Shown: piece after piece, positions 1 through 64,000 of the stretch
Position numbering within the stretch: the first letter of the stretch is position 1
How the letters are laid out: every line of letters begins with the position of its first letter
From: Coprinopsis marcescibilis
Taxonomy: Eukaryota; Basidiomycota; Agaricomycetes; Agaricales; Psathyrellaceae
Assembly (NCBI GenBank): GCA_004369085.1
Contig: ML210300.1
Location: forward strand, 1-64,000
DNA: 64,000 nucleotides
Direction: 5' to 3'
Position numbers and translations under genes: made by a program
The notes under the pieces: generated by a model
The model's input: only the letters and a program-made list of their open reading frames with translations
The model's database searches: none
What the model was told of the DNA's origin: nothing

Positions 1-260
1 TAATTTCGCAGCTTCCGCTCTTATTCATGGCGCGCCTAATTTCGTAGTGTCTTATTTGTTCCGCCTATCTTATTTTGCGGTGCGTCTTAATTGCATGCGC
101 GCATCTTATTTTGTGGCGCGTCCCAACGATTTTGTAGCATCTTATTTAGAATGTATGCGCGTCTTATTTGGTAGAATATCTTAATTGATTATTGCATGGA
201 TTATCTTATTTCGCGAATCGTGGCACATTTTAATTGCACACAAGTGTCTTATTTGAGTAT
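1..260. repeat. Degenerate TCTTATT-type minisatellite
   Basis: The motif TCTTATT(T), with variants such as TCTTAATT, recurs about eleven times at irregular spacing, often 16-18 or about 30 nt apart. Copies are separated by short GC-rich pieces such as GCGCG. No coding region is visible. It looks like a decayed minisatellite or the subterminal part of a transposon cut by the window edge. Confidence 0.5.
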
Positions 261-294
261 GAGAGAAATGATATTAAGACAAATAATAAGACAC
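244..294. repeat. 10-bp inverted repeat GTGTCTTATT/AATAAGACAC
   Basis: GTGTCTTATT at 244-253 is the perfect reverse complement of AATAAGACAC at 285-294, with a 31-nt spacer. It ends the TCTTATT repeat zone and may be part of a transposon end or hairpin. Confidence 0.5.
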
Positions 295-351
295 GCATTA
301 TCTTAACTTACAGAAGTGCAATTGTCTTAACAAAATGGACTGTGCTTTATG

Positions 352-505
352 GTGTTGACCGTTTGTTCGTGGACACACGAAGACTTGACTTGGGGTGTTA
401 TAAGGTTCTGTTCATGCATTATTGAACTGGGAGTCGTTGCACAGTAGACGACGTAAATGCATGAATAATGCATAATGCTTGGTTGCTGCCTCCAACATCC
501 CGGGA
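352..505 (-). pseudogene. Rearranged fragments of the PLP decarboxylase gene
   Basis: Positions 352-455 match 22842-22945, inside the decarboxylase gene on the minus strand, with 8 mismatches in 104 bases by eye and no gaps. Positions about 469-505 also match about 22083-22119 of the same gene. The two pieces are in the opposite order to the gene and about 15 bp apart, so this is a rearranged, non-functional copy of exon sequence. The longer piece still translates on the minus strand through the LITPQVKSS stretch (exon 2 has FITPQVKSS). It may be captured by a mobile element, given the adjacent repeat zone. Confidence 0.75.
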
Positions 506-719
506 CCACCAGTGACATGTGACAAGCCAATGATATGTCACGGCAAGGCGGCCCGCTGGAGCACCTGAAGGCGCCTGAGTCGCTCTTTACTTCTACCGCC
601 GCCGTGACTAATATTTAACTTGCGACACTCCTCGACGTTGATAACCTTTCGATAACTCCTGACAAGTCTGGAGTCTGACCTTTATAGCTCCAAAGCTTGA
701 AACGACATCAAGTCCCATA

Positions 720-2374
720 ATGTGCGCCCAAGTCCAAACTTGGATCCCTGAATACCACCCAGGTGACTCAATCATCTCGTCAGTAAGCTGATACGGCATA
801 GTTGCTGGCTTTCCTTTGCTGCTCATCGGGGGTATCTCTAACGATCTGACAGGGTTCTAGGTCCTTCAGGATCCGGAAAGAGCACTGTACGTGCCAGAGT
901 AAATTGTTACTCCATTCATCCTTGGTGATGTTGTGCAATTCACCAAGTTCATAAACAACATCATGGGGGAAGAGGTTGCAACTACTCACGGCGGAGTGGA
1001 ACCATGCACTCACCAAGTTCGTGCCTACATGGTCCCTCCAGAACATCCAACCTACGAAAACGTCTTCAAGAAAAGTGGGGGCAGGATTTTTCTCATTGAT
1101 ACCCCTGGATTTGATTTTGGGGATTTCGGACAACGCCTTCAAGAAATCATGCTGCTTTTGAAATCAGCGTGAGTGTCCTCCCCCTCCGAGCTTCGATTCT
1201 CACCCCATACCTTATCCAGCACCTCGAAAGGTGTGAACATTGTTGGGGTGGCATATATCGTCTCTACGCATGCGAATCAGATGGGCAGGAGAAATCGCTT
1301 GCATTTTGAAGTGTTTTCTTCCGTTTGCGGCGAGGAGTTTCTGAGAAAGGTCGTACTTTGTATCACCAGCGGCGATTCCTCCAACCGATCCAACGCTACA
1401 GAGCTCCGCATACAAGATTTCAACTCCACAATCAGAAAGGAAAGACTCACCAACCATCCGGAATGCGCCAACAGAGTCCTCCAGTACGTCGCGGAAACAG
1501 CAGCCCTCGACTCCGGGGCACCGAAGTGGCTTGGCGACGGTGCCAAAACTACTACGCAGACCCTTATCAGCAAAGTCATGAGCTCCGAATATGGGGTGCC
1601 GGCTCTTGGGCGTCTGTTTGGTGCGCCACGTCAAGTCGACGATTGCACTCTCGTCATGTATGTTTTCTTTGGCTCCAGATTTTAACAGAAAATTCAATTA
1701 TTTCAGCTTGCTTGGACAAACTGGAGTTGGGAAAAGCTCGGTCAGTCCGACCCACTGTCGACTCGCAATAATTCCCACTTCCGTTCTTAGTTTATCAACG
1801 ATCTCCTAGTAGATAGCCGTGCTATTGTAAACCATGCGATAATGCCAACACGTCCTTCTGTTGACCACTTCAAGGTCCCAACTGCGGACAGAAACTCAGT
1901 CTTAACATTCGTAGAATGTCCGGGATTCAATCGAGAAGATATACCGGATTCGAAGATCTCCGATCTCATATGCGACTTTTTTGACACCTCCTCGTGCGTT
2001 CGTCAACACCCCGCAAATATATGTTCAGTTCCTAACAATACTACAGACCCTTCTCTCCGCAGTCAACAGTTCTGGGAATTGTTTATTTGCTTGACACTTG
2101 GGGCCCCTCTGTGGAGAATCCGGGATATAGGATCTTAGGTGATTCCAGGGTGACCTGTGGGAAGGTATTGGGAGTGACGACCTCTCGACCAGATACGCTC
2201 GAGAAAAATCCATTTAAGGAGCACTCTCTGGTCAAGCATATAGTACAGCAGGGAGTACCTATGGAGGAGTATACATATGACTCGCCGAACTATGCATGGA
2301 ATGTCATTGCACCTGTCCTGGGTGGTACATCAATGACCCTTTCAACCTTCTTGCAACTATTTCGGTCAATCTAA
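720..2374 (+). CDS. Tandem two-domain P-loop GTPase (AIG1-like G domains)
   Basis: Two G domains are fused in one spliced gene. Proposed exons: 720-778, 853-886, 948-1168, 1220-about 1656, 1707-1740, 1791-1993, 2047-2374; all joins keep frame. The start MCAQVQTWIPEYHPGDSIIS resembles the start of the neighbouring GTPase at 2784. Domain 1 has P-loop GPSGSGKST, then FINNIMG, then G3 DTPGFDF, then the strand NIVGVAYIV. Domain 2 has P-loop GQTGVGKSS, FINDLLV, an altered G3 (ECPGFN instead of DTPGF) and VLGIVYLLD. The linker runs QVDDCTLVI into the second P-loop. Such proteins are often annotated in Agaricomycetes only as G-domain proteins. Domain 1 should bind GTP; domain 2 may be impaired. The biological role is unknown. 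The 3' end could hold a further exon. Confidence 0.75.
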
Positions 2375-2783
2375 TTATGCATACGCTCTCTACCTCGTGT
2401 GATATCGCAGTTGAGCATGTTTATAGCCCTTCGGCTCAAGGGAACGTGAGGAGGTCGTGGGGGCGGCAGCTACTCTGTGCACGGTACATTTAGAACCAAA
2501 AATTTTGGGATGTGATCAACGTCAGATCAACGATCAATTCTACAACGGGGAGAACGTGCGCATCTGTACACACCTGACCAGACCAAAGCGTAGCAACTCG
2601 CACACCTTTAGTCCGCGTGTCCCAGGCATCAATAGATTTAGACGCCGCCAGTTGATTCGACTCACCGCTAACACGCTACAGGACTGATCTCCCAAGAACG
2701 CCATCCCGAGAACACCAGGTCTCCCATTTTCGCACTTCTTTGCCTGCCTTGCCTTGTATTTCGCGCTTTTACTTGTCTCGTCG
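2375..2783. other. Intergenic, no gene seen
   Basis: About 400 bp lie between the tandem GTPase and the next GTPase start. Only short open frames without recognisable motifs are present. It probably holds a terminator and the promoter of the 2784 gene. Confidence 0.5.
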
Positions 2784-2929
2784 ATGGACTCTACTTCCAA
2801 AGCAATCGAATACCGTGCAGGAGACTATGTTGTTGTGTATGAATCACGTTTGAATCCTGCATGAAACAAAGGCTGACGCAGATCCCAGTGTTATCGGCGC
2901 TAGCGGGACAGGAAAAAGCTCGGTAAGCC

Positions 2930-2940
2930 ACACTCCTTTA
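2930..2940. repeat. Left copy of direct repeat flanking element 1
   Basis: ACACTCCTTTA, identical to 8896-8906. Its core CACTCCT is the likely target-site duplication, since the trailing TTA can also be read as the start of the element end TTAGTCT. Confidence 0.75.
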
Positions 2941-2952
2941 GTCTCCTAAGCA

Positions 2953-3004
2953 GCAGACCTTTGCAACGGATGATAGTCGATCACATTGCTGAATAAAGGT
3001 CTGC
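2953..3004. repeat. Hairpin-forming repeat near left end of element 1
   Basis: GCAGACCTTT (2953-2962) and AAAGGTCTGC (2995-3004) are perfect reverse complements with a 32-nt loop, 15 bp inside the left end of element 1. A transposase binding site or structural end is possible. Confidence 0.55.
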
Positions 3005-3025
3005 CCTCATTCGTGACAGTTTAGG

Positions 3026-3036
3026 GAGGGGGGTCC
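3026..3036. repeat. Subterminal inverted repeat of element 1 (left)
   Basis: GAGGGGGGTCC, the inverse of GGACCCCCCTC at 8856-8866. The surrounding bases also match loosely (TTTAGG/TTTGGT outside, CTTC inside). Confidence 0.5.
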
Positions 3037-3236
3037 GCTTCGGCCTTTCGGACTGAAAATTGCCAGAACTTGAAGCTCTGAACCTGTCATGTGATGTCAT
3101 GTGACACTCAAAATATTCCATATCTTAGTCATTTTACGGCTATTTATTAAGGAGATGTTCGATCGTGCTACATAATGAAGAGAGAATTGTAATAAAAATG
3201 TATTCAGTACTCGCCCTTGAATATACAGTTCACACC

Positions 3237-6200
3237 ATGTCTTTCATTAACTGGAACAGTGGTACAGGTACCCCACGAAGGCAAGGGATATCTCAAAGCT
3301 CATCCTCGCCTAGTAGCTTCCCATCCCCTGCAAGTGATGTCTTCTCCGCCTCCCCGCAAATCCGTCGCCAAACGCCAGAGGAGAAGGTGGATGAAATCCT
3401 CGCCCTGATACAGGCCAAAAACCTGACCATTGGGTCCTTCCAACACTTCCTGTACCGTCGGTACGAGGATAATGGGCAGCTGGTCAAGCGCACCCCAAGA
3501 CACGATTCAATGCTACGAGCCTTCCTGAATGGCAATTCAAAGCCTCATGTTGGGCGAGTGCTAGAAGATATGTGGCACAATGCCTCAGAGACAGTGTTCA
3601 TGCAAACAGACACCACTGTACCTCAAGGGACTTTCTTCAACCCAACAGTCCCGGTGGACAACCTGCTTCACGTTCGCACGGCAATGACAACATGGGCAGT
3701 CAATCTCACTGCTGAGCTGATGAATAATGAGGGTGAGAGGATGATAGACCGAAGAACAGGCTTACATCTTCGAGCACAGGTCAAAGAAGGTGGTAAAGGA
3801 AGCCGAGAGGAGGAAAGGGTTACCTGGGATGAAGTCAGCAAGTTTTCTATGGCGAACCTTGAATCAACGGCTCGATACCAGGCTCCAATAACTTGGAATG
3901 TGCTGTCATCTTATGTTCACAAAGATGATAGTCCATCTCGGCTCCCAGTAGCCTACCAATTGCGTCCCAAGAACCTTGTGTGTGTTTTGACTGCGAGTGG
4001 GTTTGAATCGCACTAAACTCAGTTGATTAGGGCCTTACACAAGCAGTCATGAACCTCACCTTTCTACGATCAAACCGAGCAAACCGTTTCCAGTTGTGCT
4101 GTGGAATTTGGATGTTCGCAGTTATGGCATCCAAGACAATGTTCCGGGTTGAGAGCCGCTTGGGGCTGACAGTTGCAGACTCGACTGTCCGCCGTGCCCT
4201 GGAGAACATGTCAGGGAGTCAGCAACAGCAGTTCAAACAGGCTCATGAAGTTGGCTCAACAACTCACTATTGGGTTGTCAGTGACAATGTGCAAGCATAT
4301 GCCAAAAAACGCGATCATCGAATGGGTCGCCCAAGCGAGATGGTCCATGGGATGGCTGCCACGGCTATCGAGATGGAGGGGGTTGCCCCAAATGCGTTCG
4401 ACTTGAAGGATCTTTTGAACCGGCAAGCTGGAAAGGAGCGAAAGAAGTTAACGGTTGACCTGATTATGGACGACATCGACTGGGCTCACCTCGACCATGT
4501 ATCAACCTTCCAATTCGTTCAAACCCTTGTCAACTTTGTCCCTTGCCTACAGGTCTACCGTCCTCAACTACACGAGTTTACGGCGACCAAGCTTTGCAGG
4601 GTTGCTCGCCCCACAGGCTACCGGTCCAAGGTTCACCCCCTGGCAACCAACAGTTCCAACGAAATCAAGGTACAGGAGCTGAAAGACGCTATCATCGACT
4701 TTGCAACGCAGCTTGGGATTGACAACGATACCATCAACAACAAATGTTGGCCATTCTCGGGGGATGGCAAAACCTTCCAAGAGCTCCACCGAATTCGCAA
4801 GTATTCATCGGCGGAGCCAGAAGACTTTGATTCGTTCCGGTGGATGATACCTATGCTGGAGATCTGGCATACAAAGTGGACTGACATGAGCAGGATTGTC
4901 CGGGCACACTGGGGATCACTCACCGATTCCTCATCACTTTTGTACCTTGCCAAACTTGCAGAATGCCCCACACCGCCGAAGTTGAACAAAGTTGACTTTT
5001 ACGATGGCCAACACATGATCAACTTGGCCCTTGATGCTCGTATTCTCAACTGCTGGGAGTAAGCCTGTTTCGCTTTTTCCGAAAGATTAGTGTCTGAAAC
5101 TCCTGATAGGCAACACTTTGAGACAACAGACCTAGTAAAACATTTCGAACAAGCGGCAAACATTCCCAAATTCGAAGAATTAACAGCGGGTGCATTGAAG
5201 CTTGCATTGGCTCATGCCACGACAAGGGCTCACCAAAACGCTCTGAATCCAGAGGGTTTAGCGAATGGTCCAGGCTTCCCCATTGGTCAACCATGGCCTG
5301 AAAAGCCAGCTGAAGATTCGTTAGCTCAAGAACCAGAACCACCGATAAAATCAGATACAGTACCTCTGCCGTTCCCCAAAGAGCAGTCCAAAGGCGACAC
5401 ATCCTTGGCAAACGGGGCCCTCTTCATGCGAGATGCCATTTGGTGGCGTGAAGTCTGTCTTGCCGTTGCCGAAGGGGACACAGGTCGGGTGCTCGAGATG
5501 TTCAAGGTCAGCTGAATTATGAATCTGGCATTGAGAAAGGACTTACCTGAAGTCAGTTGTGGATATTCACATTTAGTGGAAGCGGAAACCCACTATACTC
5601 GTCATATCTCCTCGAGATCTACTGTAACTTCAAGTGGGAGTTTTCGCCAGCACTGAAGGAGGCATTGCTGATGTATTGGCTGGTCAACTTGAGTGGCTTG
5701 CCAGGGTGCTTCATCGAGCTCGACTTGATGCAAGAGCACTTCAATTTCTGGCTTGAAGAAATGGTTCAGCACAAAGGGAAAGAGTTTAATGACTCCTTCT
5801 ACCGACGAGTGGTCTCGATGAATGTCCATCGATTCCTACTTCTCAAGGATGAGATGGAACAGGCAGTACTTCTCAAAGCTCGGACCAAAAATCATTCAGA
5901 TCCACACCTCGACAACGAGCTTAACATGCTCTTGAAACATTTGCGCAGAGAAGAACTAAATAAATTCCGAGCAGGACGCACCGAGGGATTCCAAGCCAAA
6001 GATAACTTCTCTGATGGGTTAAACACTCTCGAGGCGGGGAAGTTGAAAGGGTTCATAAAAAGGTTGCTGGTATATTCAGATCGCTTGAGGGCACATGGGT
6101 ACGGGGACGGGCAAAACTCTATCGAGGAAGAGGATTTTGAGGATGACCTACCCGATGACGAGGAGTTAGAAATCAACAGAGAAGAAGAAGACACAACTGA

Positions 6201-6267
6201 TTCACCTTGTGTTCGAATGGTTGCGGTAGACGGAGAGCTCTATGTTGCACCATACTGTAAGTGCTGA
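3237..6267 (+). CDS. DUF6589-domain protein of element 1
   Basis: Proposed exons 3237-3981, 4047-5058, 5110-5506 and 5557-6267 join in frame, giving a protein of roughly 950 residues. I recognise the DUF6589 family of basidiomycetes from family-like stretches: EKVDEILALIQAKNLTIGSF near the N-terminus, SDNVQAYAKKRDHRMGR and LEIWHTKWTDMSRIVRAHWG in the middle, and LWIFTFSGSGNPLYSSYLL and LMQEHFNFWLEEMVQ toward the end. The tail is acidic (EEEDFEDDLPDDEE). The family's biochemical function is not established to my knowledge. Its position inside a mobile element with a helicase suggests the recombinase or transposase (inference). An in-frame ATG at 3198 could extend the N-terminus, and the last codons could be altered by one more intron at 6257. 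Confidence 0.85.
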
Positions 6268-6287
6268 AGCCATTCAGTGACGAGCAT

Positions 6288-8686
6288 TCAACTCACAATC
6301 TTTTGCCGCTTTGCGGACACTTCAGAACCTGTCATATTCTCCTTGTTGGCACCTCTGTGCCTCTTTGGCTGTGGTAGCGACTTCGTGAGGGCAGTAGCAA
6401 GGCAGGGAGGATCATCGTGGTCATCGTCTTCTAGTACATCAGGTATGGGAGCTTGCACCTGTGCTGGAAGTCGGATGACGAGCTTCTTGCTGGCTTGCTT
6501 AATTGCTACAGAAAGTATAAAATGAATAGAAGGACCACAGATGTTGAATAGAACAATACCTTTATTGTGTGCCTGTGTTGCCGCCATCTTGGCATTCTTG
6601 TCAAGTCGGACCTGGTTAAGCCATCCGTCGTACACCTGGATAAGTTGGCACAGGTGCTGGTATAGTGCGGGTCCATCGTCTTGAAGATAGGCCCAGCCAC
6701 GCAAGGTGTCTTCCATGACCGTGTATGAAACGAAATAGACGAAGTTGTCGGTGATGGTCGAGAGGCAGATTCCTTTCCAAAAGCGTTGCACAGGGCCGTG
6801 ACGAGCCTCCGCCGTTGTCTTTGCTTGCCATCTTTGCCGTGCGAAGTCATTGAGCCATTCGACGAGATTTGAGACATATTTCTTTGGAATAGACGGGGGA
6901 AGGACAGTCGGCCGAGGATCTTGTCGTGGTGCAGGTGGCAAAGGAAGGGATGTGAGTTCTTCGCCCAGACTAGCTTGGTTGGTATCAATTGCTGGTGTGG
7001 GAACGTTGGGAGAAGGCGGTGATTCGGGAACATCACCGGCGGTGACAGATAGCAACCATGACCATGCAGGACTACAACTGCTGCAAAGCAATCGATGTTC
7101 CATCTCTGCACAAGAACGGGCTCCATCCGTGTTAGGGTCACCAAGCACTCGGTTCTTGTCGCGCTCCAGGCACAGGTGAAGAAGATGGCTTATGAGTATG
7201 GTCCTGAGGTTTTGCTCCACCATTGCCCCTTGACCAACTTTCCCTTTGCCCTTGGGATGTCCGGCACTCCCGAGCAGGACTAGCTTTTGATAGATGTCAT
7301 CTGCAGCCTTCCGTGAAAGTCCCAGGTCATCCGCCTCTTCGCCACTTTCGGCCGTCCTGGTTTCGTCGTCTCGTTTGTCGCTGGTGTCGTCCACTTCACC
7401 ACAGTCATCGGCCCTTGGTAGAACCTGTCTGACCGGAAGCAAGGGCTGGATCTCTAAATTGAGGCTGTTGAGAGTCGATACCGGCACGTAGGTGATTCCC
7501 ATCGAGTCAATTCCACCATCTCTCCCACAATGTCCGTTCTGCTGAACAAGGGCTTCCATTGATTCCGGAAGGCCTAAGTTGATCGAATACTGGATGTTCT
7601 TGAGGTTCATTCCCATGCCGAATGCGACCGTGGCGACAATGACCGAGGTTTGCAGGTTGTTTGCAAAAAGCGAGAGTGACTGTTGGTTGTAGCCGCCGGA
7701 CGTGATGCTGCTCCACACGCGGACGGAGTCGTACTGTTTCGCAAGTGGGTATTGGCTCCAGCCATATAAGGCAACCCTCCACACCAGATCGAGGCTGGCG
7801 CAGAAGACAACGGCCTTGATTCCTGGCCGAAACAACCATGAGATATCGGGGAATTGCGTTGCAGTTGTAAGTGTATGCGTGAGCTTTGAAATCACTGTGC
7901 GAATGTTGGGGCGCTGGACAGAGAGTCGAATCGTTTCGAAGTGGCCAGAGCGCAAGTCGAGCTCTTTGCAGAGAGACGTCATGCCCTCACTCGAGAGGGT
8001 GGCTGTAACAGCCACAAACGCGCAACGATCTGGTAGGCGCCGGCGCAGAAGGGCCATCTGGCGATAAGCCGTTCGGAAGTCCTGCGACCATGGTACCAGT
8101 ACGTGGGCTTCATCAATTCCGAGCAGGATGAGGTTGTTGCGAAATGTTTCGTCCTTGAGGATGGTGTCCAACGACTTCGAAGTTAGCCTTTCAGCAGATA
8201 TGAATACCATTGAATATTCGCAACGCCGAATGCTTTCGAATATATTGTTGCCTTTCTCAGATTCGGTCTTGATTGTTTGCGCATTTACGGATACAGCCTT
8301 TATCCCAAAGGCTTCCATCTCTTTGGCCTATGCCATTGTTTGAGCGTGACTTTGGTATAGTAATACGCAATACTCACATGGTTGTTCCCCAACTCAATCA
8401 GAGGTGTGACCACTAGCACCACTGGCTTCTCTGGGATTTTGGTCGGGATCTCTGGATGGGGGTTCCTGTAAAGATATTGGTAGACGAGTAGTAAACAGAA
8501 AAAGACTGCCGTTTTGCCAGAAGACGTCGAGGCTACCAGGACAAGTGGTCTGTTGTCAAGAAGGGTGGTAGTTGCATCGAGTTGAAAAGGGCGGGGTCCT
8601 GAACTCCATTGGGGGATACGGGCCTCCAAGATTCCTCTGACTAGCGCGCGGTTGGTTGGTTCAAGCCACGAAAACGAGTTGGTCAT
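6288..8686 (-). CDS. RecQ-like DEAH-box helicase of element 1
   Basis: Exons 8378-8686, 6560-8327 and 6288-6505 join in frame; the second intron is 54 nt. Motif I is ASTSSGKTA, motif II GIDEAH, motif III VTATL. Helicase domain 2 includes TSVIVATVAFGMGMNLKN and ends in LVQQNGHCGRDG. The usual RecQ motif VI is QxxGRxGRDG; here the first Arg is His. The N-terminal half is a superfamily 2 core. The C-terminal half (from about residue 430) is not recognisable and includes a proline-rich linker and a basic tail with KRQK. The product probably unwinds DNA for movement or repair of element 1. Its stop lies 20 bp from the DUF6589 stop, so the pair is convergent. Confidence 0.85.
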
Positions 8687-8855
8687 AGAAGAACGATGAT
8701 ATTTGGTATTACATGGTTGGATTCGTCGTTGTAGTACACTCTACGCCATACCCGATCGTTGAATTAGCTTGGGCGCATTGGACAACACGTGTCCCTATCA
8801 CCTGACTTTTTCGGATTCTTCGGTGCTGTCGACCACTTCCTAATTAGGTGAAGAT

Positions 8856-8866
8856 GGACCCCCCTC
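8856..8866. repeat. Subterminal inverted repeat of element 1 (right)
   Basis: GGACCCCCCTC, the reverse complement of 3026-3036, lies 30 bp inside the right end of element 1 (88 bp inside on the left). Confidence 0.5.
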
Positions 8867-8895
8867 ACCAAAGGCCGGCAAATGAATCTAGACTA

Positions 8896-8906
8896 ACACT
8901 CCTTTA
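8896..8906. repeat. Right copy of direct repeat flanking element 1
   Basis: ACACTCCTTTA, identical to 2930-2940. It lies within the 3' part of the interrupted intron, 37 nt before the acceptor at 8942-8943. Confidence 0.75.
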
Positions 8907-9407
8907 CTTTTCTGGGAAATTTTGAACGACATTCATTGGTAAGTTCATCAACAACGCCCTAGGACATGAACTCGCTGCCGTTGCACATGGGTTGAGCCCC
9001 TGTACTCGCCAAATCAATGTGTATCTGGTCCCTCAAGAGCTGTATGGACAGTTCGGACTGGAGGGACAAATAGATCCGACACGCCGAATAATACTCGTTG
9101 ACACTCCTGGTGCCGAATTTGAACAATTTGGCGTTGCTGGAAAGACAGCGGAGTTCTTAGCAGCAGCGTCAGTCTCGTCATTCTCTCCGACGGTGGTGAA
9201 GCTGAGCTTTATGTGGTCTTTGTTTTTCCAGGGTGGCACGCGGCGCTGCTATTGCGGGTGTGCTTTACACGCTGTCTTCCTCGCGATTGGGAGCAAACGA
9301 CGACTCCAATTTGAGGAGCTTTCTAAAGATCTGCAAAAAAACGAGCCTGCAGAACATCGTTTTCTGCCTTATAAACAATGACTGCTGCAACAATCAAGTC
9401 ATGTCTC

Positions 9408-9614
9408 TATGGCAGGCGTTTTGGCGAAAAATTAAAAACACACACACATTTTGATTTCCATACATTCTTCAATGAACTTAGTCAAATTTACTCAGAAGTT
9501 AGCGAAAGTGTATGATATACCAAATCACAAAAAAACCCACACACTATTTCGAGTGAAACAAAAGACCACACACACACTTTTCGACGCGCCCGGAAATCCA
9601 CACACACTTTTTGA
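9408..9614. repeat. Left terminal inverted repeat of element 2
   Basis: Begins TATGGCAGGCGTTTTGGCG and is rich in short CACACA runs. It matches the reverse complement of 15555-15763 almost base for base. Confidence 0.85.
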
Positions 9615-9956
9615 TGCCCAATAAACTCACAAATACTTTGAGAGCCCAGTGGACCATGTACACACATTCATTTTTCTATTTCTAACCTGAAGCTTGAAGT
9701 TTGAACGTCACGATACTCTTCGTTACTTGCTCAGCCACGGACCGCCCTGTTCCGGTGGCGGACTGGCCGCTGCGTTGTTAATCGATAATCGATGGGACTT
9801 GGACATCGTCGAGACCCGACTGGCTCTTGTCCTCAGCTCACCCTTAATCTAGTACGTTTTATGCAAGCAACAGGGGTTACTCAGTCTGAGTGACACAGTG
9901 TAAGCTCTATCTCTGGACTACTACTGCCCCATTATACAAGTAACCGGAATCCTTCC
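9615..9956. other. Element 2 interior without a gene
   Basis: About 340 bp between the left terminal repeat and the 3' end of the BTB gene. It contains the palindromic-looking ATCGATAATCGAT near 9781. No gene is visible. Confidence 0.45.
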
Positions 9957-11006
9957 CTATGACAGTGTTGGCTGAGCTAGAGAGGCGTGTCCATACCTCG
10001 CTTTAACCTTGGCCACCCCTTCTTCAATTAAGCCATCCTCCTTATCGAAAAATCCCTTCTCATTCATGGCACGAACAGTTCCGCTTTGGCAGCCATTGCA
10101 GACGCCGGGCAATTTCGATCCCTCCAGCTCAATCCTGAGCCAGAAACCTGAGATCGGGGCCTCTGGATGAAGGATATGCGGCGCTATGATGACCCACCAC
10201 TGCGTCTCCCATGATGAGCAGCATTTCTTCTTCTGTGTGCATCCCAAGTCTTCATTGAGAGGCAGTGGGACGAAAGCCATGCCGGTACGTAGATCACCGA
10301 TGCGGGTCTTTGTCTCGATGATCGTATGATAGGTCTCAAACCCAACGTTATTTGCGACGTCTGTGGTCAGCTCCAAGATACCTCGCTTCATGAGCTCCCG
10401 TGTTGCTGGCTCAATCCAACTGTCAATTCCATACATCCTGGCGATACGAAATTTCAACCCGCAGTCAAAGAATGGGCGGCTTTCAAAGCACTGAATGACG
10501 TATGCTCTTCCGTCCTGGATGTCATAGTATGTGCTCATGTTCAGAACGTCAAGAAGAAACTCGTCTTGGTCCCTGGGATGGTCACTTGACAGTCGTAAGT
10601 CCGGGAGTCACGACCGAGTGTGAGCAGAACACATAAACACCCACCTGGGACCACATAGCAGATAAGTCAGTAAGTTCCCGAACTTTCATGGCGTCACATT
10701 TGTTGATGGCAAGATAATAGGATTATTGTTGTCCTGCCCATCGGTGGCAGGGGTTTCAAACATCTCACTGAAGACGGTCGATCTTGAGCCCAAAAAGGAT
10801 GCAGAGAGGCGGTACAGCTTCCTGATTTTTCTTTCTGGATTGACTGCCTAGAAAGCGTGAGTGCGAGCTTTTGCTACTGTATACCATGGCTGCCAGACTT
10901 GACTCACCATGAAAACAGCTGTGCCATCCTTGTAATAAAAGTGTTCGTCTCTTACTGGTTGGCTTTTGTCGTCGTCGTCGTCGTCGTCGTCGCCACCTTG
11001 TGCCAT
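9957..11006 (-). CDS. BTB/POZ-domain protein carried by element 2
   Basis: The likely start is the ATG at 11006, giving MAQGGDDDDDDDDKSQP then DEHFYYKDGTAVFM, followed by an intron (10848-10907). The next exon encodes AVNPERKIRKLYRLSASFLG and SRSTVFSEMF, the BTB core of fungal proteins (PxxxFxxHSxxFxxMF). The last exon gives DQDEFLLDVLNMSTYYDIQDG, then IDSWIEPATRELMKRGILEL and ETYHTIIETKTRI, the usual C-terminal half of this family. Between about 10715 and 10645 the frame of the second exon ends early, so either an intron is missed or the gene is damaged. BTB proteins commonly mediate dimerisation or cullin-3 binding; the role here is unknown. It is probably transposon cargo. Confidence 0.65.
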
Positions 11007-11195
11007 CTGGTAGCTGTACCTGGGATGCAGGAATCGACAATGTGCAGTATATCTATTACCATTTGCTGGGGTTGGGGCAGTCTCCGCGAGGCAGCCATGT
11101 GCTGTAGAGCGATTGCGTAACAGTTCCGATGTACTGCAATATTTAATCCAACTGCTACTCGCTGATGTGACAGGCCTCCTTTCTGCCGACGCACG

Positions 11196-13128
11196 ATGTC
11201 CAGAGAACTTATATGTTTTCCAGAACTTCCAGACCCTCAACATGGTGCCCAATGGACAACTGCCATTCTGTCCGCATACACTACTCTTCGCCAGCAGTTT
11301 CAGCATGCATCGTTGCTTCTGCAACAGGGCACAGCCGATCCTGTTCGCATGCGCCTTCAACTTACCAATATCACCGAGAAGTCAATTCCACTCCTTCGAG
11401 CACTAGAAGCGCAGCTCCCTGGGGAGAAATGGGTACTAGATTGTACCAAGCAGCTAATGCAGACAGCCATGGCGCTTTGCAATGCTACCAGTGCTGCAGA
11501 GGGAATGTGAGTAATCTATTACAGCCTACAGGCTCTTGCTAACATGACCCCCCAGTGAACGTGAGGTGGTCGTGCCCCCTGTCACGGTGGCTAACGTGCA
11601 CACTGGCCGCCGGGGCCGCCCCAGAAAGGCGTTAGATCTTCAACTGATTCGGAACGCCATGTCAGCTCATCGCAAGATCCCGATCAGCGTACTTGCCAGG
11701 ATTCTTGGCATCCACCGACAGACCTTGCGCACCTACATGCACAAGAATGGAATAAAGCACGGATTCTCAGTCATTGGGGACAGTGAAATTGATGCTTTAA
11801 TGCGTGATTACAAGTGTGCTCACCCTAAGTCAGGGATCCGTTATGCAGTTGGATGGTTTAGGCAGCGGTCTATTCATATACCTAAACGGCGCATCGTGTC
11901 TTCTCTCAGGAGGACAGATGGTGTTGGCCAGGTTCTCCGACGACATGGAACTATTATCCGCCGGGAATATCAAGTTTTGCGGCCCAACGCCTTGTGGCAT
12001 TTGGATGGGCATCACAAGCTGATCAAGTGGGGATTCGTTATCCATGGAATTGTAGATGGGTTTTCGCGACTGGTACGATACACTCAAACTCCCAATTTTT
12101 AAAGGCCCTTACCAACGTCTAACTCTTGAGGCTGTTGGCATGCGTGCAAGCACCAACAATCTCTCCTCTACAGTTCTAAAGCTCTTCTTGGATGCCACTA
12201 GTGCCCACGGCTTTCCTTCTCGCATGCGTGGCGATTGGGGAAGCGAGAACACGGAGGTATCTGTTTGCATGATCATATTTCGGGGACCGAGCCAGGGATC
12301 ATTTATTTGGGGGACGTGAGTTAGCCCTCTACTTTACCCGTGCCCCACAACATCTGAAGAACTTCCGTACGTAGTTCAACCCGTAACACGCGGGTAGAGC
12401 GCATCTGGGTAGAAGTGGGGACACAGTTTGCTCGGCAATGGCGGGCATTCTTTACGAGGCTTGAACGTTTACACTGTCTGAACACGGGCGCTAAAGGACA
12501 CCTTTGGCTTCTGCATCGTTTGTTTCTAGGTGATATCAACAATGATTGCAAGTCCTTTGAACAGAGTTGGAATCATCACCCACTTTCACGATTGGGACAT
12601 GAACAAACACCGTCGGTATGTCTGCCGTCTCTCGTTAGTATCATCAATGATCATTGAAAATCAACTGCTTGGTTGTAGGACATGCATTTTCTTGGTCAGC
12701 TCCAGCACGGGAAGTATCCCAACATTGATGGCGTACACCCCGAAGCAAAGGCTATGTATTTGGCTGATGTGGAAGGGGATCTCACGGACGAAGAGCTCAA
12801 TAATGCGCTGTACTCACGCATCGCCGCTGCATTGGAATGCCAGGTCCACCATCAAAATGATACAGTCAACAACCAGAACCACCCATTCGATTCAGATCAG
12901 GACCTTCAACTCTCCTATAGTGTGCTAGCCAAGGTACAACAGGATGGTATCATTCCATGTGGCTATGATCTATTGGAAGAAGAATGGCCTGAGGATGGGT
13001 ATCCTGTGGTTGAGTCAGTTAAAGTTGCTCGAAAACAAGTTGATATCACTTTACTGTTTGAGATCTGGTTCAGGCGTGCAGCATTGTGGGTCCAAGGACT
13101 TCATTCCATGTCAACAATTCTGTACTAG
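11196..13128 (+). CDS. Integrase-core (DDE) transposase of element 2
   Basis: Exons 11196-11506, 11556-12072, 12131-12315, 12375-12615 and 12679-13128 join in frame. A helical N-terminal region is followed by GRRGRPRKALD and a helix-turn-helix-like stretch (VLARILGIHRQTLRTYMHKN). The catalytic core follows: LWHLDGHHKLIKWGFVIHG (first Asp), GFPSRMRGDWGSENTEV (second Asp) and NTRVERIWVEV (Glu). This is the pattern of fungal and animal integrase-core proteins related to retroviral integrase and IS3-type enzymes. The tail carries DMHFLGQLQHGKYP. No stop or frameshift interrupts the reading, so an active enzyme is plausible. The exact superfamily (for example IS3EU or Ginger) needs a search. Confidence 0.85.
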
Positions 13129-13231
13129 GCTCTAGCACACTTGAAATAACTTGTGTCAATTAAATTTTTACCCTTTGACCTTGAATCTGGATCTAGCTCC
13201 GTAAATCGCGCCAGAATCGGACCTCGATACG

Positions 13232-15032
13232 ATGGCAGACAACAGACTGAAGCTTGACTTTGGAACTTTGGTCTATTTCCCTCACTCCAGGGCCTGTATC
13301 ATGTCGTGTCATGCGTTCTCTGTCAATGGCAAGAAGTGTACTTGCCTAGGGTACACGAGACGTCACAAAGACAAGAAGTGTGAATGTCGACACTCCCGGA
13401 AACACCATCGAGACAAGCAAAAAGTCGAGCACCAGTCTTCTGCAGAGCCTCTCAAGGCGCTCCCAACCAATACAAAGATTGAAGGCCATACAGTTGACAA
13501 TATCATTGCCAGATTCATGCAAGGAGGGAATGGTGGGAAGGCGGCTAGTGCTGCAGAGTCGGTGGTCGGTGGTGCCAAAGCCGAGTCAAACGCAGGCTTT
13601 CGTCCCAAGGCATCATCGAGCAAGGTACATTGCTCTATTTGCCTTCTTCCTGAGTCGCATTGACTGGATCCTTGATTCTGAAGGCTGCTAAGGCAAAAGG
13701 CTCCTCAAAAGGACTGACTTCAAAGCCGAGGACACTGCCAATTGGCATGGTGATACTTCTCCCCTACGGAATTACAGAGGTATTTCCTTCCTTGTAGTGT
13801 CGTATCTTGTCGTGCTCACTTCTACTTACAGAATAATGTCCTTGTTACTGAGAAAGCGCCAGCACGGCCACTCATCGAGATATTCTGCCAATATGAACTC
13901 GCCGTTGACAAAGGGCCCAATGGCGAAGAACTTGGGTTTCAGCAAGACTGGGATGCAAGCGAGGTTAATACCTGGTTTCGTTCCCTCTTCCAGAAGCCAT
14001 TTGCTTTTCTTGATGGACGATATGGGGCAGTTGAGGGAAGGTGTGACTGGGTACTGGTTGGAAAGCAGTACACTGGTCTATTCATCTACGCATGTTCGTT
14101 GAATGGATCAGTGACGGGCAAGGATCTTGCGAAGACTCGTGGGGGAGTTTCGCGACCAACCTCAGCAGTATTATATATTGGTGTGCCCTTACTTATTCCT
14201 CAGTTTTTTTGTTGCTTCGGCTGACTCTTTGCCAGCATCTCGTGACTGTATCCCACCCAAGGCATACCGTTGCTGGGACAAGGCCCTTGAAGACCCGAAG
14301 TCTATCGTGTTTGACATAGGCCATGATCCTCATGGCTGGCCAACGCTACCACACAATAAAGGAAAAGCAAAGGCACTGACTACAGCAGCATCCGAGAGCG
14401 ATTCCGATATGGAGAAACAGGACAGCATTCGTGACTCGGATGACAGCAGCAACGATACCCCAATTGCAACACGGACACGACAGGCCTACAAGATGGAAGA
14501 TCATGCCAACGTTGCTGGACCTGGCACACAGCCTGAGGACCCAATCATCGTCGACGACAGCGACAGTGCCAACCATGATGTCACAGACACTCTGAGTGAC
14601 GACGAAGATCTCCCTCTGAGTCCTCTTGATTGGCTCGGCTCCAAGACAGCTTTCAGAAATGGTAATAGAGCATAAACTTGAATATCAGTGTATGCCATCT
14701 CACAGCTTGCTCTCTTCTCAGATAAGTGCAAGCGCTCCCCATCCTTCGAAACGGATATCTATGGTACAGGTCACAGCCACATTGACGAAGCCATGCAACC
14801 CACAAAGCGGACCAGATATCTCTCAGCATATACATGGCCAACTCCGAGTCCTGCAAAGTCAAACAAGAGCCGGTGCATGTCATCCCAGTCGAGTCCCCTG
14901 GCAGCTGGCTCATACCAAAATCCATCGTCTTCCGCAGATGCTGCTGACCCGCGCTTGCCCATCGATCACTCTCCCACTCAGCGCAGAGTATTCTCGGCTG
15001 CACCACGTCTGTTGCGTAATCCTTGGGCATAG
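13232..15032 (+). CDS. Cys/His-rich hypothetical protein of element 2
   Basis: The start MADNRLKLDFG is at 13232. A zinc-binding-like cluster follows at about residues 28-55 (CHAF..CTCLGY..KCECRHSRKHH). Later exons encode RTLPIGMVILLPYGIT, EVNTWFRSLFQKPFAFLD and RCDWVLVGKQYTGLFIYACS, a pattern I recognise from uncharacterised Agaricomycete proteins. The rest is acidic and disordered (DSDMEKQDSIRDSDDSS). The final exon after an intron at about 14661-14720 ends at 15032. Splice borders at 13625-13683, 13780-13833 and about 14160-14220 are approximate. Function is unknown. It lies downstream of the transposase on the same strand and may be an accessory gene of the element. Confidence 0.65.
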
Positions 15033-15554
15033 ATGGCATCGCTGTACTGCAGAGGCACTACTGTCCTCTTTTATACCTCTTGAACTGTTGCTCATTCACT
15101 CCTTTGAACTCCATTACTTACATACCCATGAAACACTCATTTGCTTACTTGTTTCTTTGCACTATATTACTATTATACTAATATTTTCGCATAATACTCT
15201 CGCATTTTCTGTTTGATTCCCCCTGTCAACGAGATTTAGCTAGATTTCCCTGTAGGCTGTCATTTCTACCTACCTACCTACTTATTTAATGCAACTGTCA
15301 CAGAATTTTAGACTTAATGCGGTCCAGAGACATCGATTACTACTGCTTAGTTCACGAGGACCATGACTTGACAATGAGTCGATGAATCCATGAGCGCAAC
15401 CAACCTAAGGCATATTGGGTCGGAGCTCGAATTCAACGGTATGATAATAAGACCCCTCTACAGCAGCCTCTACAGCGAGCAGAGATTTCAATAAGATCTG
15501 AGTGTGTACAGACTTTCATGCATCGAAAAGGAAAAGTGTGTGTTTCCTGGCACG
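15033..15554. other. Element 2 right interior, no gene
   Basis: About 520 bp of AT-rich sequence follow the last gene of element 2. A short CTAC-type tetranucleotide run lies near 15268-15282. Near 15535 a further GTGTGTG-rich stretch leads into the terminal repeat. Confidence 0.45.
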
Positions 15555-15763
15555 TCAAAAAGTGTGTGTGTGGATTTCCGGGCGCGTCGAAAAGTGTGTG
15601 TGTGGTCTCTTGTTTCACTCGAAATAGTGTGTGGGTTTTTTTGTGATTTGGTATATCATACACTTTCGCTAACTTCTGAGTAAATTTGACTAAGTTCATT
15701 GAAGAATGTATGGAAATCAAAATGTGTGTGTGTTTTTAATTTTTCGCCAAAACGCCCGCCATA
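15555..15763. repeat. Right terminal inverted repeat of element 2
   Basis: Ends ..GCCAAAACGCCCGCCATA, the inverse of the left end with one visible change (A/G) near the tip and one extra CA unit inside. Rich in GTGTGT runs. Confidence 0.85.
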
Positions 15764-15850
15764 CCTGGTCCCAGTGAGATACGACATCAGACCCTCAACG
15801 TCTAGCAGAAACTTCTGTAAGGCTTGCTAAATTTGCAAAAATCTTTGTAT

Positions 15851-16039
15851 GAGTTCATTGGGCATTAAAAAGTGTGTGTGGATTTCCGGGTGCGTCGAAA
15901 AGTGTGTGTGGGTTTTTCGTTATTTTATATAGCATACACTTTCAATGACTTATGAGTAAATTCGACTAAGTTCAGTGAAAAGTGTATGGAAACCAAAATG
16001 TGTGTGTGTTTTTAATTTTTCGCCAAAACGCCCGCCATA
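15851..16039. repeat. Second, diverged right end related to element 2
   Basis: This 190-bp block ends in the same GCCAAAACGCCCGCCATA as the end at 15763 but differs at many sites. It lacks about 29 bp of the middle and shares an inner piece (TGCCCAAT-AACTCA, inverted) with the left terminal repeat that the 15763 end lacks. It could be the original outer end of a larger element, or a solo end of a related element. Confidence 0.75.
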
Positions 16040-16155
16040 ATCTGTTGGAGAGGCTAGTGGCACATCTGCAGAAAATAAAAATAACAAGCAAGTCCAAACG
16101 GATCAATATCATACTGCAAGTATAAATTTACTATAGTACGGTGGCTCAACGTTGA

Positions 16156-17060
16156 TTGATATTCCTCAAAGGCTGTTCGAAGGACGAGGGACTAGTGTGC
16201 GTACTGTACCATGGCTTGGCTATTTTATATTTGCTAACCATCGTAGCCCCACAGCCTGCTCATCCATTCAATGACCAACCACTCGAGCATGGGCTTCCCA
16301 GCTCTCCATCGATTTCATCGGTGAGGCCCCAGGGCCCAAAGAAACAATATAGTGATATAACGACCGGACCAATCGACATCGACCAGCCACTAGACTTCCC
16401 ACTATTGAAACGACCTGCTTGTAACCAGGTCGAAATTATCAAGTGCCCTCCAGACGTGACGAGCATCAACGGGCTCTGCGAGTATCTCAGAGCGACTTTG
16501 TGAGTTTGGTTCCCTATATTCGAGATAATCATTTTTGTTGATGCTCTGTCAATAGTCCAAGGCTGGACTGTGACGTTGTTGGAATTATCACAGTTTATCC
16601 TAGTCTTCTAATGGAGGCGAATATTGGGCGTGAAATCCTCTCCAACCAGATGGAAAGCTGTGGGATGCTCTGCTTGCCGGATTCCCAACAAAGCGGAGAT
16701 GGAATGCGACCCTTGGAAAGTCGAACCACGCCAGGCGCACCGCCAGTGGATCCCCATATCAGCAAATTGAAACGGATTCGACGGAACTTGATACCAGCTC
16801 CCTTCAGACGGCATACGCCACCAACGGTGGATTTGGATCTCAACGAACTTTTGACAGAGGAGACCTCCAACTTGAAGCTCCTTCAGCAGTGCCAGGCCCT
16901 AGGGATTCCTGTGGTTCGTCTCGATGAAGAGTCCCCTTCTCCTTGGCCCCCTAAAGAGTTCATGAAGGCTACGGTGTCGCTACATAAATTTCTCAATTGC
17001 CTTGAGGGTTTCCAATCCTCCGGATTATCCCTGGTCACGAGTCGTGAGGCCGGAGTTTGA
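16156..17060 (+). pseudogene. Degenerate G-domain gene (P-loop lost)
   Basis: I infer exons about 16156-16194, 16255-16499 and 16556-17060. The intron positions match those of the GTPases here: one after the P-loop exon and one just before the (I/V)xGV(I/V)Y exon. At the P-loop position the sequence is LIFLKGCSKDEGL, without the GxxxxGK[ST] pattern. At G3 it is VEIIKCPPD instead of DTPGF. The next strand, DVVGIITVYP, resembles KVAGVIYMYP of the 17647 gene. Both introns look normal (60 nt with CTAAC, and 56 nt), so it may still be transcribed. It could be the second domain of the GTPase interrupted at 9407. No ATG is seen at the proposed start. Nucleotide binding is unlikely. Confidence 0.5.
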
Positions 17061-17646
17061 GGTTCTGGTTCCCGTTCGCCTCGCACCGCACCCCTATGCT
17101 GTCATTTTGTACCAATCGTGTATTTATAGGATGCCCCTCGAGCTCTACTCGGTCACACAACCTCTTCCATTGATATAAAACAGGTAACACTTGTACGCTC
17201 AGAATATCCCAGAACATCTTTGTTCCCAGTGACGTGCGCTATGCACCAGATCACTGGACGACATACCGCCATTGCGAGGCGTAAAGAATCCGAACTGCAT
17301 GATAGTTTCATCACGGGAACTTGGAGAGCTCAAAGATCTGAGATCATGCTCGGGCGTCACCACCTCTCGTCCCCACGCGCCTCATGCATTCCAGCAGGTT
17401 AACAGGAGCATCTGCGTACATTTCTGCCACTTGAACACTTGACTTGCCTGGCACGGATATCTCCCACTTCCTGCGCTATCTCCAGCTCGACGAACCTCAA
17501 CGGCAGATCATCAAGGACAATGCCGAGGCAAAACATTTTTCGTTTCATCGGAAAGGAAGAGGAGTTTACTGCGGATGGTGTGTCGCCTACAGATATCATA
17601 ATCCCGTAGGGTGATTCGCTTCTACTCAAGTTGACTAGAACCACTC
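17061..17646. other. Intergenic with possible GTPase remnant
   Basis: No complete gene is visible. Around 17237-17400 the plus strand reads RRKESELHDSFITG, followed by material resembling the G5-side region of the nearby GTPases, so a decayed GTPase piece is possible but weakly supported. The rest should include the promoter of the next gene. Confidence 0.3.
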
Positions 17647-18636
17647 ATGTCTCTCATTAGAATAATGGGCGCGACTGGATCGGGGAAAAGTACAGTAGGT
17701 GCTGGGCATGCATTCGAATGGTCGTCGTCTGACTTGAGTCTTCAGTTCATACGTGAATTGCTAGAGGAAAATGCATGCAAGAAGCCGGATACGAGTGTTA
17801 GTATTAACTCTTGTACGAAGAAAGTTGACCACTACATCATCACTCCTTCTGAATCACTGTCGGCTAAGCTAAAGCTGGAGGATAGGCGAGTCGTTCTCGT
17901 CGATACTCCCGGATTCGACGATAGCCAAGTCAGTGATTAGGAGATTCTCAGACAGGTCGCAGCCTGGCTTGCAACTTCGTAAGCGCCGCCTCTGACATTT
18001 GTCCTGTCCCTCTGCTTATGCTGATTTCTATGCAGATATAGCCAACACATGAAAGTTGCGGGTGTCATCTACATGTATCCCATTTTCGGCGGGCGCTTCT
18101 CTCACTCCGACCAAACCAATGTCAGCATATTCAAGAAGATGTGCGGTCTGAACGCAATGCCAAGGGTGACAATCGCCACCTCCAAATGGGATGTTGGGAA
18201 GCTTGACTCTCTGGAAACGCGAGAGAAAGAGCTGAAGGAGAAATTGCGGGAGATGATTGAGCGGGGTGCTTGTACAGCACGTTTCGCACAAAGCACAGAT
18301 ACGGACCCGGGTCAATATCCTGGCCCCAATTATACCGCTAGCGGTGTGCTGGAGGAGGTTCTTGAACGGCTCATCGCTCGCGAGAAGTCACAGAGTGAAT
18401 TTGACGATATGGTCCTCAGCCTGCAGGATCAGATCGTCAACAAAGGAAAAGACCTGCCCAAGACAGATGCGGCTCGAGAGCTGAAAAAGAAGCTCAAAGA
18501 ACTCATAAAGGAATACAAGACGAGTGGCGACACCAAACTTGTGCGAACCAAGGCTCGCGACATTATTGCACAGCTCGACAATCTAAAGGTCTCGGTGTTC
18601 GACCGGTTTCTTGATTTTTTTGGGCTTGAGAGATAG
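17647..18636 (+). pseudogene. P-loop GTPase with in-frame stop
   Basis: Exons 17647-17694, 17746-17978 and 18036-18636. The sequence gives MSLIRIMGATGSGKST (G1), an FI-starting exon, VVLVDTPGFDD (G3), KVAGVIYMYP and IATSKWDVGK (G4 region). A long charged coiled-coil-like tail follows (EREKELKEKLREM, ARELKKKLKELIKEY) and it ends DFFGLER. A TAG at 17938-17940 interrupts VSD-EILRQVAAWL in the middle of exon 2, although the frame is conserved on both sides and no plausible intron removes it. It is either a recent pseudogene or a sequencing error. The rest of the reading frame and both introns are intact, so loss is recent. Confidence 0.8.
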
Positions 18637-18812
18637 CGTAAGTGACTTCCCATCGATCATCCCCAGACTTTTGACCAGAACTTGAAATTCTAACAGTGAA
18701 CGGGGAGGCACACGATTCAACCCTTCCTGACGCTCATGCTCTTCGCTCTTGAGCGCATATGATGTTTCGTAATACGTGATATACCTGCACATACCATAGT
18801 ATAATACAACCG

Positions 18813-21800
18813 TTAAACTCTAAAAGTCGCAACTACATTCACCCCATCACAATTAATTGTTCCCCTCTGGATCAGAACAACAGTTAGTTCTCTGCATTTC
18901 AAAGAAACGAAAAGGACAAGACTCTCACCCATGAACGACCCCACATCTCTATTCTTCTGCCACTCATCGTCCCTAACCGGATGCTTACTGATATCCCTGC
19001 CATCATTGAACCTCCCGTCCTGCCTCTGCCTCCCTGTTGTATAATACTCTTCATGGTTGATGTTCAGTCTCTCCTTCACCATCGCCCTCCACCCCGCCTT
19101 GTCCGCCCAGCTCATCTGCGGCGTCTTGTCGTCCCCAGCCCCAATGTAGGCACTCCCCACGTGCGGATCAGTGTGTCCAGTATCGCTGGTGGTAGGCGCC
19201 GTCGACCCCTGATAATGCTGCTGCGGATAGATCCTCTCCGCGTCCCTGAAATCTTCCCGATTAAGCACCGAACAGTCCACGAACACGTTCAGAGGCAGCT
19301 TGATCTTTCCCTTCGCGATCACTGGGTGCTTGTGCGAGCCCGCTAGAGCGAGACCGGGTCCATGTGCGGTGGCGGGGAACGGGTCATCGCAGATGAAGAT
19401 GTGGTGCTCGGCGGTGGGGTAGAAGAACCGCTGCGTGCTGTCGGTGCCAAAAGGCTGCATCGACTTTTCGGGACGCTGGACGTAGACGAGGAGCCCGTTC
19501 GCGAGCTTGTTTGTGAGATCTGCGGTGGACGAGAAGAAGTCTTGTGCTTGGATATTAGGACTAGGACTAGACTTGGTGGACTTGGCGTCGAAAAACTCGA
19601 GTTCGACGTTCTCCGCTGTCAGCTGGGCGTTTGGGGCTTTGAGCAGCATGTGATCGATGTGTTGCTGTTGGGGTGTTCCGTAGAGGTAGAAGGGTGTGTG
19701 TTTGGTGTCGTAGTCCGGATCGTGCCAGCGGCTGAGGAGAGACCGCTGCTTCACGATGCGTGGGTGTGAGATTGTGATCGAGGCTGCGACGTTGGCTTTT
19801 GGCGCGTCTGTCCAGGCATTGTCGCTACATACAAGTCAAAAAAAAAAGTCATTTCATTAATCATAAGAAGGTTGGATGGATGGACGACGAATTAGAAAAG
19901 GCAAGGTCAGCACCCAATTGAACGCAGCGAAGATCATAATCACTTACTAGNNNNNNNNNNAGCCGGTCGGTGCCTTGCATGAGGAAGGTGTGCTTTTGGG
20001 GCGAGATTGTGTTCCTGGAGATTAGGACCTGATTTGGCGTTGATGGTGGGTGATGGGCATGGAAGGAATGTGAATCAGTAAAAGAAGTAGACGGATAGGA
20101 AAAGAAAGGGAATTAATGGGCGGTAACCAAAGAAGACGGGTGGATGTGACGGGAAGTAACCGAGATGCGACGAACAAAGCGCGGAGCAGGAACGAGGAGG
20201 CGACGGCAACCAAGAACGACCAAGTCGTATGAGATCGATCTAACGACGAAGATGGCGAAGCATCAAGTTCGAGACCCGAAGCGCACCAACACACGAAACA
20301 GGAAACCTGTAACCCAATCTCGGAAGGTAACTCACCTTGACATTCTCCTCCACCAGGCCCCTAATCACCCCGCCCATCACATTCTCTACAAACTCTGCGT
20401 TCGCCTGGAAAGGGCTCATCACCACATTGCGCAGCACAAACAAATCCGCGTTGCTCTCCGTCTCGAGCCCCGCGCGTTTCTTAAAGTGTGTGAGGCACTC
20501 GCCGTAATCGGCGTGCTTCAGGATGGTAGCGGACAGGAAGAAGGGTTTGTGCTTGCTAAGGGGCGTCTGGCCGACATCGTTGATACTCAGCGCATCAAAA
20601 ATGAGCGCGTTGAGATGGTTAGCGGCGCAGATGTCGCTGTTGAGTGTTCCTGCGGAGGTGGAGAGGGGTTCGTAAGGTGCGATAGGGTGCTTCTGTTTAG
20701 GGTTCGTACTGGGATCCGCCGATCCCGACTCCTGCTCAGCTTCAGCTGCTGCATTGATACCATCATGACCCGTGATATCCGTGACAGATCCGCTCGGCAT
20801 GCGAAAGTTGCAGACAAAGGCGTTGATGTTGAGGTCTGAGCCTAGGGTGCGGAGCTCGGCGAGGATCTCTGGATCGGGGTCGCGGATGATGTCGTCGTTG
20901 CTGCGTCCTAATATTTTTGACCGGATGAATTCTTTTTCGGCGAGCATGCCGCTGGGGTGGGGTTCGAAGCGGAGTTTGTTGAAGGGGACGAGGAGGAAGG
21001 GTGTTGTGGGTGTACTGAGGGTTGCCCAGTGCGCTGCGATCTGTGGTTGGGTGGGAGAAAGTGGGGTTGAGTGGTATGGGAGCGTTGAACATCAAGTTGT
21101 TTTTAGGCAATGAGGAGAGATGGAGGCCCACCCTTGCGCAGGTAAATGACACTTCTCCGAGTAGCCCACCGTGCCCGCGTTTGTGCAGCCCAACGACGGA
21201 ATGGTGCATGAACACTGAGGCTGCCGCTGCTCCAGGTTTGCTATTCGTGTGGGACGTGTGATTAGCATTGGTAGTTACATACTATCCCGAGAACAACGAC
21301 AATGCTTACCTGCCTTCAACACCATGCACGCCGATGTTCTCGCTCCGTTTTCCGTGCTCGATGTAGGGTGCACTCCAGGTAAGGAGGTGGCGAATGCGCC
21401 GGTCACGGTAGCAGAGGCCGCCTGCGGGGTAGGGGCAATATCCGCTCTTGTGCGGGTCGATGGTCACGCTGTCGGCCTGGCAAAGTGCGCCGAGTTGGTG
21501 GGTGGTGTAGTGTTTCATGGCCATGTATGGCGGGGTTTCAGCTGCGGTGGCAGACTCAGTCGGGGGGAACGTGTCCGCTGAAGCAGATTGCGTTGGTTTG
21601 CTATCCTCGGCGCTGGTGGGCCCATCAAAGGGCGTACGATCTCCCGCATTGAGGATCGGCCAACGGGAGACCCAATCTGTGGGTGGGTCTCGGAGGGTGG
21701 AGGTAAAGTATCCACCCCATGCAGCATCTAGGCTACGCGTTAGTTCATGTCATACATCCGTAAGTGTCCACTGACCAGCATGTACAAGGAAGCTCAGTCC

Positions 21801-23213
21801 CTTTGCTGCATACTCCTCCCGCAGCTTGATGATCTTGACGAGTGGATCGACGGCGCCTTCTTCGGTGGACCCGATGATGGCGATGACTGCGTAGACGGGG
21901 ATGTGGTTGTGGAGACAATGGTCTAGTGTGACGCGGAGGGCGTCGATGTCGATCCGTGCGGCGGTGTCGACGGGGATGTTGAGTAGGTTTTCGGTGCCGA
22001 TCCCTGTTAGAGCTGGAAGACAATGGTTATACACCGAATTTGAGGGTTAGAATGGCTACGCACCAACACCTTTGGGCCACGAATAATGTTTGGTCGCTGC
22101 CACCAACATTTTGGGACTCTGTTTTATACCCCATTCCAACATCTGGTGCGTGAAGAGACCGGTGTTCTGGACGATAAAAGGTGACAGTGCGCTCTCTAGG
22201 TACTGCGATGTGATCCCGTATTCCTGTAAGATTCTGTCGGGGATGGCGAGGATCGTAGACGGGGGCAGGTTGAGGAGCTGCCAGGGGGTGAGGGACGTGA
22301 GCAGGGTGGGGGTTGTATGGTAGGAAGAGGTGGGAGACGGCAGGTCAAGGGTGAATGACTCGGAGAGGAAGGAGAGAGGTCCGTCAGCCTTCATTGCAGA
22401 GAGGATGGCGAAAGGATAGAATTTGAGGTTGCGGGCTGCAGGAAGGTTAGTTGCTATCGGAAGTTGACAACATAATATGCGTACCAGCCCTAGATAAGAT
22501 TAAGCAGAGGAATACATGTAGAGACAGGAGAGACGTACCAGATAAACTCGATGTTGGCGACGGTACCATCGCAGGTTAGGTGTGCCCAGCTCTGCATGTC
22601 GCCTTCGTTGTGGAAGCCGATCATCTTACAGAGGTCCTGGCCAACCTGGTGCTCGAGGACGGTGGTTATTGGACCAGCCTCGAAGGAGACGTTGTTGGGG
22701 TTGAGCAAGAGCCCAGAGAGCCATCCCACGATGGATGGGAGGCTGCTCTCAAATGTCATATGAGCCCCGTAGCGCGGTGAATAAAAGGGAATGCTGTATT
22801 CATTGAGAAGTGCACTGAGATTGTGAGACTTCTGACGGAGTGTGTTGACCGTTTGTTCGTAGACACGCGAAGACTTGACTTGGGGCGTTATAAAGTTCTG
22901 TTGATGCATTAGTGAGCTGGGAGTCGTTGCAGAGTAGACGACGTACACCGTCCTCGGGGTGGTAGGAGGTCCGTGCGGCGACATGGTCTGCAACTGCCTG
23001 CGAGAAGAGCTCCTTGAGCAGATCGGCATTCTCTGCTTGTGGACCTATGAACCATGCCGAGACTGCTTCGTGGATCTGGCTGGTGGTCGACTCGTAAGCT
23101 GTGGGCGACAGCGATGATGCTGCTCGTTCTTCGAGCTGTTCCTTGTCCTTGGAGACTGGCCTGAGTGTTGACATCGACATGGCTGGCAGGAAATGAGAAA
23201 CGACCTGCTCCAT
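18813..23213 (-). CDS. Group II PLP-dependent decarboxylase (tyrosine/aspartate type)
   Basis: A large multi-exon minus-strand gene. Supported exons include 22539-22897, a 5-nt exon 22485-22489, 22064-22435, 21776-22003, 21310-21727, 21132-21240, 20336-21040, 20028 into the N gap, and 19824 downward. The 5-nt exon GGCTG is needed to give WAARNL. The fold is marked by HMTFESSLPSIVGWL, NPNNVSFE, the DAAWGGYF strand and VTIDPHKSGYCPYPAGGL, whose Lys should bind PLP. The C-terminal half (about 400 residues) has no motif I know. Two oddities: the join between exon 1 (HPEDG) and exon 2 (NFITPQ) is out of phase by one base, and 10 Ns fall inside the gene at 19951-19960. The substrate cannot be told from sequence. 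The 3' end is approximate. Confidence 0.8.
19951..19960. other. Assembly gap (10 N)
   Basis: Ten Ns lie within the decarboxylase gene, close to a splice donor (CTAGTAAGT on the minus strand just beyond it). The true gap length is unknown. Confidence 0.99.
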
Positions 23214-23493
23214 CAATTCAATGTATTTCCGGGTGTTTCGTCGGGTGATTCACAACTGACGTAGTGACTTGCATTTTCGTGGAGTTGAGCGATTCTGATC
23301 GACGTTTAAGGTGCTATCGTGTCTGTAATCTCTGCAGCGACCGTCGCTGGCTTCCTGTTGTCGTCGTCGTCGTCGAATGCACGCGATCGAGGACTGTCGG
23401 CTGCCAAGGGTCGGGGCCAAACCCTAACCTTAATCTAGGGTCTTTTGTCAAGAAATGGTTTGCTCGAGTTGAATTTGGACGACAATCTCCAGG

Positions 23494-24046
23494 ATGCTGT
23501 TCTGTCCTACCTGCGCCAATATCCTCGCAATTTCTGCTGAAACGGGCAACAACAAGTGGGGATGTAATACATGTCCGTATGAGTTTCCTATCACCAAGCA
23601 GGTATGTCACACTCGTCAAGAAATTGCTGATCAGAATAATTAATTGCTCGGGTAGATGACCTCGAGAACGCGCATGACGCTGAAGCAGGTTGATGATGTG
23701 CTTGGAGGAGATGAGATGTGGAAGCATGCTGATCAGACTCAAGGTGCGTTTCCCAGTCCACTGACTCTTTTTGCTCAAAATCATGTGTGTGTGGTGTAGC
23801 TTCGTGCCCCAAGTGCAATTTCGACAGCGCCTACTTTTATCAGCTGCAGATTAGGTCTGCGGATGAGCCTATGACTACTTGTGCGTGGCTTTTTCTCTGT
23901 ACTCTGAATTGGAATCCTGATTCCGTTGCCTGATGATCAGTCTATCGGTGAGTTGGTGTTTGGCTCTTCGTGCTTTGGAGTGGCGTTGTTGAAGGGATGT
24001 GTGATTTAGATGTGTGAACTGTGCCCACCAATGGCGGGAAAACTAG
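23494..24046 (+). CDS. RPC11: RNA polymerase III subunit RPC11 (RPC10/POLR3K)
   Basis: Five exons (23494-23601, 23656-23743, 23800-23880, 23941-23947, 24010-24046) encode 106 residues, the usual length. The N-terminal zinc ribbon is MLFCPTCANIL..CNTCPYEFPIT. The linker has KQVDDVLGG. The C-terminal ribbon is CPKC..RSADEPMTTFYRC and ends VNCAHQWREN. It carries the invariant DE of the TFIIS-like RNA cleavage hairpin (SADEPMTT). The protein serves Pol III termination, cleavage and reinitiation in the nucleus. Exon 4 is only 7 nt (TCTATCG) and is required to restore TTFYR, so automatic predictors may miss it. About 280 bp separate the start from the divergent decarboxylase gene. Confidence 0.95.
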
Positions 24047-24403
24047 GCTTGTGCTACGAGCCGTCATGGTTATGGCAACGACACGAAAATCGTACTCTGG
24101 CGCGCGGATTGCCAGTTAGATAGGGCGACGGACGACGTGCGATCGAAGAGCTCTCGGGCTAGAATAAACACCTGCCTGATTCCTAGGCCACGATCCAGAA
24201 GGCGACAGAACCCCCTATACTCTTATTGGCTCTGTTTGACACGGCATATTATGGATACTTACCAGGACTGTACGCAATACACGTTGCAACTTGTCCCTCA
24301 TTCCTCTTGTTCGGATCCCTTGAGCTGTGGGTACAGGTCTCTTCACTTGAGAATGTGGCTGTCGATCGCCTTGTGGCGGGGTTAGGACTGACGACCTTCA
24401 TTT

Positions 24404-24500
24404 GGCAGGGTTGCTGCTGCTCTGCTGCGTCAAATATTCTCCCTCGCCGTTTACGTGGAACCAGGGGACTGTAATAAATGAGTTTCCTGTCACCAAGAGG
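24404..24500 (+). pseudogene. Decayed copy of RPC11 exon 1
   Basis: Sequence around CAGGGTTGCTGCTGCTCTGC..AAATATTCTC and further GAGTTTCCTGTCACCAAGAGG resembles RPC11 exon 1 (23491-23603) with many substitutions and small gaps. Cys codons and frame are lost. It looks like the remnant of a local tandem duplication. Confidence 0.5.
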
Positions 24501-24756
24501 ACGCCGACAGCACTCCCCACTGTTGCTCAAGTATTAGTACGCTCTTGTTCGCTCTATTTCGCAGTGTATCAGAGAATGAACTTGTTCATCATTCGTCTTG
24601 TTCGGCCTCTTCGTCAAGAGGGGTCTCTTCTGTTCTTCCTTGCTCAGCCAAGTTCTCTTCTGCTCTTGGACCCCCGCTCTTCGCTATTATTCGGTACCCC
24701 ACCGGTGGCCTCCGAGTTGGGGGTTGGAAATCGTTGAATGCTCTGCAAGTATGTAA

Positions 24757-25308
24757 TGGACGACTTTCCACCGCGTTTAGGATCCTAGATTATTTCTAAA
24801 TGGCTGATGTCGGACTTTGAACGCGAATTTAGAATATATCTGTTCTAAACCACCAACACATCTAGGAGGAAGAGATAAACCATCTCAGACTCGTCGGCCG
24901 CCCGGGACTTGCCCTGGGCAGAGAAATTTACTTCAATTTATACACCCTTTAGGAGTCCCAGTTCATGAGATAACATGATATCTGGAGCTATTAGGGATTC
25001 CTGAAGATGTTGGTCTCGGTTCCAACCAAGTCTCGAGTGCTTCATTTGGCAACACGGTCTTGGGTTGAACGGAAACAACGTCTGGGCATCATGCAGCTTC
25101 CCCATTCGGCCAAAATCTTGTTTAGAAAGTGCGTCTGAGTCTGGAGAGGGGGTAGGGGACCCTCGTCTAGAGTCAGGATTTAGAATGGGGTCTGCAGTGA
25201 CAGCGGAGCCTTTGCCTTTCCCCAAAGGGCAGCCAAGACGTTCGGCTTTTCGGCAGGGCTCGTTTAGAAAATAATCTAGGATTCTAAACCTCCGTGGAAA
25301 GTCGTCCA
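24757..25308. mobile_element. MITE-like element with about 45-bp inverted ends
   Basis: The left end TGGACGACTTTCCACC..TTTAGGATCCTAGATTATTT (24757-24800) is inverted at 25263-25308 with few differences. The 550-bp unit has no coding capacity. TTTAGA/TCTAAA motifs recur inside it. No convincing target duplication is seen. It is probably a non-autonomous DNA transposon. Confidence 0.65.
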
Positions 25309-25868
25309 ATGATGATGTGGATTTTTTGAAATTCTGGTTTATTAAGGGGCATTGCAAAGGTGTTATGATTTGAGAGGCTGCATTTTGTGGAGGACTAGGT
25401 ACCAGGGGTGAGGCTTTATTAGATATGTCATGATGGTTTCTGAACATGTTTTCTTGGCCGCCGGTATTGATATTGAGGGCGGGTGTCGGGTGATGGCGGG
25501 ATTGATGGAGGGATTGACAAAAATGATGGGACTACGCTGCACGTGGTTCCAATTTTCGCGTTCCGTCACGACTTTACCGTGTCAAGGTTTTGTGGTTATC
25601 ACACTTGTCCGTTGTTTGTTCGTTGGCCTAGATATCCTATTGCGCTATATTGGTTGCTTTCATTCGTTTCTATTCTATTGCACGCTACTCTATTCTATTC
25701 GAAGATATTCTATTCGACGCTACTCTGCTCCTGCTTTTACCCCCCGGACGCGACTGACAGTGATAGACGGACGGACGGTGACGGCGTAGGAACGGGAACA
25801 AGATCCAAGAGGCGCTACTTATCTAATACATATACACCCCGCACTACAACTACTTGAGGAGAAGAGGA
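25309..25868. other. Upstream region of the helicase gene
   Basis: About 560 bp without a gene. A pyrimidine-rich, ATTCTATTC-repeated stretch lies at about 25670-25725, as is common near basidiomycete transcription starts. Confidence 0.4.
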
Positions 25869-28800
25869 ATGGAACAGTGCTGTCGACGAGCGACCTATAG
25901 AGCGCTGGATGTGTTGGGCAAGACCGGTAGCAAGGCCAAGACGGCGAGGGTTGGACTCGGAGATGCCAGTGGGTTGACGCGAGCTGCTGCGCCCACCCCC
26001 ACCTCCGCCTCCCAACAAAACGATGCAATGCAAACTGGCCAAGCGCACAAACAGGCCTACCAACAAAATTCTGGAAACGTACAGGGGCAGGAATCGAAAG
26101 ACGGATATGCGCAACCGTTGCCGTTGCACGAGAGGCGGAAACGCAAAGTCGGGGTGCACCCGCACGCGCTCGGGTTGCGGAACTTTTGTTTCGAGGCTAC
26201 GAGGTGTCGGAGGGCTGGAGGTGTTGGTGCGGTGGCGATGGCGATGTCTGTGCCGCCAATTGTCCCGCCGCTGGGCACGCCGACGACGGTGGGGACGGGG
26301 ACGGGGATGAGGAAAACGTTCAGCTCGGAAGAGGTTGACGAGGTGATGTACGAAGTTACCTCGCGGCCGCATTCTGTATCGACGGGGCCCTCCTCTTCGT
26401 CTACCCAGCCTCAAAGTAGACTCCCGCTGAAACCTCGATATGAGTGGCGAGGCCAGGCGCCGTCCCGTGTACGCGTGCGCAAGACGTATACGGTGGACAA
26501 TGTACCCCGCAGGGTTACTATCAAACACGCTGAGCTGAAGACCGAGTTGGAGGTGGGGGACGAGTTTTACGAGAGTGTTGGAGAGTATCGGAAGCAGTGA
26601 GTTTTTCTCCGTACGCTTATCATTATCATTGTGTTTCTCACAAACTAGTACTACATTTTAATTGTATAGCTTTCTACCAGCGATTGAAGCCGAACGACTA
26701 GAGAGCGACGCAATGCTGAAAGAACGACTGTCGAGTTGGGGCGTGCAAAAGTTGAAGGATGAGGGGTATTGCATGACGGAGATGAGCGCGTATTGGATGG
26801 CGCAGAACCAGTTTGGGAAACCGACTGCGGCGTTTAGTGCAGGTCCCGGTGTTGTTTTGCCTCCCCACAAGTTTGAGTGAGTGCTGGTTTCCTTTTTCGG
26901 CGTGGTGTAGAGCTGGGCTGACGCTGAGTAGGAACGGAACACCAGTCCTGGTATCCAGAGCGGACCCACTGAAAGAACAGCCCATCTACGGGAGCGTAGT
27001 AGGCATCACGCCAACTCAGATACGCGTCGCGTTCAAGGACAAGTTTGATCTGCGCGTCGAGGGAGGAAGGGGTGTTGCGGTGGGGTGGAGGTTGGATGTG
27101 GGCCGTCCGAACATCGTGTTTGAGAGGATGGAAAAGGCCGTTCAGGCGATGAATTATGACCCGGCAGAGTGGGATGCCAAGGTTCCGTCTGTTGGGGAGG
27201 AAGGGCATCGGAAAAGGCAGAGGCATGCGCATTTTCAGAAGCAGCAGTGGGAGCTGGAGTTGGAGGGGAAGGAGGAAGAGGTGGAGAGTGAGTATGCGTT
27301 GCAGGGGACGTATTTGAGGGATGTGATTTTGAAGGGCTTTGGCGCGGCAAGGGAGGGGATGGGAGAGGCGGAGATGGAGATGCTGGATGATGTGCGGGAG
27401 GTGGATGATGGGATACCGTTTGTGGATGATGATGGGGTGCCGATTGTGGATGAGGTTGGGGTGAGTGGGGAACAGGTCAAGCAGGAGCCGGCTGGTGCGT
27501 TTGCGGAGGATCAGAGGATACAGAGTTGGGTCAAGAGGTATTCGTTGCCGGTACCGTTGATTATGGAGGGCGATATGCCGTTGAAGGATATGAATCCGAG
27601 TCAGGTGCGGGCGATTGCGAGCATGATTGGGAATAGGGTTAGCCTGGTGCAGGGTGTAGGTCTCTTTCATATATTGTTGAGAACTAAAGTTGATTTTTGC
27701 TGTAGCCGCCAGGGACGGGCAAGACCAAGACGATCATTGAGACTATCCGGTTGTTGAAGCAGCATTTCCAGGTGCCGCATCCGATATTGGTGTGCACGTA
27801 TACGAATGTGGCTGTTGATCATCTTGTGGAAGGGTTAGCGGGTGCGGGAGTGAAGCCGCTTCGGGTTGGGACGAGTGGGGTTGGGGCGGGGCAGAGCAAG
27901 GCGAGCATTGCGCCGTTTTCATTGCAGACCAAGTTGGAGGCACATCGGCTGTATCCGGTGCATACCAAGCTGTTGAAGGAGGAGGAAGAGTTGAGTGCAA
28001 AGGTTAATGAGACCGAGACTATCTTGAGAGAGGCGGAGAGAGAGTTTTTGGATGCGGGTGGGAAGGGTGGAGCGAGAGGCAAGAGATTGGAGGGCAAGGT
28101 GAAGAATGTGAAGAGTGCGTTTTGGAAGTATTGTAGGATGGCGGGGATAGTGAGAGGGAAGAAGTTTAGGGTTATGCAGGTTATGATGAAGGAGATTACG
28201 GATGAGGCTGATGTGGTGAGTGCGTTTTCTTGTTTGACTGGATTGGTGTTAATGGTGGTGGGGTAGATTTGCACGACGTGTTTGACGAGTGTGACGAGTG
28301 CGTTGAACGTTGTTGATTTTCCGGTTGTGTTTTTGGACGAGGCGAGCATGGCTACGGAGCCTGTGTCGTTGATTCCGCTGATGAAAGGGGTGAGTGGTGT
28401 GCAAGGTGTTGAGAAGCCACGTTCTGACGTTACTTTTTAGGCCAAGCACGTTGCGCTAATCGGCGATCATAAGCAGTTGCCGCCTGTGATTGTGAGCCAG
28501 GAAGCTCAGAGTCTCGGACTCGGAGTGAGCTTGTTTGAGAGGCTGACGAAGGAAGGAGGTGAGTCTTTGGGAAGCGTGTTGGGAGAAAGCTTGGGCTGAG
28601 GCGTGTTATTAGATGTGCCGTCGGTGATGTTGGATGTGCAGTACCGGATGCATCCTGCGATTTCCAAGTTTCCGTCTGACGAGTTTTATCTCGGGACATT
28701 GAGGGACGGGACTGTTGATGCGATGGGCAAGGTCCGGGAAGGGCTTGGGCCGCCTGTGTCAGAGTGGCTGCAGCAACCCGAGTCCAAGCCGAGTGTGGTG

Positions 28801-29433
28801 TTCTTGGACCATGCGGGGAATGAGACGATGAAGGACAGGAGTCGGGTTAATCACACAGAGGCGCATATCATTGCGAGTGTGGTTGTTGACTTGCTGTTGT
28901 GCAATCCGGTTAGTGGTTTGAATGAATTGAGGTGCGATTGCTGATTTTGGCTGCAGGATCTGCGCGGAAGAGATATCGGGATCATTGCGCCGTATGTAGC
29001 GCAGATCAGCCTGCTTACCCGGATATTCAACACGGACAGCAAGTTCCAGGCAAAATTTAGAGAGGTGCTGGGGGATACGGCTGCGATGCAGCTGTCGCAG
29101 GTGGAGATCAAGACCGTAGATGGGTTCGAGGGGCGGGAGAAGGAGGTTATCATATTTTCTACCGTAAGGAATAATACTGGAGGCCACATTGGGTTCCTGG
29201 CGGACAAGCGGCGACTGAACGTGGGGCTGACCCGGGCGAAACGGGCGCTGTTTGTGGTGGGCAGCATCAGCACGCTGCGGGAGGGCAAGGTGAGCGGCGG
29301 GAATGATGGCGGGCCTGTGCGGGTGGGAAAAGGCGCATCGTCGTGGCGGCGGTATGCAGAGTTTCTGATCAAAGGCGGGATGGTGGTGGATGTGCGCGGG
29401 AAAGTGCTTCGGCAGAGACTGGGCCGCGAATAA
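25869..29433 (+). CDS. SF1 helicase of the UPF1/IGHMBP2 type
   Basis: Eight exons: 25869-26596, 26670-26876, 26932-27655, 27706-28215, 28267-28389, 28441-28558, 28613-28908, 28957-29433. The N-terminal 240 residues are low-complexity. The region FLPAIEAERLESD to VVGITPTQIRVAFKDKF resembles the 1B/stalk part of Hcs1/IGHMBP2 helicases. Then come motif I (QGPPGTGKTKTI), TYTNVAVDHL (Ia), VVFLDEAS (II), IGDHKQLPPV (III), DVQYRMHP (IV), TVDGFEGREKEV (V) and LNVGLTRAKRAL (VI). An insertion of about 90 residues with a coiled coil follows motif Ia. It is a 5'-3' RNA/DNA helicase by family; the exact orthologue (IGHMBP2/Hcs1 versus Sen1-like) is unsure. The first ATG in frame is at 25869. Confidence 0.88.
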
Positions 29434-30217
29434 AGTAGTTGAAATAAAATTTAATTGTTCCGGCTGTCCCTGAATTATAATTATGCACGGGACTACCATT
29501 TTTGGAGGGGCAATCTATCATCTTCGCGGAGGGACGATCTGGGATCATTCGTAGCTGCATGCATCCCAATTATAAATACAAGTCCCACCGAAGAATCCAC
29601 AAATGCTTCCTCCTTTTTTCGCCACACACTCCCGCGTTGTCTGGGTCCGTGTCCTGCTTTTTGCTGCCCGTTTCTCCCTGACTGGTCCTCTAGATTGCGG
29701 ATTCGCGCCACGCGGCCTGTCTGCACCCACCCCCCATGTCGTTGTGGCAGCTACGCGAAAGAGCGCAGCCGTCGGGGCTGTGGGCAGTCTTCGCGACCCA
29801 CGAAGAGGTGCGTCAACGTCGTCGCGCAGTGGCGGGCAAGGCTGACCCGCAGGTACCAGGCATGTCTTGCTCTGCGGATGGGAGCACAGCCGGCGACAGA
29901 GGTAGAGCTCGAGCCGTTCGACAAGCTCGCACGCTTCATCCCGCTCTCTACAAACCCGCCAAACCCAAAAGGCTCGTTCCGTCTGGGAGACTGGATGTCA
30001 GTTGTCTCAGACCACTGTGCTCGATCGTCCCTCACGTTTTCCACAGATGTCCCCAGCCGAAATGCGCCGCTCATAACTTTGGGTCGGTCGTGTCTTGCTT
30101 CAGCACCTCTCTTTCTTACCCTCTCGTTTTTCTAGGAGAAACACGTCTTGCATTGGCTGTGGTTCATCCAAACTTTCTTCTTCTGCGGATTCTGTTGCTT
30201 CGCCTAGGTTTGCTTCA
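29434..30217. other. Intergenic, probable promoter and 5' UTR
   Basis: About 780 bp between the helicase stop and the zinc-finger gene. An open plus-strand frame from 29736 has no recognisable domain and ordinary composition. CT-rich stretches near 30105-30135 and a possible GT..TAG intron suggest a spliced 5' UTR for the next gene. Confidence 0.4.
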
Positions 30218-32073
30218 ATGGCGAACACGGTTTATTATTCGTCTGCTCAGCCTAACCATCATCTGTTTGACTCGGCTCCTCCTCCGGCTCCTCCTCCTAG
30301 GCAGCAGCAGCCAGCTGTCTCCCATGGCCCTCCACCTCCTCCAAAACCTACCCATCCAATTCTCACACCCTCTGGTCGTGCGTTTGCGGTCGGTGGAAAG
30401 GTTCAAAATGTCTCGAGCGACCCTCTCTCTCCGTGCATCATGTACTGGCCGGACAACGAGCCGCTTCCGGAGCAAGGCCAGATCCGTCCCAGCAATGTCG
30501 TCGGCGTAACTGTAAGCACTTTGCTCTAAAAGTATCTTGCCAACCTAATTCTCTGCCAGCAGCCACCTATCCTAAACACTGGTAACCGCGGTCCAATCTC
30601 TCACGTAAGAACCTTTTTTTCTTCTTCTCCTCCGAGGATGTTTCAAAATTCAACGGTTCCCAGCAACCTGGCGATTGGATCTGTCAAAAATGCAATTACT
30701 TGAACTGGAGGAGACGAAAAGTGTGTCAGACTTGTTTGCCTTGTACGTATTCTCTTTTTCCGTAGTGCGCGTTTCGTCGGAGCTTACTTGAGACGGTATC
30801 AGACGCGGAAGGCAACGGCGATTCAATTTCTGCTGCGGTACAGGCAGAGAGGATTGCGCTTCTCACACAGGTCCTCAGTCAGACCCATCTGGCAGCATCC
30901 AACGCTCCTGCTCCAACGACGACGACAAACAAAGGCCTACGCTCGCATTCGCTTACGCCCCCCCAGGTTCGTCGGACCGCTGGCACCTTGAACACCGACA
31001 GTTACTCGGGCCAGAGTGTGGCCATGGGCGGCGGCGGAGACTCCGGCAAGACGTTGTACAGGTCCATGTCCCATTTGAACCTTGGGAACCACCCGACGGG
31101 GACGGGCACTCATAGTGCTACTACCCCCGTCCAAGGTTTCAGCAGCAGTCCCATTTATCAGACTTCTGGACATCATGGCCAGCAGCAGCAGCAGAGGAAC
31201 GCGTTTTTACATCCGGTGGACGGGTATGGCCGACAGCAGCAGCAGCAGCGGGAACGCGAGCCTTCGCCGTTGTTGTATGCGACTGGACCTGGGCCGGCAT
31301 CGACTGGCAGGGGTGGATTAAGGGCTTACAGTCCGTTGCCGCCGCCTAGAGTCGCCGGCTTTGGCAACGCGAGCACTACCGGCTTTAATCACGGCTTTGG
31401 GAACGCAGACGCGAGCCTACACGCGCCTGCTCCCCTTCTTCCCTCATTCTTGGTCCAGACTCCGCCGGCGCCGACGAGGGGTGGACGGACGAGTGTGAGC
31501 AGCGGAAGCTGTGTGAGCGAAGATAGTGCCAGTAGCGGTGGGAGTGGGACGACTGTCTCGAGCTCGACGGATCTGTCGTTGTCGAGCTTTGAAGGTGGTG
31601 GCGGCGCGATCCCGAACGCGACCTCCAAGAAGCCGCTTGGCCATGCGAGTTGGACCGACCTTGGGCCGTTTGGGGTAAAGGTTGACGCTGGTGGGTATAG
31701 TGATTATGAAGAGATGTGTTACGCGGACGGGTTTGTTCCTGGCCTGCAAAGTGTGGGAGGAGTTGGGTATGTACGACCGAGAATGGGGAGTGGGTCGACG
31801 GATTCGTCCTCGGTTGGCTCGAGCTCTGTTGCGTCTGCGTCCACCGGAGGCTCGTCTGTGGCCTCGTTTGGGTCCATCGGCGATGAGTATACTGCTGCCA
31901 AAAAGACTGCACCAAAGAATCCCAGTATTTGGAGGATGGACGGGGAGGAGCTTGGCTCTAGGGGATTCACCGGTGCGGCTGGGGCGATTGGGAGTGGGAA
32001 ACCGGGCATTGTGAGGGAGAGTTCGAGAGAGTTTGTGGGGGGTGCGGCGGCTGGGTTGCCCGCGTCTGCCTAG
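30218..32073 (+). CDS. RanBP2-type zinc-finger protein
   Basis: Exons 30218-30511, 30560-30604, 30664-30742 and 30803-32073, all joining in frame, give about 562 residues. The only folded unit is one RanBP2-type zinc finger at about residues 118-140, GDWICQKCNYLNWRRRKVCQ TC, matching W-x-C-x2-C-x3-N-W-x6-C-x2-C. That finger type usually binds single-stranded RNA. The N-terminus is proline-rich (PPPAPPPRQQQP). The rest is low-complexity Ser/Gly/Gln-rich, with a conserved-looking stretch KKPLGHASWTDLGPFG. It may act as an RNA-binding regulator, but the function is not known. Confidence 0.8.
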
Positions 32074-33105
32074 AAGGCTGGCTGGATTGGAAGTTACTTG
32101 CAAGGACAATTATTATTCGCCATCGTCTTATCATCATCATCAACAACATCATCATCATCGCTCATCATTCATCACTCACCCGATATCATTATTCAACCTC
32201 TCCGTTCTCTGACACTCTCGACTTTGGCACGATTTTTTGGGACATTGAAGAACTATTTTATTCTTCTTATTTTCTTGGTGCTGATTACTGTATATTTTTG
32301 CTGTTAGCTAGTAGTTTGTGCTTCGATTAATCGGTTCCTGGCTTGCTCTTTGTTACTTTACTCACGTTGTTTCTTGGATGCCGGATTGTGTATGACTATC
32401 TTTTTATACTCGGGCTTGCGAACTACGTTGGATCGACCTACCTCAGCCAAAAATATTTCGTTCACTTGTTCGTTTTCGGTCGGCTTGCGTTTTCTCTCTG
32501 AATTGTTCTCTAATCTGTTTCCGTTTGCGATTGTACTACTACTATTACCACCGCTGCCGTCGTCCGCTCTGCTAAGTACATACGTAAATATGCGATTTAC
32601 CTAGTTTAAACATCATCTTGGCCGGCTGGACTCGTTGTTTTGGAATTTTTAGAGGAGCAATGCCGAATGAAAAAAACGCGTTCATTGTTCAATCTCGTAC
32701 CCTTTAAGTCGGTGGTTTTGGTACAGGCTATCCCTTCAAATGATCGCCGGGACTTTGTTAAAAAGAAACAGAAGTTATTGGCCGATACGAGTAGCGTGTA
32801 ACACAGTGTGGATAGCATAGGCGAGCACGAGTACATATACGAAAGCAAAACAAAACTGCACGAGCAACAAACCAATCGTCCGCATTTCCGTCATCAGCTA
32901 TAGACCCCATTCCGAAACCGTTCGTATCCATGATCATCATGATCAGATTCAAGATTCAAGAAATTTGAGATACTATCATATCGATTCGGATTACCGAGTC
33001 GGAAAAAGCCGTCGTTCGTCTGCTTCAGCCCCTTCAAGCTTCCGAGTCTTAAGATAACCGCGTGATACACCTCCGGTTTTTTACTTTGACCGCGTGGAGA
33101 GGGGT
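32074..33105. other. Convergent intergenic region with CAT repeat
   Basis: About 1 kb between two convergent genes. It includes a degenerate (CAT/ATC)n run at about 32127-32180 and T-rich sequence, consistent with 3' UTRs. No gene is recognised on either strand. Confidence 0.5.
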
Positions 33106-35265
33106 TTAGGCGAGGATGACGAGGAAGCGAGGTGAGATGGCGTCCGAGGGTGATACGAGGAGCGGGCCTTGGAGGATTTTGCTGGTGCTGGTGCTGGTGG
33201 ATGAAGTGGAGGTGGAGGAAGTGCTAGTGGACCGGCTGGATTTGGTAGAGTTGGTTCCTATGCCTCCGCCCCCGGAGCCGGCTGCCGGGGTCAGCAAAGG
33301 TGAAGCAGGGGCAGAAGCGGATGAGCTTGAGCTGTCTTTGCCTGGCGCAGGTACGGGCGTGGTGGGAGTGCTAGCAGTCCCATTACCCGCAGCGTTGTCG
33401 ATCTCCTCCTTGGAGAGCTTGTATTGGACCTGTTAACATCCTTGAATTTATTTAATCTCAATGAGCGCCATGGAGAAGACGCACAAAGTGGGGGAGGACT
33501 CGGCCCCGTGAGATGGCTTTTCCGAGAGCTTTGGCATCCATGCTTTGTTCCTCGGCGGAGACGACTTTGGTCAGAATAAAGGCTTTGATGGGTCTTCTCT
33601 TGGAGGAAGAGGCGGAACCGGCGGGTTTGCTATCTGTGATCGTTTCTGCGTATTGCTGGGCCCTGTCATCGTCAAGGTTATCATCGGTTGGGGGATGAAA
33701 TAGTGAATGCTAACATTCGGGAGCTCCCACAGGTTGGTACGAAGTTGAGACCCGGAACGGTATCGTCACGTAAAGAGTCATAATCGTTCTCGTTGAGGAT
33801 GTCACATAGGTTGCATTGCAGTTGGCCTGTTGAGCGAGTGTTGAAGTTGCAGGCCCCCCCGGCGAGGCGGATCTGGTTTGCGTTGCTTCCTCCCTTGGAA
33901 GCTCGCCTGCTGGAACCAGTGGCTGAACTGGAATCGATGGCAAAAAAGTTGTTCATGCAGCAACGACGAAGAGCGATCCAGCGTTTGGATACGCTGACGT
34001 TCGAGTCGAAGGTGTCGCGTAGATTCGATCTGCGTTCGGTCAGTTGGTGACCTGGGTAGTTACGTCGTCAACACGCACCTGTAGTTGTCGAACAGGTTCT
34101 TGAGCTCATCGTCTTGTACGATCTGAAGGATTTCGCGGATCCGCGGAGGAGGGCTGTCTGCTGATTCTGGTAGCCAGTCGTCAATAAAGTGTTTGGCAAC
34201 TAGATCGGATGCACAAGAGTGGTCAGATGAGGGCACATGCAAAAGGAAATTGACAAACCTCTTATAAAGTTGTCGTCATCCTCGTCAAGCTTGAGGATAT
34301 ATGGAAGGCTCGTCTCATCTCGTCCTCGAGGATCTCGTAGGCTGCGCGTGGATGTTGCACGCCCGAGAGTATGGCTTGATGTGGGCTGCTTCCCCTTTGA
34401 ACCTGGTAATTTAAAGTTCACCTGGGCGGTCTGTTCCCTCAGTATCAGCAGGAGAACCAGGATAAGAAAGATTTGACTCTTCACCGGCAACCCTGAAGGA
34501 GTAGAAAATGCTCGTGAAGAACGATGACTGCTGGGAGCTGGGGTACCTCCCGGCGCCCTCCTGCTTGAAGTTCCCTTGCCCAATGACAATGCCGCCATCA
34601 TGGCCGGGGTTAAAGGGGAAGCCGGTGCAGTCTTGACTCTCGATGGTTTCGTCGGAGTACTGTTGGTTTTCATGTAGTAGTTGTCGAGCTCTGCGTTGCA
34701 CCTCAACCCACAGGTTGGGTACATCCCTTGTCCGTTGGGCTTGGCGTATTGGGGACGGGTTTGGCAGACCTTTTAGGTAGAATTATGGGCGACATTTAGC
34801 GATGATAAGGATTGCACGCCGACGGTCGGTCGATTTCAACTCACCAGGCACATCCCAGGTACTAGAGTTCTACTTTTTTGCGTACGACGAGCTCCGCCGC
34901 GCTTGCCGTCATCGCTATCGCTATCGTCGTCGTCGTCGTCGTCGTCATCGTCCGAGTCCAAGTTCGCGCCTCGCCTTTGCTGCATCGATTTCAGTTTGTC
35001 CCTGCATGTGCGCCCACACGTCGGGTAGTTCTGAAAGGCTGGACGAGTATTGCAGACCTAGTTGAATGTGTCAATGCATAGCCACCAAGACACCAATCCT
35101 TATCCATCTCGATATCATTGAAATCACCCACTAGCACCCCCTTCTACTTACCACACACATTGGAGTCAGACCCTGAGGCGATGCTGGCGTCGATGTTGGA
35201 GGATCGGGGTCGATAATGGCTTTATCGACCGCCGCAGAAGAATCCGTGCTCAGATACTGGCCCAT
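33106..35265 (-). CDS. PARP-like protein, likely pseudoenzyme, with two zinc modules
   Basis: Exons 35152-35265, 34845-35057, 34485-34769, 34259-34421, 34079-34199, 33715-34029, 33485-33662 and 33106-33429. The start MGQYLSTDSS could be myristoylated. Two CxxC..RP..YPTCG.xC modules follow (VCNTRPAFQNYPTCGRTC; VCQTRPQYA..YPTCGLRC), with an Asp run (SDDDDDDDDDSDSDD) between them. The C-terminal half matches the basidiomycete PARP-catalytic-like fold: VAKHFIDDW, REILQIV, KRWIALRRCC, LQCNLCDIL, IKAFILTKVV and a final AISPRFLVILA. At the triad positions His is replaced (RWIAL for RWHGT), and Tyr and Glu are also not conserved. NAD+ transfer is therefore unlikely; it may bind ADP-ribose or partners. 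Confidence 0.75.
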
Positions 35266-35718
35266 TCTGTGCGTGGTGTGAAGAAAGAAGGAAGAGTGGC
35301 GCAACGGTCGTATTAAATGGCTAGAGAGGATCACACGATGCCGGGCACGATGCAGTTTAGTCATTAAATTAGGCGCCCAATGAACCCATGACCTTGGACC
35401 ACGAGGGGGTGCTTCGCGAATTCCTTTGTCTGAGAATGAGACAATAAAGGCGAGTTAATACAGCTCACTAGGATGATGATCATCGGACAAGTATAGCCAT
35501 TTCTGTCTCTTTTTCGTCTTTCTTCATTCATCCTAATGTAATACAACAACCGGCGCAGATCGGACATAGACAGATATGTGCGTGCGAGCTACAAGCAACA
35601 TGAAAACAGCTCAAAAGAATCCATGAAAACGCAGAGGAAAAGGAATCCAGCTATAATGATACGCCAAAACCACGGCGACACAAAAAAAAGGTCGGCCTCC
35701 GTGGAACGAAATGTACAT
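35266..35718. other. Intergenic between PARP-like gene and eIF5A
   Basis: About 450 bp holding the promoter of the PARP-like gene and the 3' UTR of eIF5A. A poly-purine stretch lies near 35620-35700. No gene seen. Confidence 0.45.
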
Positions 35719-36488
35719 TTAAGCTCCCTTGGGCGCATCCTTGTAGGAGATGGCTTGCTCTTCGCCCATTGCGGCGATGATGGTGACGAGAATATCTCTT
35801 CCCTCCTCAAAGCCGTTCTCGATTTCTTTTCCAAGGTCACTGTCGGGGACCTTGACGTCGTCCTTGGAGTTTCCATCGTTGTCCATCAAGTTGAGGAAAC
35901 CATCGTCGATGTTGACCTACGTATACCACTGAGAAATGGCTCAATGAATGCAAGAAAACTGGGACATACGAGCTGGTATTCAGTGCGCTTCACGTTGGGA
36001 ACGTCCATGTTGTGGGTCGAGGGACAGATATCTTCCTGTAGTAGAATGAGATCAGATTGCTGTTGAACGGGGGACTGATCGATGCGATGCGACTTACAAG
36101 CTTCTTGCCGGTGAAGATCTAACAAAAACCCAGCGTCAACTAGTCAATCTAAGGACACTGATGGAGTTTTACACGTACATCGATGGCGATGAGGTGAACC
36201 TTTGCGTGACCGTGCTTTCCAGTCTTGGAAGTAGACATGTCGACGATCTTGCAAGGGCGACCTACAAAAAGAGGTATCAGACAAGATCAGCAACTGTAAA
36301 CTGGACGACAAACGCACTCTTGATGACGACGTGACCGCCTTTGCGCAATGCAGAGCATTGCATGGGGTAGGTCAAGGAGGCACCAGCGCCGGTCTGTTGA
36401 TGTCGATGAGCCTGATAACGGGGGCGGAGGCAACGATGAGTGTGCACACCTGCTCGAAAGCCTCATTATGTTTCTCGTCATCGGACAT
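35719..36488 (-). CDS. TIF51: Translation factor eIF5A
   Basis: A spliced gene of about six exons starts at 36488 ([13 protein letters not shown]) and ends DAPKGA at 35719. The highly conserved core is complete: [67 protein letters not shown] and [12 protein letters not shown]. The hypusine lysine lies in [18 protein letters not shown] sits on an exon of only 21 nt. The factor binds the ribosome to promote elongation and termination at stalling motifs and needs deoxyhypusine synthase for modification. Confidence 0.96.
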
Positions 36489-36658
36489 TTTGAGTAGAAC
36501 GGCGGGTGGTGATGAACGACGAGGGTGGAACTAGGAAAAGGGAGAGAGGCAAGGGCGAAACTAATTAAAATTTCAGATTTAGATCCAAATCCACTTTTCA
36601 AGGTCCGACACTTGCTGCTCACATAATCTTATCAGAGTCATCATCGCCACCAACCACC

Positions 36659-38152
36659 ATGTACGCCACCACTCCAAAGTGTCCCAGATGCCAGAAATCG
36701 GTTTATCTTGCAGAACAGGTATGTAGACAACTATCTACCCGTATATATATCTAATCAATCCCTGTAGGTCGTTGGTCCAGGTAGAAAGGTAATCAAATCA
36801 CCCAATGATGTCAATGCTGTTTCTAATTGCGCAGCGCCTACTAGTTCTACCACAAAGTGAGCATTCAGCAGATGCATAGCAATCATCTCTCATGCTCTGC
36901 TTAGCCCTGTCTGGCCTGCAAGAGCTGTAACCGAAGACTGGACTCGTATAATCTGCTTGAGCACGACGAGGAGGTCCGTTTGTGTCACCTCTAATTAGTT
37001 GCTACCCCGCTGATGCCGTCATTTCCTCACAGCCCTATTGGTGAGCTCGCATTCGAGTCATATCTTTGCTACAGTGCTCTGAGCGGATAGCTAGTAAGGC
37101 ATGCCACGTCCGCAACTTTGGCACTCGGGACCTCAGACAACAGAACCATCCGTTGGCCCCCCGCCCTAGAAGCGCGTCCCAGGGTGACACTGAAGTCGCT
37201 TCCCCACAGCAACAGGCCTTCTCCAGGGCAACACCACTGTCGGTCAACACCACTGGAAACTCGTTTCTTCTTCGACCAACGCGAGCGTTGAGTCCTACTT
37301 CTCCCACATTTGCACGACCGTTGTCGAGGCCAGGGAGCAGCAACGGTAATGGTAATGGACTGGGATCAAAGAACAACTCCAACGTTATCATGGAAGAGCC
37401 AGAAGCAGATCAGGAATCTCTGGGCTCCGCAGGCCAACGTTTCTCTGACGAGCAAGATGTTGAAAGGCCACATACCCCTCCCAATGCCTCTTTCCCCTCT
37501 CATGCAGGGAGACCAGGAACGGGGAACCTTCCCCGCACGATACCTCTCTCGCATGACCATGCGGCACACATGGCAAAGCATAGATCAACGAAGAGTGTTG
37601 AAAACACGACCGCAAACCCATCGTTTCCCTCTTCCCCCTCGCAATACTCACCGACTTCTGGTCGTCCCACTCCCACCATTCAAGCGATCAATCTCCTCGA
37701 ACGAGAAGGCATCAATCCCCTCCGCCAAACCCCAACTGGCACTCGATATGGCGCCGCATTGGGTGGTGGTGGTGGTTTGGGAGTTCAGCTGACCGGTTCG
37801 CCTCGCAAGTGGGGAGGGACTACACCTGTTTGCCCTAAATGCTCAAAGAGCGTGTATTTCGCTGAACAGGTTAGTTTATCTCTTATAACCTGGGACACGG
37901 ACTCATGAGTGGTTCTTAGGTCAAGGCCGTGGGGAAGACGTATCACAAGTATTGCTTGCGGTGCACGGAATGCGGCACTGGCTTGGATTCGACGAGGCTT
38001 CGTGACCATGACGAGCAACCGTTTTGTGTTAGATGCCATAACAAGGTGGGTTTGCGCATATATGTGTTGGAAACCGAGTGATTGAACGACTTGTATAGCT
38101 TTATGGCCCACAGGGTAGTGGATACGCGTTGCTTGGGAAGGCAGGCGGTTAA
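36659..38152 (+). CDS. Two-LIM-domain protein (CRP-like)
   Basis: LIM1 reads CPRCQKSVYLAEQVVGPGRK, then FYHK from a 12-nt exon (36845-36856), then PCLACKSCNRRLDS and HDEEPYCKACH. LIM2 reads CPKCSKSVYFAEQVKAVGKT, YHKYCLRCTECGTGLDS and DEQPFCVRCHNKLYGPQGSG. Between them is a Ser/Pro-rich linker of about 230 residues. The layout resembles cysteine-rich proteins of the CRP/Mlp family, which bind actin-associated and nuclear partners. The end is KAGG at 38152. The micro-exon lies between introns 36790-36844 and 36857 on; without it the LIM1 His is lost. Confidence 0.88.
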
Positions 38153-38378
38153 TTGCTGAACTACTCGTTCAAGGACTTTCGCTATTTATCTTTTTGCTTT
38201 ATTTTATGTTGTCCGTGTATGTATATAATAACCTCACAACGGCCCTGCCTCAGGCCTTTTGAAAGCGATGAAAGCGAGTCGAATTATCATGAAATGCCCA
38301 AAGTTCTACCCTACTGACTATGCATCGAAAGAAACACTTACTTTACAACCGAAATAGATAAATCGCGGTGATCTAAAG

Positions 38379-40162
38379 CTACTTGGTAGCTTTGCGTACG
38401 ATGTTTGGGAGGGTGATGACGCCGCTACCACTCGCAAAGCTACCGACTCTATTCCTATTCCGAGGTAACGGGACAGTAAAGTCTTTGGTTTCGTAGTCCC
38501 AAGTTGCAAATAGCCGTGCGTCGGGCATGGGTGGTTTTGGGGCGTCGGGGTCCTTCTCCTTCCCGTTGGGTATCTCTTTGGGTTTTGAGACGCTGGGGGT
38601 GGCAGGGACTCCCGCGTCCAAAGCTGGGAGAGGAGCAGTGTTCCAGGGTGCTGGAATGCCTTGTCCGTAGACGAGGGGTTTGGAGTTGCGGTGCAGGACT
38701 GGAGGGTTGGCCAGACGGGTTGTACGGTTGAGAATGGCGGGCTAGATTTACCATTGTCAGGCTTGAACGAGATGAAATTGAGCAGAGATGGCTTACGTGA
38801 AGGATGTTACGGGACAGGTTGGGGATGTGGGAAGACGGTTGGCTGACCATTGGAGCCAGACGCTCTGCGTATGAGACAGGCCGTTGTGTGATGATAGCGG
38901 GGAATTTGGTCTTGTCTTCTTTGCCTTCCTTTGGTTTACCGTCTGAACCAAGATCTGTTATTGCAACTGGATATGAAGGAGCCATGGTGGCAACACGGGG
39001 TGGACAGGGTGAGACGCTGGCGTTGAGAGTGTCGGCAGGGGTCCATCTCGATGACTTTTGAATGAGATCGAGAAGGGCCATTGCCACTTTGTGCCTTTGC
39101 GTGGTTGAAGGCGGTGGATTGGGAGGGGCAGGGTGTGTGAGAATGTGGTGGTATGCGCCGATAAAGGATCGTTCCGTTTGAGGAATTTGGAAACGGGGTT
39201 GACGGGCAGGAGGCTGAGCTGGCGGTGGGCCAGGTAGGTGTCTTTCTGGAAGGTTGGCGAGGGTAGACTGTGAATATGGCACTTGCACGAGGATGTCTGA
39301 CGAAGAGCTTGTCGTTGCAATCGCCTGGGAGAGCGACATGGGAGCCTTGTCTGGGTTATCGTTGGTAGATGGAGGAAGAGGTAGTTCTGGGGGCTGTGAA
39401 GCGCGTGGAGAAGACTGTTGTGTCTCCTCATTTGTGGCAATTTCTGTTGAAGGAAATGGGGGTAGAAAGTTTGGAATATGTTCTGGCGGGTCCCAGTTGG
39501 CAGTCCTGGCTCGTTTCCGTGAGGGCGACGGGGAGTTCGATACCGGTGACGGTGGAAGCGGTGGTGTTTCGAGCCTGCGTTTCTGCCCTTGCGGTGAATG
39601 CAGCTTCGAGAGCGGTGCATCGACGTCCATTGCGTCTGAAGGCAGGTCGGGTTTCCGAATGCCTTCCTCATTGTCGGATTCAGCAAACCCAGAGTCGTTG
39701 TCGCTGTCGTCCTCGTCCTCCTCTTCGTCGTGACGCGCGAATTGCAGTGGAATCGCGTCTCGATCTTGTCGTAGCCCCTCCGACAGTTGGGCTGCGCTCT
39801 GTGAGCTTTGAGGAAGCAAGAGTTACATACAACGTACATCTGAGTTCGTTCAGCTCTTCGGCTCTTCGTGCAGAATGCAATGCATAACGGTTCAATTCCT
39901 TTGCCTCGGTGGATCCAAATTCATTCAAGTCCTCCAAGCTTGTGCCCAATTCATCGAGGGCCTGGATTGCGTCTCGTATCGACAGTTGCCTTCTCCCTGA
40001 GTGCTGTGCGTATTTAGCACAGGTTGAGGTTACTAGAGTCAAATAACGCGAGAGGAGGTCGGTGAGCACGAATGTTGCTTGTGATGATGAGCGTGAAAAT
40101 GCATGTGCGTGTAGGGTCTTCTGGGTGACAGATTCCAAAAGCTTTTGAGCACTTGCGTCCAT
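38379..40162 (-). CDS. TAF8: TFIID subunit TAF8-like protein
   Basis: The start MDASAQKLLESVTQKTL at 40162 leads into a histone-fold domain (bromodomain-associated type) with FVLTDLLSRYLTLVTSTCAKY and GRRQLSIRDAIQALDELG. After an acidic stretch comes WDPPEHIPNFLPPFP, the signature of the TAF8 C-terminal domain. The remainder is proline-rich, with a short conserved-looking RHKVAMALLDLI. TAF8 pairs with TAF10 and bridges TAF2 to TFIID in the nucleus. An intron at about 38745-38795 is likely and the C-terminal part ends RKATK. A TAF3-type identity is less likely because there is no PHD finger. Confidence 0.78.
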
Positions 40163-40946
40163 GAGAGTGTCGGTGGGGTGGTAGAATGTGACAGACGATG
40201 AGACCACCGCTAGACGATGCTGCACTGGGCGGTGAGGTCGTCGTTGTCCGGGACAGAGACCAAATGTTCCCACGGTTCGGCAATGACGACAAACAACACC
40301 AAGCAATGACAGAGCAAGCGCAACGAAGTTCTCAAAACTGAGTCAGTGTGTCCTGGCCCGAGTGGGCAGCAATGCGCAGGCTCTCAGACGGAAAGTGTTC
40401 GATGGCTTGCAGGACTTGCAGTATCAAACTGGAGGCCTCACTCTGAGTTTCTACACTTGGTGCACTGCTGTCCCTGTCACACTCTGGCGATACGGGGCTT
40501 ATGGTCCACCAGACTGTGAATTGGGTCTGACGATGACTGCAGGATATTTGGACATGTTCACCGAATTGTCTCGGTGCAATTGACTCCGCAGAGTCTTGGG
40601 TTGTAAAATCGGAAAAGGAAGAAGAGATGCATGCATTCAGTCCATTTGCGCTACAGTGAAGTCAAAGTAGGTCTCCATTTTGGTACCTTACATAATGACG
40701 CACCATATTAATTCGGACGGACCTTGTGAGGGACCAGGTCCCACATTTGTGCGAGTGATAAAGAAAGTAGATAGACTCTATAGACAAGTTGTATAATGGC
40801 ATGGATTATAGTTTGTCAAGTCAATCCTTGGTCCCAACAACCCACCGTCTGGAAGATGCAAGCCCTTTTAGGCATCGATCAAGTGGATTGCGGCGCTTAA
40901 TTCAAGTTGCTCCTTAGTCGCGAACCACCATCATCGAATACTCCAC
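40163..40946. other. Divergent intergenic region TAF8/HMCES
   Basis: About 780 bp between two divergent genes, presumably with both promoters. A plus-strand frame at 40362-40583 has no recognisable feature. Confidence 0.4.
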
Positions 40947-42250
40947 ATGTGCGGACGTTTCGCGTTGAGAGCGAATGTAAGGTCTCTTAATATCGCATAT
41001 TCATTATCTTAACCTGAAGTAGCGTCGTGATGTCCAAAATCAACCAAACTATGGGTTGGACATAGAAGAATGGGAGGACGAGAACGATTTCGTGCCTAGA
41101 TACAACATTGCCCCGCGCTCCAACGCACCTGTGATACGTCGTCGCGACGCAGGGCCATCTGGCTCAGGTAGTAACGATGCATTGATCGTACAAACGATGA
41201 AATGGGGACTTGTACCTCATTGGAGCAAGGTTGAGGACAAGACCTTGAGCACGACCAATGCGCGCTCAGAGAACCTCATCGCTGGCGGCGGAATGTGGGG
41301 TACCATCAAAGGCAAGAAAAGATGCGCGATTCCTTGTCAAGGGTGGGTTCCTTCCCTATCTAAGATGAAAGGTCCACTGTAGCTCACGGCCCACCCTTCG
41401 CCACGTAGATACTTTGAGTGGCTGACCAAGGGAAAGGATAAGTTGCCCCATTTCACCAAGCGTAAGGACGGTGCTCTGTTGATGATGGCAGGTCTCTACG
41501 ACTGTGCCACAATCGAAGGTACTTGTCCCGATTTTTGAGATTGCAAAGGTGCTGAGATGCATATCAGGACGAACGCTGTGGACGTTCGCGATCGTGACGA
41601 CTGACGCAAACAAGGAGTTTTCGTGGCTTCACGACCGCCAACCTGTGTTTCTGATGAGTAAAGAAGATATCGATAAATGGCTTGATACCTCTTCTCAGAC
41701 GTGGACACCGGACTTGAACAGGATCGTGCAGCCGTATCATGGCTCTGTCCAGCTGCAATGGTGAGGCCTCGTTCACCACTTTCCCTCTTTTAGAAGGTTT
41801 AACCGACCGATGCTTTACAAGTTATCAAGTACCGAAAGAAGTCGGCAAGATTGGTACTGAGTCGTCAACCTTCATTGAGCCAGTGGCCAACCGAAAAGAT
41901 GGGATACAAGCTATGTTTGCAAAGCAGCAAAACCCTCAGACGGCGTCACCGACCAAGGCGTCTAGTTCGCAGCCGAGCACTTCCAAGGCAGTAAAACGCC
42001 CTCGGACTCCAACGCCCGATGAAGAAGAACCGGTGCTCAAGAAAGTGAAAGCTGGCGAATCACAGAGCACGAAAGGCGCAGGAAAGGCACCCAATTCACC
42101 GAGAAAGTCACCAACGAAGGCAAAGGCTTCACCACAGGTGAGATCACTCCAACTTACTTTTGATAAACTAACAAAATTCCCCAATAGAAAAAGGCTGGCG
42201 CAGTTGCTGGAACTGCGAAGATTACAAATTTCTTTGCCAAAGGGAAATGA
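40947..42250 (+). CDS. HMCES: HMCES/SRAP abasic-site processing protein
   Basis: Exons 40947-40976, 41023-41342, 41409-41518, 41568-41760, 41822-42137 and 42189-42250, all in frame. It starts MCGRFALRAN, so Cys2 becomes the catalytic N-terminal Cys after Met removal. SRAP hallmarks follow: PRYNIAPRSNAPVI, MKWGLVPHWSK, NARSEN, RCAIPCQGYFEW (His/Glu region), LMMAGLYDC, TTDANKEFSWLHDRQPVFL and QVPKEVGK. The enzyme forms a covalent crosslink with abasic sites in single-stranded DNA and protects replication forks. The basic, disordered tail ends KITNFFAKGK, which resembles a PCNA-interacting (PIP) box. The stop is convergent with IMP dehydrogenase. Confidence 0.93.
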
Positions 42251-42410
42251 CGTAGGCAATGAGATGAAAGACAGCGGCTGGTATACAGGAATGGGTTTAA
42301 TCTTGATATCGATACATTGGAATAAATGCAAATGCTGTACACGTGAATAATCGTAAATCCAAGCATGGATTTGAGCGTGAGTAGAGATGACTACCAATGG
42401 TTCGCGTCCC

Positions 42411-44357
42411 TTAGGTAGAGAACAGGCGCTTGGTGTATCTGCGTAAGGAGTAAGATAACGTCACAGAGGATATGCAGCCAGACGACTTACGAATTGAGAC
42501 CATGAACGCCACCTTCAACCTGAGCACTTGCGGTCCTCAACTCGAATCGAACCTTCTTATCCCTGACCGAATCTTGCAAAGCCGCAATGCTGCGGACACC
42601 AATGTCCTGCAGAGAGTGCTGTACACCAATGTAGAGGTAAGGCAAGAAGGCCTTGACGCTTCCCTTGTCCTGGACGTCTCCAGAAACACCTTGGGCGACC
42701 TTGATGGCGCTGCTCTCGGAGAAGTAACGAGAGGTAGCGGCATTCTCGACGGTCTTGGACTTCTGGGGAGCGGGGTATTTGCTGGATCCGGTAGCGGGGC
42801 CTTGGTTCTTCGTCTTCGAAGAGCCCTTGGCTGGCTCCTTGCCCTGTTCCATTGCCTCCAAGCTTCCCATACCACGATAGGCCTTGACACGTTTGCCTTC
42901 GTGATAGAAGTATTGACCAGGAGCTTCCTCAGTTCCGGCGAGGAGACCACCCATCATGACGGCACCAGCACCGAGAGCGAGGGCCTTGACGATGTGACCA
43001 ACATTTCCGATGCCACCATCAGCGATGACCGGTACTCCAAACTTGTTAGAGAACTCGGCGACCTTGTAGACAGCGGTGGCTTGAGGACGACCGACAGCCA
43101 TAACTTCTTGGGTGATGCAGATAGAGCCGGAACCCATTCCAACACGAAGGCCGTCAGCACCAGCCGCAATGAGAGCGGCAGCTTGCTCCCGAGTGACGAC
43201 GTTACCCGCGATAACCTCGATATTCGGGTAGGTCTGCTTGATCCATTTGATCATATCGACCTGGTAGATGGAGTTGCCCTGCGAAGAGTCGAGGACGATG
43301 ATGTCCAAACCAGCTTCGACGAGCAGGCTGAGGCGGACCCTGTCGGATGGTCGCGTGCCGATTGCAGCAGCGGCATAGAGCTGTTTGCTCTCGGGGTTTT
43401 TGGACGCAAGGGGATATGATTGGTTCTTGAGGAGATCCGAGCGTGCAAGGAGAGAAACGAGGCGACCTTCACTGTCAATGATAGGCAGCTTGCCCTTTTT
43501 AGAGTCGCGGAGGATGTGGTTGGCTTCAGACAAGGTGACACCCTGGGCAGCAGTGACAAGGTCGGTAGTCATCACCTCGGACAAAGGAGTGGCAGTGTCT
43601 CGGAACTGAACATCGCGAGCGGTAACAATGCCGACCAGCTTTCCTCCAAGAGAGCCAGTATCTGGAGAGAAGGGTTAGAATCAAGGACAAGGGTAAACAG
43701 GAGATGAAGATGGGATCCGATAAAGTAAAAACAGACTCCGCATACCACACGTTAAAAACGCGTTACTCAGCAGAACGAAGGTTGTGTATGTGTTTCTTCA
43801 TTCATAACGGGCAAAGAAATGATTACACACCTGTGATAGGGATGCCGCAGAAACCGAGACGGGCCTTGATGTCTAGAACATCTTCGACGAAGTGCGAAGG
43901 GGATAGGACGATGGGGTCGGTGATGAAGCCATTCTCGTGACGCTTCACAGCACGGACCATAGCCGCCTGATCTTCTGGGGATTGATTGTGGTGGATAACA
44001 CCAATGCCCCCAAGAAGCTGAAAACCCAGAAAAATAAGCGGACGGACCCTAGATTGCAAAAAATTGGGGACGTACTGCCATTGAAACGGCCATTTCGCCC
44101 TCGGTGACAGTGTCCATAGGACTGCTGACAAAAGGGGTCTTCAGGACGACATTCCGGGTGATTTTGCTCTCAGTGACAACATCTGAGGCAGGGAAATCGA
44201 TGCGTCCGGGCAGAAGGAGAAAATCGTTGTAGGTGAGGCCACCATGAACCTGGGTGTTCATGAGGTCTTCAATGGACAATCCATCTGCTTCATCGTAGGC
44301 TTTGAGGTGCTCGAGAGCGGTAGCAGGGTCGAGGAATTGCTTAACGTCTTCAGGCAT
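42411..44357 (-). CDS. IMPDH: Inosine-5'-monophosphate dehydrogenase
   Basis: Exons 44076-44357, 43831-44017, 42491-43661 and 42411-42438. The start is [18 protein letters not shown]. The TIM barrel contains [33 protein letters not shown], a two-CBS Bateman region ([29 protein letters not shown]), [14 protein letters not shown] with the catalytic Cys, [20 protein letters not shown], and [14 protein letters not shown]. The last exon adds SYTKRLFST, matching usual eukaryotic ends. The enzyme converts IMP to XMP with NAD+, the committing step of guanine nucleotide synthesis, in the cytosol. After the loop Cys the sequence is MAVGRPQ, whereas many relatives have MACGRPQ. Its start lies only 107 bp from the stop of the PARG gene. 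Confidence 0.96.
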
Positions 44358-44464
44358 ACCGGGGCAATAATTGCCAGTCTTTTCAAAAAAAAATCGGCCG
44401 TCTATATACTCCCTCCCTGTTTGTTGCGAACAAATACATGACACATGCTGCGAGCTAATTATAG

Positions 44465-45595
44465 CTACTTCCTGCTCGTACTGCCGATCCTCAGCATACC
44501 GCCCTTTTTCGGGCTCTCCTTCCCCTTCCTGCTTGGCCTTGAATATCCCTCGAAAGCGTTGTGGAACTCCCCAAAGTTGTCGCTACCGAGAACAGCGAAA
44601 ATGACGCGGTCAAACGAATACTTGAACCGCGCATCCTCGGCTGTCAGCAGATTCGCCCAGTGTCGGGCTATGGTAGCGATTTCGTTCTTGAATACCCCGG
44701 TGCCAAATGTTCCGAGGATAATGTTTCGAATTCCGCGTATCTCGAGCAGACGCAAGATCCTTCCCATCCGTTCGAACATAACCTTGTCGATTTCCGCCCG
44801 CATTCCCGCCGTTTGTGCAGAATTCGCCTTGGGGTTCACTATCTCTTTGGCGTTGACGGCAGCGCAAGAGACAACGTCGATCTTGTAGGCGTCCACGTAA
44901 CTCGCTTCGTCGTTGAGGAAGACCACGACGGATGGGGAATAGATCATGGTGTGGGTGTAGAATGATGCACCCTCTACCTCTCGCCGCTTTTCCTTGTTGT
45001 GGAGTTCGTAGAACTTCCTGGCTTCCTTCACGTTTAGGGAACAAGACAGTGTAGAAACTCTGGCTATGGACTCCTCCTGAGCTTCTGCCCCATTTTTGAA
45101 CCCCCCGCCAGGTTTAGTCGCAGAAGCGAAGTTCAGGACGCCGATCACTGGGGCAACCCCAGGTGCAAATGCAAACCGGAAGGAATTGTGCAAGAGGCGA
45201 GCAGCGTCCAGAGTTGAAATGTTCAGGACGGAGACAGTGGCGCTCGCGACCTCGCTGGATGGTTGGCCCTGTCTCTCCTTCCAATTTTGCAATTCCAAAT
45301 TGTCCTCCCAGTAAACCGACGTTTGATGACACATCTCCTTGAGAGCGTCATCTAAATCGATGGTCTTGTCATGATACGGGTATCTACCCCGCTTTATCGT
45401 TTCCAAGGCGCGATCCGCGACGTGCTTGAGTTGCTCACGTCGGGATGAATAGCTTTGACGAGCTGGTGTTCGATCGGTGTAGGCATGTTTCGACTCCTTG
45501 GGCCCTGGTGACAACGATGACAACGAGGCTGTCACTAAGGCTCCAGCAGCAAAGAGCCCACCCACCGCCGCACCTATCAAGCTACTTTTGTCCAT
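44465..45595 (-). CDS. Microbial-type poly(ADP-ribose) glycohydrolase
   Basis: An uninterrupted frame of 376 residues. The catalytic signature is NFASATKPGGGFKNGAEAQE plus E, i.e. GGG-x6-QEE of the PARG macrodomain (microbial type, TIGR02452-like). Supporting stretches are HQTSVYWEDN, VLNISTLDAA, MIYSPSVVVFLNDE, VVSCAAVNAKE and NIILGTFGTGVFKNE. The enzyme removes ADP-ribose chains. Residues about 5-27 (LIGAAVGGLFAAGALVTASL) form a hydrophobic segment, so the protein may be membrane-anchored, which is unusual for this family. It lies 450 bp downstream of a PARP-like gene on the same strand, and 107 bp upstream of IMPDH. Confidence 0.9.
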   Translation of the reverse strand: MDKSSLIGAAVGGLFAAGALVTASLSSLSPGPKESKHAYTDRTPARQSYSSRREQLKHVADRALETIKRGRYPYHDKTIDLDDALKEMCHQTSVYWEDNLELQNWKERQGQPSSEVASATVSVLNISTLDAARLLHNSFRFAFAPGVAPVIGVLNFASATKPGGGFKNGAEAQEESIARVSTLSCSLNVKEARKFYELHNKEKRREVEGASFYTHTMIYSPSVVVFLNDEASYVDAYKIDVVSCAAVNAKEIVNPKANSAQTAGMRAEIDKVMFERMGRILRLLEIRGIRNIILGTFGTGVFKNEIATIARHWANLLTAEDARFKYSFDRVIFAVLGSDNFGEFHNAFEGYSRPSRKGKESPKKGGMLRIGSTSRK

Positions 45596-46048
45596 GGAGA
45601 AAATGGTGGAAGTTCAAGCGTGAAAAATGTTCACAATCGTCCAAGTCGTTCCTGGTGAAGGATCGGTAAAGGCTTCTTAACCTCGTCAGTACACACGAAC
45701 CGGACTGCAAGTCAGCCAAACCAGTTCGAGAGTTTGTTGACAACGAGAAGCGTTAGGAAGGCCAGCATGCTCGTTATCGATTACTGCGCCTCCCAATTTG
45801 TACTCTGTTTCGGCGCTTATGCTCTTATCGATGAACCGAAATTAAAATGAGAAGCATACTCTTGACCTTGTGACCTTTGGTTCGCCTGCACATTTTGCCT
45901 CGAGGTAGCGAATCGTTGCAGGGACAGGCCCAATGATGATTACCAGGTGCTACAAAGATAGGATATACTTTCTTGATCGCGTAAAACTACAGTAGAGAAG
46001 CTTGTATTGGTCAGAATCCTGGTCGACGATATTGCAGTTGAAAGTGAG
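45596..46048. other. Intergenic PARG/PARP-like
   Basis: About 450 bp between two same-strand genes, expected to hold the PARG promoter. No gene seen. Confidence 0.4.
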
Positions 46049-48002
46049 TTAAGAATAGATGACGAGATACTGAGGAAGCATGGCTTCGTTAACAGAGACA
46101 TGCAAGTCGCCGGTGTCTTCATTTCGTCCATGTTTCCCATGTGTGACAATGCGCACCTAATTCAGGGTACGCCAATGTCAGCTTGAGATCGATTCAGAGA
46201 GCCTTTATACCGGTGCACTCACAAATGCATCGCGATGCTGTTTTGCGCCATTTCTAGGAGCCAACAGCTGTTCCCTAGACATCTCGACAACGTCCTTGTC
46301 TGGAACAAGAGTATTAACTTGGAATATCGCTTTGCTAGTTCCCTGCCCCCCGCCCAAGTTGGCACTGGTTGATGAAAGCGTGCGCCCATATCTCAGGATA
46401 GTGTTGAATAAGAATGAAGTTGTTCCGCACCTGCTTGATTTAGTTGAGGTGCGCACCCCGGTTGGGTGTAGATCTGAAATGATACCGTTTTGAAGAACGT
46501 TGCACAACGTGCAATTGTGATAAGAACAGATATGAACCAGCCCAGAATCGCCGATGTTGCAGAATTTGTTGAATCCGACCCAGGTCTTAATCTCTTTAGG
46601 ACCCTTAGCGTATTTTTCCCAGTGATTTCTGGCATAGTTTAGTGTTGGGCCGGGCTGCATGGAAACAAAAACGAACTTGTATTCATCGTATCGGTCCCTG
46701 GTGTTTTGGGGCATGATGGCACAATAGATGTGGTGAATAGTAGGACAGTCTTGCTGACTTGCATCCCAGGCGCGCTCAAACTCGTCACTAACTACCTCCC
46801 GCAAAAAAAGTGAGCAATGAAATTAGGAAAGGAACGAGCGCAGTGCGAACCTCTGTAGAAGTATGTATGGCCACGCGGGATCTCGACGAGGGTTGGCGAA
46901 AGGTTGGTTGCAGAATCAACGCAAGAAGAGCTGCAAAATACGGACAACTGATCAGTTATCTGGCCCGTCCAGCACACGAGACATGTGTTGCAGTTTCCTC
47001 GGACGACCAAGGCTAATCTCTGTCATAAAGTTGTTGTGACCCTCAAACGATGAGGAGCGTACCTCGGGGCTTTGACGGCTTCCTGTACCTTGCTCTTCCG
47101 TCGCAGGGTCCACAATACGGACTTAAACTGCCTCCCCGACGCGCCTTCGGCTGTTCACCACATTGCTGATATTGCCGTCAGAAGAAATTTTGATGATGAC
47201 TTGCTCGACTAACTTCACAACGACCTCGGCTCTCGATCTCTTGTTCTTTCAACTTGCTAGAGCACTTGAAGCCGCAGGTCTCGTAACGCTTTCCTGAGCT
47301 GTCGTATGCTTTCGGACGTTCGCCGCAGACCTACAAGGGGTGAGAAAGAAGGTCGCGGTGGAGATGCAAGAATTTCACTTTGCACATCCCATAGCGGTGC
47401 GTTGACTCTTGTTCTTGGAGTTTTGCAGCACAAGTCAAACCGCAGGTTGGATATCGGGAATGGGCTGGTTTTTCTTTGCACACCTTTATATATACGGAAT
47501 CAGAATGAGAGAAGGATGAAGACTCAGAGAACGTACACAACACTTCTTTGGCCTTTCGGATGTCCGTTGGGCGTAGGACGAGCTTCCCGGCGAAAACAGG
47601 CTCTGTGGCGTCCACAGATGTGGCATCGGCTCAGCAGCTCTGGAGGTCGATCGGTGAGTCTTTGGCTCAGATTTGGTGCGATGTGAGAATAGCTGCTCAT
47701 CATCGCTAGAGTCGAGACAGCTTGAAATGTCGCTCGGGGTGCCCTGCGATGCAATTTCCATGTCCACATCTGACTCAGCCCCAGATTTAGAGGCAGATAT
47801 AGCTGTGCGTTGAGCATGATGTCCAGATTCCGTTCGAACTGTGGATGGAGGAGCATCTGTGACTACCCGAGCTTCACCCAAGGGATATCTGCGGCTCAGG
47901 ATTCAACAAAGGCGACGAAGACCGAGTTGAGAGTAGAGCATACCCTTCCTCTCTTCCCATCTGGGTCATCGGAGCGTCCGCTGAGGTGAAAGAAGAGTCC
48001 AT
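46049..48002 (-). CDS. PARP-like protein with zinc modules, likely pseudoenzyme
   Basis: Exons: 47944-48002, 47537-47888, 47379-47483, 47214-47330, 47063-47165, 46851-47012, 46791 downward, and a last exon ending at 46049. A short Ser/Asp-rich N-terminus is followed by four or five Cys modules, each on its own exon: CC/VCKEKP..YPTCGLTC, CK/VCGERP..YETCGFKC, CE/QCGEQP..SPYCGPC and CNTCLVC..FCSSSC. The catalytic-like domain has VSDEFERAWDASQQDCPTIH, IYCAI, KTWVGFNKFCNIG, CSYHNCTLCNVLQNG, SKAIFQVNTLV and the end EAMLPQYLVIYS. At triad sites: WVG instead of WHG (His lost), a Ser where Tyr is expected (YGRTLSS), and Asp where Glu is expected. It is probably inactive for ADP-ribosylation. Confidence 0.78.
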
Positions 48003-48311
48003 CAGTGCAGGTGCGATGGGTTCAGATGGTGGTCCTTTGTATATGGGTCAGTAGACGCCGATCCGCGGGAACAGTGGTAAATGGACGGCAATGTGACCTG
48101 TCTTCGACACGCCTCGTGTATGTCCCAGCTCGGTTCCTCCGTTTGTGACTGAATTCGAGCTGTGATCTTTACCCACATGACCGGTTCGGTTTCAGCGCTT
48201 ATCGATGGTATAAAGGGCTTGAAGGCACCGTAGAATCCCACAGAACCTTGGAACTGCCTTTCAAGTGCTGCGCACTTGAGTGGCTCAGTCCTGTCTTTTT
48301 TACATACGACA
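48003..48311. promoter_or_regulatory. Shared promoter region of a divergent PARP-like pair
   Basis: 309 bp separate the starts of two divergent PARP-like genes (48002 and 48312). It is the only place for both promoters, so co-regulation is plausible. No specific motif is identified. Confidence 0.5.
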
Positions 48312-50004
48312 ATGGCCGCAGAATACGCCTATCCCTCTGATCTTGACTCGGATGAAGGAAGCATTGGTGGATGGTCAGACGACGAGGCCGACGGGAGCAA
48401 CGAGTCTGATGGTGACGGGGCTCATTCGCTGGCGTCCCGCATGAGTGGGATGCGGCTTAACCAGCGCCATGGTAGTCAGAAGCAGCAATCACGCTCACAA
48501 ACTGCAGCCAGTGGTGCGACGACTCTGTGCATGGTAAGTGTCGACAAACCTAATTAAATGAACGACCCTGTTGAGCTTGGAACAAAGATGTGTCGCGCAA
48601 AGCCAAAGAAAAGAGGATACCCTACCTGCAGTCTCGTCTGCGCTGGACAGCTTCAGGAGATCGTTGACGAGCTCGGTGGGCTTCCTGATGGCGCTAGTGG
48701 TAGTCGACGACGCCGAAGCAGTGACCGTCGTTCGTCGCTGCCAGGAGGATCCAGCTCTGCTGTCGGCGGGCTATCTGGAAATCGGAATCCTCCATGCATA
48801 GTATGCTTTCTCCCCTGTCGTTGCGAACAACCACTCACTCATCCCAGATCTGTAAACGACGCCCCTCCTTTGAGGATCGAGTTACCTGTGGCCTAAAATG
48901 CGCTGAAAACCTTGCATTGAAGGGTGGTGATTCCACCATGTGTAACGTAGGTTCTGGTTCTCGAATCATTTCGTCCTTGTTTACAAGCGAGTACGCCGTG
49001 TAGTACTGCCATCGTCGTCCCAAGATCGACAACCACCTACAGTGCGGTCAAACGTGCGCTGACAAGGCCAAGAACGCCTGCTTGCTGTGTCGCTGTCGTC
49101 CTCGTAATGGGCGTTATCACCTTTGCGGCAAGCTATGCCGCGGTCTTTCTGTAAAGCAGACTCCGCTTCTACTCGAGGCTCATAAAGGACATTCAACTTT
49201 TGACATGGGTGAGCATCTTTTCTATTCCCCTTGTTACAGGATTGTCCGCTTACTTGAGATCGTAGTCGAAAAAAAGTTCAAGAAGGCGTGGCAAGCAGGA
49301 TCTACTCCTTGCCCCGGGGTCAAGCGCGTCTTCAAGATTATAGAGAATGACGATTTCTTGAGACCTTACAATGCATATAGGTTCGTTTGTTTCGATTTGA
49401 TCATGCAGGCGCTGAAGGACAACTTGCAGGACTCGGGTCAAGAACGAGCATTTCCGCTACCATGGTACCAGAAAATTATGCAATCTCGGGTCAGGGTCCA
49501 CGCAAGTCTGCGCCTCCTCGGCCTGTGCGATCTGCAGCATTTTAAAGTCCTCTTTCAAGACCAGCCTCGCTAATCCTGGTGGAGCGTACGTTCTTCCTCC
49601 CCCTAGACGCGGAATTTGGGCTGATACCCATTTATAAAGATTCGGAGCAGGTGTATATACCTCGTCTGCCTCGAACAAGTGAGTGCAATTACTCTCAGTA
49701 CACCTCTCCCTTTGACGCGCGTCCTCGTTCGTCTTCAGATCATTTAGCTACTGTGGCACGGGAGGTGTCATGCTGCTCACCAAAGTTGTCCTTGGGAAGG
49801 TTAGGAATGTTACTCAGTGGAACGAGGTAATGTCGTGTCCGCCTGGGTTTGATTCTGTAAGTGCCGCCACAGCGTTCAACGAATACTGGGGTTTGATGCC
49901 GATCCCTCGTACAGGTTGAGTTTGACAGAAACGGTGGTGCCCTCAACGAAACTATCGTTTACAGTGACGACGCGATTCGCCCCGTCTTCTTGATCGTCTT
50001 TTAA
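48312..50004 (+). CDS. PARP-type ADP-ribosyltransferase with zinc modules
   Basis: Exons 48312-48533, 48588-48800, 48848-48946, 49014-49380, 49430-49585, 49640-49678, 49739-49856 and 49915-50004. Zinc modules: CM/MCRAKP..YPTCSLVC, CI/ICKRRP..RVTCGLKC, CN/YCHRRP..LQCGQTC, then LLCRCRP..HLCGKLC. The catalytic domain has VVEKKFKKAW, CPGVKRVFKII, YHGTRKLCNLG (triad His), CAICSILKSSF, FGAGVYTSSASNK (triad Tyr), VMLLTKVVLGKV, PPGFDSV, and LNETIVYSDDAIRPVFLIVF (triad Glu, aligning with Glu of NExIVY in human PARP1). The full H-Y-E set predicts ADP-ribosyltransferase activity. Substrates are unknown. A short exon (39 nt) carries the Tyr motif. A divergent paralogue lies upstream. Confidence 0.88.
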
Positions 50005-50355
50005 AATTATGAACGCTGACCTGTCCTGTACCAAACTTGTAGTTCGATATACCTCGGGGTGCAATTACATGAAACATTTATACCCCGGCAATGATATATG
50101 CATTGATCAAACCATGCCATGTCATGATTACTGTAGAATTAAGAGCGCCAGAATGTAGTACTACAGAGCAGCGAGACAGTGATTGAAAGGTGAGAAAAAG
50201 AAAGAAACGATAACAAAAATGACACAAAAATGACACATGGATGAGCGAATCAGAGTGGTAACACGAACAGCAAAAAACTGGGGGAGAACAAAGAACAGAG
50301 GGTCGCAATCGTTCATCCGATCTGGCAAGGAGGTTGCGTCATAGGTGCAGCGCGT
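50005..50355. other. Convergent 3' regions, no gene
   Basis: About 350 bp between the PARP stop and the DEF1 stop. AT-rich, purine-rich strand near 50180-50300; presumably 3' UTRs. Confidence 0.45.
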
Positions 50356-53300
50356 TTACTGCCAGTAACCGCCGCCACCTTGACGATATTGGTAGAAGTT
50401 TCCTTCGTTGCCGCTTTGGTTGTAGCTGATGTGGCCTTGGGGTCCTGATTGATGGTGAGCACTCTGTTGAGGTCCTCCGACGTTACCACTAACGCCTGCG
50501 CCGACACCTGAGGCGAAACGGTGACCTCCATAGAAGCCTTGGCCTTGAGGACCACCTTGTCCTCCCTGTCCTTGGCCCTGTCCTTGCGCCTGGCCTTGAA
50601 CTTGGCTCTGCTGTTGCACGGAACCAGCACGACCGGCACCAACACCAACGTCCTTGCCGTATGGCTTGTAAGCTGCCTCTGGGGAACTACCAGTCCTGGG
50701 ACCGCCAGTGCCAGAAGTCGGACCACCAACACCGCTAGTCTGGCTGCCGAGACCCATGAAGCCTTGCATGCCCACCTGGGCAGAGCTTCCGTACAACTGT
50801 TTGCCGTACTCAGCGCTTCCAACGCCTACACCACCCTGACCAAGGCCAAGAGTATGGGATTGCTGGTGCTGGTGCTGTTGTTGCTGCTGAGGATGCGATT
50901 GATAGTCTTCGTAACCCTGGTATAGACCTTGGTTGTAGGGGTTGGTTTGGGCTTGCAAACCGACACCGACGTTGCTTCCAGGTTGCTTGTTGGCTGGGTT
51001 AGGTCCAGACCCAGGCCCCGGGGGACCGGGCTGGAACATGGGGTACTTGACGAATGGCTGGGGAACGTAGCCGGAGCTGTACGGAGCGCCAAAGTATTGA
51101 TTTTGGGGACCGTAAGGCGAATAGTAGTAGGGAACATGAGGAGGAGCGTAGCCCTGTTGAGGACCGGCACCAGCTTGTTGAGCGGGACCAGTCGACTGGG
51201 CGCTGGTATGCTGCTGTTGAGAAGCTTGGGTGGCACTCGGAGGCAAGACATTGCTGCCCGTGTTTTGCGACGCTGGGCCCGCCTTGCTCTCGTCGTGTCC
51301 GAGGCGCCCACCGAAGCCACTCTGTTGCGTCCCGTATGAATCATAGAAATTCTGGCCATTAGATTAAGCATGACGTCAAAACCTAGGTAAGAAGTACTTA
51401 CGCGTTGATTGTCTCCATAGCCGTAATCGGTAGCGGCAAATGCGCCTGAGTGGGAATTTTGTTGCTGATGTTGGTTTTGGGAGGTCAGCTGGCCAAAGGC
51501 ACCATAAGGGGTGTCCTGGGTCTGTGAAGTGGGTGGCGTAGAGGTGTTGAAGTAAGGAACCGAGGGCTCGTTCTGTCGGAAATAGTTGGAATGGGAGGTA
51601 TTTTGCAATGCGGGCTGTTGTACAGATGGTTGAATTTGAGACGTAGTCTCAAGTTGTGAAGGGAGATTGTGTTGACCGTAGGTTTGATGTCCGTGAGATT
51701 GCTGGAGTTGTTGTGGGAGATGGTGAAGATGTTGATGGTTGTTCGACAAGGGTTGCTGTTGAGCAACAGACGGTTGCGGCTGCTGCTGTTGAGAGAATTG
51801 TTGCAGTGTACTGTTGACGGTGGTGTGAGAGGGAATGGCGCTCTGTGTCGAATGTATTGGTTGTGAAACAGAGCTGGGAATGCCATGTTGAGTGGCGGGA
51901 ATTTGAGTGGTAGCGTGAACGGGGAGGGGTTGCTGTTGCTGTTGTTGCTGCTGTTGGAAGACAGAGCTCAGCGAGGTCGACGCGGCAGGGGTGGTTGCGG
52001 GAGGAGCGGGAGCTGGAGCAGGTGCCGGGGCAGCGGGTTGCTCAAACTGGGGCTTGACCTCAGTCTTGGGAGCAGGAGCTTCCGAAATGGGTGCAGGAGC
52101 AGGCTCAGGCTCGGCCCTGGACAATAAATAAGCATGGTGAGGTGATACGGTGAGATTCGAAGACGTACAAGGTAGGTTCGCTGAGTGATTCGCCACCAAG
52201 GCTCAAACTACCGAATTGCATTCCAACCTTTTCAACACCAGATCCAAACGAGCTGGGCATAACGACCGGTTGATCTGTGACCTTGTATCGCGAAGCAGCG
52301 CGAACAGGTGCGGCTGAGCGAGAGACGAGCTTGGGAGAAGGAGTGGCGGTGGGTGCTTGAGGGACTGCATGAGCAGGCAAGGGGGAAATTTGCTTGACCT
52401 CTGGCTTCGCGTTTGCTTCCTCGCGAGGAGGCTCTGGTGCAGGTGCGGGGGGCGTAGGCTCTACTGTAGGTTCTGGCTTCACTTCCACCACGGGCTCTGG
52501 CTCGGCCTTGGGTTGAGAGTCTTCCTTGACGGGTTCTTCGGGAGGTTGATTCGCCTTGACCGACGGCTCATCATCCCAAACAGGTGCCTGAGCGGTGGTA
52601 GGCTCTTCTCGAGCAGGTGCTGGAGCTTCCTGGACAGGGGCAGGTGCTGGAGGTTGAGGAGCTTGGACAACTGGCTTCTCTTGGGGTTTGCTGATGAGTG
52701 AAGATTGATTAGTATGATATCGACGCAATGATACACAAACGGGACTGACCTCGCGATCTGAGCCCACGAAAGCTTCGATGTAGCGGGTTTGACGACTGCC
52801 CTTGCAGGAGGAGCTTGGGCATTGGCAGATCCGTTGGCATCTGCATCCGTACCCCATGCTGACGAAGCGGCCGCTGGCGTTCCCCAGGGCGAAGCAGCAG
52901 CAGAAACCGATGTTGTCGAAGTGGACGTCTCTGGCTGCGATGCCTCTGTCCAACCTGATGTAGATGGGGTCACGCCGTTCTCTTGGTCATGTGCCTCTGG
53001 CTTTGCGCCTTCCGCGATGGCAGGACTGGCTGCAGCCTCAGGGACAGAGCCATTCTGGGGAGCTGCAGAAGCGGGGCGAGGACTGTCTGTGCGGGAAATA
53101 TATCCATTTGCGCCGCCTCTGCCAACGCCTCCACGACCACGAGAGGCTCCTCCGCGACCAGCGCCACCTCTTCCGCCACGACCTCCTCTTCCACCACGAG
53201 ATTCACCTCTGACAGGAGCCAAGTTGTTCGAGGCTTGTGCAGCGGATGTCGTCTTTTTGTTGTTTTTACGCGAAACTTCACCCCAAGGAACTGCAACACC

Positions 53301-53603
53301 TGTGACATGTCATGGTTGAATGAAACTGGATTCGGGATGATTATGTGGGATAAAAAATGTACCGTCTGTGATTCTGTTCACTGCGTTCTGGACATCGCCA
53401 GAGACTTCTACGAGCAAGGACTGAAGGTCTAAGTTTGGTGGCAGTCAGTGAGGCGCGAGGCGCTGTAAAAGAGGACCATGCAGACCATCTGGAGTCCAAT
53501 TGGGGAACAATTCTTCAAGCTGGCGCAATTGCTTGCCATACTTGAAGGAATCTGGTGTATCTGAAGGGGCTTGCGTGCGAAGAGCAGCTTTGTATTGGGA
53601 CAT
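50356..53603 (-). CDS. DEF1: RNA polymerase II degradation factor DEF1 (CUE domain, Q-rich)
   Basis: The start MSQYKAALRTQAPSDTPDS at 53603 leads into a CUE domain: QLRQLEELFPNWTPD, then, after an intron, DLQSLLVEVSGDVQNAVNRI and TDGVAVPWGEVSRKN. An RGG-rich block follows (RGGRGGRGGRGGAGRGG), then SWAQIAR, long Pro/Ala/Glu-rich and Gln-rich tracts (about 9 Gln near 51930), and a Gly/Gln/Tyr-rich end finishing YWQ. The layout matches yeast Def1, which recruits the ubiquitin machinery to stalled RNA polymerase II and to Pol delta after DNA damage. The last exons are low-complexity; internal exon borders at about 51355-51400, 52120-52170 and 52690-52750 are approximate. Confidence 0.82.
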
Positions 53604-53814
53604 GGTGGAAGATGGAGAAAGAGGTTAAGGCTAACAATATGAATATTCCCCACTTGAATATCATTTTATCGTGGGAATTCACCGCTTTTACGATCTACAG
53701 CTGTTTTCATCCAGACGAAGAAGCACGATGTCCCCATTCCATGTATCATATCATTACAGCTATTCGATGTACACATAGGCCAGTATGCGACCGAATATCC
53801 CCAAAATTCTCCAT

Positions 53815-54474
53815 CTACATGTTTGAGAGCAAGACGATGGCAGACCCTCCAAGCAGGGCCCCAAGTACCGCAACAGCAATTCCACCGGCTTCCGGCAGAA
53901 CAGCGACGAAAGGCCCCTCCCAGAAAGCAGGCAAAGTAAGAGCCGCAAATTCTTTGGGTACGGTGATATTGGCGGCGGCGCAACCAGCAGCGTATCCTTC
54001 GCAATGCGTGAGTTTCCAGGCTTTGGGCACAAAACGAGTGACATTACCTCCTACGAGCACGTTTGACCCAGCCCTAGTATCTGGCGCGGGGATGTTTTGT
54101 TGGATCAAGAAGTCAAGCATGCATGTCTGGCATCGAGCGAAAGAGGAAACGGTGTCATTTGTGCAGAGACATGGTGTGGCGTCGTTACAGGCCAAGATCT
54201 TGGTTTGTGCAAGACCGCAGTCCGCGGTGCACTGCTGGATGTTAAACGAAAGAACAATTGGCCATGAATGATATACTGACTGCAAGCGTTACAGGGCTTT
54301 CTTGGATGGTAAGGAGGTCTGAAGTCGAGATGTTGACGCCGCCGAAGGGAATATTGAATGCCAGCGCTGGGAAAAAGGGTGTGTAAGGACAGACAAATTG
54401 GAAACCTCCTATCTGTGCATACCTCGACCAGCCAGGGCAGCGAAAACGGCGTAGATGAAGAAAATAGAATACAT
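53815..54474 (-). CDS. Secreted Cys-rich protein with C-terminal anchor
   Basis: The start MYSIFFIYAVFAALAG at 54474 is a signal peptide. After an intron come ALAFNIPFGGVNISTSDLL and, after another, QCTADCGLAQTKILACNDA, then PCLCTNDTV, RCQTCM and HCEGYAAGC. The Cys spacing recalls small fungal surface proteins but does not fit CFEM well. The tail FVAVLPEAGGIAVAV plus LGALLGGSAIVLLSNM is hydrophobic, suggesting GPI anchoring or a single membrane span. Asn-linked sites (NDT, NVT, NIT) are present. It likely sits at the cell surface; function unknown. Confidence 0.7.
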
Positions 54475-54849
54475 GGAAGATGAAAGCTTAACGAACAGTG
54501 AGCCTACCGGAGGGAAACGAAAGGGAACAAGATGGTTAACAATGAAGATGATTCTCTTTATGTTGCTGCGACCAAGAAATGATGGATACGCCAGGTCTTG
54601 TTCCCTAGGCACCGGCACTGCTAATAGTTTTGACCATCTGTCGCGTTAACTATCCAACATTCCATTACGCATTTCCATCACAATGGCAGTCTCTCCATAA
54701 TACATTGTCGACAAGTTGAAGCTGCATCCGATACTGCGCTTGGACCATCCCAAATGTCTCACGTGGTTGTCGCGTAAACAAGAGCCAACAACAAGAACGT
54801 GACACGGTTTTGTTTAGTCTGCGCGTTTGATTCTTTTCCTCCTCCCGTC
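54475..54849. promoter_or_regulatory. Divergent promoter region
   Basis: 375 bp between two divergent starts (54474 and 54850). No specific element recognised. Confidence 0.4.
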
Positions 54850-56233
54850 ATGGCCCCTGTCGCATTTGCTGGTGCTCTCGCGCCTAAGAAGAAATCTGAG
54901 CTCCAGGAAATTGCAAATGCTCTCAGAGTCAGTGATCAGGGCACAAAGGACGAGCTCGCAAGCAGGATTCGGAAGCACCTCGATACCCATTCAGACCTCG
55001 AGAAATCTTCCCAATTTTCCGGTCTTTATGCAAGTCTCCGGAGGCGGGTCGGCAGTGTTCAACCTCAAGCGCCGCCATCAGCCACCGGGTATATTTTGAT
55101 TAATTAATTCCATTGTTCTCCTTGCTCACTGATATGTCCAGGCGTCTAGCTCCACCAGGGACCTCATCCGACAAACCGCGCTCAACCCGCATAACCGTCC
55201 TCAATCCGATAACAGAAAGTCCCCCGAGCCCCAAGTCCAGTCCAGATCTTAAACCTTCAAGCCTCCAATCTAGCGATAAAACCCCTGCTTCGAGTCCCTC
55301 AAGCCCTCAGTTCGACACAATTCCACCTCCAAGCCCCGAGATTCAACGCCCTCTAAGCGCTATCTTTGCTCGCAGCCCTGTCTCCAACTTTGAAGGCCCT
55401 GCTCCAGCACCTCCTAGTCCTGCAAAGAGCATAATTGAAGCGATACCCAAGTCCGCAGACATCAAGGCTGCAGTGCAACGCCATACCCAGGACATCTTCA
55501 GTGGCCACACAGAATACCTAGAGGTAACACGAGTTGTACGTGTGCTTCTCTCCCAATATTTTGCCTCATTTGGCTAACATCCCCTACAGTTCCTATCAAA
55601 CTCACAGAACCTGTCCACTCTCACGTCCTTGTATGAGTTATTCTACATCCTGCATACTGTTATTCCGTGGAAATCTCTTCAGGTTTGTGTTTGATTCTCC
55701 ATCCCCAAGTACCCTGGCTCTAAATCTTGCGACAGCTTCCTCTCACAACTACTGGGGATGGGGCTTCGTTACCCTTGCCGTACCCGCCCCTCGCCGTCTT
55801 CCAGACATCCGCTTTCTGGCTTGTTCTTCTCCATTGGGCGTTTCCTACACTTATCATTCCCGCATTGGTCGGCAACCTCGTCTCGTTCGCGCCCTCACAA
55901 ACTAAAGCATCGACTTCCGGCTTCGAGCTCCAATTCGACTCTCTTACAGGCGCAATCGTGCGTCTCGCAGCAGCAATTGCTTATCCATTTGCGAAATTTG
56001 CGTCTCAGGAGCATGTCCACGGCCTTGATGTCATTGGATACAATACCCGCGTTTTTAATGCGTCCATCACCCTGGCGTTTGCCTTTGCAGAGGCCATTTC
56101 GACAGCGCCCAAGAGGTTCGCCAAGACCTTAGCACATGAACACAAACTGGCAATTGGGCCTGTAGAGGCCCCTTCATCCGTCCGTGCCCTGACGGCAAGA
56201 GGCGACGACCGTGTATCGGAAGAAGTTGATTAA
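54850..56233 (+). CDS. SAP-domain protein with predicted membrane segments
   Basis: The start MAPVAFAGALAPKKKSELQE at 54850 leads into a SAP motif (KKSELQEIANALRVSDQGTK, DELASRIRKHL), a DNA-binding helix pair. A Ser/Pro-rich linker (SPPSPKSSPDLKPSS) follows. Later exons carry NLSTLTSLYELFYILHTVI and hydrophobic stretches (AFWLVLLHWAFPTLIIPALVG and others), ending SEEVD at 56233. The mix of SAP domain and membrane helices would suit a nuclear-envelope protein tying chromatin to the membrane, but this is inference. Middle exon borders (55522-55760) are uncertain. Confidence 0.65.
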
Positions 56234-56589
56234 ACCAATGTATATGACTGATTTGTCTTATCTTTATTGTCTAATTCTCGAGAGGTGCTTTCTATTGCTT
56301 TCTCGCTGTGTACATAGCATGTATGACCTGTGCATCGTTTTGTTTAAAGTGTCCCCGTTCGTTCCCAGTAGTTACGGTTTTCTAATGATCTAACGAACTG
56401 ACAAGCTGTTGATTTAGCTTTCATTTATTCGCCTTTTTTGTATTGTGTACTGGCTTTTATGTTTACCCTGACAGTACTTAGTGTACCATATATAATGGAA
56501 AGCCTGGAAATCGATATAGCAGACCGTTGAGTTGTTAACAGACGGCTGATGATGCAATCACCTTGCTCCCCACGTCCATCTGCGCGACG
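56234..56589. other. Intergenic, promoter of RFT1
   Basis: About 355 bp, T-rich, no gene visible. Confidence 0.4.
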
Positions 56590-58447
56590 ATGGCGGAGGA
56601 CACGTCGACAGCGGGCAAATCCCTTGTCGGTTCGTCATTCTCATCCCTCTCCTTCCTCGTAGCTTTGCAGCTCTTCTCTAGGCTGTTTACATCCGTTCTC
56701 AACCAGGCATTATTTCGATTGGCATCCCCGAGTGTGTTTGGGACCGCGGCGATCCAGTTTGAACTCATCCTCAGCACCATCTTGTTCCTCAGCCGGGAAG
56801 GAGTCCGGAATGCCATCCTCAGGACGAACGTGGAAGCGGGTGAAGAAGATAAGGTCAAGGCTACCAACCTGACGTTCTTGCCGATCCTCCTGGGGGTTCC
56901 CCTTGCACTGCTTACCTCGTTAGGATACGTCGCTTCGGCAAGCGAGGAGGTGAGGCGGCAGCCTCATTTGGTTCTTGCGGTTGGGATGTATGCCTTGGCG
57001 GCGTTGGTGGAGTTGTTGAGCGAGCCTATGCACAACATGTATGTCCTAGAGTTGAAATGGGCTGCCTGTTAATAATTGGACCTGTAGGGCAATGGTTCAG
57101 TTGAAGACGGATGTGCGCGTTCGAGCAGAAGGCCTGGGCATAACTTGCAAGAGTGTCGTCACCTTTTTTGTCCTGTTGTATGACGTTCGCTACGGCGATA
57201 ACAGTCTTCCACTCGTTGCGTTTGCTGCTGGACAGCTTACCTATGGAGTAATTGTGTTCTTGTCTTATGCACGAAAGTTGGGTATACCATGGTTCCGGGC
57301 TTCGTCTTCTCAAAAAAAGTACGTTGGTTCGTGCAAGTTTCTGAAAAAGGCTGACCAACTAATTTCAAGGGTGCCTGCCGAGACGTCTACCTCAAAATTC
57401 CAATTCGATGCAAAGCTGCTACGACTGTCCCTCATTATGACGTCGCAGTCGGTGATCAAGCATTTCTTAACGGAGGGCGACAAACTTGTGCTTTCGTTCT
57501 TCAGTCCTCTGCAGGACCAAGGGGGGTATGCGATTGCTGTCAACTACGGTCAGTAGTCCACCTTACCCATTGTCGCAGTAAATTGTCTGATGTGTTTACA
57601 CAGGTTCGCTGATCGCCCGCATCGTGTTCCAGCCAATCGAAGAAACTCTACGCATCTTCTTCTCTAAACTATTGTCGCCTTCTGCAAGCAAAACAACGAA
57701 GAAGGAAGCGTTGACGCAGTCCTCCAATGCGCTTCTTGGCCTCATCTCGGCTCAATTAGCCTTTTCAATGGTTTTGACAGTATTCGGGAGTGCGTATCTG
57801 CCAATTGTCCTCCCAATTTTGCTGCCCCAAAGGTACTTGGCCACGAGCGCACCTAAAATCCTATCTGCATGGATATATTACATTCCGGTCCTTGCGTTGA
57901 ACGGAGGTTTGGAGGCCTTCCTATCCAGTGTTGCTTCTGAGAAAGATTTGAACAGGCAGAGCAGGTGAGTGGTTCTTTGTTGCACCGAATTGGAATTGAC
58001 GGTGTTGCGCGTTGTAGATGGATGATATTCTTCTCGGTCGTATATGTATCCGCCACGATCCTGTTCTATCGGCTAGGTCTTGGAGATGCATCCCTCATCT
58101 ATGCCAACATTCTCAATCTCAGTGCGAGGATTGGGTATTGCATCCACTTTGCATCCCAGTTCTTCGCGAAAAGCTCGCCGCCTGTTAGGTTAAACTGGAA
58201 AGCTGCCCTTCCTCCACCACTTTTCATCGTCTTGGCTGCTATTTCCTCTCTCCTGGTGCGATTCAGTAGATATAGGCTTGGAATCGACAATGCGCTGCGT
58301 TCCTCGGGAAGGACAGCAATCTTTCTCCCTAGAACACTTGCTCATATTGGGTTTGGAGGTGCCTTGGCTCTGGCATGCGTAGGGGTGTGGTGGATAACGC
58401 AAGGAAGGAGCTTAGTGTCGAGGATTAGGCATGCCAAAGTAGATTGA
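56590..58447 (+). CDS. RFT1: Rft1, ER oligosaccharide translocation protein
   Basis: Exons 56590-57038, 57088-57318, 57370-57548, 57604-57964 and 58018-58447, all in frame. It is a polytopic membrane protein starting MAEDTSTAGKSLVGSSFSSL. Family stretches include LQLFSRLFTSVLNQALFRLA, SVFGTAAIQFELILSTILF, FLSREGVRNAI, LSEPMHNMAMV, LTEGDKLVLSFF, GGYAIAVNYGSLIARIVFQP, IEETLRIFFS and YIPVLALNGGLEAF. Rft1 is required in the ER for the lipid-linked oligosaccharide used in N-glycosylation. About 510 residues, near the normal length. Confidence 0.94.
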
Positions 58448-58536
58448 TTGTAATATTGCAGATAAAGTTAATAGGAAATCGTTGACAAGTTATCGTTAAA
58501 ATCGTGAAAGCATACGTTGAATGGAAAAGGGGGTCC

Positions 58537-61500
58537 TTATAAATGCATCGTTCCCGCGATCCACTTTTCGTAATTGAATGAAACTGGCCAATTTTTGTCC
58601 ATGTTGCCGAGGTAGGCTGTGGTGGCCCGTTCGACGCTGGCTACAAATTCTCTTGGGGCCTCTTCAGGCCAATCTGGAGTGAGGCCGAGTCCGGTGTCGA
58701 CAGTTGTTACGTAGAATTCAATGTCTTTGCGGCTGACGCGGGACATTGGGCCTTCTAGAAGCTCTTGACATTGGTCTATGTAGTGGTGGTATCCAAGTTC
58801 CCCATCCCGGGTAACGGAAGGGTTGAGGTGGCTGGTTGCCTTGTGCTCTGTGCTCTTCTCGTCAAAGGTGGTTGGCTTGAGTGGGGTTGTCCCAGCTTCT
58901 GGACGTAAAGCTGGCCTGGGTATGTTCTTCTTATTCTTGGAAGTGGTTTGGGCACCTATCCATTTCCTGACACCTTGGACGACCCTGTTGTAGCCCTCAC
59001 GATCAGTCAAGGGGGTTCGGGCGTTGTTGATTGGAATGGGATGTACCTTGATTGAGGGTCGTTTGGTCTGTGGCACTGTGCTTCAAACGGACTTTGGTTG
59101 ATATCCTTCACCGTCTTCCTGAAAAGGTGAATCGTTGGTTAAGCAAGTAAATCACTTGTATACGTATCACAACATACCCAGGCAGCTTAAGGGTACTATT
59201 CATTGAATAGGCAAAGTGTTTCCCTAGCGAAGTAAACAGGGATGGTCGGTAATACTCGACCCAGAAGTCTCCCTTCTTGCGAACGAATTCTTGAAGCGCG
59301 GCATCGCAGTCCTCGAGGACGTATGCTGTCTCCAGGTTCTCTTCGTGGAACCACTTGCGGTATCCGCCTCTAGTTGGAGGGTTGTTAATGGTCCGCTCCG
59401 TTTGCACGCCCAAGAAAACGTTAATTGCGGCTTGCTTGTCGGCATCTACACGAGATGAGATTGGTTAAGCCCAAATGAATGATTGTGTAACATAGTCATA
59501 CCGAGAAGAGAATTTGCGTAGAACCGTCGGATATTCTCGATAATGTCTCGGGAGTGGCTGTTCCAGTGTGGCATGCGTCTATATGTTTCCACGCGATTTA
59601 CCAAGGCACTTCCGGTGTACTGTAAAGCAATGGCTGTTGTGAACGTGACCTCAGTGGTGTTTTTAGTTAGAAAGAAAATTGGGGCTCACTATCACCATGG
59701 TCGTGATACATCTCCGTCAACATGTTTACTGCGTCAGAGTCGAATGCAAGGTTAGGATTGTCGACGACGCCAAGGGCGTAAAGCTGGTGACCGAGGACAC
59801 GTTTTCCGAAGACGAATTGGGCTGCATTTGTACGGTCCAGACAGTCGACGCAGTTGATTCTGCATATGCCGTTCTGAACTTTGATCGTCCTGCGCCAGGT
59901 ATTTTCCTGATTTGGTTCTGACTCGGAATCGGAGTCGTCTCCTGCTGAGTGTCTGCCCTTTCCGTGCTGGTTGAGGTAGTGTGAGTATGGTTCGGGCCCT
60001 GAATGGAAGAAACCCGTGAGTTGGATGGACTCTTCGGCAATGTCTTCGAGGTAACTGATAACGTCTTGGGTCTTCCTATTTAAATGGTGTGAACAAAGCA
60101 GAATGGTGTGAAGACGAGAGGATCTACTCTTTGTATGCTCTAGACATGTCCCAAGCTCTGTAGACCATTCTCTTGTCCTTTGGGAGGAATTGGTTGAGGT
60201 ATCGCACGCATTGAGTGTATTCGTCTAAAAGCTTGGATTCTCTTGGAACTGGCTCCCGACGCTTGATTAGGTTGAGGATCGTGATTGGGGTGCCATAACG
60301 TTTGAAGAGGTCATCGAAGTGTTTGGCGGCCGCGGTGTAGAAGGGATCAACTACACTAACTGCAAAGAGCGCAATTTAGAATGGGCGAAGGTATGGAGTT
60401 AGGTTGGACGTACTTTCAATAGGAGGTTTCGGAACCATGCTGTTAGTTTCTTGCGTCCAGTAAACGGGAATGCTGCCACGATACTTTTTACAGGTGAGCT
60501 CACAGCTTGGATAGAGTAGTAACGAGCTTACCTGCACATAGCTTGTGTAATTTGGACTAGGGCGTCGTTCAGGGCGGCTCTCTGAGTCGCAGTGATCCGG
60601 GAAATAAAATGGCGTGGTGAGAGCTTCTGACACTATTTGCTCTGTCTCTACTTCATTGGCAACATTGCCCTTGACGCAAGTTAAGTCGGTTATTGGGGTG
60701 AAAAGAACAGGCAAACCTCGTCATTGACACCGCGTTTCAAATAGCGAGCTCCTGCAAAGTGTCGAGAACGTCTAGCAATCAAAGTAATGAAAACAATCCG
60801 TCCTAGCACCGTTAACTCTGCCAAATGAGTTAGAGAAAACTGAAACTCAGCAGAGATGGGGACGAGCTTACTCGCTTGGTCAACATGACCGTGGATTAAA
60901 GGGATGAGCCAATGGTGTTTTGGCGTGGGATGATCTTGATCCATGAATGCTGCAGACATCATGTGGAAGTTCCACGCGAATCTGTCGTTGAAGAGCCACT
61001 GGCCTTTGGCTCTCGTTGATCCTGTAAGATTGTCCTGTAGCGTCGAAGTGAGGTCGTACGTGTAGCTATGGAAACTTTAGCATGGAATTGCCAGTAATTG
61101 TCGCGGATATACCTGAAATAGAAATTCTTGGACATGTCAACCTGCTTGAATATGTTCATTAGACGTTGTTCTTCTGCCGGTTTGTCGATTTTGTGGCCGA
61201 AGGAGATAGGAACTATGTCGGCATTTTCGCAGTGGTACAAGTAATGACCTCCTAACAGAGCCACTACAGACCTCTTCGTGATCAAGATCATGTACCACCC
61301 AGCGGTAAATTGGATGAATCCTGGTGTAGCATGGTTGCTGAACAACGAAAGGGGACGAACTCGAGAGGGAAACTGACCTGCTATCCCAAAGAACACCTTT
61401 GCCTTTCCCAAGCCACCGTATGGCCTATTACCGTCATCCAACATCTTCAGCATGGCACTCATTTGCCTCCCCGTGTATTCAGCATCGTCTTCGATGACTA

Positions 61501-61825
61501 TGAGCTCATCCTGGGTGGTCCTGTCTATCTTGATGATGCGATGTCTTGAATCTGAGGTATTGGAGGCAATGATGTAGAACCTGACACGGTTCTCGTAAAG
61601 AATGAACTTGTTAAAGGCAGTTGATACAGGAGGAGGCTCTCGACGATTAGTTTTCGCTATAATCGCTCGTGTTGGTCCCATTTTCTGGGCAGGTTGTTTC
61701 TCAGTTGCGGCATCGGGAGAAGCTGTGGATTGGGGTTCCTTCTCTTTAGGTGTTGCATTGGGGTTAGGAGAGTGCGAGGCAGGTCGTGAGGGATCAGAGG
61801 AAACAGACTTGTCCTCTGAAGGCAT
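58537..61825 (-). CDS. FIG4: FIG4 polyphosphoinositide phosphatase (SAC domain)
   Basis: The first ATG of the long N-terminal exon is at 61825 ([12 protein letters not shown]). The SAC domain includes [119 protein letters not shown] and the catalytic CX5R loop CVDCLDRT at about 59826-59852, followed by [20 protein letters not shown]. The C-terminal part has [19 protein letters not shown] and [20 protein letters not shown] stretches and ends GTMHL. By family it removes the 5-phosphate of PI(3,5)P2 on the vacuole and supports the Fab1 complex. Many small introns; borders not all resolved. Confidence 0.9.
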
Positions 61826-62265
61826 GTCTCTCACAGCCAAGTATGAAGTAGTGGCATTCGGAGATGGGTGTGAGCGCTAAAGATGGTAACAGCTTCCGAA
61901 CATTATCGGTATGACGAGTCCGCGCGAGAACCACTGCTATCCTAATACGCCCAGGATCAGTCTTACCACATTTACCTCGCTACGTAGTCTTCCACAGGGA
62001 ATCTATTAGAATCGTATGTTTCCTGTTTTCGAGTGATTATCTCGCTGACTATTGCCTATCTTCAGCTATGAACAAGGGATCTCAACACAACAAAAATGTC
62101 CGGAACCGAATCGGCCCATCCACCAACCAACTGGGGCCCCGGCTCTTATCGTTACTGCACTACAACGGCAGAACCACATGGAAGCATGCTCTGATAGCAT
62201 ATCTGTCCATAAATACCCCGCTGCAGTTTGCGCCCTCTCGTCAAAACCCCCTCTAGGGTTTTATT
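61826..62265. promoter_or_regulatory. Divergent promoter region FIG4/permease
   Basis: 440 bp between divergent starts. No specific motif recognised; part may be 5' UTR. Confidence 0.4.
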
Positions 62266-64000
62266 ATGTCTTTCCCCTCGAGGTTCTTCGCAGTAGAACG
62301 GCTGGGAGGCAAGTTTGGCCCGAATCCAAGATGGAGCAACAAGGACATGGATCCAGTTCTGCCAAAGGATCGGACATGGACGAGCCTCAATTATGTTGCA
62401 TACTGGGTTTCCGATGCGCTCAGCCCCGCATCCTGGCAATTGGCTAGTTCTATGATTGCGATAGGACTTTCTTGGGGTCAGGCAACCGCTGCTATCGCCG
62501 TCGGACATATCATCATAGCAGTACATCTCATCGTTCTCTCTTCTGTTTGTTGCTTTGTTAACACACTCTTTAGTTGGTTATCACGCTGAATGGAACGACA
62601 GGAGCTCGATTGCACGTCGCGTTTCCAGTCCTGAATCGGTCTTCGTTTGGCTTCTGGTTTAGTTATTTCAGCGTCGTCAGTCGGGTCGTCCTGGCTATGT
62701 TTTGGTTTGGAATTCAGGTTAGTTGTCTCTCCTCAGCCGTGCTGCCTATCTCACCAGCGATTTCAGACCTTCACTGGATCAGAATGTGTTTACCAAATGC
62801 TCAAAGCAATATGGCCGTCAGTTGCTAATATACCCAACCGACTCCCTTTGGATGCCAAGATTACGACTGTTGGTTCGTACCCGTTTAAGGTCAACGGACC
62901 TCTCACGTAGCTCAACATATTCAAGGCATGATGTGCTATGCACTCTACTGGATTATTCAGTTTCCGTTCCTCCTGATATCCCCACAGAAGATCCGCTACC
63001 TGTTTGCTGTCAAGGCAGTCATAGTCCCGATTGCCATGCTCTCTATGTTGATCTGGGCCATGGTCAAAGCTCCGCCGAGCGTCAGTCTTACTCCGTTTAC
63101 TGCGACCGTTGGGGGAAGCACTGCTGCTTGGGCATGGCTTGCTGCTCTTAACAGTGCTTTAGGTTTCTACTCCACATTATCCGTCAATATTCCCGATTTT
63201 ACGGTAAGTAGTTCGAGATACCTTGTGTGAACTTCATTGACGGGTCCCACTTTATCCATAGCGTTATGCCAAATCGGAGCGCGCGTGTGTAGCCCCTGCT
63301 ATTCTGATTTGCTGCAGGTCTCTGACGTTCGTTTAGCCAATTTGTTCAGCTTGCCATAATTCCTGTGGCATTCACCCTGATTGGATTCTCGGGTATACAT
63401 GTCCATGACCGCACTTTAATCGGCTCCTAACGGTGAATCCACAGGTATTGCTGTGACCTCTGCTGGAAATGTCCTCTACGGCGAGATTTTGTGGGATCCT
63501 CTGCGACTGATAGACCGATGGGACAACCGCGCTGCCGCCTTCTTCGCGTCTTTCAGCTTTCTCATCGCAGTATTGGGAACGAACGTGTCAGCAAATAGTC
63601 TTAGTGCCGCTAACGATATGACAGTTCTGTTCCCTTCATTTATCAACATCCGACGGGGCCAGATTATTTGCGCGTTCCTGGGTGGATGGGCCTTATGTCC
63701 GTGGCAAATCCTTGCCTCTGCCCCAGGCTTTTTGACTTTCATGTCAGGATACACTGTCTTTATTGGACCGTTTGCGGCAATGTAAGTCCATCTTCTTATT
63801 TTCGATAATTGATTGACTGAACTCTTGTAGTATGGTTGTTGATGTAAATAACCCATACACAAACTCTCGCTACAAGTGCTAACTCGCAAAAACAGTATTG
63901 GCTGGTTCACAAAGGCAATGTGAATGTCCCTGCCATGTACGATCCTCGTGGGATCTACAGGTACTGGAAAGGAGTTGTAAGTGATCAGATTCTCTGCCTG
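62266..64000 (+). CDS. NCS1-family nucleobase/allantoin permease (3' end outside window)
   Basis: The start MSFPSRFFAVERLG at 62266 is followed by RWSNKDMDPVLPKDRTWTSL, the usual NCS1 N-terminus. Exons include 62266-62520, 62574-62717 and 62767-about 62873. Membrane segments include LASSMIAIGLSWGQATAAIA, GARLHVAFPVLNRSSFGFW, FTGSECVYQML, ALYWIIQFPFLLISPQKI, SVNIPDFTRYAKSE, AIIPVAFTLIGFSGIAVTSA and SANSLSAANDMTVLFP. The last visible exon reads YWLVHKGNVNVPAMYDPRGI, YRYWKGV, so only the C-terminal portion is missing. By family it is a proton/sodium-coupled importer of uracil, allantoin or related compounds in the plasma membrane; substrate not determined. Confidence 0.9.

Follow-up and report, generated by a model that had tools for sequence, protein, structure and literature searches.

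AcademH, of the Academ superfamily, was reportedly named in Kojima 2020. According to published descriptions, AcademH elements encode a helicase and generate target-site duplications of 9 or 10 bp (PMC10045372), and low-copy elements of this kind have been detected in Basidiomycota, Ascomycota, and Mucoromycota (PMC10799480). The literature also describes KolobokH, a Kolobok lineage of fungi that carries a RecQ helicase (PMC9587614); elsewhere, Kolobok elements are given 4-bp TTAA duplications and 5'-RR...YY-3' ends, the C/DxxH signature is attributed to Kolobok, hAT, P, MuDR, and Dada, and MuDR with IS256 is assigned duplications of 4 to 10 bp. The sequence-only reading did not recognize the pairing of DUF6589 with a RecQ-like helicase as a defined superfamily; the suggestion that a transposase plus a helicase is an undefined combination is not supported, as AcademH and KolobokH are described with both. 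Because helicase-carrying DDE transposons with 9- to 10-bp duplications have already been named, we consider the element reported here to be a helicase-carrying DDE transposon that most likely belongs to AcademH, as judged by the published features of that group, rather than to a new superfamily.

The element lies in the window, a 64,000-nucleotide stretch of Coprinopsis marcescibilis DNA forming part of contig C155 in a 36.3-Mb assembly. It spans 5,957 bp of the forward strand (2939..8895), delimited by a duplication and inverted ends: exact copies of the 9-bp target-site duplication ACACTCCTT occupy 2930..2938 and 8896..8904 (both on the forward strand), and a scan for duplications and inverted ends located the 6-bp terminal inverted repeats TAGTCT (2939..2944, forward strand) and AGACTA (8890..8895, reverse strand). 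Since 11 bases are common to both junctions, the 9-bp reading requires outside evidence, which comes from pieces of the left end found across the genome. The base preceding this point is T in only 3 of 11 such pieces (window included), and the pieces start here after varied bases; this sets the duplication at 9 bp and supports a start of the element at TAGTCT over one at TTAGTCT. Thus, the sequence-only reading correctly placed the transposon borders near base level and recognized a real repeat on both sides and inverted ends, but the repeat is 9 bp (ACACTCCTT) instead of 7 to 8 bp, and the inverted ends (TAGTCT/AGACTA) are 6 bp instead of 7 bp. When a 5.45-kb core from the window was drawn at random, with ends allowed within 1 kb on either side and draws containing the real pair skipped, none of 3,000 draws combined an exact 9-bp repeat with a 6-bp inverted end, compared with 1 at the real place; at 7-kb flanks, contig C407 gives a 10+5-bp pair equal in summed length to the 9+6 of the window. 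A scan demanding 13 of 20 inverted bases returned no hit for the window element, whose inverted ends are just 6 bp long versus at least 18/20 in 4 relatives. On its sequence features, the element appears to be a structurally complete DNA transposon.

The element is inserted exactly within an intron of a GTPase-like gene on the forward strand. As read from the sequence and a P-loop scan, the end of the P-loop exon (GASGTGKSS) occupies 2889..2922 and is followed by the 5' remainder of the intron (GTAAGCC, 2923..2929); the 3' remainder (8905..8943) leads into a downstream exon starting with FIN (8944..9381), recognized from the open reading frame at 8926-9381 and the sibling genes, where 9381 is the limit of the open frame. 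By hand count, excision of the element together with one duplication copy restores a 55-nt GT-AG intron; at the same codon position, the introns of the 2 sibling genes, whose P-loops are at 860 and 1714, measure 61 and 50 nt, respectively. Both the split of the gene between 2922 and 8944 and the restored 55-nt intron, comparable with sibling introns of 50-61 nt, had been proposed beforehand and are upheld. Placed in an intron, the insertion may leave the host gene spliceable. The label "GTPase" is based on P-loop and DTPG motifs, and Pfam gave no significant match for the host gene. Between 860 and 9400, the window contains 3 P-loop GTPase-like genes in a row, the third being the one split by the element, and the 2 siblings have an intron between the P-loop and FIN. 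In an open reading frame further along the forward strand, at 11548-12102, Pfam finds an integrase core domain (rva_4, E = 2e-16) and, weakly, helix-turn-helix domains; this is a candidate for another integrase gene near the element, either domesticated or of mobile-element type.

The duplicated borders enclose 2 convergent genes, whose assignment to DUF6589 (by Pfam) and to a RecQ-like helicase (by sequence searches) agrees with the contents originally read from the letters. The first gene (3237-6267, forward strand) has, in a splice model, 4 exons (3237..3977, 4031..5058, 5110..5506, and 5557..6267, the last with the stop codon) encoding 958 amino acids without interruption; the public C. 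marcescibilis protein P0001 (960 amino acids) is 100% identical to it and has 2 additional residues at the exon 1 border. Pfam places DUF6589 across exons 2 to 4 and nothing on exon 1; at E ≤ 1, exons 2 to 4 matched DUF6589 alone, plus one weak DUF1955 hit, with no MULE or hAT domain. In VIA-align comparisons, the predicted fold resembles DDE transposases (Hermes, RAG1, and the P element), with high rmsd and with a hAT transposase as the top match. Foldseek returned nothing at E ≤ 0.001 for the same model (best, Hermes at 0.055), nor did the viral Foldseek search at that threshold, and a PDB profile search with DUF6589 gave 4 matches with E values of 0.13 to 0.91. The conserved residues D334 and D494, encoded by exon 2, and E784, encoded by exon 4, are the proposed catalytic triad. 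The modeled structure supports the reading of DUF6589 as a putative DDE transposase of the RNase H fold in which a large helical insert separates the second D from the E. A C/DxxH motif between the second D and the last E is absent, since no pair of columns shows it in more than 12 of the 148 homologues; positions 526-529 read GxxH or ExxH (G in 119/148, E in 25/148). The DUF6589 alignment is matched by 551 proteins at E ≤ 1e-6, and nearly all of the 120 matches listed are named "hypothetical protein" and come chiefly from mushroom-forming genera. The name DUF6589 was not found in the literature searched, and "PF20231" gave nothing related; the present analysis points to a function for this large unnamed protein family.

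The helicase gene, on the reverse strand, extends from 8686 to 6288 and consists, in a splice model, of 2 exons encoding an uninterrupted protein of 782 amino acids. Exon 1 (8378..8686) carries the Walker A motif ASTSSGKT within the DEAD domain, and exon 2 (6288..8327), also covered by Pfam and sequence searches, carries DEAH, Helicase_C, and the stop codon. Pfam recognizes DEAD and Helicase_C, the best PDB match is RecQ (3e-24), and the public helicase model P0029 (676 amino acids) is 92% identical across 65% of the 782-residue splice model. The motif VI region reads QQNGHCGRDG, in which H stands where RecQ proteins usually have the first R.

These gene contents bear on 2 alternative identities. 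A KolobokH element would share the RecQ helicase and the fungal host, but we find this identity barely credible: the 9-bp duplication, the lack of TTAA, and ends of the form TA...TA versus RR...YY contradict the published description, C/DxxH is absent, and the helicase of the window element is a convergent gene. Duplications of 8 to 9 bp are usual for Mutator-like and hAT elements, so that one of these could have landed beside a helicase gene by chance, an idea further favored by the best fold match, a hAT transposase, and by the 4- to 10-bp range quoted for MuDR with IS256. It is nevertheless very improbable, given that Pfam shows no MULE or hAT domain at E ≤ 1 and C/DxxH is absent, and that the helicase gene is enclosed by the duplicated borders and is found again close to DUF6589 elsewhere in this genome and, as judged by contigs of equal size, in others.

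Across the genome, 22 DUF6589 matches fall on 10 contigs, 5 of which have elements with clear ends (window, C272, C140, C282, and C15), and 3 of these (window, C272, and C140) show an exact 9-bp duplication. The C272 element (5,830 bp) has the duplication AAGTATGAG (9/9) and a perfect 27-bp inverted end; the C140 element (5,544 bp) has the duplication CTTCGTGTT (9/9) and inverted ends matching at 18/20; the C282 element (2,942 bp) has an 8/8 duplication, and the C15 element (7,189 bp) a 7/8 duplication, with the end TTGTCTCG common to both. Collectively, the DUF6589 elements of this genome have ends CAGnCT, TAGTCT, or TTGTCT and duplications of 8 to 9 bp. No ends were accepted on C336, C205, C174, C407, or C323; the candidates on C407 (10+5 bp), C323 (8+8 bp), and C174 (a large palindrome) were rejected, as were wider pairs around C140 and C272, which were read as part of surrounding repeats. 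Of the 9 DUF6589 contigs other than that of the window, 6 have a helicase match close to DUF6589; the pair is convergent in 5 cases and back-to-back on C336. Helicase matches also occur on C430 and C257, contigs without a DUF6589 match. In the duplication and inverted-end scans of this genome, several other DUF6589-helicase pairs show comparable ends and duplications. Shorter relatives without a DUF6589 match were found on C105 (1,202 bp), C65 (2,873 bp), and C436 (160 bp), each with a 9/9 duplication, and on C427 (1,035 bp, 8/9); the C436 and C427 copies carry ends of the C140 kind. For C89, C289, and C25, which have a left end in common, no right end was present in the stretch searched.

Both the C272 and the C140 element are embedded in repeats, which provided empty sites. 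Among the best candidates listed, the joined flanks can be aligned through the junction at 34 of 40 places for C272 and 35 of 38 for C140, the remaining listed places being the elements' own halves or partial matches. Base-by-base alignment of 6 empty places (5 for C272 and 1 for C140) left no gap at the junction, which establishes the ends of these 2 elements, and their 9-bp duplication, to the exact base. For the window site, the predicted empty allele, that is, the flanks joined with one duplication copy, is GTAAGCCACACTCCTTTACTTTTC; it matches just its own 2 halves, with no empty allele or paralogue in the assembly. The proposed check for an empty site therefore came back negative at the window site itself but yielded exact empty sites for the relatives C272 and C140. 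An assembly artefact or gene fusion in place of an insertion would agree with the single copy and with the missing empty allele; it is extremely improbable in view of the duplication with inverted ends, the intron restored to sibling length, and the empty sites of the 2 relatives.

The repeat family into which the C272 element inserted (C272:7609-14523) has more than 30 listed copies at 85-97% identity and a second, inverted copy at 7609-7770. The C140 element is enclosed, at C140:31256-39175, by a wider inverted repeat that has an AT-rich direct repeat of 10 bp and is probably another transposon, into which that element jumped. The DUF6589 copy at C174:1321-4092 (L024) lies in a large, near-perfect palindrome close to the contig start, which reflects either a fold-back in the assembly or a genuine inverted duplication. 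At C257:34375-34488 (L064), a terminal repeat of the C272 family stands alone, with no partner end in the 2.8 kb searched.

The left end of the window element has features of its own. A hairpin is predicted at 2953..3004 (forward strand) by folding of single-stranded DNA (-12.8 kcal/mol; z = -3.7; 0/200 shuffles as good), and Rfam gave no match at E ≤ 1 for 2850-3100. Genome searches showed that the terminal 60 bp (2939..2998, forward strand) recur in whole or in part as one-ended copies, the first 18-60 bp being found at 7 to 11 other places depending on the search; in 2 of the searches, control patterns run in reverse were matched 5 and 4 times, so the weakest pieces may be chance, and those with 3 mismatches (L053 and L054) may be chance matches. 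The pieces (18-70 bp) lie on C121, C189, C260, C10, C12 (two), C22, and C439, and perhaps C88, C399, and C265. They align from the terminal base, a few with single changes in TAGTCT, and lose similarity at differing depths. The form ending in AATAAAG, a boundary that falls within an arm of the predicted hairpin, is kept in 3 copies besides the window, namely, C121 and C260 (60 bp) and C189 (70 bp, with a longer loop). The outer 9 bp are repeated at this inner boundary at 8/9 positions in C189 and 7/9 in C121; in a free position search over 11 pieces (window included), uncorrected for the number of pieces, the p values were 0.006 for C189, 0.083 for C121, 0.065 for C10 (7/9, at another boundary), and at least 0.4 for the remaining 8. 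No right end of the window type was accepted within 1.5 kb downstream of the one-ended pieces, which may represent very small non-autonomous elements, one-ended insertions that were aborted, or remnants. Beyond its first 60 bp, the left end can be aligned to the right end with a shift of approximately 58 bp (local score 19.5; maximum over 500 mononucleotide shuffles, 14.5). A nested insertion at the left end was considered; because there is no flanking duplication and a single predicted hairpin is formed with the adjoining bases, an asymmetric left end is equally likely.

Two readings would set DUF6589-RecQ elements apart as a superfamily of their own. In one, a DDE transposase of hAT/RAG-like layout recruited a RecQ-like helicase independently. 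Its arguments are the lack of a sequence link to a named superfamily, with Pfam returning DUF6589 alone on the catalytic part, the GxxH or ExxH at 526-529, and the ends CAGnCT, TAGTCT, or TTGTCT with 8- to 9-bp duplications within one genome. AcademH, however, fits closely in each feature open to comparison (helicase, 9 to 10 bp, and low copy number in Basidiomycota), and we hold this independent recruitment to be unlikely while still a credible contender. The other adds a helicase-assisted reaction in which occasionally just a single end is joined; this would give rise to the solo ends of approximately 18-70 bp, many of them terminating at the subterminal hairpin and some accompanied by a 9-bp duplication. 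We offer it as a speculative and rather doubtful proposal.

In other species, homologue searches covered 28 transposase proteins (cut-off 1e-3) and 29 helicase proteins (cut-off 1e-20). Beyond the window, 6 same-species transposase/helicase pairs lie on contigs of equal size, hence taken as one contig (Ephemerocybe angulata, C. cinerea, Coprinopsis sp., Flammula alnicola, Crassisporium funariophilum, and Hygrophoropsis aurantiaca); for 2 of them, linkage is loose because their contigs exceed 3 Mb. The other 21 of the 27 transposase homologues outside the window have no contig of equal size among the 29 helicase proteins.

Several observations weigh against the AcademH assignment: the 8-bp duplications of one DUF6589 lineage, the high rmsd of the VIA-align matches and the nonsignificant Foldseek result, the 21 transposase homologues lacking a helicase partner, the helicase matches on C430 and C257, the 5 DUF6589 contigs with no accepted ends, and the short inverted ends of the window element. 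Transposition of that element might proceed as follows. Transposase subunits would bind the element ends and free them, the freed ends would be joined to target DNA with a 9-bp stagger, and repair of the stagger would create the duplication; the RecQ-like helicase could assist at the ends, where it would unwind DNA or displace strands, or act in gap repair. With an uninterrupted element whose ends are known almost to the base, and relatives with many empty sites, now available, the window element and its relatives are suited to the study of the role of RecQ helicases in DDE transposition.

Among known systems, KDZ and Plavaka transposons inhabit Agaricomycetes, the kind of host shared with the window element; for the window element, Pfam gave DUF6589 alone on the catalytic part. 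Transposons of the hAT superfamily make 8-bp duplications and are not known to carry a helicase. In its predicted fold, DUF6589 is similar to hAT (Hermes) and RAG1/Transib in having an RNase H core whose last E is preceded by a large helical insert, but it gave no sequence match to them and lacks C/DxxH, a hAT signature; features of hAT, P, MuDR, and Dada, that is, C/DxxH and a Pfam match at E ≤ 1, are absent from it. KolobokH, as described, is likewise a fungal DDE transposon with a RecQ helicase, whereas the window element has the 9-bp ACACTCCTT instead of TTAA, ends TAGTCT...AGACTA, and no C/DxxH. From AcademH, as described, the C15/C282 lineage of this genome differs in duplicating 8 bp versus 9 to 10 bp. 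The likeness to that description comprises a transposase together with a helicase, a 9-bp duplication, and low copy number in Basidiomycota: the helicase gene lies inside the borders of the window element, a DDD/E domain is indicated by the VIA-align matches and the conserved D334, D494, and E784, with Foldseek not significant, and the 9/9 duplications of the window, C272, C140, C105, C65, and C436 match the 9 to 10 bp described for AcademH.
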